48,099 nucleotides of DNA, from NCBI GenBank assembly GCA_018971565.1, contig JAGXAO010000004.1, forward strand, positions 1-48,099, written 5' to 3'. Source of the DNA: Rhodospirillales bacterium. GTDB taxonomy: Bacteria > Pseudomonadota > Alphaproteobacteria > Acetobacterales > Acetobacteraceae. A program made the translations under genes and the position numbers. Below are positions 1-48,099 of the stretch, one piece after another; position 1 is the first letter of the stretch; the number at the start of each line of letters is the position of its first letter. Under the pieces are notes generated by a model that worked only from the letters and a program-made list of their open reading frames with translations, had not been told where the DNA came from and did no database searches.

Positions 1-284
1 TAAGCGAGGTCCGCGATGAATACCACGGGCGGTTTTTCCTCGGTGCCGCCGGCGGCTTTTGGGGCCACGGTTGTGCCCTCGGCGCGGATCGCCAGTGTAA
101 CTTCAAACACGGTCTGATTCTCTTCGACGCGGCGGACCTGCACGTCGAGATTCAGGTTCACATGCGGCTGGGCACGCAGCGTGGTGTAGATGCCGGGTGC
201 ACCCGGAACCTCAAAAGACAGATCCTTGGTGTACTGGATATTCAGGATCAGCGGTTGCGGCGGCAGGCCGGCTTGGTCGGACAT
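1..284 (-). CDS. secB: protein-export chaperone SecB (3' end outside window)
   Basis: Reading leftward from the ATG at 284, the protein begins MSDQAGLPPQPLILNIQYTK and continues with DLSFE, PHVNLNLDVQVR and EVTLAIRAEG, which is the conserved N-terminal half of SecB. SecB is a cytoplasmic tetrameric chaperone that holds presecretory proteins unfolded and passes them to SecA. About 94 codons are visible and the C-terminus lies beyond base 1. It is transcribed divergently from argC across a roughly 70-bp gap. The family call is secure; only the 3' end is missing. Confidence 0.93.
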   Translation of the reverse strand, partial: MSDQAGLPPQPLILNIQYTKDLSFEVPGAPGIYTTLRAQPHVNLNLDVQVRRVEENQTVFEVTLAIRAEGTTVAPKAAGGTEEKPPVVFIADLA

Positions 285-351
285 ATCTGGTTTCCCTGTT
301 TGCGTTGCGGGTGCCCTAGCATGATGCCCCTGCCATGATAAGAGAGGCCCC

Positions 352-1263
352 ATGAATGCGCGCATCTTCATAGACGGCCAGGCCGGCACCACCGGGCTGG
401 GTATTGCCCAGCGCCTTGAGGCGGATGGGGGCTTTTCGCTCATCACCCTGCCTGAGCCGCGCCGTAAGGACCCGGCGGCAAGGGCCGAGGCGATGGGCCG
501 TGCCGATTTAACCGTGCTCTGCCTGCCGGATGACGCGGCGCGCGAGGCCGTGGCCATCGCCCCGGAGGGCGCGCGGATTCTGGATGCCAGCACCGCCCAC
601 CGGGTGGCCGGGGGTTGGGAGTACGGCTTTGCCGAAATGCAGCCCGGCCAGGCTGGGCGTATTGCCCAGGCCGCGCGCGTGGCTAACCCCGGCTGCTATG
701 CCACGGGCGCCATTGCATTGTTGCGCCCGCTTACCGTGCTCGGCCTGCTGGCGGCGGATGCGCCCCTCTCCATCAACGCCATTTCCGGCTATTCCGGCGG
801 CGGCAAGGCCATGATCGCTGAGCATGAGGCCCATGGCGGCCCGGCGTTCGAGCTGTATGCGTTGGGACTGAAGCATAAGCATCTGCCGGAGATAATGCGT
901 TATGGCGGGCTTACGCGCGCGCCGGTTTTCGTGCCGTCCGTCGGGCATTTTGCGCAGGGCATGCTGGTGTGCGTTCCGTTGCATCTGGAGCAACTGGCCA
1001 AGGCGGGCACGGCCCCGAAACTGACGGAGGCTTATGCGGATTATTATGCCGGGTCGGAAAATATTTCCGCGCAGCGCGGCATCTGGGTCGGCAATTTGGA
1101 CCCGCAGGGGCTGAACGGCACCAATCGGCTCGAAATTTTCGTCTGCGCCAACGAGAGTGCGGGGCAGGTGGTGCTGCTCGCCCGGCTGGATAATCTGGGC
1201 AAGGGCGCATCTGGTGCCGCCGTGCAGAATATTAAATTGATGCTGGGGCTGGAAAATGCGTGA
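352..1263 (+). CDS. argC: N-acetyl-gamma-glutamyl-phosphate reductase, type 2
   Basis: The enzyme performs NADPH-dependent reduction of N-acetylglutamyl phosphate to the semialdehyde in arginine synthesis, in the cytoplasm. The 303-aa protein opens with a nucleotide-binding segment (FIDGQAGTTGLGI) and has the catalytic Cys at about residue 115 in the ANPGCYATG motif. The length and the DGQAGTTG signature fit the short type-2 ArgC rather than the roughly 345-aa type 1. A Shine-Dalgarno-like AGAGAGG sits just upstream of the ATG. The stop overlaps the next gene by 8 bp, suggesting translational coupling with the carbonic anhydrase-like gene. Confidence 0.96.
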   Translation: MNARIFIDGQAGTTGLGIAQRLEADGGFSLITLPEPRRKDPAARAEAMGRADLTVLCLPDDAAREAVAIAPEGARILDASTAHRVAGGWEYGFAEMQPGQAGRIAQAARVANPGCYATGAIALLRPLTVLGLLAADAPLSINAISGYSGGGKAMIAEHEAHGGPAFELYALGLKHKHLPEIMRYGGLTRAPVFVPSVGHFAQGMLVCVPLHLEQLAKAGTAPKLTEAYADYYAGSENISAQRGIWVGNLDPQGLNGTNRLEIFVCANESAGQVVLLARLDNLGKGASGAAVQNIKLMLGLENA

Positions 1264-1807
1264 AACACAGCGGCCTGGCGGGCTGCTTTATGCGCTGGGT
1301 GATTTGAAGCCGCAGATAGACCCCACCGCCTGGATCGCGCCTACGGCCGTGCTGATCGGCGATGTGCGGGTGGGGCCGGGAAGCAATATCTGGTTCAACT
1401 GCGTGCTGCGCGGGGATATCAACCCGGTTATCGTCGGCGCGCGCACCAATATCCAGGATGGCACGGTGGTGCATGTGGCTTATGAGAAATATCCCGCCAT
1501 CATCGGGGATGACGTGACAATCGGCCATGCCGCCATCATCCATGCCTGCACGTTGGAAAACCGCGCCTTTATCGGCATGGGCGCCACGGTGCTGGATGGC
1601 GCTGTGGTTGAAGAGGCGGGGTTGCTGGGTGCCCGCGGCCTGCTGGGGCCGGGCAAGCGCATTGGCAGGCAGGAGTTATGGGCAGGTGCGCCCGCCCGGC
1701 TGGTGCGCCAGATGAGCGATGAGGAGCGCGATAGCTGGGGCGTTATTGGCCCGCGCTATGTTGAACTGGCCAACCGCTACCGCGAGGGGTTCCGCCCAAT
1801 CGATTAA
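1256..1807 (+). CDS. gamma-carbonic anhydrase family protein
   Basis: This is a 183-aa left-handed beta-helix protein. Hexapeptide-repeat character is clear throughout (AVLIGDVRVGPGSNIWFNCVLRGD). Likely metal-ligand histidines are visible in TVVHVAYEK and in VTIGHAAIIHAC. The family (YrdA/PaaY/CaiE-like) are trimeric zinc- or iron-binding proteins; some hydrate CO2 and many have no demonstrated activity. The gene overlaps argC by 8 bp, so the two probably share a transcript. The substrate cannot be fixed from sequence alone. Confidence 0.9.
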   Translation: MRETQRPGGLLYALGDLKPQIDPTAWIAPTAVLIGDVRVGPGSNIWFNCVLRGDINPVIVGARTNIQDGTVVHVAYEKYPAIIGDDVTIGHAAIIHACTLENRAFIGMGATVLDGAVVEEAGLLGARGLLGPGKRIGRQELWAGAPARLVRQMSDEERDSWGVIGPRYVELANRYREGFRPID

Positions 1808-1848
1808 TTTTCCTGGAAAGCCATGTGGTATGATATTAAATTTGACGC

Positions 1849-2457
1849 ATGACCGATAAGGAATTTGAGGCCGCGCTTGTGGATGCCGCTTTTGCCCTGG
1901 GTGCGGGGGCAGGGTGGCTGCGTGTGTCTCCGGCCGCTGCCGCCCGCCATGCGGGGCTGAACCTTGTGCGGGCGCGTGGTCTTTTTCCCTGTACCGGCAC
2001 AATTCTGAGAAAATTTGGCCGCCAGGCGGATGCAGCGGCGCTTAGCCATATGCAGGCGGATGGTAGCGTGCGGGACAAATTGTTCGACATTCTGCTCCGC
2101 CGGTTCGATTATTTGCAGCCGCGCCGGGCCGGTGTGGTGGCGTTGATGCGGGTTTTGCCTTTCTGCCCGCCATTGGCGCTAGCCCTGGCGGAAATGAACC
2201 TTGCCTCCATGGGCTGGCTGCTTGAAGGCGCTGGGGTGGATGCCACGGGCATTGGCGGCGCGTTGCGCAAACGCGGGCTGCTGGCGGTGTGGCTTTATGG
2301 CTTGCGGGCCTGGGCCCAGGATGAAAGCCCGGACCTGACCGCCACCATGGCGGCGGTGGATAAGGCCCTCGCCAAAGCTGAGGACATGGCCCAGCGCCGC
2401 TCACCTTCATCCTCTCAACCGGCGGCAACGGAGGCGCCAGGCCCCGCCATTCCATAG
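1849..2457 (+). CDS. COQ9 family / TetR-fold protein
   Basis: This 202-aa protein has a COQ9-type C-terminal domain, seen as VRDKLFDILLRRFDYLQPRRAGVVALMR, then a hydrophobic helical stretch and RAWAQDESPDLTATMAAVDKAL. COQ9 proteins have a TetR-like helical fold, bind lipid, and assist ubiquinone hydroxylation in mitochondria and alphaproteobacteria. The N-terminal part resembles the degenerate HTH helices of this family. The start was chosen at the first ATG after an AT-rich promoter-like stretch (TATGAT at 1829-1834). A lipid-binding role in ubiquinone synthesis is likely but inferred from the family. Confidence 0.78.
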   Translation: MTDKEFEAALVDAAFALGAGAGWLRVSPAAAARHAGLNLVRARGLFPCTGTILRKFGRQADAAALSHMQADGSVRDKLFDILLRRFDYLQPRRAGVVALMRVLPFCPPLALALAEMNLASMGWLLEGAGVDATGIGGALRKRGLLAVWLYGLRAWAQDESPDLTATMAAVDKALAKAEDMAQRRSPSSSQPAATEAPGPAIP

Positions 2458-2499
2458 CCCCAGACCCAAAAGCCCAGCCCGCATAGCAGGAGACAGCGA

Positions 2500-2949
2500 A
2501 TGGTCGACAAAACTGGAAAGACTACCGGCGCAAAACCCTCCATGCCTGAATTCGGCATGGAAAAGATGATGGCGGACATGAAATTTCCCGCCATGCCGGA
2601 TATGGAGCTTGTACTGGCCACGCACCGGCGGAACCTGGAAGCGTTTACGGCCGCCAACCGCGCGGCGATGGAGGGCGCGCAGCTTCTCGCCCGCCGGCAT
2701 ATGGAGATTATGCAGGAGACCATGGCCGGGCTGAGCGAAACCATGAAGGAGTTTTCCGCCGGCCATACGCCTGCCGGTCACGCCGCCAGGCAAGCTGAAT
2801 TGCTGAAGAAGGCCTATGAAAGTGCTGTGGCCAACAGCAAGGAGTTGGGCGATCTCATCCAGAAATCCAACGCCGAGGCGATGAGCAAGCTGAACACGCG
2901 CTTCTCCGAGGCGATGAGCGAAATGAAAACGATGCTGGAAGGCAAGTAA
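2500..2949 (+). CDS. phasin family protein
   Basis: This 149-aa protein is rich in Met, Ala, Lys and Glu. The central helix ([41 protein letters not shown]) matches the phasin core, and the C-terminus is a long amphipathic helix ([32 protein letters not shown]). Phasins coat polyhydroxyalkanoate granules and control their size and number. A GGAGACAG ribosome-binding site precedes the ATG. No PHA synthase gene lies in the window, so granule association is inferred from the family only. Confidence 0.9.
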
Positions 2950-2952
2950 GGC

Positions 2953-2981
2953 TTTTCCACGGGCCCTGGCGGGGCCATATT
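2953..2981 (+). promoter_or_regulatory. candidate leaderless promoter of uvrB
   Basis: A TTTTCC (2953-2958), a 17-bp spacer and CATATT (2976-2981) are followed by 6 nt and then the uvrB ATG. Transcription starting about 7 nt after the -10 would begin at the ATG. The same CATATT-N6-ATG arrangement occurs at eipB. Confidence 0.35.
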
Positions 2982-2987
2982 GGCGGC

Positions 2988-5162
2988 ATGTCCACCGCCA
3001 CGCTCCGCCCTATGCCGCTTACGTTCATTCCTGAGCGCCAGCCGCCGCGTAAGCTGCAAAGCCCGCTGCGGGTGGTTTCAGAATATGAACCGAATGGCGA
3101 CCAGCCAACCGCCATCCGCCAGCTTGTGGGCGGGTTGGACGCGCAGGAGCGCGACCAGGTGCTGCTGGGCGTTACCGGCTCCGGCAAAACTTTCACCGTG
3201 GCCAAGATTATAGAGGCGCAGCAGCGCCCGGCTTTGGTGCTGGCACCCAACAAGACGCTCGCCGCTCAGCTCTATGCGGAGATGAAAAGCTTTTTCCCCG
3301 ACAATGCGGTGGAATATTTCGTTTCATACTACGATTACTACCAGCCGGAAGCTTATGTTCCGCGCTCGGATACATACATAGAAAAAGACAGCGCAATTAA
3401 CGAGACCATCGACCGTATGCGCCACGCCGCCACCCAGGCGCTGCTGGAACGCGGCGATGTGATTATCGTCGCCTCCGTCTCCTGTATCTACGGCATCGGC
3501 TCGGTGGAGACCTATTCCAAAATGGTGGTGCGGCTGGAAACCGGCGGGCGGATAGAGCGCGACGCGCTGGTGAAAGCCCTGGTGGATTTGCAATACCGCC
3601 GTAACGACATGGCCTTTGCCCGCGGCAGCTTCCGCGTGCGCGGCGAGAGTGTGGATATTTTCCCCTCGCAGTTCGAGGACCGCGCCTGGCGGGTTTCATT
3701 GTTTGGCGATGAGATCGAGAAAATTTCGGAGTTCGATCCGTTGACCGGCGAACAGAGCGCGGTGCTGGACAATATTTCCGTCTATGCCAACTCTCATTAT
3801 GTCACCCCGCGGCCGACGCTGACGCAGGCCATCTCGCGCATCAAAATCGAGCTGAAGCAGCGCCTCGATGAACTCACCGCCAACGGCAAGCTGCTGGAGG
3901 CCGAGCGGCTGCAGCAGCGCACCACCTTCGATATCGAGATGATGGAAACCACCGGCGCCTGCAAGGGGATTGAGAATTATTCGCGCTACCTCTCGGGCCG
4001 CAACGCAGGCGACCCACCACCGACCCTGTTTGAATATTTGCCTGAAAACGCCTTGTTGTTCGTGGATGAAAGCCATGTGACGGTGCCCCAGATCGGCGGC
4101 ATGTTCAAAGGCGATTACGCACGCAAATCTGTCCTTGCCGAATACGGCTTCCGGCTGCCGAGCTGCATCGATAATCGCCCGTTGAAGTTTGAGGAGTGGG
4201 AGAGTTTTCGCCCGCAAAGCGTGTTCGTTTCCGCCACGCCGGGCCCGTGGGAGATGGAGCGCACGCAGGGCGTGTTCGCTGAACAGGTGATTCGCCCGAC
4301 AGGGCTTGTGGACCCGGTTACGGAAATCCGCCCGGTCGAGCATCAGGTGGATGATCTGCTTGGTGAAATAAGGAAGGTTTCCAAGCTTGGCGGCCGTGTG
4401 CTGGTGACAACGCTGACCAAGCGCATGGCGGAGGACCTGACCGAATACTTCACTGAGCAAGGCGTGCGCGTGCGGTATCTACATTCGGATGTAGACACGC
4501 TGGAGCGGATCGAGATCATCCGTGATCTTCGTCTTGGGGCTTATGATGTTCTAGTTGGCATCAATCTACTCCGCGAGGGGCTGGATATTCCAGAATGTAT
4601 GCTGGTTGCCATTCTGGATGCGGACAAGGAAGGTTTTCTGCGTTCGGTTACCTCGCTCATCCAAACCATCGGCCGGGCCGCCCGCAATGTGGATGGCCGC
4701 GTGATTTTATATGCGGATACCATGACCCGCAGCCTGAAACAGGCCATCGAGGAAACTGAGCGCCGCCGCACCAAGCAGACCGCCTGGAACGAGGCGCACG
4801 GCATCACCCCGCAATCGGTCCGCAAAAATATCGGTGAGGTAATCCATTCGGTGTTTGAGCAGGATTACGTGACCGTGGCACCGACCAAAAGTGCCGGGCT
4901 GGACGAGTTTGTGGGCAAGGATCTCGCCTCCAGTATCACGGTACTGGAAACCCGTATGCGCGCCGCCGCAGCGGATATGGAGTTTGAGGAAGCTGCCCGC
5001 CTGCGCGACGAGATTAAGCGGCTTGAAGCATTGGCGTTGGGGTTGGAGCCGCCGCCCGCCCCAAGCCGTGCGCCGCAAAAACCGAAAGGCCCGGTGCCGC
5101 TTGGCCCTGGCGGCGGCGGGTACGACCCGGCTATGCGCAAAAAGGGCAGGGGGCGGCGTTAA
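2988..5162 (+). CDS. uvrB: UvrABC excision nuclease subunit B
   Basis: UvrB is the damage-verification helicase of nucleotide excision repair and works with UvrA and UvrC. The 724-aa protein has Walker A at residues 61-68 (GVTGSGKT), the beta-hairpin region ([12 protein letters not shown]), a DEAD-like box (LFVDESHVT), helicase motif VI (QTIGRAARN) and a C-terminal UVR motif ([17 protein letters not shown]) that contacts UvrC. A basic Pro/Gly-rich tail follows. No strong Shine-Dalgarno precedes the ATG. Instead a CATATT sits 6 nt upstream, suggesting a leaderless start. No GTTC-N7-GTTC SOS box was seen just upstream. Confidence 0.98.
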
Positions 5163-5277
5163 GCCATAAGGCTAAATCGTAAACCATCCATAATAATTTA
5201 ATCGTCAAAGCCCGGCCGGATGCTTAAGATATCGCGAATATATCTGGCAAATCTCTCTAAAAATAAGGGCTGGTGAT

Positions 5278-5772
5278 ATGAAAAAACACATTTTGGGCTG
5301 GGGGCTTGCATTGGCGATTGCCTCCGGCGGCGTGGCGGCGGCGGGCACACCGGCGCAGGAAGACCCTGCCTTGGCTAAGCTGCAGCAGATGGTCGGCAAT
5401 CTTGGCTACAGCACAACAACGGCCAGCGATAACCAATCCTTCGGTTTTCAGTGGCAGACCAACTATAATTACACGATTAATTTTGAGATTTCGAAAGACG
5501 CAACGCTAGCTTATGCCTATGTGCGGCTTGGCACATTAGGGCCGGATAAGCTCGCCAAGCTGGATTACGCCAAGCTACTGGAAGATGATGACACGGGCGA
5601 TTTTTATTTCTCGATGGAAAAACAGCAGGATGGCGCAAGCGAGGTGCTTTACGGCAATATGGTTGTGCCGATGAGCGGGCTTACCCCTGAAAGGCTGCGC
5701 GGCCAGCTGCAGGCCATGGGCAACAAGCTGGACCAGAGCGCCGCCACCTGGGATTACAGCCTCTGGAAATAG
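5278..5772 (+). CDS. hypothetical exported protein, 164 aa
   Basis: The family is not firmly recognised. A cleavable signal peptide is visible (MKKHILGWGLALAIASGGVAAAG, likely cut near residue 22), so the mature protein of about 140 aa should be periplasmic. It mixes helices and strands (ALAKLQQMVGNLGYS, YNYTINFEISKD, FYFSMEKQ), and its layout faintly recalls the YbjN/type III chaperone-like fold. That resemblance is weak. The ATG follows AT-rich sequence with AAGGGCTGGTG as a possible ribosome-binding site. It stands alone between uvrB and a small membrane-protein gene. Confidence 0.75.
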   Translation: MKKHILGWGLALAIASGGVAAAGTPAQEDPALAKLQQMVGNLGYSTTTASDNQSFGFQWQTNYNYTINFEISKDATLAYAYVRLGTLGPDKLAKLDYAKLLEDDDTGDFYFSMEKQQDGASEVLYGNMVVPMSGLTPERLRGQLQAMGNKLDQSAATWDYSLWK

Positions 5773-5815
5773 CCTTTAGAACTTTAATTTGCGGGGTAAT
5801 GTTCATCCCCCCGGC

Positions 5816-5844
5816 TTGACGGCCCGCATGCCAGATACGCTAAA
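5816..5844 (+). promoter_or_regulatory. candidate promoter for the 5878 small membrane gene
   Basis: TTGACG (5816-5821), a 17-bp spacer and GCTAAA (5839-5844) form a sigma70-like promoter. A GGGAGG ribosome-binding site lies a few bases before the ATG at 5878. Confidence 0.45.
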
Positions 5845-5877
5845 CATGGCAAAGCATTAAAACCGGGAGGCGTCTGG

Positions 5878-6108
5878 ATGAAGAAAGCTGTGAGATGGGG
5901 CGTGTATTGCGCTGTTGTGGGGGCTGCCCTCGGTATCGCGCTCAGCATCACGGATCACCTGTTAGTGTGGCCGCTAACCTCCCTTACGCCAGAAGGCGTT
6001 AAGTATTTGATCGGCTCGATCGCCGTACCGGTTGTGATTTTGGGCTTGATCGGGTTTTGCGCCGGGCTTGGGGCAGGAAAACGCAAGCCTGCCGTGCCCC
6101 GGAAATAG
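5878..6108 (+). CDS. small hypothetical membrane protein, 76 aa
   Basis: Two hydrophobic segments are visible: residues about 8-28 (WGVYCAVVGAALGIALSI) and 44-66 (LIGSIAVPVVILGLIGFCAGLGAG). A short basic tail follows (KRKPAVPRK). The protein is therefore an inner-membrane hairpin with both termini probably cytoplasmic. A strong GGGAGG ribosome-binding site and a plausible upstream promoter support a real gene. No family is recognised and no function is proposed. Confidence 0.65.
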   Translation: MKKAVRWGVYCAVVGAALGIALSITDHLLVWPLTSLTPEGVKYLIGSIAVPVVILGLIGFCAGLGAGKRKPAVPRK

Positions 6109-6115
6109 CGAAAGT

Positions 6116-6145
6116 TTGACGGCGCCTCGCGGCCGGGCATATTGC
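6116..6145 (+). promoter_or_regulatory. candidate leaderless promoter of eipB
   Basis: TTGACG (6116-6121) is followed by CATATT (6138-6143), or TATTGC at 6140-6145, about 16-18 bp downstream. Six nucleotides separate CATATT from the eipB ATG at 6150, and no Shine-Dalgarno sequence is visible. Confidence 0.4.
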
Positions 6146-6149
6146 GGAC

Positions 6150-6962
6150 ATGAAGCTTTCCGCACTCGCTTTTCTGGCCGCGCTGGCGCCGCTGCCTGGC
6201 CTCGCCGATACCAGCCTCGCCAGCCAGCTCACCGGCCAGCACGCGGTGTATAATCTGGCGCTTTCCAAGCTGCGCACGCATGACATCACTGGCGCCACCG
6301 GGCAGATGAGTTTTAATGTGGTGGATGGTTGCACCGGCTGGGCTACCACACAGCACATGACGCTGATTGTGCGAAATGTAGACGGCTCGCTTACCAAATC
6401 CGTCAGCGATTATGTCACCTGGGAAAGCAAGGATGGCAAAACACTGAGCTTTTCCCTGAGCGAGAGCGATAATGGCGGCAAGGTGATAATCGATTCCGCC
6501 GGTGTAGCCACCCACATCGGGCCGGATAATAGCGGCGTAATTAGATACACCACTCCCGCCGATACGGTTCTGAAGGTGCCTGCGGGCACGTTGTTTCCCA
6601 TGCAGCATACTGAAGCGTTGCTAGCCGCGGGGCGTGCGGGCCGCATGTTTATCTCCCCCTTGCTGTTCGACGGCACCACCACAGATGGCGCCCAGGCAAC
6701 TTTTGTTACCGTGCTTGGCCATCACGCCGCGCAAAAAACCAAATGGCCGTCGCTTGACGATGAGGCCAGCACGGATGTGGACATCGCCTTTTTCGAGCGC
6801 AAAAATGACGATGAAACGCCGGATTTCCGGACCTCGATGCAATACTACGAAAATGGCGTGGCCACGGGCCTCGTGCTGGATTTTGGGGATTTCGTGATGA
6901 CCGGAAAGCTCAATGCGCTCAGTATTCCGCCGTCTTTCTGCCCCGCTTCCAAGGCGCCTTAG
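6150..6962 (+). CDS. eipB: EipB-like cell envelope integrity protein (DUF1849)
   Basis: EipB proteins are periplasmic beta-spiral proteins of alphaproteobacteria that support envelope integrity. The 270-aa protein has a signal peptide (MKLSALAFLAALAPLPGLA). Family features follow: HAVYNLALSKLRT, the conserved first Cys in VVDGCTGWATTQ, WESKDGKTLSFSLSE, and a C-terminal Cys (SIPPSFCPAS) that would form the family disulfide with the first. The start is supported by the signal peptide, although no ribosome-binding site is seen. Its 3' end converges on the FNT gene, 29 bp away. The family call is good; the precise role is known only from relatives. Confidence 0.85.
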   Translation: MKLSALAFLAALAPLPGLADTSLASQLTGQHAVYNLALSKLRTHDITGATGQMSFNVVDGCTGWATTQHMTLIVRNVDGSLTKSVSDYVTWESKDGKTLSFSLSESDNGGKVIIDSAGVATHIGPDNSGVIRYTTPADTVLKVPAGTLFPMQHTEALLAAGRAGRMFISPLLFDGTTTDGAQATFVTVLGHHAAQKTKWPSLDDEASTDVDIAFFERKNDDETPDFRTSMQYYENGVATGLVLDFGDFVMTGKLNALSIPPSFCPASKAP

Positions 6963-6991
6963 AACCGGGCACTGCATGATTCTCTCTAAAA

Positions 6992-7846
6992 TTATCCGGT
7001 TCTGGAGTCAGCCTCCAGTTTTTCGCCAATTTCTGTGGCGATGGAGCCGTGATTCAGCACCGAAACCATGACAATGCCGCCCGCCATGTTACCCAGCAAT
7101 GTGGGGGCGAAAAAATTGCCGAGATAACCGGAAAGCGTGGCCGCGCCTGAGAGGACGCTGTAAGCCGCTTCGGCCGAACCGGCGATAATGTGCGAAAGCT
7201 GAGCAAGTGCCACCACATAGGTGATGAGCAGCACGATGAGCGGGCGAGAGCTTTGCGCGCTGGGCAGAATCCACACCATCAGCGCAATGAGCCAACCCGC
7301 AAAAAACGCCCGCACAAAGGTGCTGGCGAAGCTTCCAGCCACCGCCTTGGCGGCGAGGGCCTGCAAGGCGGGTGTTACGGCCGGCGGAAACAGCCCCGGC
7401 GCATGAAGCAAAGCCGCGAAGATCCAGGTGCCAGCGATGTTTGCCGCGAGCACCACCGCCCAGAGCCGCAACGTGCCATACAGTGTTTTGCGGTCTCGCC
7501 TTGTAAATAATGGCAATAGTGCCGTTAGCGTGCTTTCGGTAAATAACTGCTGGCGGGCCAGCACGACGATGATAAAGCCCACTGCATAGCCAAAGCTGGC
7601 CAGGGTCGGCCGCCAGATCGTGTCTGGCAGTCTTGCGGTTAGCAGTGCTTCCGTAAGGAAGGAAAAACCCATGGAGAGCCCGGCGGCAAGGCCGGAAAGC
7701 GCTAATGCGCCGGGTTTGCGTTGCAGTTCCTGCTCGCCTTCATCCCGGATGATCTCATGGATGATGAGCGCCCGGGGGGTGGTGTGGCGTTTGGCGAGGC
7801 GCTGCTCGTCATCGTCCAGATGTTGAAAATTACTGTCTTCCGCCAT
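6992..7846 (-). CDS. formate/nitrite transporter family protein (YfdC-like)
   Basis: This 284-aa integral membrane protein has a charged cytoplasmic N-terminus of about 45 residues and six hydrophobic segments (for example ALSGLAAGLSMGFSFL, FGYAVGFIIVVLA and NIAGTWIFAALL), ending with GNFFAPTLLGNMAGGIVMVSVLNHG. The FNT motifs QLFTESTLTALLPL and GNMAGG are visible. FNT proteins are pentameric channels for small monovalent anions such as formate and nitrite. The long charged N-terminus and the sequence best fit the YfdC branch, whose substrate is unknown. It lies downstream of a MarR regulator on the same strand, 63 bp away. Confidence 0.88.
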   Translation of the reverse strand: MAEDSNFQHLDDDEQRLAKRHTTPRALIIHEIIRDEGEQELQRKPGALALSGLAAGLSMGFSFLTEALLTARLPDTIWRPTLASFGYAVGFIIVVLARQQLFTESTLTALLPLFTRRDRKTLYGTLRLWAVVLAANIAGTWIFAALLHAPGLFPPAVTPALQALAAKAVAGSFASTFVRAFFAGWLIALMVWILPSAQSSRPLIVLLITYVVALAQLSHIIAGSAEAAYSVLSGAATLSGYLGNFFAPTLLGNMAGGIVMVSVLNHGSIATEIGEKLEADSRTG

Positions 7847-7909
7847 GTTACCTCCACTGGAGAGATTGGGTGGCGGTTAAGCAGGTGTTAACGCGGGCAC
7901 ATTAAATTT

Positions 7910-8428
7910 TTAAAATCCTGCGGCGCTTATTTTACATTCAATAGGCTGCAAGCGCATCTTCGCCCGGGCGTGTTCGTTGCCGCCATTCACCAAAATCGTC
8001 AACAGCGACAGTAAAAGCTCTTGCTCCGCTGGGTCCAGCGGGGCCATTGCGCGCTTGTCGGCACGGGAAGCTTGCTTCTGCATTTTTGCCACGATTGTTT
8101 TGCCTCTGGGGGTCAGATCCATCAGCTTCTGCCGCTGGTCCGCGCGGCCGATGGAGCGGCGGATCAGCCCCGCTGCTTCCAGCCGTGCCGCCACGCTGGC
8201 CAGGGTGGCGCGGTCCAGGCCGATTTCTTCCGCGATAGCGGATTGGTCTCGCCCACCATGCCGGGCGATGGCGCCCAGCACGCTGTGCTGCGCCGGGGTG
8301 ATCTCAAACCCGGCGGCTTCCTCTGCAAACAGGGCCAGGTAAATCTGGTTCAGGCGACGAACAAGAAAGCCAGGGCTTTGCATCCATTGCGCAAATGCGG
8401 GGTTTATTTCGCCGCTACCGATATCCAT
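7910..8428 (-). CDS. MarR family transcriptional regulator
   Basis: This 172-aa protein carries a winged helix: ITPAQHSVLGAIARHGGRDQSAIAEEIGLDRATLASVAARLEAAGLIRR gives the recognition helix, and DQRQKLMDLTPRGKTI the wing. MarR proteins are dimeric repressors that usually respond to aromatic acids or oxidants and often control adjacent genes. The following gene on the same strand encodes the FNT channel, a possible target. No effector can be assigned from sequence. Confidence 0.92.
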   Translation of the reverse strand: MDIGSGEINPAFAQWMQSPGFLVRRLNQIYLALFAEEAAGFEITPAQHSVLGAIARHGGRDQSAIAEEIGLDRATLASVAARLEAAGLIRRSIGRADQRQKLMDLTPRGKTIVAKMQKQASRADKRAMAPLDPAEQELLLSLLTILVNGGNEHARAKMRLQPIECKISAAGF

Positions 8429-8537
8429 GACCGATGCTTCCCCATGTATAAAAAATGAGTTCTCTCACATTAAGCGTGATAGAATAGCATGGATGATATT
8501 AAAAAAACAACCAATTGGGGTAATCACATCATTTTGA

Positions 8538-9524
8538 TCAACCTGTTGTGGAAGTTGCAACAACGGCTGCTCCCAGTAAGCCGGGGTCCGGGTGGATGAT
8601 CAGCTTCACGGGCACGTTCTTCAAAAATGCCTCGAAGCGGCCTTTTGCGCTGAAGCGCTGGGCAAAGCCGGTTTTTGGCAAAAGCGCCGCCAACCGGGGG
8701 GCGATACCGCCCGCAATAACCACGGCCTCTGCCCCATGGATCAATGCATAATCGCCCGCGACAGCGCCCAATGCCAGACAGAAACGCTGTATGGCGACGG
8801 CGGCCAGGGGGTCTGTGCCGGAAATTCCGGCCTGCCACACAGCGGTATCTTTGGTGTAAAGCGGCGGTATATTCTGCAAAGCCGCAAAGGCGGCGTAAAT
8901 TTCCAATATGGCGGGGCCAGAGACCACCCGCTCCACTGAGACACGCCCATGCCTGGCACGCAAACGCAGGAGCAGCGCGTCCTCGAATTCGTCCAGGGGC
9001 GCGAAACCGGCATGCCCGCCTTCGCCTTCTATAACATGCGCCCGGCCATTCCGGCGCAACACATGCGCCACGCCCAGCCCGGTGCCGGGGCCAAGCACGG
9101 TAATCACCCCATTTGCGGGCAGATCTTTCTGCGGCCCGGCCAGGTGCTGGTAGTCGCAGGGGTGGAGTTGGGAAAGCGCATGGCCCACGGCGGCGAAATC
9201 GTTCACGAAGCGAAGCGTATTCAGCCTCAATTCTTCTTTCAGCGCGGCGGGGCGGATAACCCAGGGGTTATTCGTCAATTTAAGCACATCGCCATGCACG
9301 GGGCCGGCAATGGCGATGGCAGCCTCTTGAGGTGCTTTACGGCCTAGTTCAGCCTCGAACGCCGCCCAGGCGCCAACAAAACTGTCGTGCTCCTCGGTCT
9401 TGATCTTCACGGCTTTGCTTAGCGAGACGATTTTTTCGCCATCCAGCTCCGCGAGGCAAAAGCGTGCATTCGTGCCGCCAATATCTCCAGCGACGATCTC
9501 ACGAGTTCTGAACATAAAACTCAT
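8538..9524 (-). CDS. glk: glucokinase
   Basis: The enzyme phosphorylates glucose with ATP to glucose 6-phosphate in the cytoplasm. The 328-aa protein has the phosphate-1 motif VAGDIGGTNARF, the catalytic base in FVNDFAAVGHAL, the second ATP motif GPGTGLGVAHV, the zinc-free E-x-GHAGFAP loop (EGEGGHAGFAPLD) and the C-terminal VVIAGGIAPR motif. This is the bacterial Glk (non-ROK) family. An in-frame ATG three codons downstream (MFRTREIV) could be the true start. A terminator separates it from pdxJ, so it has its own promoter. Confidence 0.95.
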   Translation of the reverse strand: MSFMFRTREIVAGDIGGTNARFCLAELDGEKIVSLSKAVKIKTEEHDSFVGAWAAFEAELGRKAPQEAAIAIAGPVHGDVLKLTNNPWVIRPAALKEELRLNTLRFVNDFAAVGHALSQLHPCDYQHLAGPQKDLPANGVITVLGPGTGLGVAHVLRRNGRAHVIEGEGGHAGFAPLDEFEDALLLRLRARHGRVSVERVVSGPAILEIYAAFAALQNIPPLYTKDTAVWQAGISGTDPLAAVAIQRFCLALGAVAGDYALIHGAEAVVIAGGIAPRLAALLPKTGFAQRFSAKGRFEAFLKNVPVKLIIHPDPGLLGAAVVATSTTG

Positions 9525-9567
9525 GTGTTGTTGAAGTTGCCAAATTGCAAAGCGGGAAGCACCAAAG

Positions 9568-9600
9568 AAAATGCCGCTCCCAGGAGGGATGCGGCATTTT
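9568..9600. terminator. hairpin terminator between pdxJ and glk
   Basis: AAAATGCCGC (9568-9577) and GCGGCATTTT (9591-9600) form a perfect 10-bp stem with a 13-nt loop, flanked by A/T runs on both sides. It lies just after the pdxJ stop on the leftward strand. Confidence 0.8.
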
Positions 9601-9625
9601 CTAAAGAAAAATTAATTTAAAAACT

Positions 9626-10339
9626 TCAACGCGTTCGGGCTTCGATCATCAGCCGCTTCATCTCGGCGATGGCGGAGGGCAGGCCGATGAGCAGCGCCTC
9701 GCCGATGAGATAATGGCCGATATTCAGCTCTGCCACCTCCGGCAGTGCCGCGATGGGCGTTACGTTGGCAAAGGTAAGCCCATGCCCGGCATGGCATTCC
9801 AGCCCCACGCTTTCGGCCAGTCTCGCGCCTTCGGTCAGCCGCTCCAATTCACCCAGCTTGCCGTTGGCATAGGCGCCGGTGTGCAGTTCCACCACCTGCG
9901 CGCCCACCTCAGCGGCGGCGTGAATCTGGTCCGGCTCCGGGTCCACGAACAACGAAACGCGGATGCCCGCATCCTTCAGCCGGGCGATGGCCGGGCGCAG
10001 GCTTTCGCGGTGATTGGCCACATCCAGCCCGCCCTCGGTGGTGATCTCGGCCCGGCGCTCGGGCACGATGCAGCAGCCATGCGGCTTCAGCCGGGTGGCG
10101 ATGGCGACCATTTCGGTTGTTGCCGCCATTTCGAAATTCACCGGCTTGCCCGCCCAGGCGCAGATCGCCTCGGCATCGGCATCACGGATATGGCGGCGGT
10201 CCTCGCGCAGATGGATGGTGATGCCATCCATGCCCGAGCCGACGAGAGATTTGGCCACGGTCAGCGGGTCTGGGTGGTTGCCGCCGCGCGCGTTGCGCAA
10301 CGTGGCGACGTGATCGATGTTGACACCGAGGCGGATCAT
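9626..10339 (-). CDS. pdxJ: pyridoxine 5'-phosphate synthase
   Basis: PdxJ condenses 3-amino-1-hydroxyacetone 1-phosphate with deoxyxylulose 5-phosphate, the last ring-forming step of the DXP-dependent vitamin B6 pathway. The 237-aa TIM barrel shows the family start (RLGVNIDHVATLRNARGG), the catalytic HLREDRRHI segment, PERRAEITTEGGLDV and the GHGLTFANV loop. The ATG overlaps the lpd stop by one base (TGATG on the leftward strand), so the two are cotranscribed and probably translationally coupled. Confidence 0.97.
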   Translation of the reverse strand: MIRLGVNIDHVATLRNARGGNHPDPLTVAKSLVGSGMDGITIHLREDRRHIRDADAEAICAWAGKPVNFEMAATTEMVAIATRLKPHGCCIVPERRAEITTEGGLDVANHRESLRPAIARLKDAGIRVSLFVDPEPDQIHAAAEVGAQVVELHTGAYANGKLGELERLTEGARLAESVGLECHAGHGLTFANVTPIAALPEVAELNIGHYLIGEALLIGLPSAIAEMKRLMIEARTR

Positions 10340-11730
10340 CAGATGTGTACCGCCCGGCCGTCCGCCGCCAGGGCGGCTTCCTTCACGGCCTCGCTGAGCG
10401 TGGGGTGAGCGTGGCAGATGCGCGCCACATCTTCGGCGGAGGCGCCGAATTCAATCGCCGTCACGCATTCGGCGATCAGCGCCCCGGCATCCGGGCCGAT
10501 GATATGCGCGCCGAGCAGCTTGTCGTTGGTTTTGTCCGAGAGCAGCTTCACAAAGCCGTCCGTGCTGCCCATGGCGCGGGCGCGGCCATTGGCCATGAAA
10601 GGGAATTTGCCAACTTTATAGGCCACGCCGGCAGCTTTCAGTTCATCCTCGGTCTGGCCCACGGCGGCTACTTCCGGCCAGGTGTAAACCACGCTGGGAA
10701 TGGCGCCATAATTCACATGGCCGTGCTGGCCAGCCAGAATCTCGGCCAGGGCCACGCCTTCATCCTCGGCCTTGTGCGCCAGCATCGGCCCCGCCACCAC
10801 GTCGCCAATGGCGTACACGCCTGGCACATTGGTCTGGAAATGGTTATCGATCTTCACCCGCCCGCGCTCATCGGTCTCAACCCCCGCGGCGGCCAGGTTC
10901 AACCCAGCGGTATAGGCGTAGCGGCCGATGGCGAGCAGAACCATGTCGGCGGTGATGCTCTGGGCCTCGCCGCCTTTGGCTGGCTCAACCGTCAGGTTCA
11001 CCGTCTCGCCCTCAATTCTGGCGGAGGTGACCTTGTGGCCGAGTTTGAACCTGAAGCCCTGCTTGGTGAGAATCTGCTGGAAGCTCTTGGAAATTTCCGA
11101 GTCCATGGTCGGGGTGATCTTGTCCAGAAACTCGACCACGGTGACCTCTGCCCCCAGGCGGCGCCACACGGAGCCCAGCTCCAGCCCGATTACACCGCCG
11201 CCGATGACGACCAGATGGCCGGGCACCTTGCCCAGCTCCAGCGCGCCGGTGGAGGTGACGATGCGCGCCTCATCCACTTCAACGCCCTGCAACGACGCTG
11301 AATCGGAGCCGGTGGCGACGACGATATGGCGGGCGGTGTAGGCCACCCCCGCCACTTCGATCTCGTTTGCGCCGGTGAAGCTGGCGACACCTTTGATCCA
11401 GGTGATCTTGTTTTTTTTGAACAGGAATTCCACGCCCTTGGTGTTGGCGGTTACCACTTCGCCTTTGCGGGCCTGCATCCGGGCAAGGTCCAGTTTGATC
11501 TCGCCGATCTCGATGCCGTGGTCTTTGAAGCTGTGCGCGGCTTCGTGAAAATTCTCGGAGGATTGCAGCAGCGCCTTGGAAGGGATGCAGCCGATATTCA
11601 GGCAGGTGCCGCCCAGGGTTGCGCGTTTTTCAACGCAGGCGACCTTGAAGCCGAGCTGTGCGGCGCGGATGGCGCAGACATAACCGCCCGGCCCGGACCC
11701 GATCACGATGACATCGAAAGCCTCGGCCAT
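10339..11730 (-). CDS. lpd: dihydrolipoyl dehydrogenase (E3)
   Basis: This FAD-dependent enzyme reoxidises dihydrolipoamide in 2-oxoacid dehydrogenases and the glycine cleavage system. The 463-aa protein has an N-terminal FAD fold ([19 protein letters not shown]), the redox disulfide [16 protein letters not shown], the NAD fold ([15 protein letters not shown]), [17 protein letters not shown] and the C-terminal catalytic His-Glu ([13 protein letters not shown]). No E1/E2 genes are adjacent. The glycine cleavage genes 7 kb away also need an L-protein, so this copy could serve either complex; that is inference. Confidence 0.96.
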
Positions 11731-11912
11731 ACTTTCTCTCCCAGTGGCAACAGGTTCCCTTACAGGTCATAGCCTTGGTTGCGGCCTGGAACAATTCACC
11801 CAAGGCGGGGCTGCCCAGCATTTTGGGCCTTTCGATTGTTTCATGAACCGATAATCCGCGCCGCCCCGTGGCGCCCCCACATTAGCCCTAGCTTCAACTG
11901 GAGACGAACAAA

Positions 11913-12077
11913 ATGGGCCTGATCCTTCTTATTCTCATACTTATTTTGCTGTTTGGCGGTGGTGGCGGTTATTACGCGCATCGCAGCTATGGCGGATATG
12001 GCTCCGGCGGCGTGCTCGGGCTTGTCATCATCGTGCTGCTGATCGTGTGGCTATTCGGCGGGTTTGCCTATCATTAA
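11913..12077 (+). CDS. DUF3309-like small membrane peptide, 54 aa
   Basis: The ATG at 11913 gives a 54-aa peptide with two hydrophobic segments (LILLILILILLFGGGGG and VLGLVIIVLLIVWLFGG) joined by YYAHRSYGGYGSGG. Hydrophobic-Gly-Tyr/Ser-hydrophobic is the layout of DUF3309 peptides of unknown function. A GGAGACGA ribosome-binding site lies about 8 nt upstream. Its TAA is shared with the convergent gene on the other strand through a TTAA palindrome, so the two reading frames overlap by 4 bp. Confidence 0.7.
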   Translation: MGLILLILILILLFGGGGGYYAHRSYGGYGSGGVLGLVIIVLLIVWLFGGFAYH

Positions 12078-12403
12078 CCAAGCCGGAACCGGGCCTTGGT
12101 AACGGCGTCCTGGTCGAGCGCGGCTTTAATATCCGCCTCGCCCGGCAAGGAGGCCAGCACAACCACCCGGTTGAAATAAGGGGCGGCGCCGGTGGCGCGG
12201 TCCCGGTACAGGGCAGAAAAGGCGTTGGCGGCCGGGCCGCGGGCCGCGCAACAGAAGCAGCCGGGCTGATGGCCGAATTTTGGGGCATGAAAGCGCACGG
12301 CATGGCCTAATTCAGGCATTGCATGGGCGCCTTCCACCAGCACCGCGTCATCCGGGCTGGGTGTACCACCTATATAAACGGGAATACGGCTATCTTTTTC
12401 CAT
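12074..12403 (-). CDS. P-loop-less CobW/COG0523-like CxCC protein, 109 aa
   Basis: From the ATG at 12403 the protein starts MEKDSRIPVYIGGTPSPDD. It contains QPGCFCCAARGPAANAFSALYRD followed by PYFNRVVVLASLPGEADIKAAL and a terminal KARFRLG. The GCxCC-xxRG motif, the following helix, the F-x-RVV strand and the closing F-x-L match the middle of COG0523 (CobW/ZigA) metal-chaperone GTPases. The Walker A loop that should open the domain (GFLGAGKTT type) is absent. It is divergent from metH with only about 38 bp between starts. It could be a stand-alone metal-binding relative or a decayed fragment. An upstream in-frame ATG at 12457 would overlap metH. Confidence 0.6.
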   Translation of the reverse strand: MEKDSRIPVYIGGTPSPDDAVLVEGAHAMPELGHAVRFHAPKFGHQPGCFCCAARGPAANAFSALYRDRATGAAPYFNRVVVLASLPGEADIKAALDQDAVTKARFRLG

Positions 12404-12441
12404 GTATTGGAAATGGGGATGGGGGAGGCTATTTGGCAAGC

Positions 12442-15400
12442 ATGTCAAACCGTCCACACCTGCTTGAGGCCCTTTCCCGTAACGTCCTGCTCTGCGATGG
12501 CGGCATGGGCTCGCGCGTCCAGGCGCTGACGCTTGATATCGAAAAAGACTACTGGGACAAGGAAAACTGCACGGAAGTGCTGAACCTCTCCCGGCCGGAC
12601 CTCGTGCGGGAAATCCATCGCGGCTATTTCGAAGCCGGGTCGGACATGGTGCAGACCAACAGTTTCGGCGGTTCGCCCATCACGCTGGGCGAGTTCGAGC
12701 TGACAGACCGCGCCTTTGAGATCAACAAAATCGCGGGTGAGCTGGCCCGGGAAGCCGCCGAGAGCTTCGCGGACGGCAGGCATCGCTGGGTGGTGGGCTC
12801 CATCGGGCCGGGCACCAAGCTGCCCAGCCTCGGCAATGTTGCCTACGACCCGTTGGAGGAAGCGCTGTTTCTGCAATCCCAGGGACTGCTGGCCGGCGGT
12901 GTGGATGCGATTCTCATCGAAACCTGCCAGGACACGCTGCAGATTAAAGCCGCGGTGAATGGGGCCAAGCGCGCCATCGCCCAGGCTGGGTCCGGCATTC
13001 CCATCTTCGTGCAGGTTACGGTGGAAACCACCGGCACGCTGCTGGTGGGGTCGGACATTGCCGCCGCCGCCACCGTTATCAACGCGCTGGACGTGCCCTT
13101 GATGGGCCTGAACTGCGCCACCGGCCCGCAGGAAATGGCCGAGCATGTCCGCTATCTCTCCCAGAACTGGCCGGGCAAGATTTCCGTGCAGCCCAATGCC
13201 GGGTTGCCGGAGCTGGTGGATGGCGCCACCCATTACCCGCTTGGCGGCGTTGAGATGGCAAGCTGGGTAGAACGCTTCGTGGTGGAGGATGGGGTGAACC
13301 TCATCGGCGGCTGCTGCGGCACCTCTATCCCGCATATCCAGGCGCTGGATGGCATGCTGAAGAAGCTCGGTAACCCGCGCCCGGCGCCCGTTGCGCGCAA
13401 ATTCTTCTGGGTGCCGTCCGTCGCCAGCCTCTATGGCGCCGTGCCGCTGCGTCAGGAGAACAGCTATTTCTCCATCGGCGAGCGCTGCAACGCCAACGGC
13501 TCGAAAAAATGGCGGGAGTTGCAGGAGGCGGGCGATTGGGATGGTTGCGTGGCGATGGGCCGCGAGCAGGTGGCCGAAGCCTCCAACGCGCTGGATATCT
13601 GCACCGCTTTCGTCGGCCGTAACGAAACCGCCGAGATGAACCAGGTCATCACCCGCTTCACCTCCTCCGTCAACGCGCCTCTGGTGATCGATTCCACCGA
13701 AACCCCGGTGATCGAAGCGGCGCTGAAGCTGCATGGCGGCAAGCCAATCATCAACTCGATCAATTTCGAGGATGGCGAGGGCCACGCCACGGATCGTCTG
13801 ATCCTGTCCAGGAAATTCGGCGCGGCGGTGATCGCGCTCACTATCGATGAAGTCGGTATGGCGAAGGAGCCGGAGGACAAGCTGCGTATCGCCACGCGGC
13901 TGGTGGAATTCGCCTGCAATAAATATGGCCTGCCGCAGAGCGACCTGCTGATCGACCCGCTGACCTTCACCATCGCCACCGGCAATGAGGATGACCGCAA
14001 GCTCGGCCTCTGGACGCTGGAAGGCATCAAGATGATCCGGGAAAAATTCCCGGACATTCAGATCATCCTTGGCCTCTCCAACATCTCCTTCGGCCTCAAC
14101 CCCGCCGCGCGCGCGGTGCTGAACTCCGTGTTCCTGGACCATGCGGTGAAAGCCGGCATGACCGGCGCCATCGTGCATGTGTCGAAAATCCGGCCGCTGC
14201 ATCTTATTGACCCGGCAGAGGTGAAGGTATGCGAAGACCTGATCTTCGACCGCCGCGAGGAAGGCTACGACCCGCTGCAAAAACTTCTCGAAATCTTCGC
14301 CGACCGCAAAGCTGTGGACGCCACCAAGAAGAAACGCGCCGAGACCGTGGAGGGAAGGCTGAAGGACCGGATTGTTGATGGCGACCGCAAGGGGCTGAGT
14401 GATGAGCTGGACGAAGCGCTGAAAACCCATACGCCGCTCGAGATCATCAACAACATCCTGCTGGACGGCATGAAGGTGGTGGGCGAGCTGTTCGGCGCTG
14501 GCAAAATGCAGTTGCCCTTCGTGCTGCAATCCGCCGAGACCATGAAGGCTGCCGTGGCCTACCTGGAACCGATGATGGAGCGGGTTGAGGGCGAGGAAAA
14601 AGGCATCATCGTCCTCGCCACCGTGAAGGGCGATGTGCATGATATCGGCAAGAACCTTGTCGACATCATTCTCACCAATAACGGCTACAAGGTCATCAAT
14701 CTCGGCATCAAGGTGCCGCTGGCGGAGATGGTGGCGGCGGCGAAAGAGCATAAGGCCCATGCCATCGGCATGTCCGGCCTCTTGGTGAAATCCACTGTGG
14801 TGATGCGGGAGAATCTTGAGGAGCTATCCCGCCAGGGGCTGGAGATTCCGGTGATGCTGGGCGGTGCCGCGCTTACCCGCAACTATGTCGAGGATGATTG
14901 TGTCGCCTCCTATGCCTCCGGCCGCGTGGCTTATGCGCGTGATGCGTTCGACGGCCTGCATTTGATGGACAAGGTCACTGGCAATGGTTTTGACGAATAC
15001 CTTGCCGCCATCCAGGCCAAGCGCGTGGGTAAATCCCGCAATACCAAGCGGGTTTTGGGGCAGGCGGATGAGAAAGCCTTTGCCCCGGTGGATGTGAAGG
15101 AAGTGCAAGCCCGCCGCCGCCGCCTGAATACAAGCGAGGCCGAAATCACCCCGCCCTTCTGGGGTGCCAAGGTTCTGGAAGCAGCACCCAAGGCGGTGGT
15201 GCCGTTCCTGAACGAGCGTTCGCTCTTTCAGTTCCAGTGGGGTTTTCGCAAGCAGGGCAAGAGCCTGGAGGAATTCATGGGCTGGGCAAGGCAGGAACTG
15301 CGCCCGGTGATGAAGCGTATGCTCGATCTTTGCGAGAAGGACGAGATTCTGCACCCGCAAGCGGCCTATGGCTATTGGAAGGCGGCCGGGCAGGGGAATG

Positions 15401-15927
15401 ATCTGGTTCTGTTCGATGAAGCTGGAACCAGTGAGGTTGCCCGCTTCACCTTGCCGCGCCAGCCCAGGCAGGATGGTGAGTGCATCGCGGATTTCTTCCC
15501 CGATATCGATGACGGGCGCGGTGTGATCGGCTTGCAGGCCGTGACCATGGGGCAGAAAGCCTCCGAGGTGGCGCGGGAATGGTTCGAGGCTAACCGCTAC
15601 CAGGATTATCTTTATCTGCACGGCATCTCGGTTGAAATGGCCGAGGCGCTGGCCGAATACACCCATAAGCGCATCCGTGCCGAGCTTGGCTTCGCGGCGG
15701 AGGACGACCGGGACATGGAGAAAATGCTCTCCCAGGGTTATCGCGGCAGCCGTTATTCCTTCGGCTATCCGGCTTGCCCGAAACTGGAGGATCAGGCGCA
15801 GATCCTGAAACTTTTGGGCGCGGAGCGGATCGGGCTTTCGCTATCGGACGAATATCAGCTCCACCCCGAGCAAAGCACAAGCGCGATTGTGGTGCTGAAC
15901 AGCCACGCAAAATATTTCTCGGTATAA
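12442..15927 (+). CDS. metH: cobalamin-dependent methionine synthase
   Basis: MetH transfers a methyl group from 5-methyltetrahydrofolate through cobalamin to homocysteine. With the ATG at 12442 it is 1161 aa. The domains, in order, are: homocysteine-binding (DGGMGSR near residue 20, zinc Cys in ETCQD near 162 and GGCCG near 289-293); pterin-binding (SYFSIGERCNANGSKKW to about residue 620); cobalamin-binding with His733 in GDVHDIGKN; and the C-terminal AdoMet reactivation domain (HPQAAYGYW). A TTG three codons upstream (12433) lies only 4 nt after GGAGG and may be the real start, because the ATG is 13 nt away. The upstream gap is too short for a large riboswitch. Confidence 0.97.
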   Translation: MSNRPHLLEALSRNVLLCDGGMGSRVQALTLDIEKDYWDKENCTEVLNLSRPDLVREIHRGYFEAGSDMVQTNSFGGSPITLGEFELTDRAFEINKIAGELAREAAESFADGRHRWVVGSIGPGTKLPSLGNVAYDPLEEALFLQSQGLLAGGVDAILIETCQDTLQIKAAVNGAKRAIAQAGSGIPIFVQVTVETTGTLLVGSDIAAAATVINALDVPLMGLNCATGPQEMAEHVRYLSQNWPGKISVQPNAGLPELVDGATHYPLGGVEMASWVERFVVEDGVNLIGGCCGTSIPHIQALDGMLKKLGNPRPAPVARKFFWVPSVASLYGAVPLRQENSYFSIGERCNANGSKKWRELQEAGDWDGCVAMGREQVAEASNALDICTAFVGRNETAEMNQVITRFTSSVNAPLVIDSTETPVIEAALKLHGGKPIINSINFEDGEGHATDRLILSRKFGAAVIALTIDEVGMAKEPEDKLRIATRLVEFACNKYGLPQSDLLIDPLTFTIATGNEDDRKLGLWTLEGIKMIREKFPDIQIILGLSNISFGLNPAARAVLNSVFLDHAVKAGMTGAIVHVSKIRPLHLIDPAEVKVCEDLIFDRREEGYDPLQKLLEIFADRKAVDATKKKRAETVEGRLKDRIVDGDRKGLSDELDEALKTHTPLEIINNILLDGMKVVGELFGAGKMQLPFVLQSAETMKAAVAYLEPMMERVEGEEKGIIVLATVKGDVHDIGKNLVDIILTNNGYKVINLGIKVPLAEMVAAAKEHKAHAIGMSGLLVKSTVVMRENLEELSRQGLEIPVMLGGAALTRNYVEDDCVASYASGRVAYARDAFDGLHLMDKVTGNGFDEYLAAIQAKRVGKSRNTKRVLGQADEKAFAPVDVKEVQARRRRLNTSEAEITPPFWGAKVLEAAPKAVVPFLNERSLFQFQWGFRKQGKSLEEFMGWARQELRPVMKRMLDLCEKDEILHPQAAYGYWKAAGQGNDLVLFDEAGTSEVARFTLPRQPRQDGECIADFFPDIDDGRGVIGLQAVTMGQKASEVAREWFEANRYQDYLYLHGISVEMAEALAEYTHKRIRAELGFAAEDDRDMEKMLSQGYRGSRYSFGYPACPKLEDQAQILKLLGAERIGLSLSDEYQLHPEQSTSAIVVLNSHAKYFSV

Positions 15928-16032
15928 GGGGCTGTTGCATAAATGGGCCGTTGAGGCGCGGCCAGAATTTTTTACGCTGACAGGGCGGGTTTTAAGCCGA
16001 GCTGCGGTGTGCGTGATTATGTCAGCCCCTTA
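15925..16032. repeat. 10-bp inverted repeat spanning the metH/J-protein convergent ends
   Basis: TAAGGGGCTG (15925-15934) starts at the metH stop codon and is matched by CAGCCCCTTA (16023-16032) inside the last codons of the J-domain gene. The left copy continues as GGGGCTGTTGCATAAATGGG, a string that looks like the end of some insertion sequences. The roughly 90 bp between the convergent stops hold no gene. Confidence 0.5.
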
Positions 16033-16904
16033 CGCGGGTTGAAATCTGGCTGCTCCCAACCCTCCAGAAATGTTTTCAGCGCTTCATCAGCAGGGCCCAC
16101 CACTACGCTCAGTTTCACGTGCAGATCGCCCGCCGCGTGTTTGTCGTGCGCCGGCACGCCACGCCCGCGCAGCCGCATTTCAGTGCCGGTTTCGGTGCCG
16201 GGGCGTATGGTCATGGCCACATCGCCCGCCGGGGTGGGAATGGTGATTTTGGCGCCCAGCACGGCTTCCTTCAGCGAAACCGGCACTTCCATATGGATGT
16301 TGCGGCCCACGCGGCGGTAGAATTTATGCGCCGTCACATGCAGCTCTATCAGCGCGTCACCGGCCTGGCCGCCATTTATGCCGGCATCGCCCTTGCCGCG
16401 CAGGCGCAGAGTATGGCCCTCCTCAGTGCCGGGGGGTATCTTCACATCCAGCATACCGCCATCCGGCAGGGTTAAGCGCCGGGTAGCACCCTTCACCGCC
16501 TCCAGAAATCCAACCTCAAGGCTGTATTGGCGGTCGTGCCCCTTGGCTGGGCCACGCGGGCGCTGGTTAAAGATGTTCGAAAACAGATCCTCGAAATCTG
16601 CGCCGCCAGTTGAATGGCCGTGACGCCCGCCCGGCCCGGCCTCGGCATATTGCCGCCAGCCTTGTGCCTGCGGACGTTCGGCGCCTGAGGCGTCAAGCTC
16701 GCCACGGTCAAATTTCGCGCGCTTCTCAGTGTCGCCCAGCAGGTCATAAGCGCTGGAAATGGCCTTGAACGCCTCTTCCGCCTGCTTGTTGCCGGGGTTG
16801 AGGTCCGGATGGTGCTTTTTTGCGAGTTTGCGGTAGGCAGAGCGGATATCCTCCGCACTCGCCGCCTTCTTCACACCCAAAACTTTATACGGATCGTCCG
16901 CCAT
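16017..16904 (-). CDS. J-domain co-chaperone (CbpA/DnaJ-C type)
   Basis: This 295-aa co-chaperone stimulates DnaK ATPase and delivers clients. The N-terminal J domain has His-Pro-Asp at residues 32-34 (KHHPDLNPG). A Gly/Gln-rich linker then leads into two DnaJ C-terminal beta domains (RRLTLPDGGMLDVKIPPGTEEGHTLRLRGKG and KITIPTPAGDVAMTIRPGTETGTEMRLRGRG). The CxxCxGxG zinc domain of DnaJ is missing, so this is a CbpA-like type II J protein. It is the last gene of a leftward run after two receiver genes, 74 bp downstream of them. Confidence 0.93.
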   Translation of the reverse strand: MADDPYKVLGVKKAASAEDIRSAYRKLAKKHHPDLNPGNKQAEEAFKAISSAYDLLGDTEKRAKFDRGELDASGAERPQAQGWRQYAEAGPGGRHGHSTGGADFEDLFSNIFNQRPRGPAKGHDRQYSLEVGFLEAVKGATRRLTLPDGGMLDVKIPPGTEEGHTLRLRGKGDAGINGGQAGDALIELHVTAHKFYRRVGRNIHMEVPVSLKEAVLGAKITIPTPAGDVAMTIRPGTETGTEMRLRGRGVPAHDKHAAGDLHVKLSVVVGPADEALKTFLEGWEQPDFNPRKGLT

Positions 16905-16978
16905 GCTGGTTCCTGCGTCGTGGATATCTTCGATTTATCCCTACATAGGAACCGGCGCCGTGGTTTATCAACGGTTCG

Positions 16979-17350
16979 TCATCCGGCTGCTTCGCGGCGT
17001 GCCACCAGCTGTTTAATTTGGGCGAGAAGGAATTGGTGATCAAAGGGCGGCTCATCTTCCGGCCCTTCCTCGCACAGCGCGCTGGCCTTCGCAGCCACCT
17101 TCGCGACAGAGCCGCAGAGCACCACCTCGATATTCGGATGCTCCGCGCGCGCCCATTGCGCCAGCTCGAACCCGATCTGCCCACGGGAAAACAAGATATC
17201 CACGGCAAGTCCGTCAGAAATCAGCTTTCGCGCTTCCTCCAGATTGGCGCCTTCCGCCACGCTGTATCCGCATCCACGCAGATATTCAGCAACGGGATGA
17301 CGGATGAGGACATCCGGATCAACCAGCAGCACGCGTATTGTTTCGCTCAT
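16979..17350 (-). CDS. degenerate single-domain receiver protein, 123 aa
   Basis: The start was set at the ATG at 17350 (MSETIRVLLVDPDVLIRHPVAEYL), which overlaps the upstream receiver gene by 4 bp (ATGA). The fold matches a CheY-like receiver. However, the strand that should carry the phosphoacceptor reads VDILFSRGQIG, so the Asp is replaced by Arg at about residue 56, and the acidic pair is D-P-D rather than two adjacent acids. The conserved Lys loop is also not evident. It probably cannot be phosphorylated and may bind or titrate a partner. Pairing with the intact receiver next door suggests a joint role. Confidence 0.8.
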   Translation of the reverse strand: MSETIRVLLVDPDVLIRHPVAEYLRGCGYSVAEGANLEEARKLISDGLAVDILFSRGQIGFELAQWARAEHPNIEVVLCGSVAKVAAKASALCEEGPEDEPPFDHQFLLAQIKQLVARREAAG

Positions 17351-17742
17351 GCCTGGTTCAACCTCAACATGTCGAGCGCCATTTTCGCCGCGGCCTCCAG
17401 CCGGTAGGGCTTCGGCAGAAAGCGGCCCAGTTCCAGAATATTCCGTGGCCCGGGGTTGGCGGAAGTGATGATGCGTTTGATGTAGGGATATGTCTGGATC
17501 ACACGGGTCATCAGCTCCGTGCCATTCATGGAGCCAGGCATGGTGATATCCGTGACGATGAGGTCTGGCTTGCCGCCCGCCTGAAGAAACGACCACGCTT
17601 CATCGGCATTGCTCGCCTCCACCACTTTCAGCCCAACGGCGCGAAGTTCTTCCGCCAGCATCATACGAATAATGGGCTCGTCTTCAACCAGCAGCACCTG
17701 GTTCGGGGTAAGTGTATCGCTGAACTGGCTGGCGGGAAGCAT
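17347..17742 (-). CDS. single-domain response regulator (CheY-like)
   Basis: This 131-aa protein is a receiver domain with no output domain. It shows the acidic cluster (LLVEDEPIIR, residues 20-22), phosphoacceptor Asp65 in LIVTDITMPGSMNG, the switch Ser/Thr in RIITSANPG and Lys111 in FLPKPYR. The -LPKPY- ending resembles FixJ/CheY-type receivers that follow hybrid kinases. No histidine kinase is in the window, so its partner is unknown. It is translationally coupled to the degenerate receiver downstream. Confidence 0.92.
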   Translation of the reverse strand: MLPASQFSDTLTPNQVLLVEDEPIIRMMLAEELRAVGLKVVEASNADEAWSFLQAGGKPDLIVTDITMPGSMNGTELMTRVIQTYPYIKRIITSANPGPRNILELGRFLPKPYRLEAAAKMALDMLRLNQA

Positions 17743-17812
17743 CTAAAAAGCAATCCAATTTTCGAATTAGGCTATATCTGGGGCGGGGGACTGCCCAGCG
17801 CAATCCCGCCCG

Positions 17813-18598
<786 letters not shown>

Positions 18599-18683
18599 CA
18601 GGGGCCTCGGTTTGTTTTTCCAGTGTCGCGTTAGAAACAGCTTTGCAAATTTTGAGCCCTGGGGCAAAAGGGGGCTGTCCATA

Positions 18684-18872
18684 TGCGGACGCAGGAGAGA
18701 GCGGGGCAACGGAGCCCTGCCGCCGAAGGCGCAACCGGCCCCCGGAACCGCTCAGGCAAAAGGGCTGCGGATCGCTGCATGGCACTCTGGAAAGCCGGCG
18801 GAAACCCGCCGCACCGACGGGGTCAAGGGTTTGAGAAAGCCCGAATCTCTCAGGTCACAAGACAGAGGGGGG
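18684..18872 (+). promoter_or_regulatory. tandem glycine riboswitch
   Basis: Two glycine aptamers lie in tandem. Aptamer 1 (about 18685-18770) has GCAGGAGAG, GCCGAAGGCGCAA and CTCAGGCAAAAGG-CTGC. Aptamer 2 (about 18775-18872) has GCACTCTGGAAAG, CACCGACGGGGTCAA, ATCTCTCAGGT and GACAGAGGGG. These are the hallmark conserved strings of the family. It precedes gcvT directly, so glycine binding should switch on the glycine cleavage operon. Confidence 0.95.
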
Positions 18873-18907
18873 TCAGCTTTTCCGGCAAGTTATGGCCGGG
18901 TGGACTG
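18872..18907 (+). promoter_or_regulatory. expression-platform hairpin of the glycine riboswitch
   Basis: GTCAG (18872-18876) pairs with CTGAC (18903-18907), and CCGGC pairs with GCCGG inside, giving an interrupted hairpin between aptamer 2 and the gcvT ribosome-binding site. There is no U-run, so control is probably at translation rather than termination. This is inferred from pairing by eye. Confidence 0.45.
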
Positions 18908-18924
18908 ACGGACAGGGGATTTTC

Positions 18925-19977
18925 ATGGCCACAACACCATTGGATGCTTTGCACCGCCGCCTGGGCGCGCGCATGGTGGAATTCGCGGGCTATGAGATGC
19001 CGTTGCAGTATCAGGGCATCATGGCCGAGCATAATGCGTGCCGCACGGGTGCCGCCTTGTTTGATGTCTCCCATATGGGGCAGGCGGAGATCGCCGAGAT
19101 CCAGGCTTTCTCCCGCCTGGTGCCGGGGGATATTGCCGGGCTGAAGCCTGGCTGCCAGCGTTATACGCTGCTGCTGAACGAGGCGGGCGGCATACTGGAT
19201 GACCTGATGGTGGCTAATCTTGGCTCACATGTTCAGGTGGTGCTGAATGCCAGCCGCAAAGCGGCGGATGTGGCGCATATGCGTGGTCACGGTGTGGATG
19301 TGACGACGCGGTTCGACCGCGCGTTGTTGGCTTTGCAGGGCCCGAAAGCCGTGGAAATTCTGCCCGAAGCGGCCATGTTGAAGTTCATGGACGCTTCCCT
19401 GGTGCGGATTGACGGCATTGACTGCATTGTCACCCGTTCGGGCTATACCGGCGAGGATGGGTTCGAGATCGGCTGTGCGGGTTTTGATGGCGAGGCCCTG
19501 GCCGAGCTGCTGCTGGCCCGTGGCGCCACCCCTGCCGGGCTGGGCGCGCGCGATTCGCTGCGGCTGGAAGCCGGGCTCTGCCTCTATGGCAATGATATTG
19601 ACGAGGGCACCAACCCCGTGGCCGCCGGGCTGGGCTTCGCGCTCTCTAAAAAGCGGTTGGAGGATGGGCACTTTCTGGGCGCGGCGGCGGTGAACCGAGC
19701 GCTGGCCGAAAGCACGGCGGAAAAGCTGGTGGGCATAAGGCTGGAAGGCCGGGCACCTGCCCGCACGGGAGCTGAAATTCGCTTGCCGGGCGGCGGGGCG
19801 GTTGGCCGGGTGACTTCCGGCGTGTTCTCTCCCACGTTAAACGCGCCCATCGCATTAGGCTATGTGCGGGCTGACTGCGCACAGACGGGCACGGTGCTGG
19901 ACCTTATGGTGCGGGATAAGCCGTTGGCCGGAACAGTCTCGGCGTTGCCCTTCGTTCCTCATAATTACGTCCGCTGA
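18925..19977 (+). CDS. gcvT: glycine cleavage system T protein (aminomethyltransferase)
   Basis: GcvT moves the aminomethyl carbon from lipoylated GcvH to tetrahydrofolate, releasing ammonia. The ATG at 18925 (MATTPLDALHRRLGARMVEFAGYEMPLQY) follows AGGGGA and gives 350 aa. Family landmarks are DVSHMGQ, the SRSGYTGEDGFE-like loop (TRSGYTGEDGFEIG), ARDSLRLEAGLCLYGNDID and the C-terminal barrel VTSGVFSPTLNAPIALGYV. A longer frame from 18892 overlaps the riboswitch platform and is not preferred. It is first in a gcvT-gcvH-gcvP operon. Confidence 0.97.
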   Translation: MATTPLDALHRRLGARMVEFAGYEMPLQYQGIMAEHNACRTGAALFDVSHMGQAEIAEIQAFSRLVPGDIAGLKPGCQRYTLLLNEAGGILDDLMVANLGSHVQVVLNASRKAADVAHMRGHGVDVTTRFDRALLALQGPKAVEILPEAAMLKFMDASLVRIDGIDCIVTRSGYTGEDGFEIGCAGFDGEALAELLLARGATPAGLGARDSLRLEAGLCLYGNDIDEGTNPVAAGLGFALSKKRLEDGHFLGAAAVNRALAESTAEKLVGIRLEGRAPARTGAEIRLPGGGAVGRVTSGVFSPTLNAPIALGYVRADCAQTGTVLDLMVRDKPLAGTVSALPFVPHNYVR

Positions 19978-19991
19978 AAGGTAAGCTTCTC

Positions 19992-20372
19992 ATGTCGCAG
20001 ATTTTTTATTCCAAGGACCATGAATGGGTGGCGGTGCAGGCGGATGGGCTGGTGACAATCGGCATCACCGACCACGCGCAATCGGCGCTGGGAGATATTG
20101 TGTTCGTGGAACTGCCAGAGCCGGGCCGCAGCGTTGCCAAGGGCGAGGCCTGCGCGGTGGTGGAAAGTGTTAAGGCGGCGTCTGACGTGTATGCCCCGCT
20201 GTCCGGCACGGTGGCGGAGGTTAACCAGTCCATTGTGGATGAGCCGGCCAAGGTGAATGCCGAAGCCGAGGCGGATGGCTGGTTCTTCAAGCTGCGCCTG
20301 CAAGATCCGGCTTCGCTTGCTGAGTTGATGGACCGCGCGGGCTATGACGAATTTCTGGGGTCTCTGGCGTGA
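19992..20372 (+). CDS. gcvH: glycine cleavage system H protein
   Basis: This 126-aa lipoyl carrier shuttles the aminomethyl group between the P, T and L proteins. It begins [16 protein letters not shown], the standard GcvH start, and carries the lipoylation site Lys61 in [17 protein letters not shown]. The C-terminal [14 protein letters not shown] is also typical. It starts 14 bp after gcvT and its stop overlaps the gcvP GTG start by 4 bp. Confidence 0.97.
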
Positions 20373-23239
20373 ACATATTAAGTGAGCTCGCGGCACTTGA
20401 GCAGCGGGAAGGTTTCGTCGCCCGCCATATCGGGCCGGGCGAGGCGCAGATCGAGGCGATGCTGAATGTGGTTGGCGCGCCGGGGCTGGATGGGCTGATT
20501 GCAGAGACCATTCCCGAGAGCATCCGCACCAATGCGGCCTTGGCCCTGCCGGAGGCAGAGGACGAGGCGGCGGTGCTTGCCCGGTTGCGGGGCCTCGCCA
20601 GCCGCAATGTGGTGAAGAAATCGCTCATCGGGCTGGGGTATCACGGCACCGTCACCCCGCCGGTTATCCAGCGAAATATTCTGGAGAATCCAGGCTGGTA
20701 CACGGCCTATACGCCGTATCAGGCGGAGATTAGCCAAGGGCGGCTGGAAGCTATTCTGAACTTCCAGACCATGATTGCCTCGCTCACCGGCATGGAGATT
20801 GCCAATGCCTCGCTGCTGGATGAGGCGACGGCGGCAGCGGAAGCTGTGGCCATGGCCTTTGCCATGCAAAAGGCGGGCAGCAAAATCATTGCCATCGCCA
20901 GGGATGTGCACCCGCAGACCCGCGCCGTGATTGCCACCCGCGCCTGGCCGCTGGGTTGGGAGATTGTGGATTTCGCGCCCGGTGATGCGGCGGGGATTGA
21001 AGCCGCGAAACCCTTCGCGCTCGTGCTGAATTACCCAGGCTCCACCGGGGCGGTGCGGGACCTTTCCGCCGAGATCGCGGCGGGGAAGGCCGCTGGGGCG
21101 ATGAGCGTCGTGTGCGCCGATTTGCTGGCGCTGACGCTGCTGACGCCGCCGGGTGAGATGGGCGCTGACATTGCCGTGGGCTCCGCCCAGCGCTTTGGCG
21201 TGCCGATGGGCTTTGGCGGCCCGCATGCCGGGTTTTTCGCCACCAAGGATGCGTTCAAACGGGCCATGCCAGGGCGCCTGGTGGGTGTTTCCGTGGATGC
21301 CGCCGGGCGGCCCGCCATGCGCCTGGCGTTGCAGACGCGCGAACAGCACATTAGGCGCGAGCAAGCGACCAGTAACATCTGCACCGCGCAGGTGCTGCTG
21401 GCGGTTATGGCCGGGTTCTACGCCGTCTGGCACGGGCCGGAGGGGCTGAAGAATATTGCCCGCCGGGTGAATTTGCAGGCAAGGCTGCTGGCTGAGGCAG
21501 CGCGCAAGGCCGGGTTTAGCCTGCGCCACGATGCGTTCTTCGACACGCTGGCCATAGAGGCTGGCGCGCGCGCGGATGCGCTAATCCAGGACGCCGAGGC
21601 GGCCGGGTTCAATCTGCGCCGGATCGATGCGACGGGCATCGGTATCGCGCTGGATGAGAGTGTAACACGGCCCGATCTGGAGGCTTTGGCAGGGCTGTTC
21701 GGGGTGAATCTGGCTGGGGCGCAGGTTTCGATTCCCACGCCGCTGACCCGCCAGAGCGGATTCTGCGCCGAGGAAGTTTTCAGCGCGCATCATTCCGAGC
21801 ATCTGATGCTGCGTTACATGAAGCGGCTTGAGGACAAGGATGTAGCGCTCAACCGATCCATGATTCCACTTGGTTCCTGCACAATGAAGCTCAACGCCGC
21901 CGTGGAGATGGCGGCGGTTTCCTGGCCGGAATTCGCCAATATTCATCCTTTCGCGCCGCCGGAGCAGACACAAGGCTTCAAGGCGTTGATCGATGAGCTG
22001 GCGGCGCTGCTATGCGAGGTTACCGGCTTCGCGGCGGTTTCGCTTCAGCCGAATTCCGGCGCGCAGGGCGAATATGCCGGGCTGCTGGCGATTCGCGCTT
22101 ACCATGAAGCGCGGGGGCAGGGGGCGCGGAACATCTGTCTCATCCCAGCCTCCGCCCATGGCACCAACCCGGCCTCCGCCGCCATGGCGGGGTATAAGAT
22201 TATGGTGGTGGCGTGCGACCGCAACGGCAACGTGGATGTGGCAGACCTGCACAAGAAGATCGAGGAACATGGCGCGCTGCTGTCGGCCTTGATGATTACC
22301 TACCCCAGCACGCACGGAGTGTTTGAGGTGGCGATCCGCGATATCTGCCAGGCCGTGCATGCGGCGGGCGGGCAGGTTTATATGGATGGCGCGAACATGA
22401 ACGCACAGGTGGGGCTGACCAGCCCGGCCAATATTGGCGCGGATGTTTGCCATTTGAACCTGCACAAGACCTTTTGCATTCCCCATGGCGGTGGCGGGCC
22501 GGGCGTGGGGCCGATTGGCGTGGCGGCGCATCTGGCGCCGCATCTGCCCACCCACCCGCTGCGGGCGGATGCCGGGCCGGAGACGGGGTTTGGCCCGGTT
22601 TCGGCGGCGCCGTTCGGCTCGGCGCTGATTTTGCCGATTCCCTATGCGTATATTCGCGCGATGGGGCCGGAGGGCATTACACGTGCGACGAAAGTGGCAA
22701 TTCTGAATGCCAATTACATCGCCAAACGGCTGGAGGGGGCTTACCCCATCTTGTATCGGGGCGAGCAGGGCAGGGTGGCGCATGAATGTATCGTCGATTG
22801 CCGTGGCTTTGCCGCCAGTTCCGGCGTGCAGGTGGAGGATATCGCCAAGCGCCTGGCCGATTACGGGTTCCACGCGCCCACAATGTCCTGGCCTGTTGCC
22901 GGCACGCTGATGATTGAGCCGACGGAGAGTGAGGATAAGGCGGAGATAGACCGGTTTTGCGACGCCATGCTGGCTATTGCGGCGGAGATTTCACTGGTGG
23001 CGAGAGGTGTGTGGCCAAAGGACGACAACCCGCTGAAGAATGCGCCGCACACCGCCGCCGAGGCAATGAGTGAGGAGTGGAAGCATGCTTATTCCCGGCA
23101 GGTGGCGGCCTTTCCGCTGCCATATGTCGCGGCGCAGAAATACTGGCCGCCGGTGAAGCGGGTGGATAATGTGTACGGGGACCGCAACCTCGTATGCTCC
23201 TGCGCGCCGCTGGAGGCGTATCAGGCGGCGGCGGAGTAG
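20369..23239 (+). CDS. gcvP: glycine dehydrogenase (decarboxylating), P protein
   Basis: This PLP enzyme decarboxylates glycine and loads the aminomethyl group onto GcvH. It is a 956-aa single-chain P protein, with both halves fused. It has the N-terminal half ([39 protein letters not shown]) and the catalytic C-terminal half, with PLP Lys700 in [20 protein letters not shown] start overlaps the gcvH stop (GTGA), indicating translational coupling. All three operon proteins are intact; the L protein could be the lpd product at 10339-11730. Confidence 0.98.
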
Positions 23240-23336
23240 GCGCTGAAGGTTTTGTTTCTTCCTTATCCTGTCATGAAAAAGCCTTATTTCCTCTTCGTGG
23301 GGCGGGGCGGAAATTTTTTCAGGGCCAAAGCCAAAA

Positions 23337-23411
23337 TATAACTTGCATCGGGGGGGGGATGGCCTCATAAGCCGCCCCCACTGGCCCAGGGGGGCATGGC
23401 GCGGTGCCATG
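23337..23411 (+). promoter_or_regulatory. structured 5' leader of speD
   Basis: A TATAAC -10-like box (23337-23342) precedes a run of nine G. A hairpin follows: GGGGG (23354-23358) and GGC (23361-23363) pair with GCC (23371-23373) and CCCCC (23375-23379). A second perfect hairpin, CATGGC/GCCATG (23395-23400 with 23406-23411), lies 35 nt before the start codon. No known riboswitch family was recognised. Confidence 0.4.
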
Positions 23412-23445
23412 TTCTACAGGCTGTCTACTAGTTTGGGGGTTCGCA

Positions 23446-23901
23446 ATGAACGCACTTGCCCGACTGGGGATGGTCTCGGAGTCTCCGAGCGAAAACCAGA
23501 CGATTTCCATGGTCTCCCCGGAGCCGCAGAAGGACTACTATGTCGAGAAGGATGGCGTGAAATACGCCGGAATGCACCTGATCATTGATCTGTGGGGTGC
23601 ATCCAATCTCGATAGCCCGCAATTGATCGACCAGACGCTGTGCGATGGCGCGCGTGCTGCCGGGGCGACGATTCTGCATCATCATTTCCATCATTTTGAA
23701 CCGAATGGTGGCGTTTCTGGCGTGGTGGTGCTGGCGGAAAGCCATATCTCCATTCATAGCTGGCCGGAGCGGGGATTCGCGGCACTTGATGTATTCATGT
23801 GCGGCTGTTGCGACCCGTACAAGCTGATTCCCTTTCTGAAGGAAGCGTTCAGCCCCAGCCACATTCAGGTTAATGAGCACAAGCGCGGCTTGATCGCTTA
23901 A
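23446..23901 (+). CDS. speD: S-adenosylmethionine decarboxylase proenzyme
   Basis: The enzyme makes decarboxylated AdoMet, the aminopropyl donor for spermidine. With the ATG at 23446 it is 151 aa, matching the small bacterial (SpeH/Thermotoga-type) class. Self-cleavage should fall between Glu98 and Ser99 in VLAESHISIHSWPERGFAALDVFMCG, creating the pyruvoyl group. His104 and Cys119 are the expected catalytic residues. About 20 extra N-terminal residues before QKDYYVEKDG are poorly conserved. It is followed by a terminator and then speE. Confidence 0.94.
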   Translation: MNALARLGMVSESPSENQTISMVSPEPQKDYYVEKDGVKYAGMHLIIDLWGASNLDSPQLIDQTLCDGARAAGATILHHHFHHFEPNGGVSGVVVLAESHISIHSWPERGFAALDVFMCGCCDPYKLIPFLKEAFSPSHIQVNEHKRGLIA

Positions 23902-23903
23902 CG

Positions 23904-23932
23904 CCCAGGCGGCGCTGCCGCCGGGTTTTTTT
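23904..23932 (+). terminator. Rho-independent terminator after speD
   Basis: CCC-A-GGCGGC (23904-23913), loop GCT, GCCGCC-GGG (23917-23925) and a T7 run form a classical intrinsic terminator directly after the speD stop. Confidence 0.88.
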
Positions 23933-24019
23933 CCGTTTCTGTAACGTATTCATCTGGCTCATGCGGGAAGAAAGCATACGCGATCTTCTGGCATCGGCTC
24001 GATATAAAAGGTGTGCACC

Positions 24020-24883
24020 ATGGCCGAGACCTGGTTGAACGAGACGCTTTACCCTGACTGGGGCCAGCGCTTTAAAACAACGCGTGAGCTAGCGCGTGTA
24101 AAAAGTGATTTTCAGGATATTGGTGTTTTTGAAACCAGCAGCCATGGCCGGGTGCTGACGCTGGATGGCGTGATCCAGATAACTGAGCGCGATGAGTTCG
24201 TGTATCAGGAAATGCTTACCCATGTGCCGTTGCTGGCGCATGGCAACGCCAGGGACGTGCTGATTATAGGCGCTGGCGATGGCGGCGTGCTGAAGCATGT
24301 GTTGATGCATAAGAGCGTTGAGCGCGCGGTGATGGCGGAAATCGACGGCGAGGTGATCCGCCTCTCCAAGGAATTTCTGCCCGGCATTGGCGGCGATTCC
24401 TGGGCCAACCCGCGCGCGGAAGTGATCGTGGGTGACGGCATCGATTTCGTGAAGAAGGCGCCAACGGGTTCCTTCGATGTGATCATCGTGGATTCCACCG
24501 ACCCGATCGGCGTGGGAGAAGTTTTGTTCACCGATGATTTTTACGAGAACGCGGCGCGTATTCTGCGCGATGACGGGCTGATCGTGAACCAGTGCGGCGT
24601 GCCCTTCATGCAGGCGGATGAGCTGTATGAAACCTCCGTGCGGCGCAAGAAGTTCTTCCCGTTTGTCTCGGCCTATATCGCGGCGGTGCCGACCTATGTG
24701 GGCGGTTACATGACGCTGGGCTGGGCCGGCAAGAACCCGGCGCAGACCGAGGTGAGCGCCGAGGAGATTACCAGGCGCGCCGAGGCAGCGGGCGATATCA
24801 TCGCCCAGAGTGAATATTGGAGCCCGCGCGTGCATGTTGCGAGCTTCTGGCTGCCGCCTTACATCGCCAAGCATCTGCCCTAG
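24020..24883 (+). CDS. speE: spermidine synthase
   Basis: SpeE transfers the aminopropyl group from decarboxylated AdoMet to putrescine. The ATG at 24020 (MAETWLNETLYPDWGQRF) follows AAAGGTG by 7 nt and gives 287 aa; a GTG three codons upstream is less well spaced. The motifs include the substrate gate region (TERDEFVYQEMLTHVPL), the nucleotide fold GAGDGGVLKHVL, the acidic EID and VGDGIDF, and the catalytic DSTDPIGVGEVLF. It forms a two-gene pathway with speD but is separated from it by a terminator, so it is probably transcribed separately. Confidence 0.97.
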   Translation: MAETWLNETLYPDWGQRFKTTRELARVKSDFQDIGVFETSSHGRVLTLDGVIQITERDEFVYQEMLTHVPLLAHGNARDVLIIGAGDGGVLKHVLMHKSVERAVMAEIDGEVIRLSKEFLPGIGGDSWANPRAEVIVGDGIDFVKKAPTGSFDVIIVDSTDPIGVGEVLFTDDFYENAARILRDDGLIVNQCGVPFMQADELYETSVRRKKFFPFVSAYIAAVPTYVGGYMTLGWAGKNPAQTEVSAEEITRRAEAAGDIIAQSEYWSPRVHVASFWLPPYIAKHLP

Positions 24884-24895
24884 GCTTCGTCCTTA

Positions 24896-25531
24896 TCAAG
24901 CCTTACTGAGCGATTTGCCGGGCTTTTTCATTTCATCGGCCGCGCGCCAGAGATAAAGCGCGGCCAGCGTGCGGTAGGGCGCATAAGCCTGGCCGATTTT
25001 GGCGAAGGCTTTGGGTTTCGGCTGTGCTTCCAGGCCGTGCAGCAGGCGGTAGCCTTCGCGCACGCCGAAATCATCCACCGGAAACACATCTGGCCGACCC
25101 AGCGTGAAGATGAGCAGCATTTCCACCGTCCAGCGGCCGACACCGCGTATGGAGGTTAGGCGTTCGATGAGCGCCTCATCCGCAAGCCGCAGAGCGCGGG
25201 TGCGGGTGGGAATGGTGCCGTCCGCCGCTTTCATCGCCACATCGCGGATCGCCGCCATTTTGGAGGCTGAGAAGCCGCAGCCGCGCAGCGCTTCGTCGGG
25301 CAGGGCAAGCAACGTGGGCGGGTCTGGAAGAACGTCGCCACATGCGGCCTTCAGCCGGCCAAGAATGGCCAGCGCCGCGTTGGCGTGAAGCTGCTGATGC
25401 GCGACGGCGGACAGCAAGGCGTGATAAAGCTCGGAATGTTCGCGTTTCCTGGGTTTAAGTGGCCCGATACGCGCGATCAACCCGGCCAGGCGGAGGTCAG
25501 CTTTGGAGAGGTGTTGAGCGGCTTTGTCCAT
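24896..25531 (-). CDS. DNA-3-methyladenine glycosylase II family (AlkA-like)
   Basis: This enzyme removes alkylated purines from DNA to start base-excision repair. The 211-aa protein carries the HhH-GPD domain. The hairpin-helix-hairpin is LTSIRGVGRWTVEMLLIF, followed by the catalytic Asp in DVFPVDDFGVREGYRLL. An N-terminal helical segment (ELYHALLSAVAHQQLHANAALAILGRL) is typical. It lacks the long N-terminal domain of E. coli AlkA, so it is the short form. It converges on speE with a 12-bp gap. Confidence 0.92.
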   Translation of the reverse strand: MDKAAQHLSKADLRLAGLIARIGPLKPRKREHSELYHALLSAVAHQQLHANAALAILGRLKAACGDVLPDPPTLLALPDEALRGCGFSASKMAAIRDVAMKAADGTIPTRTRALRLADEALIERLTSIRGVGRWTVEMLLIFTLGRPDVFPVDDFGVREGYRLLHGLEAQPKPKAFAKIGQAYAPYRTLAALYLWRAADEMKKPGKSLSKA

Positions 25532-25708
25532 GCCTTCAGTTTCGCAGCCGTCGCACGGACGGACAAGGTGATAGTATTACAGGGTTTTCATCGGCGCGTT
25601 GCAGTGTTTTACATTTTGCCGGCTTTGCGCCGCAATGGCACCGTAAAAAACTCGAAAATCATTTCCCAAATGAGCATTGTGCCGTCCTTTGCGGCTGAGG
25701 AATAGGAA

Positions 25709-25912
25709 ATGACAAACATGACCGATTTTAAGCCATTTGCCACTTTGCGCCGCTTCACGGTGCTGGCCCTGGCTGCCGCGGGGCTTGGTGGTTGTGTCTA
25801 TTATCCGTCCGGCTATGGCTATGGCCGAGGTGGTGGCTATTATGCTCCTGCGGTCACCGTAGCGCCGCCGCCGATTGTTTTTGGCGGATGGTGGGGCGAT
25901 GACGATGACTGA
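25709..25912 (+). CDS. small Gly/Tyr-rich lipoprotein, 67 aa
   Basis: A signal peptide ends in a lipobox (LAAAGLGGC), so the mature protein of about 40 aa should be lipid-anchored through the Cys near residue 29. The mature part is Tyr/Gly-rich (VYYPSGYGYGRGGGYYAPAVTVAPPP) and ends in four Asp. It resembles the N-terminal part of the larger lipoprotein at 36318 (GCVY...GYYAPAGGYY). The ATG follows GAGGAATAGGAA. The function is unknown. Confidence 0.75.
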   Translation: MTNMTDFKPFATLRRFTVLALAAAGLGGCVYYPSGYGYGRGGGYYAPAVTVAPPPIVFGGWWGDDDD

Positions 25913-25917
25913 CGCGA

Positions 25918-26562
25918 TTACTGGCTGGCCCAGACGATGCGGTGCATCCACAGAATATCCCTGGCCAGGAAGCGTAGATCGGGGAATTCTGGGTTAAGGC
26001 TCCCCAATTCTATCCGCCCGGCGGTGCGGCGGAGCAACTGCTTGGCCATCACCGCCCCATTTTTCGCGCGGGAGACCACGCGATCCCCCTGGCGGACGGG
26101 AGCAGCGGGGGAGACGATAACCGTATCGCCCTGGCGGTAGACCGGCTCCATCGAATCGCCATTGATGCTGAGTGCGTAGGCGTTTGTATCCGCCACGCTC
26201 GGTAGCTCAACCTCATCCCAGCCGGCCCCCGCAGGGTAGCCGCCATCATCAAAAAATCCTTCAGCGCCAGCTTGCGCCATGCCGATAAGCGGCAAGCGCG
26301 TGCGGGCTTTCAGCCGTGCTTCCGGTATGGCGCGGGCGCCGTTTACCAGGGCCGAAAAATCCTCCAGCCGGGCGCCTGTAACCGACAGGATTTTTGCGAT
26401 GCTTTCGGTTGAAGGCCAGCGCATCTTACCATCGCCAGTGCGGCGCTTGGAGGGGTTGAAGCTCGTGGGGTCCAGCCCTGCCTGCCGCGCCAGGGCCGAG
26501 GGCGAAAGCCCACGTTCCGCCGCCAGGGTATCGATCGCCCGCCAGATGTCGTCATGCCGCAT
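25918..26562 (-). CDS. S24 family LexA/CI-like transcriptional repressor
   Basis: From the ATG at 26562 (MRHDDIWRAIDTLAAERGLSPSALARQAGLDP) the protein is 214 aa. It has an N-terminal HTH (residues about 15-60) and a C-terminal S24 peptidase domain. A likely autocleavage bond Ala98-Gly99 (MAQAGAEGF), nucleophile Ser137 (NGDSMEPVYRQGD) and general base Lys174 (VMAKQLLRR) are all visible. Such proteins repress SOS-like or prophage genes until RecA triggers self-cleavage. An ATG five codons upstream is possible. Its upstream region is interrupted by the mobile element at 26704. Confidence 0.88.
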   Translation of the reverse strand: MRHDDIWRAIDTLAAERGLSPSALARQAGLDPTSFNPSKRRTGDGKMRWPSTESIAKILSVTGARLEDFSALVNGARAIPEARLKARTRLPLIGMAQAGAEGFFDDGGYPAGAGWDEVELPSVADTNAYALSINGDSMEPVYRQGDTVIVSPAAPVRQGDRVVSRAKNGAVMAKQLLRRTAGRIELGSLNPEFPDLRFLARDILWMHRIVWASQ

Positions 26563-26669
26563 GGCTACAACCATCAATCGTTTAAGTACAAAAGCATAGT
26601 GAAACCTCTTAAGGATAGGAAGTGAAAAATAGGAATTTTATCCGATCTCGCCTTTAGAATATGTATTTT

Positions 26670-26684
26670 GTTCTTGTTTTGTTC
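26670..26684 (+). promoter_or_regulatory. GTTC-N7-GTTC motif (alphaproteobacterial SOS-box-like)
   Basis: GTTC (26670-26673), seven bases and GTTC (26681-26684) match the direct-repeat LexA box known from alphaproteobacteria. It lies about 110 bp upstream of the S24 repressor start and next to the insertion site. A chance match is possible in this T-rich stretch. Confidence 0.35.
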
Positions 26685-26703
26685 GGGCTATAGGAATAGA
26701 AGC

Positions 26704-26726
26704 GCTATTATGCATTTGACGTACCA
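26704..26726 (+). repeat. left terminal inverted repeat of the IS1595-type element
   Basis: GCT-ATTATGCA-T-TTGACGTACCA. It matches the right end at 21 of 23 positions when reverse-complemented. Confidence 0.82.
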
Positions 26727-26979
26727 GCCATACCAGGGGGTAGGTCCGCAGGTGAAATTAGCATAGCAGCAACTATTCTCTTGACAGGATAGGTTGCTGT
26801 ATGAACCGATTCGGTGAGTCATATTTTCGACCGCGCCGCAACAAAAAGTTTCGGATAAACGGTTTTTAGATGTGAATCGGCTTGTTAGTAGTCTACAGTT
26901 CTTGCAAAACCCTGATCTTATGCATTATTTTGCATGATCTGAGATAAAAAAGTCTTGACAAAAATGGAAGAAGATAAAC

Positions 26980-27315
26980 ATGAGCGCAACAAGGGATATG
27001 TCGATTGATGATATGCGGGCGCATACCGCGACCATTGACGTGTCATACCGGTACGTTGATGGATACCATGTCTTCACTTCGAATGACGTGCGCGGCCTAT
27101 ATGTAGCAAGCATGGATGCGCGCAAAGCCTACAATGATGTCGCTGTTTTATTAAAAGAGCTTGTGGAACAAAAGGTTAAGGCATCTTGTACGGTGGAGTC
27201 GGTCCTTCCGTTTGAAGAATGGCTTGCAACCGAATCGGAGGCGGTACAGACTCCGAGTCCTGAGCCATCTTTAACCCTAGGGAATAAGCGCTATCTTGTC
27301 AGAGAGGCCGCTTAA
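26980..27315 (+). CDS. HicB-like small protein (passenger gene)
   Basis: This 111-aa protein has a GGAAGAAG ribosome-binding site before its ATG. The core ATIDVSYRYVDGYHVFTSNDVRGLYVASMDARKAYNDVAVLLKELVEQK follows the beta-beta-beta-alpha pattern and the D-G-x-x-V...D-x-x-GL...D...A spacing of HicB antitoxins (partial RNase H fold). A C-terminal extension (LPFEEWLATESEAV...GNKRYLVREAA) has no recognisable HTH or ribbon-helix-helix. It is followed 8 bp later by a HicA-like small gene. The similarity was judged by eye, so the antitoxin call is tentative; the gene itself looks real. Confidence 0.6.
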   Translation: MSATRDMSIDDMRAHTATIDVSYRYVDGYHVFTSNDVRGLYVASMDARKAYNDVAVLLKELVEQKVKASCTVESVLPFEEWLATESEAVQTPSPEPSLTLGNKRYLVREAA

Positions 27316-27323
27316 TAATGTGA

Positions 27324-27563
27324 ATGTCAGTCCGGCTTATAACGGTCCAAGAGTTTCGCGAAGAGCTTATAAGCCGAGACTGCAAGTTCATTAAGAATTC
27401 GTCTCTGCCTGGATATGAGATTTGGGAAGATCATTTAGGTGAGCCCTTCTCCTTTCCAGCTCCCGAGCAAGTTTGGGACGGAGAATATAGATATCCCGAT
27501 TGGATGCTCTGGGATCTAATCGAAACCATGGGATTATCCCCACATGGACCGAATTGCCACTGA
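27324..27563 (+). CDS. HicA-like small protein (passenger gene)
   Basis: This 79-aa protein opens VQEFREELISRDCKFIKNSSLPGYEIWEDHLGEPFSFPAPEQ and ends WMLWDLIETMGLSPHG. The alpha-beta-beta-beta-alpha order and the closing helix (L-x-x-I-x-x-x-GL) recall HicA mRNA interferases. The catalytic His of the usual GSH motif is not present; the matching position reads LPGYEIW. It may be a distant or inactive HicA-like fold, or something else. It is rich in Trp, Tyr and Pro near the C-terminus. It overlaps the next gene by 20 bp. Confidence 0.5.
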   Translation: MSVRLITVQEFREELISRDCKFIKNSSLPGYEIWEDHLGEPFSFPAPEQVWDGEYRYPDWMLWDLIETMGLSPHGPNCH

Positions 27564-27738
27564 GCCGGATACAATACCGAAAGAGAAAGCCGACCGCCTC
27601 CGCGATGAGGTAGTGCGGAAGATGGCGAATACGCCGCCGAAGGCGAAGAACGCGGGGATGATTCAACATTATTCCGATTGCGCCGTGAACAACGGCCCAG
27701 CTTATGAGGCTGGGCCGTGCACATGCGGTGGGTTATAG
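27544..27738 (+). CDS. small protein with DCAV-GPCxCGG motif (passenger gene)
   Basis: This 64-aa protein has a charged helical N-terminal part (TIPKEKADRLRDEVVRKMANTPPK) and a C-terminal HYSDCAVNNGPAYEAGPCTCGG. The three Cys, one His and Gly-Pro spacing look like a small metal-binding knuckle. I have seen similar tails in short phage and plasmid hypotheticals. The ATG lies inside the end of the HicA-like gene. It converges on the WYL-like gene with a 6-bp overlap. No function is assigned. Confidence 0.55.
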   Translation: MDRIATEPDTIPKEKADRLRDEVVRKMANTPPKAKNAGMIQHYSDCAVNNGPAYEAGPCTCGGL

Positions 27739-28029
27739 CTGAGCGATAATTCCGCGTTTCATGGCGGAGTCCCCGCGCCTGTAACCAGGGCGCGGACCAG
27801 GAAAAATGGTTCCTGTAAACGCACTCCCGATAAGGCGGTCTACGCGAAGTAGTTTCCAGTCTGTTGGTTCGCCGGATGCACTTACACCAGATGATTGAAA
27901 GGCGCGGAGCAAAATCTGTCCGTCCGCTCCAATCCCAAGCGCATGAGGTTCAATTACTCTTTTTCCTGGGGGGTAATCGATCTCTAAAACGAGCCGTTTA
28001 TTAATGGCATCTACTAACATGTCAGTCAT
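27733..28029 (-). CDS. orphan WYL-like domain protein, 98 aa (passenger gene)
   Basis: The protein has the pattern of a lone WYL domain: INKRLVLEIDYPPGKRVIEPHALGIGADGQILLRAFQSSG, then DWKLLRVDRLIGSAFTGTIF and PRPGYRRGDSAM. WYL domains sense ligands or nucleic acids and control phage-defence and DNA-damage operons, normally attached to an HTH; none is present here. An AGGAG ribosome-binding site lies 6 nt before the ATG. The gene is preceded by a 24-bp perfect palindrome. It could be a ligand-binding cofactor for another regulator. Confidence 0.6.
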   Translation of the reverse strand: MTDMLVDAINKRLVLEIDYPPGKRVIEPHALGIGADGQILLRAFQSSGVSASGEPTDWKLLRVDRLIGSAFTGTIFPGPRPGYRRGDSAMKRGIIAQL

Positions 28030-28050
28030 TGCTAACTCCTAAAAACCTAA

Positions 28051-28124
28051 GAGTCGCCTTGACTTTTCTCACTCAGTGTTGGAGTATTCCAACACTGCTT
28101 GAAGGTAGAATCCGCTGGCGACTC
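28051..28124. promoter_or_regulatory. nested palindromes upstream of the WYL-like gene
   Basis: A perfect hairpin CAGTGTTGGA / TCCAACACTG (28074-28083 and 28088-28097, 4-nt centre) sits inside an outer 8-bp inverted repeat GAGTCGCC / GGCGACTC (28051-28058 and 28117-28124). It is about 45 bp upstream of the WYL-like start, a good position for an operator or a leader structure. Confidence 0.6.
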
Positions 28125-28139
28125 CTATCGTTTGCGGAT

Positions 28140-28171
28140 GTGATAACTGGGGCGGGAACCCCGGTTATCAC
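28140..28171. repeat. 13-bp stem hairpin in the passenger region
   Basis: GTGATAACTGGGG (28140-28152) pairs with CCCCGGTTATCAC (28159-28171) around a 6-nt loop, with a single T/G position that can wobble-pair on the + strand RNA. No T-run follows, so it is not an obvious terminator. Confidence 0.65.
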
Positions 28172-28255
28172 GCAGTCGTTATCATTATGTCCCACCCTTC
28201 CGATTCGCACCAAGAAAAAGACTCTGCATCAATGGGTTATAGGTTTAATCCACGA

Positions 28256-28369
28256 TCAGCAATCTTTAGTTGAATCCCAAAACGGCAACCACAACTGCCC
28301 CTCAGGCTCATCCTCCGACTTTCCGCCAAGCGTCTCAGCCACCATTTTCCGGTAAGCCTTGAGGCTCAT
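28256..28369 (-). CDS. possible 37-aa ORF downstream of the transposase
   Basis: MSLKAYRKMVAETLGGKSED is followed by EPEGQLWLPFWDSTKDC and a stop. It starts 10 bp past the transposase stop in another frame, with AAAAGGA immediately before the ATG. The frame is open further upstream (VHGLHKPKG), which could also mean a frameshifted extension of the transposase. Composition looks coding-like (amphipathic basic helix, acidic linker, aromatic tail). No family is recognised. Confidence 0.35.
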   Translation of the reverse strand: MSLKAYRKMVAETLGGKSEDEPEGQLWLPFWDSTKDC

Positions 28370-28379
28370 TCCTTTTGGC

Positions 28380-29318
28380 TTATGCAGCCCGTGAACCAAC
28401 TTGTTGATATGTCAACCGCTTGCCTTCCGTGGCTTTAATCAGCTTCTCGGTACGGGCATTATCATCGCAACCCAGCTTATCCCGGTTATTGTACCGGAAC
28501 TCAAATTCTGACAGGTAGCGGTGCAAATGCTGCTCGCCACAATGCTGGTAGGTGCCTTTCATGCCGCGCTTGAACACGCCGAATAGGCCCTCGACGGTGT
28601 TGGTGTGAGAGATGCCGCGAACGTACTCACCAGCCGTGTGCTTCACGACGCTGTGATTGGCAACGAAAGCAGAAGCCTCCCAATACAACGCGCTATCATC
28701 CGTGTAGAGCTTCGTTTCCGGCTTCACGTGGTCGCGGATAATATCCAGAACGGTCTTCTTGTCGGCCCGCTCAACGTGAAACATCTTGGTTTTGCCTTTG
28801 CGCTCAACCAGCACAACAACGGAGCGCTTGGATGAATGAGAGGCTTTGCCTTTCTTCGTACGCTTCACGATCTCGTTCTTAGGGCCGAAATACGTCTCGT
28901 CCATTTCTACACCTTCACCACCCCCGCCAATCGGTGCCGGGGCAACATCGGTCATTGCCTCGCGGATGCGGTGAGCCATAAACCAAGCGGTGCGATAGGA
29001 GCCAAAGCCCAGCATGCGGAAAAGCTGATGCGCGCTGATACCCTTCTTGCTGGCGCAAATCAGGTGGGTGGCCAAAAGCCACTTGTGCATGGGGATTTTT
29101 GAACGCTCGTAAACGGTGCCAACCGTCGCGGTGAAAGGCTTCCGGCAATCACGGCACTTATACACGCCCGCGCGGGTGCTTTTGCCCTGCATCTCAACCG
29201 AATTGTCAACCGTGCCGCAATGCGGGCAACTCACACCATGCGGCCAGCGGATGCCCTCGAAATGCTTCCGGGCCGCTTCTTCGTCGTTATAGATCGGGTT
29301 GGTGAGATCGTATGCCAT
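28380..29318 (-). CDS. IS1595-family transposase (ISXO2-like DDE domain)
   Basis: This protein catalyses transposition of the surrounding element. From the ATG at 29318 (MAYDLTNPIYNDEEAARKHFEGIRWPHG) it is 312 aa. The N-terminal zinc ribbon is CPHCG-x-CRDCRKPF. The ISXO2-like catalytic core follows, with acidic residues in GVEMDETYFGPKNE and KLYTDDSALY and a final HTNTVEGLFGVFKRGMKGTYQH segment. This is the IS1595 arrangement. The frame is intact. A TTG two codons upstream is less likely. The promoter appears to lie in the right inverted repeat. Confidence 0.94.
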   Translation of the reverse strand: MAYDLTNPIYNDEEAARKHFEGIRWPHGVSCPHCGTVDNSVEMQGKSTRAGVYKCRDCRKPFTATVGTVYERSKIPMHKWLLATHLICASKKGISAHQLFRMLGFGSYRTAWFMAHRIREAMTDVAPAPIGGGGEGVEMDETYFGPKNEIVKRTKKGKASHSSKRSVVVLVERKGKTKMFHVERADKKTVLDIIRDHVKPETKLYTDDSALYWEASAFVANHSVVKHTAGEYVRGISHTNTVEGLFGVFKRGMKGTYQHCGEQHLHRYLSEFEFRYNNRDKLGCDDNARTEKLIKATEGKRLTYQQVGSRAA

Positions 29319-29324
29319 GGCCAA

Positions 29325-29353
29325 TTTGTACGGAAATCGACATGGTACGTCAA
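29325..29353 (-). promoter_or_regulatory. transposase promoter with -35 in the terminal repeat
   Basis: On the leftward strand TTGACG (29353-29348) lies inside the inverted repeat. A 17-bp spacer and TACAAA (29330-29325) follow. Six nucleotides then separate it from the ATG at 29318, which predicts a leaderless transcript. Confidence 0.6.
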
Positions 29354-29365
29354 GTGCATAATCGC
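29343..29365 (-). repeat. right terminal inverted repeat of the IS1595-type element
   Basis: Read on the complementary strand it is GCG-ATTATGCA-C-TTGACGTACCA. It matches the left end at 21 of 23 positions and is followed outward by the direct repeat GAATAGAAGC (29366-29375). Confidence 0.82.
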
Positions 29366-29392
29366 GAATAGAAGCCTATGCATAAACACAAC

Positions 29393-29410
29393 CTTAAGTA
29401 ATCTTAAGTA
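29393..29410 (+). promoter_or_regulatory. tandem CTTAAGTA repeats upstream of the 29429 gene
   Basis: CTTAAGTA occurs at 29393-29400 and 29403-29410, exactly 10 bp apart, one helical turn. A further CTTAAG lies at 26608 on the other side of the mobile element, near the S24 repressor start. This is an operator-like arrangement, inferred by eye. Confidence 0.4.
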
Positions 29411-29428
29411 TTTAGAAAGGAAGACTTC

Positions 29429-29662
29429 ATGTGTTTCACGCTGCGTAATCTTTCGGTGCTGGCCTATGCCAACGGCTTCACGCTTTGGCACTACAAGGCT
29501 GGCAACGATAATCTGGCTGACGCAGCAAACCCTGGCTATTTCGCCGACGCGGCGGATTTAATGGCCGAGGGTGACATGGTAATGCTGAGTGCCGCCGAGG
29601 GCGGGCGCATTGCCAGTGTGGCGGGGCAGGGGCGGCGGATTACGTTGCGGCCAGTGGTTTAG
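29429..29662 (+). CDS. conserved hypothetical protein, 77 aa
   Basis: The protein starts MCFTLRNLSVLAYANGFTLWHYKAG and continues NPGYFADAADLMAEGDMVMLSAAEGG. I recognise this as a small protein found in alphaproteobacterial genomes, sometimes near phage genes; no function is known to me. Composition is host-like. AAGGA lies 8 nt before the ATG. Before the insertion it would have been divergent from the S24 repressor with about 190 bp between them, so it may be a target of that repressor. Confidence 0.75.
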   Translation: MCFTLRNLSVLAYANGFTLWHYKAGNDNLADAANPGYFADAADLMAEGDMVMLSAAEGGRIASVAGQGRRITLRPVV

Positions 29663-29705
29663 CGAGGCACGAAGATGAAAATTGAAATTGAAACCGAAAA
29701 AAATT

Positions 29706-30434
29706 TCACGGCCTTGAAAATTTCCCAGGTTGAGAAAGAATCTTTTCAAACTTCTCCATCGCCGCGCATAATGCGCCACCGGTTTTCGCAGCGAGGGCTA
29801 TGGTGAAGCCGGCATTATTGGCAAGGGTGGTTATGCCCGTTTCAATTTCCGGTTGGGCAGGCAGGGAAGATGGTAATGGCTGCCCAAAGCACCAGAATTT
29901 TCCATAGGCGGTAAAATGCTCGAGGTCCGCTTTATGAACTTCCATGCGTTCTGTTGCCAGCAAATGGCCTGAGGTTGCGCGCGCTGTAAGGCGGGAAGAA
30001 AAATGCCAGTCTGCGCCCTCGGCGTGTGAGAGAAAGCCGTCGAAAAGTAGAATTTGCGCGCCGGGGGCTAGGAGGATGTTCCAGTTCTGCGCAAGAGCGG
30101 AACCGGGCAGCATGATAAGCGGGCGGGTGAAATAAGTGAGGCTGGCATTTTTGCCAGCTTCCAGCATGATGGTTTGCCGGGCCGGGCCAGCGGTTTTACG
30201 GCGGACGGTGGTGGCGGCGGGCTGGATGAGTTTTGCGCGGGCGCCTTCTGAAACTTCTACGTTCTGGCTTAGGGTTTCACCCCCATAAATACCGCCGGAG
30301 ATGGATTGCAGCGTGAGTTCAGCCGCGCCTGCCCGGTTGATGGGCGCGGTGATGGCGTATGGGTAGAGCACGCGGCGTTCCGCGAGGATGGCGCGGCCGT
30401 TGCGGTGCGTGAAACGAAGCGCAAGCTGGGTCAA
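29706..30434 (-). CDS. ureD: urease accessory protein UreD
   Basis: UreD (UreH) is the scaffold that docks on apo-urease and recruits UreF and UreG for nickel insertion. The 242-aa protein shows the family strand order, including AELTLQSISGGIYGGETLSQNVEVSEGARAKLIQPAATTVRR, FTRPLIMLPGSALAQNW and ILLFDGFLSHAEG. It is the last gene of the leftward pepA-ureEF-ureAB-ureC-ureD run, overlapping ureC by 4 bp. In most clusters ureD is first, so its terminal place is notable. Confidence 0.93.
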   Translation of the reverse strand: MTQLALRFTHRNGRAILAERRVLYPYAITAPINRAGAAELTLQSISGGIYGGETLSQNVEVSEGARAKLIQPAATTVRRKTAGPARQTIMLEAGKNASLTYFTRPLIMLPGSALAQNWNILLAPGAQILLFDGFLSHAEGADWHFSSRLTARATSGHLLATERMEVHKADLEHFTAYGKFWCFGQPLPSSLPAQPEIETGITTLANNAGFTIALAAKTGGALCAAMEKFEKILSQPGKFSRP

Positions 30435-32134
30435 CGCAACATATAACTACGGTTTAGCGGCACGGATGCGGCGGGCGGGCCGGAGAGTGGCACACCATCC
30501 GCGCGGACCTCGAATGTTTCGCTATCTACCTGAATGTTTGGCAAAGCATTATTGTGTAGCATATGTTGTTTGCCCAGGGCGCGAGTACTGGAGATGGGCA
30601 CGAATTTTTTCTGCACGCCAAGCTTGCGCTGCCGGTCTGCTTCCATGGCGAGTTGGGAGACAAAGGTAACGCCGAGCCGCGTGGGCGAAAGCCCCATGCT
30701 GCCCCACATCGGGCGCTGGAGGTTGGGCTCGCTATCCATCATGGAGCCATTGGCATCTCCGCATGTGGCCCAGGCGATAAAGCCGCTTTTCATCACCACA
30801 CGCGGTTTGATGCCAAAGCTGGCACGCGGCCAGAAAACCAGATCAGCCATGCGTCCCGGCTGGATGGAGCCCACATGCGCGTCTATTCCCGCCGCGATGG
30901 CGGGGTTGATGGTGAGCTTGGCGATGTAGCGTTTGATACGCTCATTATCCGCCCGTGCGGTTTTCTCCTCGGCCAAACGGCTAAGCCGTTTTTTCATCAC
31001 GGCGGCAAGTTGCCAGCATTTGGCCTGGTTTTCCGCCAGGCGCCCCATGCCTTGGCTATCTGTCGAGAAGATGGAGATCGCCCCCATATCATGCAGCAGA
31101 TCTTCCGCCGCCATGGTCTGCGGTCGCACGCGGGATTCAGCGAAGGCGAGGTCTTCGGCCAGCCGCCAGTTCATGACGTGGGCCAGCATGGTCATGGGCA
31201 GACCCTCATGCAATGCATAGGCGGTGAACGGGTTGGTGGGGTTGGTGGAACCAGGCAAAACATTGGCCAGGCCATTCACGCGCAAAAGGTCCGGCGCGTG
31301 GCCGCCGCCGGCACCCTCCGTATGGAACATATGAATGGAACGCCCGGCGATGGCGCGGATGGTATCCTCGCAGAAGCCATATTCGTTGATCGTATCCGTA
31401 TGCAGGCACACGCTGAAATCGTTACGGTCGGCGGCGATGAGGCAACCATCGATCACCGCGCCGGAGGCACCGAAATCCTCGTGGATTTTTACGCCCAGCG
31501 CGCCGCCGGAAACGCTTTCCTCCACCGCACCAGGGTCTGAGCAACCACGCCCGAGAAAGCCGAAATTCAGCGGTGAGGATTCCGCCGCCTGGATGATTTG
31601 TCCGAGAATTTCAGGCCCGGAGCAGGAGACATCGAAATACGGCCCGGGGGACATGCCAATGATGGTGGTGATGCCGCCCGCCAGCGCGTGCTCGCTTTGC
31701 TGCGGGCAGAGGAAATGCGCGTGGCTCTCAATGGCGCCGGCGGTGATGATGTAATGCTCGGCATGATGCACGGCAGTGTTGGGGCCGGTGCGGAGGCCGG
31801 GGTGCACCCCGGCCATGATATCCGGATTTCCAGCCTTGCCGACGCCCACGATGCGGCCGTCGCGGATGCCGATATCGGCCTTCACGATGCCGAGAACGGG
31901 GTCGATGATGGTGGCGTTCTGTACCACTGCGTCCAACGCGCCGGAGGCTCGGGTGCCGGCGGTTTGAAAACCTTCGCCATCTCGCATGGCCTTGCCCGCG
32001 CCGGTTGTCAGCTCATCGCCATAATGCGTGTAATCATGCTCTATTTCGGCGAGCAGCCCGGTGTCGCCCAGGCGCACCATGTCACCCTTGGTGGGGCCGA
32101 AGGTGGCGGCGTAATCCGCGCGGGTCATTTTCAT
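30431..32134 (-). CDS. ureC: urease alpha subunit, divergent active-site flap
   Basis: UreC hydrolyses urea at a dinuclear metal centre. The 567-aa protein keeps the metal and catalytic residues: His138/His140 (SHAHF), carbamylated Lys216 and His218 (VKIHED), His245 (LHTDTINE), His271 (HTEGAGGGHAPD), Arg335 and Asp359 (STDSQGMGR). The mobile flap, CHHLD in classical ureases, here reads MLAHVMNW, so the flap Cys is Ala318 while catalytic His319 remains. It is fully intact and lies 3 bp after ureAB. It is a real urease-family enzyme, probably active, but of a diverged branch. Confidence 0.95.
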   Translation of the reverse strand: MKMTRADYAATFGPTKGDMVRLGDTGLLAEIEHDYTHYGDELTTGAGKAMRDGEGFQTAGTRASGALDAVVQNATIIDPVLGIVKADIGIRDGRIVGVGKAGNPDIMAGVHPGLRTGPNTAVHHAEHYIITAGAIESHAHFLCPQQSEHALAGGITTIIGMSPGPYFDVSCSGPEILGQIIQAAESSPLNFGFLGRGCSDPGAVEESVSGGALGVKIHEDFGASGAVIDGCLIAADRNDFSVCLHTDTINEYGFCEDTIRAIAGRSIHMFHTEGAGGGHAPDLLRVNGLANVLPGSTNPTNPFTAYALHEGLPMTMLAHVMNWRLAEDLAFAESRVRPQTMAAEDLLHDMGAISIFSTDSQGMGRLAENQAKCWQLAAVMKKRLSRLAEEKTARADNERIKRYIAKLTINPAIAAGIDAHVGSIQPGRMADLVFWPRASFGIKPRVVMKSGFIAWATCGDANGSMMDSEPNLQRPMWGSMGLSPTRLGVTFVSQLAMEADRQRKLGVQKKFVPISSTRALGKQHMLHNNALPNIQVDSETFEVRADGVPLSGPPAASVPLNRSYMLR

Positions 32135-32137
32135 GGC

Positions 32138-32824
32138 TCAGGCTCCCTTATAGAAGCGGGCGCGGGCGGCTGCCAGCGCGGCGGAGGCGGTCTCTGGGTT
32201 GTCCAGATGGCCTTCTGTCAGCCCTGCCTGGCCGTGGATGATGCGGTTGCCTGCCATCGCCACCAGTGTGATACGGCGTGAGATTCCTGGCTCGAAACGG
32301 ATGCCCGAACCTGAGGGCAAATCCAGCCGAAAACCAAAGGCGGCAGCGCGGGGAAAATCCAAGGCCGGGTTGGCTTCAAAAAAATGTGCGTGGCTGCGTA
32401 CCTGGATATCCCGGTCCCCGGTGTTCAGAACATCCAGTTCTATGCGCTCACGGCCTTGGTTTATTTCAATTTCACCTTCGCCAGGAATGATCTCGCCGGG
32501 ACTTTCACCGTCCTCTGCGCCATCCGCAATGGGGCGGAAGACGATGACGAGCTTGGTGCCCTCGGGAAAGCTTGCCTCCACGGCAACAAATTCCGTGAGT
32601 GTCGGCACGCCAGGTTCGACATCGTCTGGTGTAAGCAGGCAGGCGCCCATGTTCACGATCTTTTCGTAAGCCAGCCCACAGCGGGCGGCGAGGAGCATTT
32701 CATCAGCGATGAACGCCACGGCTTCTGGATGTGAGAGTTTCACGCCGCGTGACTTCAGCCGCCTTGCATGTTCAGCCGCTGTGAAAATGGTCAGGCGTTC
32801 AAGCTCGGTAGGGGAGAGGTTCAT
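32138..32824 (-). CDS. ureAB: fused urease gamma/beta subunit
   Basis: This 228-aa protein joins the gamma subunit (MNLSPTELERLTIFTAAEHARRLKSRGVKLSHPEAVAFIADEM, residues 1-100) to the beta subunit (GEIIPGEGEIEINQGRERIELDVLNTGDRDIQVRSHAHFFEANPALDF, residues about 110-215). The linker is acidic (ADGAEDGESP). Helicobacter UreA has the same fusion, whereas most bacteria encode two genes. The beta motif GSHYHFFE is altered to RSHAHFFE. It lies between ureF and ureC in the operon. Confidence 0.94.
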   Translation of the reverse strand: MNLSPTELERLTIFTAAEHARRLKSRGVKLSHPEAVAFIADEMLLAARCGLAYEKIVNMGACLLTPDDVEPGVPTLTEFVAVEASFPEGTKLVIVFRPIADGAEDGESPGEIIPGEGEIEINQGRERIELDVLNTGDRDIQVRSHAHFFEANPALDFPRAAAFGFRLDLPSGSGIRFEPGISRRITLVAMAGNRIIHGQAGLTEGHLDNPETASAALAAARARFYKGA

Positions 32825-32833
32825 GGCGGCTCC

Positions 32834-33502
32834 TTAATTGGAGAATAGTTGCTGCGCCTGGAAAGGGTGGCGCATCATGGCGATGTCCGTGAGAGGGGTA
32901 AAACTGCCAATATCGTCGAGCGGCGGCAGAGGGGAAACGATAAATGCCGCAATATCCGGCTGGATCTTCTGCAGGGCCGCCTGGGCATCCAGCGCGCCGA
33001 TAAGGCCGAGGCGCACGGCGGCCGTGCCGAGAGACTGCGCGGTGGTGTGAGCGGAAACGGCAAGTGCCGCGGGAAGGTCCAGCCCCGCCCCCGCCAGCAC
33101 CAGCCCCGTTACCACCTGCAGATGGCCGTATGCCTCGCCAGACATGACAAGCGCGCGATATTCCTTCGCCCCCGGCGTGCCGAGCCGCGCATGGGTGGAA
33201 AGTAAAGCTGCCCCGGCCCTAAGCGAGCCCTCACGCGCGGCGGAGACGATGGAAAGGGCGTTTGTGAGCTGATCCAGCGCCTTCAACGCCGGAAAATCAT
33301 GCGCTGCCTGAAAGGCATAGGCTACCAGCGGCCGGTCATGCGGTGCCCAGCGGTGCTGCATTTGGCCTGCCAGGAAAGCGGGCCAATCCGCGCGGGTAAT
33401 GTGGCCGTCGGCCATCAGGCTTTCCACACCCCAGGAAAACGCAAACCCGCCTGAGGGAAATTGCCCATCGGCGAACTGCAAGGCGCGGAGAAGATTTATC
33501 AC
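32834..33502 (-). CDS. ureF: urease accessory protein UreF
   Basis: UreF is the all-helical partner of UreD that gates the GTPase UreG during metal delivery. The 222-aa protein has the family opening LRALQFADGQFPSGGFAFSWGVESLMADG and the later segments REGSLRAGAALLSTHARLG and AVSAHTTAQSLGTAAVRLG. Its start overlaps the ureE stop by 4 bp, indicating translational coupling. Its usual partner UreG is not encoded in the window. Confidence 0.93.
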   Translation of the reverse strand: MINLLRALQFADGQFPSGGFAFSWGVESLMADGHITRADWPAFLAGQMQHRWAPHDRPLVAYAFQAAHDFPALKALDQLTNALSIVSAAREGSLRAGAALLSTHARLGTPGAKEYRALVMSGEAYGHLQVVTGLVLAGAGLDLPAALAVSAHTTAQSLGTAAVRLGLIGALDAQAALQKIQPDIAAFIVSPLPPLDDIGSFTPLTDIAMMRHPFQAQQLFSN

Positions 33503-33948
33503 GCCACCACCTTCACCTTGCCCGCATGCTCAAGCTCATGCAGCCGGGCGAGATAGGTCTCGCGCGGGTGGTCCACCGCCACTAGCAGGCAATCCTCCTC
33601 AAAGCGCACGCGCCAGTGGAGGTTGCCCGCCAGATGGCCAAGCTCCAGCGCACCGTTGTTCAGAGGTTGGAGCTTCAGCCAGTCCTGCGCGCCAACCTTC
33701 AAAACGATGGCGTGGTGGTGTGTAAGGTAAAGCACCGCGCCATCCACCAGGGAAACATCGCGCGGCAGGGCGATGAAGCAGGGCGTGCCGTGGTCTGTTT
33801 GGGCGTGAAAGCGGCGGCGCGGAAGGTCTTCGGCACTCACCACCAACGTTTCCACATGCCCGCCATGGTGCCCAAGGTCGTGAAGTTTCTTGGCCAGGTC
33901 AGGGTCGTTGCGGTTGCCAAGAATTTGGTCGAGGAGCAGCTCGCTCAT
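33499..33948 (-). CDS. ureE: urease accessory protein UreE
   Basis: UreE is the nickel metallochaperone of urease maturation. The 149-aa protein has the peptide-binding N-terminal domain (DLPRRRFHAQTDHGTPCFIALPRDVSLVDGAVLY) and the metal-binding domain with His in LGHLAGNLHWRVRF, corresponding to the YHLGNRH motif. Extra His cluster in HDLGHHGGHVET and TLTHHHA-like segments, but the His-rich C-terminal tail of Klebsiella UreE is absent (it ends GKVKVVA). It overlaps both ureF and pepA by 4 bp. Confidence 0.92.
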   Translation of the reverse strand: MSELLLDQILGNRNDPDLAKKLHDLGHHGGHVETLVVSAEDLPRRRFHAQTDHGTPCFIALPRDVSLVDGAVLYLTHHHAIVLKVGAQDWLKLQPLNNGALELGHLAGNLHWRVRFEEDCLLVAVDHPRETYLARLHELEHAGKVKVVA

Positions 33949-35432
33949 TCAAAGCCCCTGGTGAAATGGTCCAGAAGCCGCACACCAAAAGCGGTGGCGC
34001 CTTTCGGGTTCACTCCTGCATCCTTCGCACACCAGGCCATGCCGGCGATATCCAGATGCGCCCACGGGGTGTTGTTGACGAAGCGTTGCAGGAACTGTGC
34101 GGCGGTGATGGAGCCGCCCGCGCGACCGCCGCCGATATTCTTCACGTCGGCGATGGCGGAATCAATTTCCTTGTCGTAACCCTCGCCCTCCTTGGAAAGC
34201 GGCATGCGCCAGAGCTTTTCGCCAACGGCTTCGCCGGAAGCTGTCAGCTTGCCCACCAGTTCGTCAGAGTTGGAGAACATGCCGGCATATTCATGACCCA
34301 GCCCGACGATGATGGCGCCGGTGAGGGTGGCGAGGTTGACCATGAATTTCGGCGCGAAACGCTGTTGCGCGTAATAGAGCACATCCGCCAGCACCAGCCG
34401 GCCTTCCGCATCGGTGTTGAGAATTTCGACGGTTTTACCGGCGTGGCTTGTCACCACGTCACCCGGGCGGGTGGCGGAGCCAGAGGGCATGTTCTCAACC
34501 AGGCCGATCAGGCCAACGGCATCCACCTTGGCCTTGCGCCCGGCCAGTGCGCACATCAGCCCTGCCACGGTGCCGGCGCCCGCCATGTCCCACTTCATGT
34601 CCTCCATGCCCGCAGCGGGTTTCAGCGAGATACCGCCGGTGTCGAACGTCACGCCCTTGCCGACGAAGACCAGCGGGTCTTTCGGCTTTTTCTTTTTGTC
34701 CTCGCCGTTGCCGGAGGCGCCGAGCCATTGCATCACCACCATGCGAGGTTCGCGCACACTGCCTTGGCTTACCGAAAGCAATGTACCAAAACCAAGCTTT
34801 TCCAGCTCTTTCTGGCCGAACACCTCGATTTTAAGGCCGAGCTTCTTCAGGCCCTCGACGCGCTCAGCGAATTCCGCCGGGTAGAGCACGTTGGCGGGCT
34901 CGGTCACCAGGTCGCGAGTAAACTCTACGCCCGTGGCAACAGATTTTGCAATTTCCCAAGCAGAATCAGCGTCTTTTTGTACAACGGTTAGTAGTTTCAG
35001 CTTTTTCAGCCGGGTTTTTTCTTCCGGTTTCTGGGTGGTGCGGTATTTGTCGAATTTATAGCTGCGCAGGCGTGCGCCCAGCCCAATTTCCGCGGCCTGC
35101 TCTGCCGTAAAGCCGATGGCGAGAATCGCCGCCTCGGTTTCCTTACCCAGCGCGGCGGCGATGGCAGCGCCCAGAAGCTCCGCCCGGCGTGGCGCATTCG
35201 CCTTCCCCGTGCCGATCAGGATAACGCGTTTATAAGCCCCCACATTATAAAGGTTCAGGCTCTGGCCAGATTTGCCGGTGAATTCGGCAGTTTCCATCGC
35301 TTTGCTGAGGCTGCCACCTTGTTTTTCATCCAGCACAGAGGCTTCACCGCTTAGGGGCAGGCCCTCGCCTACCGGTAGCACCAGCACGCCATCCTTGGGC
35401 AGTGCGAGTTTTCCGAACACGATCTCAACCAT
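33945..35432 (-). CDS. pepA: leucyl aminopeptidase (M17)
   Basis: PepA is a cytosolic hexameric Zn/Mn aminopeptidase that removes N-terminal residues from peptides. From the ATG at 35432 (MVEIVFGKLALPKDG, 7-9 nt after GGAG) it is 495 aa. It has the catalytic segments FVGKGVTFDTGGISLKPAAGMEDMKWDMAGAGTV and the M17 signature NTDAEGRLVLADVLYYA. A Lys-rich insert (NGEDKKKKPKDP) precedes the active site. Its stop overlaps the ureE start (ATGA), so peptidase and urease are one transcriptional unit. It diverges from cysQ. Confidence 0.96.
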   Translation of the reverse strand: MVEIVFGKLALPKDGVLVLPVGEGLPLSGEASVLDEKQGGSLSKAMETAEFTGKSGQSLNLYNVGAYKRVILIGTGKANAPRRAELLGAAIAAALGKETEAAILAIGFTAEQAAEIGLGARLRSYKFDKYRTTQKPEEKTRLKKLKLLTVVQKDADSAWEIAKSVATGVEFTRDLVTEPANVLYPAEFAERVEGLKKLGLKIEVFGQKELEKLGFGTLLSVSQGSVREPRMVVMQWLGASGNGEDKKKKPKDPLVFVGKGVTFDTGGISLKPAAGMEDMKWDMAGAGTVAGLMCALAGRKAKVDAVGLIGLVENMPSGSATRPGDVVTSHAGKTVEILNTDAEGRLVLADVLYYAQQRFAPKFMVNLATLTGAIIVGLGHEYAGMFSNSDELVGKLTASGEAVGEKLWRMPLSKEGEGYDKEIDSAIADVKNIGGGRAGGSITAAQFLQRFVNNTPWAHLDIAGMAWCAKDAGVNPKGATAFGVRLLDHFTRGFE

Positions 35433-35517
35433 GCGACCCCACTCCATGTTTCAATGGGCTGACCATATCACCACGTTGCAACTTGGCCAGCAACGGCCGC
35501 GCGGCTACAGACAAGCC

Positions 35518-36273
35518 ATGCAGGAACTTCTCTCCCTTGCCGTGCGCCTGGCCGATGAGGCCGCCACTGCCATCCGCTCCATCCGCGCGGCGGGCTTTGC
35601 CGTGGAGACCAAGACCGATTCCACCCCCGTGACGCTGGCGGACAGAGAGGCCGAAGCGTTAATCACGGCCGGGCTGCGGGCGGCAGCGCCTGAGATTCCC
35701 GTGGTGGCGGAGGAAGAAGTCGCCGCCGGACGCATTACCCCGCCGGGCGCGCGGTACTGGCTGGTGGACCCGCTGGACGGCACGCGTGAGTTCGCCGCCG
35801 GCCGGGATGAGTTCGCGGTATGCATCGGGTTGATTGAAAACGGCGCGCCGGTGCTGGGGGCGGTGGCCTCCCCGGCGCTGAATGAGCTGCATTTCGGGGC
35901 TGTGGGGCAGGGGGCGTGGCGGCGTAAAAATGGCATGGAGAAAAAGATATCCACCCGCCATGTGCCGCCCGAAGGGCTGACGGTATTCGCCTCTCGCCAT
36001 TACCAGGCCGCGCCGGAGCTGGCCGCTTGCCTTGCCAGGCACAAGGTGGCGCAACTTACCAATATTGGCTCGGCTTTGAAATTCCTACGTCTGGCCGAAG
36101 GAAATGGGGATTTCTACCCGCGGTTGGGCCGCACGATGGAGTGGGACACCGCAGCCCCGCAAGCCGTGCTGGAGGCCGCGGGCGGCGCGGTGCTAATGGC
36201 GGATGGCTTACCATTGCGCTACGGCAAACCCGGCTGGGAGAACCCGGATTTCTTTGCCTGGGGAAAGCTGTAA
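35518..36273 (+). CDS. cysQ: 3'(2'),5'-bisphosphate nucleotidase CysQ
   Basis: CysQ removes the 3' phosphate from PAP/PAPS formed during sulfate assimilation. The start was set at the ATG at 35518 (MQELLSLAVRLADEAATAIRSI), giving 251 aa; the upstream extension of that frame would overlap pepA. The Mg-dependent phosphatase motifs are WLVDPLDGTREFAAGRDEFAVCIGL and MEWDTAAPQAVLEAAGG, with the Glu of AEEEV. The family also includes inositol monophosphatases; TREF-x-x-GRDEFAV favours CysQ. Confidence 0.93.
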   Translation: MQELLSLAVRLADEAATAIRSIRAAGFAVETKTDSTPVTLADREAEALITAGLRAAAPEIPVVAEEEVAAGRITPPGARYWLVDPLDGTREFAAGRDEFAVCIGLIENGAPVLGAVASPALNELHFGAVGQGAWRRKNGMEKKISTRHVPPEGLTVFASRHYQAAPELAACLARHKVAQLTNIGSALKFLRLAEGNGDFYPRLGRTMEWDTAAPQAVLEAAGGAVLMADGLPLRYGKPGWENPDFFAWGKL

Positions 36274-36317
36274 TCCTGCCCTAATGCAGCCATCGTATGG
36301 CGCACTATATCGTCATT

Positions 36318-36836
36318 ATGAAACGCGCCCTGATTCCCCTGTTCTTCGCAACCCCGCTGCTCGCGGGTTGTGTTTATGGTTCGGATGGTTATGGCGGAGA
36401 ATATTCCTCCGGCTATTCATCCGGTTATTACGCCCCAGCCGGTGGCTATTATGGCGGCTCGCCGGGCTATGTTTCTGGCGGCCCCACTATTGTTGGCGTG
36501 TTTGGCGGCGGTGATGGCGGTGACCACGGTGGCGACTGGCATGGCGGTGGTGGCGGTGACCATGGCGGACCCCCGCCCGGCGGTGACTGGCATGGCGGTG
36601 GCGGCGGTGACCATGGCGGACCCCCGCCCGGCGGTGACTGGCATGGCGGTGGCGGCGGTGACTGGCATGGCGGTGGCGGCGGTGACCATGGCGGGCCCCC
36701 GCCCGGCGGTGACTGGCATGGTGGTGGTGGCGGTGACCATGGCGGGCCCCCGCCCGGCGGCGGTGAACAGCATTACAGTGTGATGCATGGTGGCGGCCAC
36801 GGCAGTCCGCCCACACCGGGGCAGCCGATTCATTGA
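36318..36836 (+). CDS. Gly/His-rich repeat lipoprotein, 172 aa
   Basis: The start was set at 36318 (MKRALIPLFFATPLLAGC), giving a lipobox LLAGC. A Tyr/Ser/Gly-rich segment (YGGEYSSGYSSGYYAPAGGYYGG) is followed by four 17-residue repeats and one partial repeat of GGDWHGGGGGDHGGPPP. It should be a lipid-anchored envelope protein. The regularly spaced His and Asp could bind metal ions; its location next to a urease operon makes nickel conceivable, but that is inference. It is related in layout to the lipoproteins at 25709 and 36889. Confidence 0.8.
   Translation: MKRALIPLFFATPLLAGCVYGSDGYGGEYSSGYSSGYYAPAGGYYGGSPGYVSGGPTIVGVFGGGDGGDHGGDWHGGGGGDHGGPPPGGDWHGGGGGDHGGPPPGGDWHGGGGGDWHGGGGGDHGGPPPGGDWHGGGGGDHGGPPPGGGEQHYSVMHGGGHGSPPTPGQPIH
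36528..36758 (+). repeat. 51-bp tandem repeats within the lipoprotein gene
   Basis: Units start at 36528, 36579, 36630 (27 bp, truncated), 36657 and 36708, each encoding GGDWHGGGGGDHGGPPP. All are in frame. Near-identical DNA suggests recent expansion or contraction by slippage or recombination. Confidence 0.88.
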
Positions 36837-36888
36837 TTCCCGTCAGAATATTTTGTGTTCTGGAAAAATTTTTAAGGAAACCGAGAAT

Positions 36889-37107
36889 ATGAAAAAACTA
36901 CTTCTTATTCCTCTGCTCCTGCTCGGACTTTCGGGTTGCGTTTGGTATGGCCCAGGTGGCTGGGACCATGGTGATGGTGGTAACTGGCATGGCGGTGGCG
37001 GTTGGCATGGTGGCGGTGATGGCGATGGCGGTTGGCATGGCGGCGGTGATGGCGGTTGGCATGGTGGCGACGGCGATGGCGGCGGCCACGGCGGCGGCTG
37101 GCACTAA
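36889..37107 (+). CDS. small Gly/His/Asp-rich lipoprotein, 72 aa
   Basis: From the ATG at 36889 (MKKLLLIPLLLLGLSGCVWYG) it has a clear lipobox (GLSGC). The mature part is a low-complexity run of Gly, Trp, His and Asp (repeated GGWHGGGDGD). AAGGAAACC precedes the ATG. It sits 52 bp after the larger repeat lipoprotein and looks like a shortened relative. Function is unknown; envelope metal binding is possible. Confidence 0.78.
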   Translation: MKKLLLIPLLLLGLSGCVWYGPGGWDHGDGGNWHGGGGWHGGGDGDGGWHGGGDGGWHGGDGDGGGHGGGWH

Positions 37108-37293
37108 AGCATTCCCCGGTATTATTGGCTCGCGCTAAATTCTCGGGCTTGTTGTTTTGGCAGGCGGGCTCATTTGGTCAGATGAGTGCATCTGATCGAA
37201 TATTGCTTGGAGCCGGATGACATGAGATAGGTTCGCTACACGAATTTATCTTATGTCCCAATCCGCCTTAAAACATGAAGATATGAGGCCGCT
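37108..37293. other. intergenic region with a long hairpin
   Basis: This is 186 bp between the convergent lipoprotein and PhyH-like genes. It contains a small palindrome CAGATG-AGTG-CATCTG and the long hairpin described at 37214-37265. No gene was found in it. Confidence 0.6.
37214..37265 (+). ncRNA. 17-bp stem hairpin, possible structured RNA
   Basis: The left arm 37219-37235 (GACATGAGATAGGTTCG) pairs with the right arm 37241-37257 around the loop CTACA. There are 14 Watson-Crick pairs and 3 G-U pairs if the + strand is the RNA. CGGAT (37214-37218) pairs with ATCCG (37261-37265) after a 3-nt bulge. There is no T-run, so it is not an intrinsic terminator. The G-U pattern hints at a + strand RNA; this is inference. 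Confidence 0.45.
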
Positions 37294-38175
37294 TTAGGCG
37301 GCGGGGTCGCCAAATCTCACATAAGTCTGCCCGTTTTCATCACGGACACGGAACTGCTCCAGAATATCCGGGCGATGGTTCACACCGGAAAAATGCGCGA
37401 TCAGCGAGCGGCGTTGCTTTCCTGGGATTCTCGCCAGCGAGCCTTGATGCATAAGCCTCGCGTGCCAGATCAGTACATCTCCCCGTTTGGCCAGGAATGT
37501 TTTCGGCTTCATCCGGCGCAGCTTCATTTCGTATTCCACAGCCGGTGTGGTGAAGAATTCCGATGTTTTCGGCCAATGCAGATCATGCACTTCCTTGCCC
37601 GATTTGCCCAGAAGCTCGCGTACCATCTCGCCGCGCATCAACGGCCAGCGATGCGAGCCGGGGATATATTCAAACGGTCCGCAATCCGCCTCTATATCGC
37701 CTAACGCGATCCATGCTGCCGCATACCAGCAATTGACGAAGGAGGGATTCAGGTAATCATCCTGATGCCACGCGCGTTGCGAGGTAACCCAGTTGGTAAG
37801 GCAGAGATGTAGCATCATCTCCTCGCCGATCAGCAATTCCAATTTCTCCATCAGCGGCGGATAGAGCGCGAGCTGACGCATTTCTGGCACGAACTGGTAA
37901 GAATGACCCTCCACCCAGCCGCCCGGACGCTCATAGGCCTCGCGGCGTTTGATATAGGGCTCGGTTATTTCATCCGGGATGAAATTGCGCAGGATTAAAA
38001 CACCATCGCGCCGCCATTCCGCCTGTTCTGGTGTAAGGGTGGAGTTGGCGAGGGCTGAACGGTCCAGGCGCGGCAGCGCCTCTTCCGGCGGCGGGGCGGA
38101 GAAATCCGCATAGCGGATGGCTGGCGCTTTTTGCCCCGTTACGAGCCTATCGGCGAACGATTTGATGAAACCCAT
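37294..38175 (-). CDS. phytanoyl-CoA dioxygenase family protein
   Basis: This 293-aa protein belongs to the Fe(II)/2-oxoglutarate oxygenases. The metal triad is visible: H-x-D in RAWHQDDYLNPS and the distal His in LIWHARLMHQGSL, with Arg in KQRRSLIAHFSG for 2-oxoglutarate. The strand NCWYAAAWIALGDIEADCGPFEYIPGSHRW is typical of PhyH proteins. Substrates in the family range from acyl-CoA to small osmolytes and antibiotics, and none can be chosen here. It follows trpA on the same strand, 21 bp downstream. Confidence 0.9.
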   Translation of the reverse strand: MGFIKSFADRLVTGQKAPAIRYADFSAPPPEEALPRLDRSALANSTLTPEQAEWRRDGVLILRNFIPDEITEPYIKRREAYERPGGWVEGHSYQFVPEMRQLALYPPLMEKLELLIGEEMMLHLCLTNWVTSQRAWHQDDYLNPSFVNCWYAAAWIALGDIEADCGPFEYIPGSHRWPLMRGEMVRELLGKSGKEVHDLHWPKTSEFFTTPAVEYEMKLRRMKPKTFLAKRGDVLIWHARLMHQGSLARIPGKQRRSLIAHFSGVNHRPDILEQFRVRDENGQTYVRFGDPAA

Positions 38176-38196
38176 GGGCTGTTCTTCCGTTTTCGC

Positions 38197-38997
38197 TCAG
38201 GCCGCTTTGCGCGCGGCCTTTATGCCTTCCGCCAACGCCCGCACATCGCGGATCACGGCCTCGGCGTTTTCTCTGCACAGCGTTTCGATGAGCACGGAGG
38301 CGACAATCGCTGCATCGGCATGGGCCACCACGGTGGCGGCCTGCGCGGGGGTACGCACGCCGAAGCCCACCGCGATTGGCAGGTCCGTTGCGGCGCGGAT
38401 GCGGGGAATATCCCGTGCGAGGTCTGCCGCGGAGGCCGTGCGCGTGCCGGTGATGCCGGTGATGGAGACGTAATAAACAAAGCCGGAGGAGCCTTCGAGC
38501 ACCTGTTTCAGCCGCGCATCGCAGGTGGTGGGAGCCACCAGCCGGATCACGTCAAGCCCATGGGCCTGCGCGTCCGGCAGTACCAGGTCGGCCTCTTCTG
38601 AAGGCAGGTCGACGATGATGAGACCATCCAGCCCGGCATGGGCCGCATCCTCGCAGAAGCGCTTCACGCCATAGGAGAGGATGGGGTTGAGATAGCCCAT
38701 CAGCACCAGCGGGGTATGGCGGTTTTCCCGCCGGAATTCATGCGCCAGCCCCAGCACCCCCTTCAGCGTGGCACCAGCCAGCAACCCGCGCCGCCCGGCG
38801 GCCTGGATGATGGGGCCATCGGCCATCGGGTCGGTAAACGGCATGCCGATTTCGATGATGTCCGCGCCATTCTCCGCCATGCCCCGCAGCAAGGCAAGAG
38901 AGGTTTCCCGGTCCGGGTCGTAAGCCTCGACGAAGGGGATCAAGGCACCCCGGCCTTCCTGGCGCAGAGCGGCAAACACACCGGCTATGCGGCTCAT
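38197..38997 (-). CDS. trpA: tryptophan synthase alpha subunit
   Basis: TrpA cleaves indole-3-glycerol phosphate to indole and glyceraldehyde 3-phosphate. The 266-aa TIM barrel has the catalytic Glu in [13 protein letters not shown] and Asp in DPMADGP, and the phosphate loop near [13 protein letters not shown] and [10 protein letters not shown]. Its start overlaps the trpB stop by 4 bp. The family's usual phrase TAGDPD reads EAYDPD here, a minor variation. Confidence 0.97.
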
Positions 38998-40211
38998 ATT
39001 TCGGTTCCCAGATGTTTGGCGACGGAGAAGATGTCTTTATCTCCCCGCCCGGAGAGGTTGAGCAGGATGATCTCATCCTTACCCATCTGCGGGGCGATTT
39101 TCATGATATGCGCGATGGCGTGGGCGCATTCCAGCGCCGGGATGATGCCTTCCAGCCTGGAGCAGAGCTGAAACGCCTCCAGCGCCTCATCATCGGTTAT
39201 GCCCACATATTCCACGCGCTTAATGTCGTGCAGCCAGCTATGTTCCGGGCCGATGCCGGGATAATCCAGCCCGGCGGAGATGGAATGCGCTTCCAGGATC
39301 TGCCCGTCGTCATCCTGGAGCAGATAGGTGCGGTTGCCGTGCAGCACGCCGGGGCGCCCCTTATTCAGGCTGGCGGCATGTTCATGCGTGTGCATACCCT
39401 TGCCCGCTGCCTCCACGCCGATGAGCTTCACCGATGCTTCATCCAGAAACGGGTGGAACAGCCCGATGGCGTTGGAGCCACCGCCCACCGCCGCGATGGC
39501 GACATCCGGCAACCGGCCCTCGGCCTGCATCAGCTGCGCCCGCGCCTCGTTGCCGATAACGCATTGGAAGTCCCGCACCAGCTCCGGGTAGGGGTGCGGC
39601 CCGGCGGCGGTGCCAATAAGGTAGAAAGTGTCGTGCACATTCGCCACCCAGTCCCGCAGGGCGTCGTTCATCGCGTCCTTCAGCGTGGCGGCACCGGAGG
39701 AAACCGGCACAACCTCCGCGCCCAGCAGCTTCATGCGGAACACGTTGGGCTTCTGCCGCTCCACATCCACCGCGCCCATGTAAATGGTGCAGGGCAGGTT
39801 GAAGAGCGCGCAGACCGTTGCGGTGGCCACACCGTGCTGCCCGGCCCCGGTTTCCGCGATGATGCGGGTTTTGCCCATGCGTTTGGCCAGCAAAATCTGG
39901 CCGATGCAATTATTGATCTTATGCGCGCCGGTGTGGTTCAATTCCTCGCGCTTGAAATAGATTTTAGCCCCGCCGAGATGCGCCCCAAGCCGCTTGGCGT
40001 GCCAGAGCGGGCTGGGCCGGCCAACATAATCCTTGAGATAAAAATCGAGCTCCGCCTGGAATGCCGGGTCCGCCTTGGCGGTGCGGTAAGCCTGTTCCAG
40101 TTCCAGAATCAGCGGCATCAGCGTTTCAGCCACATAGCGGCCGCCAAATTCGCCGAAGCGGCCACGCGCATCAGGCCAGGCGCGCAGGCTGTTGGGGGTA
40201 AAATCGTTCAT
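38994..40211 (-). CDS. trpB: tryptophan synthase beta subunit
   Basis: TrpB is the PLP enzyme that joins indole and serine to make tryptophan. The 405-aa protein has the PLP Lys in [14 protein letters not shown], the indole-channel residues ([13 protein letters not shown]) and the phosphate-binding loop GGGSNAIG. The N-terminal [23 protein letters not shown] is classical. No trpF or accD gene flanks the pair here, unlike many alphaproteobacteria. Confidence 0.98.
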
Positions 40212-40304
40212 CCTGCTTCTCTAGCGCAGCAATCCGGCCGGATAAAGGAGCGGAGCCACTTCTCGCTTGATCAAAAATGCCGGGCGGGCTACCAATGAAG
40301 ATGT

Positions 40305-40325
40305 AATTGAGAACGATTCTTATTT
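40305..40325 (+). promoter_or_regulatory. Fur/Irr-like iron box upstream of the bacterioferritin-like gene
   Basis: AATTGAGAACGATTCTTATTT is an imperfect palindrome (GAGAA-CGA-TTCTT) about 20-40 bp before the ATG. Iron-responsive Fur or Irr boxes of similar shape control bacterioferritin genes in alphaproteobacteria. Confidence 0.5.
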
Positions 40326-40343
40326 ACCTATTGAAGAGGGCAG

Positions 40344-40871
40344 ATGATGTTCGAGCAAGGGGCGGTCGGCGAAAATCATTTCCTGGGAGACGTGCAGCAT
40401 TTGCGCGTGATGGCCCAGACCATGATGGCCGTTGGCGGGGAGCCGGTGGGGCTGTTGCAAACCGCCATGTCGGCTGAGATTGCCTGTGTTCTGCGTTACA
40501 GTATGATCGCCGTTTCCGCCGACGGGCTGGAGAATGAATGGGTGGCCACCGAATGTGCTGCCCAGGCCGCCGATGAGCGCGAGCATATGGTGAAGCTGGC
40601 CGAACGGATTAAACAACTGGGTGGCACGCCGGATTATTTTGCCGTCGGCCTGGCCACACGGCATATGGCGCCGGAAGCCGCCAAGGGCTGCCTGCCACGG
40701 CTGCTGGCGGAAAATCTCGCCGCCGAGCGCTGCGTGATCGAGCTGTACCGGGAGCTTTCCGAGCATTTCGCCAGCGACCCGAAGACGCAGGCGATTTTGG
40801 ACGATATTCTCGCGGATGAAGAAACCCATACCAGCGATATTGAAGATCTGCTGACCACCCAGCTGATGTGA
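40344..40871 (+). CDS. bacterioferritin-like iron-storage protein
   Basis: This 175-aa four-helix ferritin-like protein has the di-iron ligands in place: AEIACVLRY, ADEREHM (E-x-x-H), LLAENLAAERCVIELY and DEETHTSDIEDLL (E-x-x-H). The role would be iron storage or detoxification by ferroxidase chemistry. The ATG-ATG start is ambiguous; the second ATG (40347) is better spaced from GAAGAGGG. The segment ATRHMAPEA between helices is unlike Dps. Bacterioferritin versus another ferritin-like protein is not certain. Confidence 0.85.
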   Translation: MMFEQGAVGENHFLGDVQHLRVMAQTMMAVGGEPVGLLQTAMSAEIACVLRYSMIAVSADGLENEWVATECAAQAADEREHMVKLAERIKQLGGTPDYFAVGLATRHMAPEAAKGCLPRLLAENLAAERCVIELYRELSEHFASDPKTQAILDDILADEETHTSDIEDLLTTQLM

Positions 40872-40880
40872 GGGCCTTGC

Positions 40881-42353
40881 TCAGCCCTCACCTTGCGGCC
40901 GTTCGAAGGCGTCCTTGCCGTCGAAGCGTTGCAGTTTCTCGATATGCATCCAGGTAAATTTCGCGCCGATGCGCTGCACGAGGTAGGAGATTTCCGGCTG
41001 ACCCTCGGCGGTGTTGCCGGCTAGCGAAATCGGGTGCTTCAGCATGAAACGCGCGGCGAAGTGGTCCACCAGGAAGGTCTGCCCGCCGGTGGGCGGATAC
41101 ACGGTAACACCACGGTTGGAGATGCCGGTGAGGGTGAACGGGCTGTACTCGGAGATCTGCTCCAGTGTTTTGCCCAGCGTTTCGGCATCGTGATCGGTTT
41201 CCAGAAAGACGTCGATGCCCACAAGCTCGCGGGTGGCGGGTTCCATATGCGCTGTGAGCTTCGGCCAGGCGGCGAGTTCCAGCTTTTTGTAGGTGCGTGA
41301 TTTCATCGCGGAGACACGGCCGAGATTGGCGATGACCTGATCCGTGAAGGCGGCGGTGCCCACGCCATGGCCGCGCGGGGCGAGGTCCCCGGTGAGGTTG
41401 CGCCCTTCGGCCAGTGTTACGAACAGCGCCTGCTCCACAGCTTCGGCCACGCCGAACGCGCCGATATGGCGCAGCAGCATGATGGCGGCGGAGAGCAGGG
41501 CCGTGGGGTTGGCCATGTCCTTGCCCGCGATATCCGGCGCCGAGCCGTGCACGGCCTCGAACATCGCCATCTGGTCACCCAGATTGGAGGAGGGGGCGAT
41601 GCCCAGGCCCCCGACCAGGCCGGCCGCGAGGTCTGAGATGATGTCGCCATTCATGTTGGAGGTGACGATGACATCGAACGCCTCGGGCTTGATGACGAGC
41701 TGGTGGGCGCAATTGTCGATGATGATCTGCCCGGCGCGGATGCCCGGATATTCCTTGGCCACTTTCTCGCCCATGCGCTTCATCATGCCCTCGGTGAGTT
41801 TCATGATGTTCGCCTTATGGGCGACGGTAACGCCTTGCCGTTCCTCGGCCAGCGCCACGCCATAGGCGGCGCGGATGATGCGCTCGCAGCCGGGCGCGGT
41901 CATCAGCTTCAGGCATTGGGCAACGGTCGTGGTCTGCATATGCTCAATGCCCGCATAAACGTCCTCCACGTTCTCGCGGACGATCACCATGTCGATCCCC
42001 CTCCCGGAGAAGGGGGTGACGATGCCGGGCAGCTCCCGCACCGGGCGGATATTGGCGTAAAGCTCGAAATATTTGCGCATCGTGACATTGGCGGATTTGC
42101 CGCCATGGCCGATGGGGGTTTCCAGCGGGGATTTCAGGGCGAGCTTGTTTCCACCGATACTGTCCAGCGTTTCGCGCGGCACGCCGGTGACGACCCCGCG
42201 CTCGAAGGCTTTGGCGCCCGCCTCGGCGAAGTCCCACTCGATGGGGGCCTGCGCGGCGGTGAGTATTTTAATTGTGGCGTCCATCACCTCGGGGCCGATA
42301 CCGTCCCCCGGCAAAGCTGTGACTTTGGTTTTCATGATGGCATCGGCTGTCAT
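40881..42353 (-). CDS. icd: isocitrate dehydrogenase, Thermus-type with C-terminal domain
   Basis: The enzyme decarboxylates isocitrate to 2-oxoglutarate in the TCA cycle. The start was placed at 42353 (MTADAIMKTKVTALPGDGIGPEVM), 7 nt after GGAG, giving 490 aa. Landmarks are the substrate loop (LKSPLETPIGHGGKSANVTMRKYFELYANIRPV), RENVEDVYAGIEHM, the metal Asp segment NMNGDIISDLAAGLVGG and the cofactor loop EAVHGSAPDIAGKDMANPTA. The extra 150 residues at the C-terminus occur in the Thermus/Rickettsia-like type. Cofactor preference (NAD or NADP) was not judged. Confidence 0.93.
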   Translation of the reverse strand: MTADAIMKTKVTALPGDGIGPEVMDATIKILTAAQAPIEWDFAEAGAKAFERGVVTGVPRETLDSIGGNKLALKSPLETPIGHGGKSANVTMRKYFELYANIRPVRELPGIVTPFSGRGIDMVIVRENVEDVYAGIEHMQTTTVAQCLKLMTAPGCERIIRAAYGVALAEERQGVTVAHKANIMKLTEGMMKRMGEKVAKEYPGIRAGQIIIDNCAHQLVIKPEAFDVIVTSNMNGDIISDLAAGLVGGLGIAPSSNLGDQMAMFEAVHGSAPDIAGKDMANPTALLSAAIMLLRHIGAFGVAEAVEQALFVTLAEGRNLTGDLAPRGHGVGTAAFTDQVIANLGRVSAMKSRTYKKLELAAWPKLTAHMEPATRELVGIDVFLETDHDAETLGKTLEQISEYSPFTLTGISNRGVTVYPPTGGQTFLVDHFAARFMLKHPISLAGNTAEGQPEISYLVQRIGAKFTWMHIEKLQRFDGKDAFERPQGEG

Positions 42354-42453
42354 AAGCGCGCTCCATGCTTCCGTTGGTGGCAGCGTTATAGCTTGCCGCC
42401 GTGGTGGAACATATATTCGGCGTGACAATGCCGGTATGGGCTGGTAGCGGCGC

Positions 42454-43950
42454 TTAGTCTTTGGCGATGATGTAGCGCCGCGCGGCATGCGGAAAAATAA
42501 GCTCGAATGGCGGTGGTGGTTTTTTCTCCTGGCACCATCCTGTGGGTTTAACCCAGTAGCAGATTTGTGGGCCACGCCCGGTAAAGGGACCACGATTCCT
42601 CGCTACGCAGGATTGCCGGATGAAGCCGGGCGGGATGCCGCCAATATCCTTGGGTGCGATGATGGCGTCAGTCTGCGCCGCAAAGGGCGCGTTGGTGAAA
42701 TGGGTGCCGGCGAAGATCGGTGTGATCGGCATAAAAAAACCGTCTGCAAAATCTACTGCCACGGCGCAGGGGTGTTGTTGCGCCAGTTCGTTGAAAAGCT
42801 GATAGGCGGTTGTCTGCATTTGCAGGTTTATCATTGTCAGCGGGCTGAGGAAGGGACCGGAGAGCAGGAAAAGCCCGGCCAGAATACGTCTACTGGCGGA
42901 AAGATGCCGCCAGCTTGCCGCCAGCCCAAGCCCAGCCAGCGGGATGATGAGCGCGATGGCGGGAAAGATGAAACGGAATTCCTTATGTGGAATCAGGCTG
43001 TGCTCGGCGAGGATTGAAAGGGCGGCGAGGCCCACGAAAGGCAGCGCCCGCGCGCCGCGCAAGACGAAAAGCAGAATCCCGGCGGTGCTCCACAGCCAAT
43101 CGGCGAATAGCATCAGCAGGTAGAAGATCGCCGGCACCGCGCCGAACGCGCCAGAGGAAATGCCGACCACCGCGTTGAGGTAAAAATTAAGCCAGAAGCT
43201 GCGGAAAGGCTGGCCCCAGGTGAGCCAGTCGAGCCCGCCCGCCAGCAGCAGGGGCACGCAGGCCATGCCCACGCCCAGGAGCCAGGATCTCATATCCCGC
43301 CAGCAAAGATAGATGCCGATGATGGCGATGGCGGGCGCCAACTGTTCGCGCAGCACAAAACTCAGGCCAAGCAGAAACCCGGCAGCCAGAACATGGCGGG
43401 TGGTGCCGCCCTGCCGCGCCAGGGTGGCGAAATACGCGGCGGGAACCAGCGTATAGGCGCTCAGCGCCTCCTCCAGCGCATGCGGTGCCATCAGCCATAA
43501 ATCCGGCCATAGCGCCGCCAACCCACCCGCGATGCACCCGCCCCGGGTGCCGTGATACATCCGGCCCCATTGGAACGCGCACCAGACGATGGTGAGCGAC
43601 ATAAAACAGAGCAGAACCTTAACCAGCACAATCCCGGCATGGGGTGAGCCGCCCAGGGCCTTGGCCAGCCAGACCGGCCCAGCCAGAACACCGGGGATCA
43701 GCCAGGAGCGCAGCCCGACCTGGAACTCCCACGGCACCGGCCCGCTATGGTAAACCAGCCGGTGCGCCTGGCCGATATATTGCATAATCTCATCTGGCGC
43801 GACGAAATTATTGTCGAACAGTGCCACCGGCAGGCGCGTGAGCAATGCCAGCGCCAGACAGAACGCCAGCGGGTAGGTTTCCACAAGCCGCCGGATGCGT
43901 CCGGTGGCCAGGGGCTCAGCCAGGCACGCCCTTGGTTGTTGAATATTCAA
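42454..43950 (-). CDS. GT22-like (Alg9/PIG-type) membrane mannosyltransferase
   Basis: This 498-aa protein has about nine to ten hydrophobic segments. An early acidic loop (NFVAPDEIMQYIGQAHRLVYHSG) carries the catalytic-type Asp-Glu, and a later HKEFRFIFPA motif matches the H-K-E-x-R-F signature of GT22 dolichyl-phosphate-mannose-type transferases. In bacteria these modify lipids or polysaccharides, with the donor facing the outside of the membrane. The soluble C-terminal part has several Cys (HPCAVAVDF, RQSCVARN, QICYWVKP). It overlaps the upstream reductase gene by 35 bp. Confidence 0.8.
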   Translation of the reverse strand: MNIQQPRACLAEPLATGRIRRLVETYPLAFCLALALLTRLPVALFDNNFVAPDEIMQYIGQAHRLVYHSGPVPWEFQVGLRSWLIPGVLAGPVWLAKALGGSPHAGIVLVKVLLCFMSLTIVWCAFQWGRMYHGTRGGCIAGGLAALWPDLWLMAPHALEEALSAYTLVPAAYFATLARQGGTTRHVLAAGFLLGLSFVLREQLAPAIAIIGIYLCWRDMRSWLLGVGMACVPLLLAGGLDWLTWGQPFRSFWLNFYLNAVVGISSGAFGAVPAIFYLLMLFADWLWSTAGILLFVLRGARALPFVGLAALSILAEHSLIPHKEFRFIFPAIALIIPLAGLGLAASWRHLSASRRILAGLFLLSGPFLSPLTMINLQMQTTAYQLFNELAQQHPCAVAVDFADGFFMPITPIFAGTHFTNAPFAAQTDAIIAPKDIGGIPPGFIRQSCVARNRGPFTGRGPQICYWVKPTGWCQEKKPPPPFELIFPHAARRYIIAKD

Positions 43951-44926
43951 AATGCAGCGCCTTATCCGGGTTCACGATGGCATAGATGGCGTGGGCCGCC
44001 ACGGCCCCCTCGGCGAAGCCTTGCAGGATGAGCTTCAGCTTGCCGGGATAGGTGCATATATCGCCCACCGCGAACACGCCCGGCAGGGAGGTTTGCATGG
44101 TGGAGGGCGTGACGGCGACATGGCTTTTATCCAGTCCCAATCCCCAATCGGCGATCGGCCCAAGCTCCATTGCCAGGCCGAAGAAGGGCAGCAGCACATC
44201 GGCGGGCAGATGTTTCGTGCCGCCGTCCAAATCCGCCACTTCCACGCTCTCTAGTGCGCCACCGGTGCCGTGCAGAGCATGGAGCTGGTATGGCACCACC
44301 ATTTCCACCTTGCCGGATGCTGTCAGCGCGTCGAGCTGGGAGGTGCTTTCAGGGGCGGCACGGAATTTCGGACGGCGATGCACCACGGCGATGCTGGCGG
44401 CGATGCCTTGCAGCGCCAGCGCCCAATCCACCGCCGAATCGCCGCCGCCTGCGATGACAACGCGCTTGCCACGCAGGTCTTCACGCTTTTTCACATAATA
44501 ACGCACTGCGCCCGTGGCTTCATAAGCGGCAAGCCCGTCCATTGGCGGGCGGTTGGGGCCGAATGCGCCCGCCCCGGCGGCGACGATGATTGCCTTGGCC
44601 TTGATCTCGTCGCCCGTGCTGGTGGTAAGGGTGAAGGCGCCGCTTTCGCCAGAAAGCCCGGTTACCTGCCGCCCCAGCAGCTTGGCGCAATTAAACGGGG
44701 CAATCTGCTCCTCCAGCTTCGCAACCAGCGCTCCGCCTTCAATCGCCGGGTGGGCGGGAATGTCATAGATCGGCTTTTCAGGGTACAGGGCCGCGCATTG
44801 GCCGCCCAGATCATCCAGCGCGTCGATCAGCACACAGGACATCTTCAACATCCCGCATTCAAACACCGCGAACATGCCGGCAGGGCCAGCGCCTATGATC
44901 GCCACATCGGCTAAAATCCGTTCCAT
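43916..44926 (-). CDS. ferredoxin/flavodoxin-NADP reductase (thioredoxin-reductase-like)
   Basis: From the ATG at 44926 (MERILADVAIIGAGPAGMFAVFECG) it is 336 aa. It has an FAD fold (GAGPAG), an NADP fold (VVIAGGGDSAVDWALAL) and the C-terminal FAD motif GVFAVGDICTYPGKLKLILQGFAEGAVAAHA. The thioredoxin-reductase CxxC is missing, which together with ALYPEKPIYDIPAHP marks the YumC-type ferredoxin-NADP reductases. It would supply or take electrons from ferredoxin or flavodoxin. It is divergent from tsaE. Confidence 0.92.
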   Translation of the reverse strand: MERILADVAIIGAGPAGMFAVFECGMLKMSCVLIDALDDLGGQCAALYPEKPIYDIPAHPAIEGGALVAKLEEQIAPFNCAKLLGRQVTGLSGESGAFTLTTSTGDEIKAKAIIVAAGAGAFGPNRPPMDGLAAYEATGAVRYYVKKREDLRGKRVVIAGGGDSAVDWALALQGIAASIAVVHRRPKFRAAPESTSQLDALTASGKVEMVVPYQLHALHGTGGALESVEVADLDGGTKHLPADVLLPFFGLAMELGPIADWGLGLDKSHVAVTPSTMQTSLPGVFAVGDICTYPGKLKLILQGFAEGAVAAHAIYAIVNPDKALHFEYSTTKGVPG

Positions 44927-44985
44927 GCTGAATGCTTTGCCCTGGCCCTCTTTCCTGATCAAGCGTGCCGATACAAAACAGATGC

Positions 44986-45423
44986 ATGCGGGTGCACCTT
45001 AAAGACGAGTCGGAGACCCAGCGCCTGGGTAAAAAGCTGGCCGCCATCGCCCGGCCCGGCGATGTGCTGCTGCTGGAAGGCCAACTGGGGGCGGGAAAAT
45101 CCAGCCTGGTGCGCGCCTTCATCCGTGCCGCGATGGGCGATGCGCGCCTGACTGTGCCCAGCCCCACCTTCACGCTGGTGCAAAGCTATGAAACGCCGGC
45201 TGGCGCGGCGATTTTTCATTACGATCTGTGGCGGCTGGATGGCCCGGCCGCCCTGGAAGAGCTGGGCTGGGACGAGGCGCTGGGCGGTATTGTGCTGGTA
45301 GAATGGCCGGACCGGCTGGGGGGGCTTACTCCGCCGAGCGCATGGCGGCTGCGCTTCTCCCTTGCGGGGGCGGGGCGGGACGTGGAGATTGAAGGTGATT
45401 TGAGAGGCTTTGATGCAACCTGA
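44986..45423 (+). CDS. tsaE: tRNA threonylcarbamoyladenosine synthesis ATPase TsaE
   Basis: TsaE is the P-loop ATPase that resets the TsaB-TsaD complex making t6A37 on tRNA. From the ATG at 44986 (MRVHLKDESETQRLGKKLAAIARPGD) it is 145 aa. It has Walker A (EGQLGAGKSSLVRAFIRA), the SPTFTLVQSYE switch and the Walker-B-like IVLVEWPDRLGG. A GTG at 44965 gives a longer but atypical start. It overlaps the following nucleotidyltransferase by 11 bp. Confidence 0.94.
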   Translation: MRVHLKDESETQRLGKKLAAIARPGDVLLLEGQLGAGKSSLVRAFIRAAMGDARLTVPSPTFTLVQSYETPAGAAIFHYDLWRLDGPAALEELGWDEALGGIVLVEWPDRLGGLTPPSAWRLRFSLAGAGRDVEIEGDLRGFDAT

Positions 45424-46138
45424 CACGGCGGTAATTCTCTGCGCGGGGCTGGGCGAGCGGATGCGGCCATTGAGCCTGACCACGCCAAAGCCGCTGCTTC
45501 ATCTGGCGGGGCAGCCTATATTGGCGCACACCATGGCGCGGCTGCGCGAGGCGGGGGTGACGAAAATTCTTGCCAATGCGTCGTATCTGTCGGAACAGGT
45601 GGAGAGCTTCTTCAGGCCATACGACAACGTAACTGTGCTGCGCGAGGAGGCGCTGCTGGAAACCGGCGGCGGCCTGGCCGCGATGGCTGCGAAGGGCGTG
45701 CTGCCGGAGGCGCCGTTCTATGTTCTCAACGGCGATTGTTTTTGGGTGGATGGGCCTTCCCCGGCGCTGCGGCGCCTGGCTACGGCGTTCGACCCGGCGC
45801 GGGAAGATGCAACGCTGCTGCTTGCGCGTTCAGCCGGAACCATCGCCGAGACGCGGTTTGGCGATTTCGTCTGGCCGCGCGAAGGTGAACTGCGGCGCCG
45901 GCAGGAGCGTGAAGTGGCGCCCTATCTTTATTCCGGCATCCAGATCATCACCAAGGCGCTGCTGCATGGCGCGGCGGTGGAACGGTTTTCGATGAACCGG
46001 TTATGGGATGAGGCGTTGGCACAAGAGCGGTTGAACGCGATCATTCATGACGGGGTTTGGTTCCACCTTAGCACACCGGAAGACCTTGATCGTGCGGAGG
46101 AACTGCTGGCGGCGCGGGAAGTGGGTAATTCCACGTGA
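45413..46138 (+). CDS. murU: MurU-like nucleotidyltransferase
   Basis: This 241-aa enzyme has the nucleotidyltransferase signature AVILCAGLGERMRPLSLTTPKPLLHLAGQPIL, the metal-binding NGDCFWVDG and the closing PEDLDRAEELL. In alphaproteobacteria the gene in this neighbourhood is MurU, which makes UDP-MurNAc from MurNAc-1-phosphate in peptidoglycan recycling. The sugar kinase AmgK normally sits directly upstream, but here tsaE does. It could be a mannose-1-phosphate-type transferase instead. It overlaps tsaE by 11 bp and addB by 4 bp (GTGA). Confidence 0.82.
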   Translation: MQPDTAVILCAGLGERMRPLSLTTPKPLLHLAGQPILAHTMARLREAGVTKILANASYLSEQVESFFRPYDNVTVLREEALLETGGGLAAMAAKGVLPEAPFYVLNGDCFWVDGPSPALRRLATAFDPAREDATLLLARSAGTIAETRFGDFVWPREGELRRRQEREVAPYLYSGIQIITKALLHGAAVERFSMNRLWDEALAQERLNAIIHDGVWFHLSTPEDLDRAEELLAAREVGNST

Positions 46139-48099
46139 CACCCCGCCGCCCGCGCATCGGCGCCTTTCCGCCGGAGGCTGCGTTTCTGCCTGCTCTGGCC
46201 CGGCTCTGGCTGGCGGAAGGCGGCGGGCACAATGGGTTGATCATTCTGCCCAGCCGCCGCGCCGCCCAGGCCCTGGCCGGAGCGTTTTTGGAAGCCAATG
46301 ACGGCCAGGCGCTGCTGCTGCCGCGCGTTGTGGCGCTGGGCAATATCGATGAGGCGGGGCTGCTGCTTTCGGCTGGATTCTCGCTGCCGCCCGCCATGGC
46401 CCCCGCGCGGCGGCAGGCGCTGCTGGCGCGGCTGATTTTGCAGATGCCGCAGGAAAGCGGCGCCCCGCAAAAGCTCTCCGCCGCGTGGGAGCTGGCGGCG
46501 GAATTCGCCACGCTGCTGGATGAGGCAGACCATGCCGGGGTGGATCTGGCGGCGGCGCTGCCCAATCTGGTGCCGGAGGATTTCGCCGCGCATTGGCAGC
46601 GTACGCTGGAATTTCTCACCATCGTTACCCACGCCTGGCCAAATATCCTCGAATCCGAAGGGGTGATGAACCCGGCCAGACGCCTGGCTTTGCTGATCGA
46701 GGCGCAAGCGAAGGCGTGGGGAGAAAATCCGCCGCCCGGCCCGGTATGGATGGTGGCCGCTGAAGGCACGCCCGCCATTGCCTGCATGGCGAAGATGGTG
46801 GCTGGGCTGCCGCAAGGGCGGCTGATTCTGCCCGGCTTCGACCCGCATTTGCCCCTAGATGCCTGGGAGGGTGTGGAAGACGCGCATGCCCAGGGCGGTA
46901 TCGCCAGGCTGCTGGCGGATATCGAGGCGCGCGTGGAGGAAGTGGAGCCGCTGCCTGCATTGCCCTGTGCCGTACCCGAGGGGCGGAGCGCCTTGTTCTC
47001 CCGCGCCTTGCTACCCGCGGTTGTGTTGCCTGACTGGCAAAATCCGGCCTCGTTGAATTTAGAAGGCGTTTCTCGCCTGGAAACTGGTGACGAGGCGCAG
47101 AATGCCCTGGCCATTGCCATGATCCTGCGCCAGGCACTGCAAACCCCTGGGCAAAGTGCCGCGCTGATCACGCCGGACCGCGCCCTGGCCGCGCGCGTGG
47201 CGGCGGCGTTGAAGCGCTTCGGCATCACGGCGGATGACAGCGCGGGTGAACCGCTCGCCGCCACCCCGCCCGCGGTGTATCTGCGCCTGCTGGCCCGTGC
47301 CGCGCGGGATGGTTACGCGCCGCTGCCGCTATTGGCTTTGTTGAAGCACCCGCTGGCCACCGGGAACATGAGCCCGCAGGCCTTCCGGGATATGGCGCGG
47401 CGGCTGGAGACGCACGCCCTGCGCGGCCCGCGCCCGCCGCCGGGGTTGGGTGGTGTCCGCTTCCGGTTAAAGGGCGAGCATCAGGCGGAACGGGATTTCC
47501 TCACTCAGTTGGAGCGTATTCTCGCCCCCTTATCCATGGCCGAGGCGGTAACGCCCGTGGCGGCGCTGACGGCGCTGGTCGAGGCCGGGGAAGCCCTTGC
47601 CGCCACACCAGAGGAACCCGGCCCGGCGCGGCTGTGGCTGGGGGAGGCGGGCAATGCGCTCTCTACCTTGCTGGCCGAAAGCCTTGCCGCACTGGAGGGG
47701 ATGCCGGACATGCCCCCGGCCGATTTGCCGGAATTGCTGGATGCGCTGATGGCGGGCCAGGCGGTGCGCCGCCCGCGCGCGAAGGATGGGCATCCGCGCA
47801 TCGCCATCTGGGGCATTCAGGAAGCGGCTTTGCAAAGCGTGGATGTGGTGGTGCTGGGCGGGCTGGTGGAGGGCGTTTGGCCCGCGCCAGAGGAACCCGG
47901 CCCCTGGCTTTCCCGCCCAATGCGCAAGCGGGCTGGCCTGCCCAGTCCGGAATTGAAAATCGGCCAGGCGGCGCACGGGTTTTTCTCACTCGCCTGCGCT
48001 TGCCCGCAAGTAATTCTGGCTGCCCCCAAGCGGCGCGAGCGTGCCCCCGCCGTGCCCGCGCGCTGGCTGACGCGCCTTGCCGCCATGCTGGCGGGGCAG
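46135..48099 (+). CDS. addB: double-strand break repair protein AddB (3' end outside window)
   Basis: AddB is the nuclease/inactivated-helicase partner of AddA, which resects DNA ends for recombination. The frame from the GTG at 46135 (VTPRRPRIGAFPPEAAFLPALARLWLAEGGGHNGLIILPSRRAAQAL) showed no stop in the stretches I translated and should run off the window end, giving about 655 codons. Recognisable segments include the GHNGLIILPSRRAAQAL opening, AALITPDRALAARVAAALKRFG, DALMAGQAVRRPRAKDGHPRIAIWGIQEA and WPAPEEPGPWLSRPMRKRAGLPSPELKIGQAAH. The C-terminal nuclease and Fe-S domains are outside the window. Confidence 0.9.
   Translation, partial: MTPRRPRIGAFPPEAAFLPALARLWLAEGGGHNGLIILPSRRAAQALAGAFLEANDGQALLLPRVVALGNIDEAGLLLSAGFSLPPAMAPARRQALLARLILQMPQESGAPQKLSAAWELAAEFATLLDEADHAGVDLAAALPNLVPEDFAAHWQRTLEFLTIVTHAWPNILESEGVMNPARRLALLIEAQAKAWGENPPPGPVWMVAAEGTPAIACMAKMVAGLPQGRLILPGFDPHLPLDAWEGVEDAHAQGGIARLLADIEARVEEVEPLPALPCAVPEGRSALFSRALLPAVVLPDWQNPASLNLEGVSRLETGDEAQNALAIAMILRQALQTPGQSAALITPDRALAARVAAALKRFGITADDSAGEPLAATPPAVYLRLLARAARDGYAPLPLLALLKHPLATGNMSPQAFRDMARRLETHALRGPRPPPGLGGVRFRLKGEHQAERDFLTQLERILAPLSMAEAVTPVAALTALVEAGEALAATPEEPGPARLWLGEAGNALSTLLAESLAALEGMPDMPPADLPELLDALMAGQAVRRPRAKDGHPRIAIWGIQEAALQSVDVVVLGGLVEGVWPAPEEPGPWLSRPMRKRAGLPSPELKIGQAAHGFFSLACACPQVILAAPKRRERAPAVPARWLTRLAAMLAGQ

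What the first reader, a model, noticed from the sequence alone, without database searches (positions are those of the whole stretch)
26694..29375. IS1595-type element with four or five passenger genes
The ends are 23-bp inverted repeats matching at 21 positions and flanked by a 10-bp direct repeat (GAATAGAAGC). Inside are a transposase and a cargo of HicB-like, HicA-like, Cys-motif and WYL-like genes plus a possible 37-aa ORF. Passenger genes are known in this transposon family, but this combination of a TA-like pair with an orphan WYL protein looks like a small defence or stability module. The 10-bp repeat differs from the usual 8-bp duplication.
Basis: partly seen in the sequence, partly recalled or inferred. 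Interest (0 to 1): 0.75.

Follow-up and report, generated by a model that had tools for sequence, protein, structure and literature searches.

The report
IS1595 transposon with swappable toxin-like cargo
A small bacterial jumping gene with an odd set of passenger genes belongs to a group whose complete copies each carry one tiny extra protein, swap their other cargo freely, and often insert into mirror-image sites that resemble their own ends.

Summary
A complete IS1595-family element occupies window 26703-29366 (2664 bp), with 20 of 22 terminal bases matching. The duplication is 8 bp (AATAGAAG). It reads as 10 bp because the next target bases match the element's terminal bases, as in 36 of 56 related elements. 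Nine of 13 same-genus genomes examined keep the uninterrupted site.

Passengers in IS1595 elements are already in print ('transporter IS', ISNha5). Three group-level results look new to me, provisionally:
(1) A ~50-aa basic protein, here the first part of ORF3, is in 56 of 56 complete elements. Its two types follow the transposase tree (2 changes; shuffled mean 10.2).
(2) Genes with a HEPN-like motif do not follow that tree (16 changes; shuffled mean 16.6).
(3) Of 37 elements beginning with C, 28 sit in GG-N8-CC (background 0.6%), consensus TAGG-N8-CCTA, resembling their abutted ends. The other 19 show no clear rule.

In this copy ORF1-ORF2 is a recurrent bicistron whose HicB/HicA identity is unproven. 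The WYL-like gene and Cys peptide form a pair also seen in two prophage-like loci. A defence or stability role is untested.

The parts
26690..26694 (.). left half of the palindromic target, ATAGG (right half CCTAT at 29375-29379)
   Evidence: intact in empty sites; consensus TAGG-N8-CCTA in 37 C-ended relatives
26695..26702 (.). left copy of the 8-bp target duplication AATAGAAG
26703..26725 (+). left terminal inverted repeat
26980..27315 (+). ORF1, 111 aa, weakly DUF1902/HicB-like; first gene of a recurrent pair
   Evidence: E 0.072; homologues in L084 and six class genomes read
27324..27563 (+). ORF2, 79 aa, partner of ORF1; predicted strand-helix-strands-helix order
   Evidence: AlphaFold2 model mean pLDDT 78.9
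27544..27738 (+). ORF3, 64 aa: residues 1-38 are the type-A small basic protein without its basic tail; the rest is a Cys peptide
   Evidence: type-A model E 1e-13
27658..27738 (+). Cys peptide MIQHYSDCAVNNGPAYEAGPCTCGGL, with its own possible start
   Evidence: 62% over 26 aa in L046, 56% over 27 aa in L047
27733..28029 (-). WYL-like gene, 98 aa, end to end with ORF3
   Evidence: PADLOC WYL E 1.5e-4, AbiEii E 1.6e-4; relatives on 14 plasmids and in L046, L047, L055
28074..28097 (.). near-perfect palindrome upstream of the WYL-like gene
   Evidence: no second site in the genome within 3 mismatches
28380..29324 (-). IS1595 transposase, 314 aa
29344..29366 (-). right terminal inverted repeat
29367..29374 (.). 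right copy of the 8-bp duplication

Best explanation
This is a 'transporter IS': an IS1595-family element whose transposase moves whatever lies between its ends. Shown: it sits in a palindromic site (ATAGG-AATAGAAG-CCTAT) and duplicated the central 8 bp. Shown: in the 56 complete relatives collected, the constant genes are the transposase and one ~50-aa basic protein, while other genes differ. Inferred: the small protein is a core factor that works with the transposase or couples it to the cargo. Inferred: the cargo slot tends to hold toxin-like or regulatory genes that favour keeping the element. In this copy the slot holds the ORF1-ORF2 pair plus a prophage-type WYL/Cys-peptide cassette; its capture is inferred to have cut off the basic tail of the small protein and fused the peptide to it. 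Inferred: target sites that resemble the abutted ends reflect the transposase docking on end-like half-sites.
For: Transposase domains. Exact ends and 8-bp duplication shared with relatives. Empty sites in 9 of 13 genomes examined. Small protein in 56 of 56 complete elements; leave-one-out 54 of 56 at E<0.01 and 56 of 56 at E<0.5; in 8 of 9 further loci with a transposase; in none of 16 loci with 28-37% transposase identity, apart from one E 0.3 match judged spurious. Small-protein type follows the transposase tree: 2 changes, shuffled mean 10.2, 0 of 500 shuffles as low. HEPN-motif label does not: 16 changes, shuffled mean 16.6. Target: GG-N8-CC in 28 of 37 C-ended elements against 466 of 74,266 background positions.
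Against: No experiment shows mobility or a function of the small protein. The window copy has a truncated, fused small protein and is single-copy, so it may be inactive. The 19 elements not beginning with C show no clear target rule (4 of 19 by a loose CC-N8-GG test). HicB/HicA identity has no profile support, and HEPN homology is only hinted at. One strong small-protein hit (G243, L190) has no detectable transposase nearby. Thirty of the 80 loci were dropped for lack of a detectable complete element.
Confidence: 0.7

Rival explanations
1. The small basic protein is not a transposition factor but a regulator or antitoxin for the neighbouring cargo, kept because the cargo needs it.
For: In 24 of 56 elements an in-frame ATG of the small gene overlaps, as CATG, the ATG of a divergent ORF of at least 60 aa; much of the cargo looks toxin-like.
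Against: Cargo changes freely while the small-protein type stays with the transposase. L067 (type A) and L107 (type B) share a two-gene cargo but differ in small protein.
Confidence: 0.35
2. The cargo is neutral hitchhiking DNA: genes trapped between the ends by chance, with no benefit to the element.
For: Passenger-carrying IS1595 elements are in print (PMC11891212, passage). HEPN-motif genes are spread over the tree as if at random.
Against: HEPN-motif genes occur in 20 of 56 elements; residue shuffles give a mean of 1.8 and a maximum of 6.
Confidence: 0.25
3. The cargo is a defence or stability module: ORF1-ORF2 act as an antitoxin-toxin pair and the WYL-like protein regulates it.
For: ORF1-ORF2 recur as neighbours. 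ORF1 weakly matches DUF1902. The predicted order of ORF2 is compatible with HicA as recalled. WYL-like relatives lie beside an AAA ATPase gene on plasmid pDrdII.
Against: No significant match to HicA or HicB. PADLOC found nothing for ORF1-ORF3. I found this gene set in no other locus.
Confidence: 0.25

Closest known systems
IS1595 family, transporter IS such as ISNha5 (Siguier et al. 2009, seen only as cited in passages of PMC11891212 and PMC8101967)
   Same: Transposase domains, zinc ribbon, 8-bp duplication, passenger genes.
   Different: A small basic protein in 56 of 56 collected elements and the TAGG-N8-CCTA target preference; I could not check whether the founding paper or ISfinder mentions them.
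Tn3-family transposons with toxin-antitoxin pairs (PMC7157771, abstract and outline seen)
   Same: Transposons whose passengers include toxin-like genes, with the idea that these belong to the transposition module.
   Different: Unrelated transposase family; no proven toxin-antitoxin pair here; the constant part here is a small basic protein.
HicAB toxin-antitoxin systems
   Same: Two small adjacent genes; ORF1 weakly DUF1902-like; predicted fold order of ORF2.
   Different: No significant profile match; putative antitoxin gene first; no GSHH motif seen in ORF2 (motif recalled).

Membership tests
IS1595 family | IS1595-type DDE transposase domain | tested here: met
   PF12762 E 2.2e-33; NF033547 196 bits against cut-off 75
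IS1595 family | N-terminal zinc ribbon (absent in the IS1016 group) | tested here: met
   PF12760 47.5 bits against cut-off 25.4
IS1595 family | 8-bp target duplication and terminal inverted repeats | tested here: met
   family feature as stated in passages of PMC8101967 and PMC12561309
IS1595 family, ISNha5 group | grouping with the ISfinder reference elements | not testable with these tools
   ISfinder is not available here
HicAB | HicB-type antitoxin domain (ORF1) | tested here: inconclusive
   DUF1902 E 0.072; profile comparison 0.4% probability
HicAB | HicA-type toxin domain (ORF2) | tested here: inconclusive
   no Pfam or NCBIfam match; profile comparison 0.1%; compatible predicted order; fold search not available
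WYL-domain proteins | WYL domain match | tested here: inconclusive
   PADLOC WYL E 1.5e-4 but AbiEii E 1.6e-4; no Pfam match for the window protein; relatives annotated as WYL
HEPN ribonucleases (cargo of relatives, not in the window) | HEPN domain with RNxxxH motif | tested here: inconclusive
   motif in 20 of 56 elements; Pfam HEPN_MAE_28990 in 2 of 14 members, best E 0.18; Csm6 E 0.36

The most novel reading that the evidence does not exclude
A widespread, mainly alphaproteobacterial IS1595 clade is a two-gene transposon (transposase plus a dedicated ~50-aa basic helper) with an interchangeable toxin-like cargo slot. It prefers palindromic targets that mimic its own abutted ends. Helper and transposase are co-inherited, while toxins and regulators come and go and stabilise the element.
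Probability: 0.4. Interest if true: 0.75.

Novelty: new variant of a known kind. Interest (0 to 1): 0.55.

Why it matters
IS1595 elements are usually treated as simple insertion sequences. A constant second protein, freely exchanged and often toxin-like cargo, and a strongly sequence-specific palindromic target would make this clade a compact, testable model of how an insertion sequence becomes a cargo transposon. Tn3 elements whose toxin-antitoxin pairs were proposed to be part of the transposition module are the nearest parallel (PMC7157771, abstract).

Tried and rejected
A 10-bp duplication was rejected on 56 elements. Plasmid searches with ORF1, ORF2 and ORF3 (E<=0.01) and phage searches with ORF1 and ORF2 (E<=1) found nothing; viral contigs gave no relative for ORF1 or ORF2. 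With ORF1 alone, only the own genome matched among 395 order genomes. The two-row profile matched 7 other genomes of 385 in the class; six were fetched, G522 was not. PDB searches with the ORF1 and WYL alignments gave only matches I take as chance, the best being influenza haemagglutinin at E 0.0074. Viral contigs gave one WYL locus, L216, not analysed. A 47-aa ORF beside the transposase (28256-28399) had no convincing relative. Reading the palindrome 28074-28097 as a terminator was dropped because I saw no T-run.

Rows dropped: of the 80 loci, 50 gave an exact 8-bp repeat with at least 16 of 22 matching ends around the transposase (which also required TTG in the left end) and 30 did not. L066 was dropped as a duplicate of L053. 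One search also returned L015, which the script did not include. Of the 11 hits, four weak ones (G018, G190, G160, G240; E 0.0023-0.0096) were not looked at further; none shares a contig with a transposase listed.
Full report
The element. The window holds one complete IS1595-family element at 26703-29366. Its transposase (28380-29324, minus) has the zinc ribbon and the IS1595 DDE domain. Among pairs in the window that combine an exact 8-bp repeat with inverted ends, it scores 20 of 22 and the next 16 of 22. It is the only copy in its 2.16-Mb, 166-contig assembly; two more distant IS1595 transposases lie in the same genome.

The insertion. In same-genus genomes the upstream S24-peptidase regulator gene and the downstream 77-aa gene flank an uninterrupted site. 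A joined-flank query aligns through the junction in 9 of 13 other genomes examined (loci L159, L160, L161, L163, L164, L165, L166, L173, L177), with one copy of the duplicated stretch. The empty site is itself palindromic, for example ATAGG-AATAGAAA-CCTAT in L159, so the palindrome was there before the insertion.

Why the repeat looks 10 bp long. I collected 56 complete elements: the window, six, and 49 from the 80 loci. Their duplications are 81% A+T against 37% in flanks, and their sizes 1763-3794 bp, median 2414. The base before the left duplication equals the element's last base in 37 of 56, the base after the right one equals its first base in 45, and both match in 36. Thirty-seven elements begin with C. 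Of these, 28 sit in GG-N8-CC and 25 in AGG-N8-CCT; GG-N8-CC occurs at 466 of 74,266 positions in flanking DNA. The pooled flank consensus is TAGG-N8-CCTA. Typical ends of that class are CCTAAT...ATTAGG, so the target resembles two abutted ends with an 8-bp spacer. Circular intermediates are reported for another IS1595 element, ISApl4 (PMC12561309, passages). The 19 elements that do not begin with C show no clear equivalent (4 of 19 by a loose CC-N8-GG rule), which weakens a general rule.

A constant small protein. Each of the 56 elements encodes a protein of about 50 aa, rich in Lys and Pro, of type A (...RRDEVLRRMLxTPPKPxK..., 45) or type B (11). Leave-one-out models find 54 of 56 at E<0.01 and 56 of 56 at E<0.5. 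The elements were not chosen for it. In 253 kb of flanks the models find three convincing members, possibly of neighbouring elements. Eight of nine further loci with a transposase have one; in the ninth the contig ends 371 bases after the transposase. None of 16 IS1595 loci with 28-37% transposase identity has one, apart from an E 0.3 match that I judge spurious. A type-A profile hit 11 of 299 order genomes. Six hits have E<1e-3: five, the window included, lie within 1.2 kb of a transposase, and the sixth (G243) has none detectable in the 10 kb read. Of the five weaker hits one (G245) lies 1.6 kb from a transposase. On the transposase tree the type needs 2 changes against a shuffled mean of 10.2. 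Pfam (one type-A protein) and NCBIfam (one of each type) have no name for it.

Cargo. Other genes vary. ORFs of at least 100 aa with an R[ND]x[hydrophobic]xH motif occur in 20 of 56 elements; shuffled sequences give a mean of 1.8 and a maximum of 6; flanks have it in 18 of 721 ORFs against 20 of 161. On the tree this label needs 16 changes against a shuffled mean of 16.6, so it moves independently of the transposase. HEPN homology is only hinted at. Other cargo includes a sub-threshold PIN match in L055 (E 0.012), a DUF3892 gene in L058 and, named from recall, Cas2/VapD-like genes in L053, L077 and L091 and a methylase/ParB-like pair in L067 and L107. In 24 of 56 elements an in-frame ATG of the small gene overlaps, as CATG, the ATG of a divergent ORF of at least 60 aa; several ATGs were tried per element, so this count is generous.

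The window's own cargo. ORF1 and ORF2 recur in the same order beside the transposase of L084 (Rhodospirillales bacterium URHD0017), with a type-A small protein and a HEPN-motif gene; I read that locus by eye, and its transposase has an in-frame stop. Six class genomes with ORF1 homologues were read; five have a small ORF starting at or just before the ORF1 stop, and no IS1595 transposase was found in those six stretches. ORF2 similarity is weak: 32% over 59 aa with L084, E 0.10, and E 0.005 with L156. The AlphaFold2 model of ORF2 (mean pLDDT 78.9) has the order strand, helix, strands, helix; HicA is recalled as helix, three strands, helix. Profile comparison with HicB and HicA sequences gave no support. 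ORF3 is the small protein without its basic tail, fused to a Cys peptide. The peptide and a WYL-like gene stand end to end in L046 and L047, which I read as prophage-like from their genes. A WYL-like gene also occurs in the same-genus IS1595 element L055 (E 4.7e-4), on 14 plasmids and in five records of uncultured phages of 635-735 kb.

Judgement. The element is an IS1595 transporter IS with an unusual cargo; the group-level pattern is the interesting part. In eight paper searches and the passages read I saw passengers in IS1595 mentioned (PMC11891212), but neither the small protein nor the palindromic target. The founding paper was not seen, so novelty is provisional.

Noticed in passing
window 26670-26684: GTTC-N7-GTTC, the alphaproteobacterial LexA/SOS-box pattern (recalled), lies 10 bp left of the duplication and is largely kept in empty sites. 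The insertion separates it from the downstream 77-aa gene and puts ORF1-ORF3 behind it.
   Followed up: partly
window 28074-28097: Near-perfect palindrome upstream of the WYL-like gene, with no second site in the genome within 3 mismatches; operator-like.
   Followed up: partly
L205 2119-4684 (same genome, contig C160): A more distant IS1595 element with 20 of 20 matching ends and duplication AAAATTTA carries a 209-aa gene that looks PIN-like by eye and a 262-aa neighbour, like the pair in L055.
   Followed up: partly
L204 1736-3661 (same genome, contig C31): Another distant IS1595 element, 1926 bp, with small passenger ORFs.
   Followed up: no
L060 956-3891 (Deinococcus plasmid pDrdII): Stand-alone WYL-like gene directly before an AAA ATPase gene and a hypothetical gene.
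   Followed up: no
L046 5797-7314 and L047 4615-7039: Both loci with the WYL/Cys-peptide pair also have a HicA-HicB-like pair nearby, by eye.
   Followed up: partly
L190 5057-5242 (G243): Strong type-A small protein with no detectable IS1595 transposase in the 10 kb read.
   Followed up: partly
56 elements: Small-protein gene and divergent cargo gene often share overlapping start codons (CATG), in 24 of 56 elements by a generous count.
   Followed up: partly
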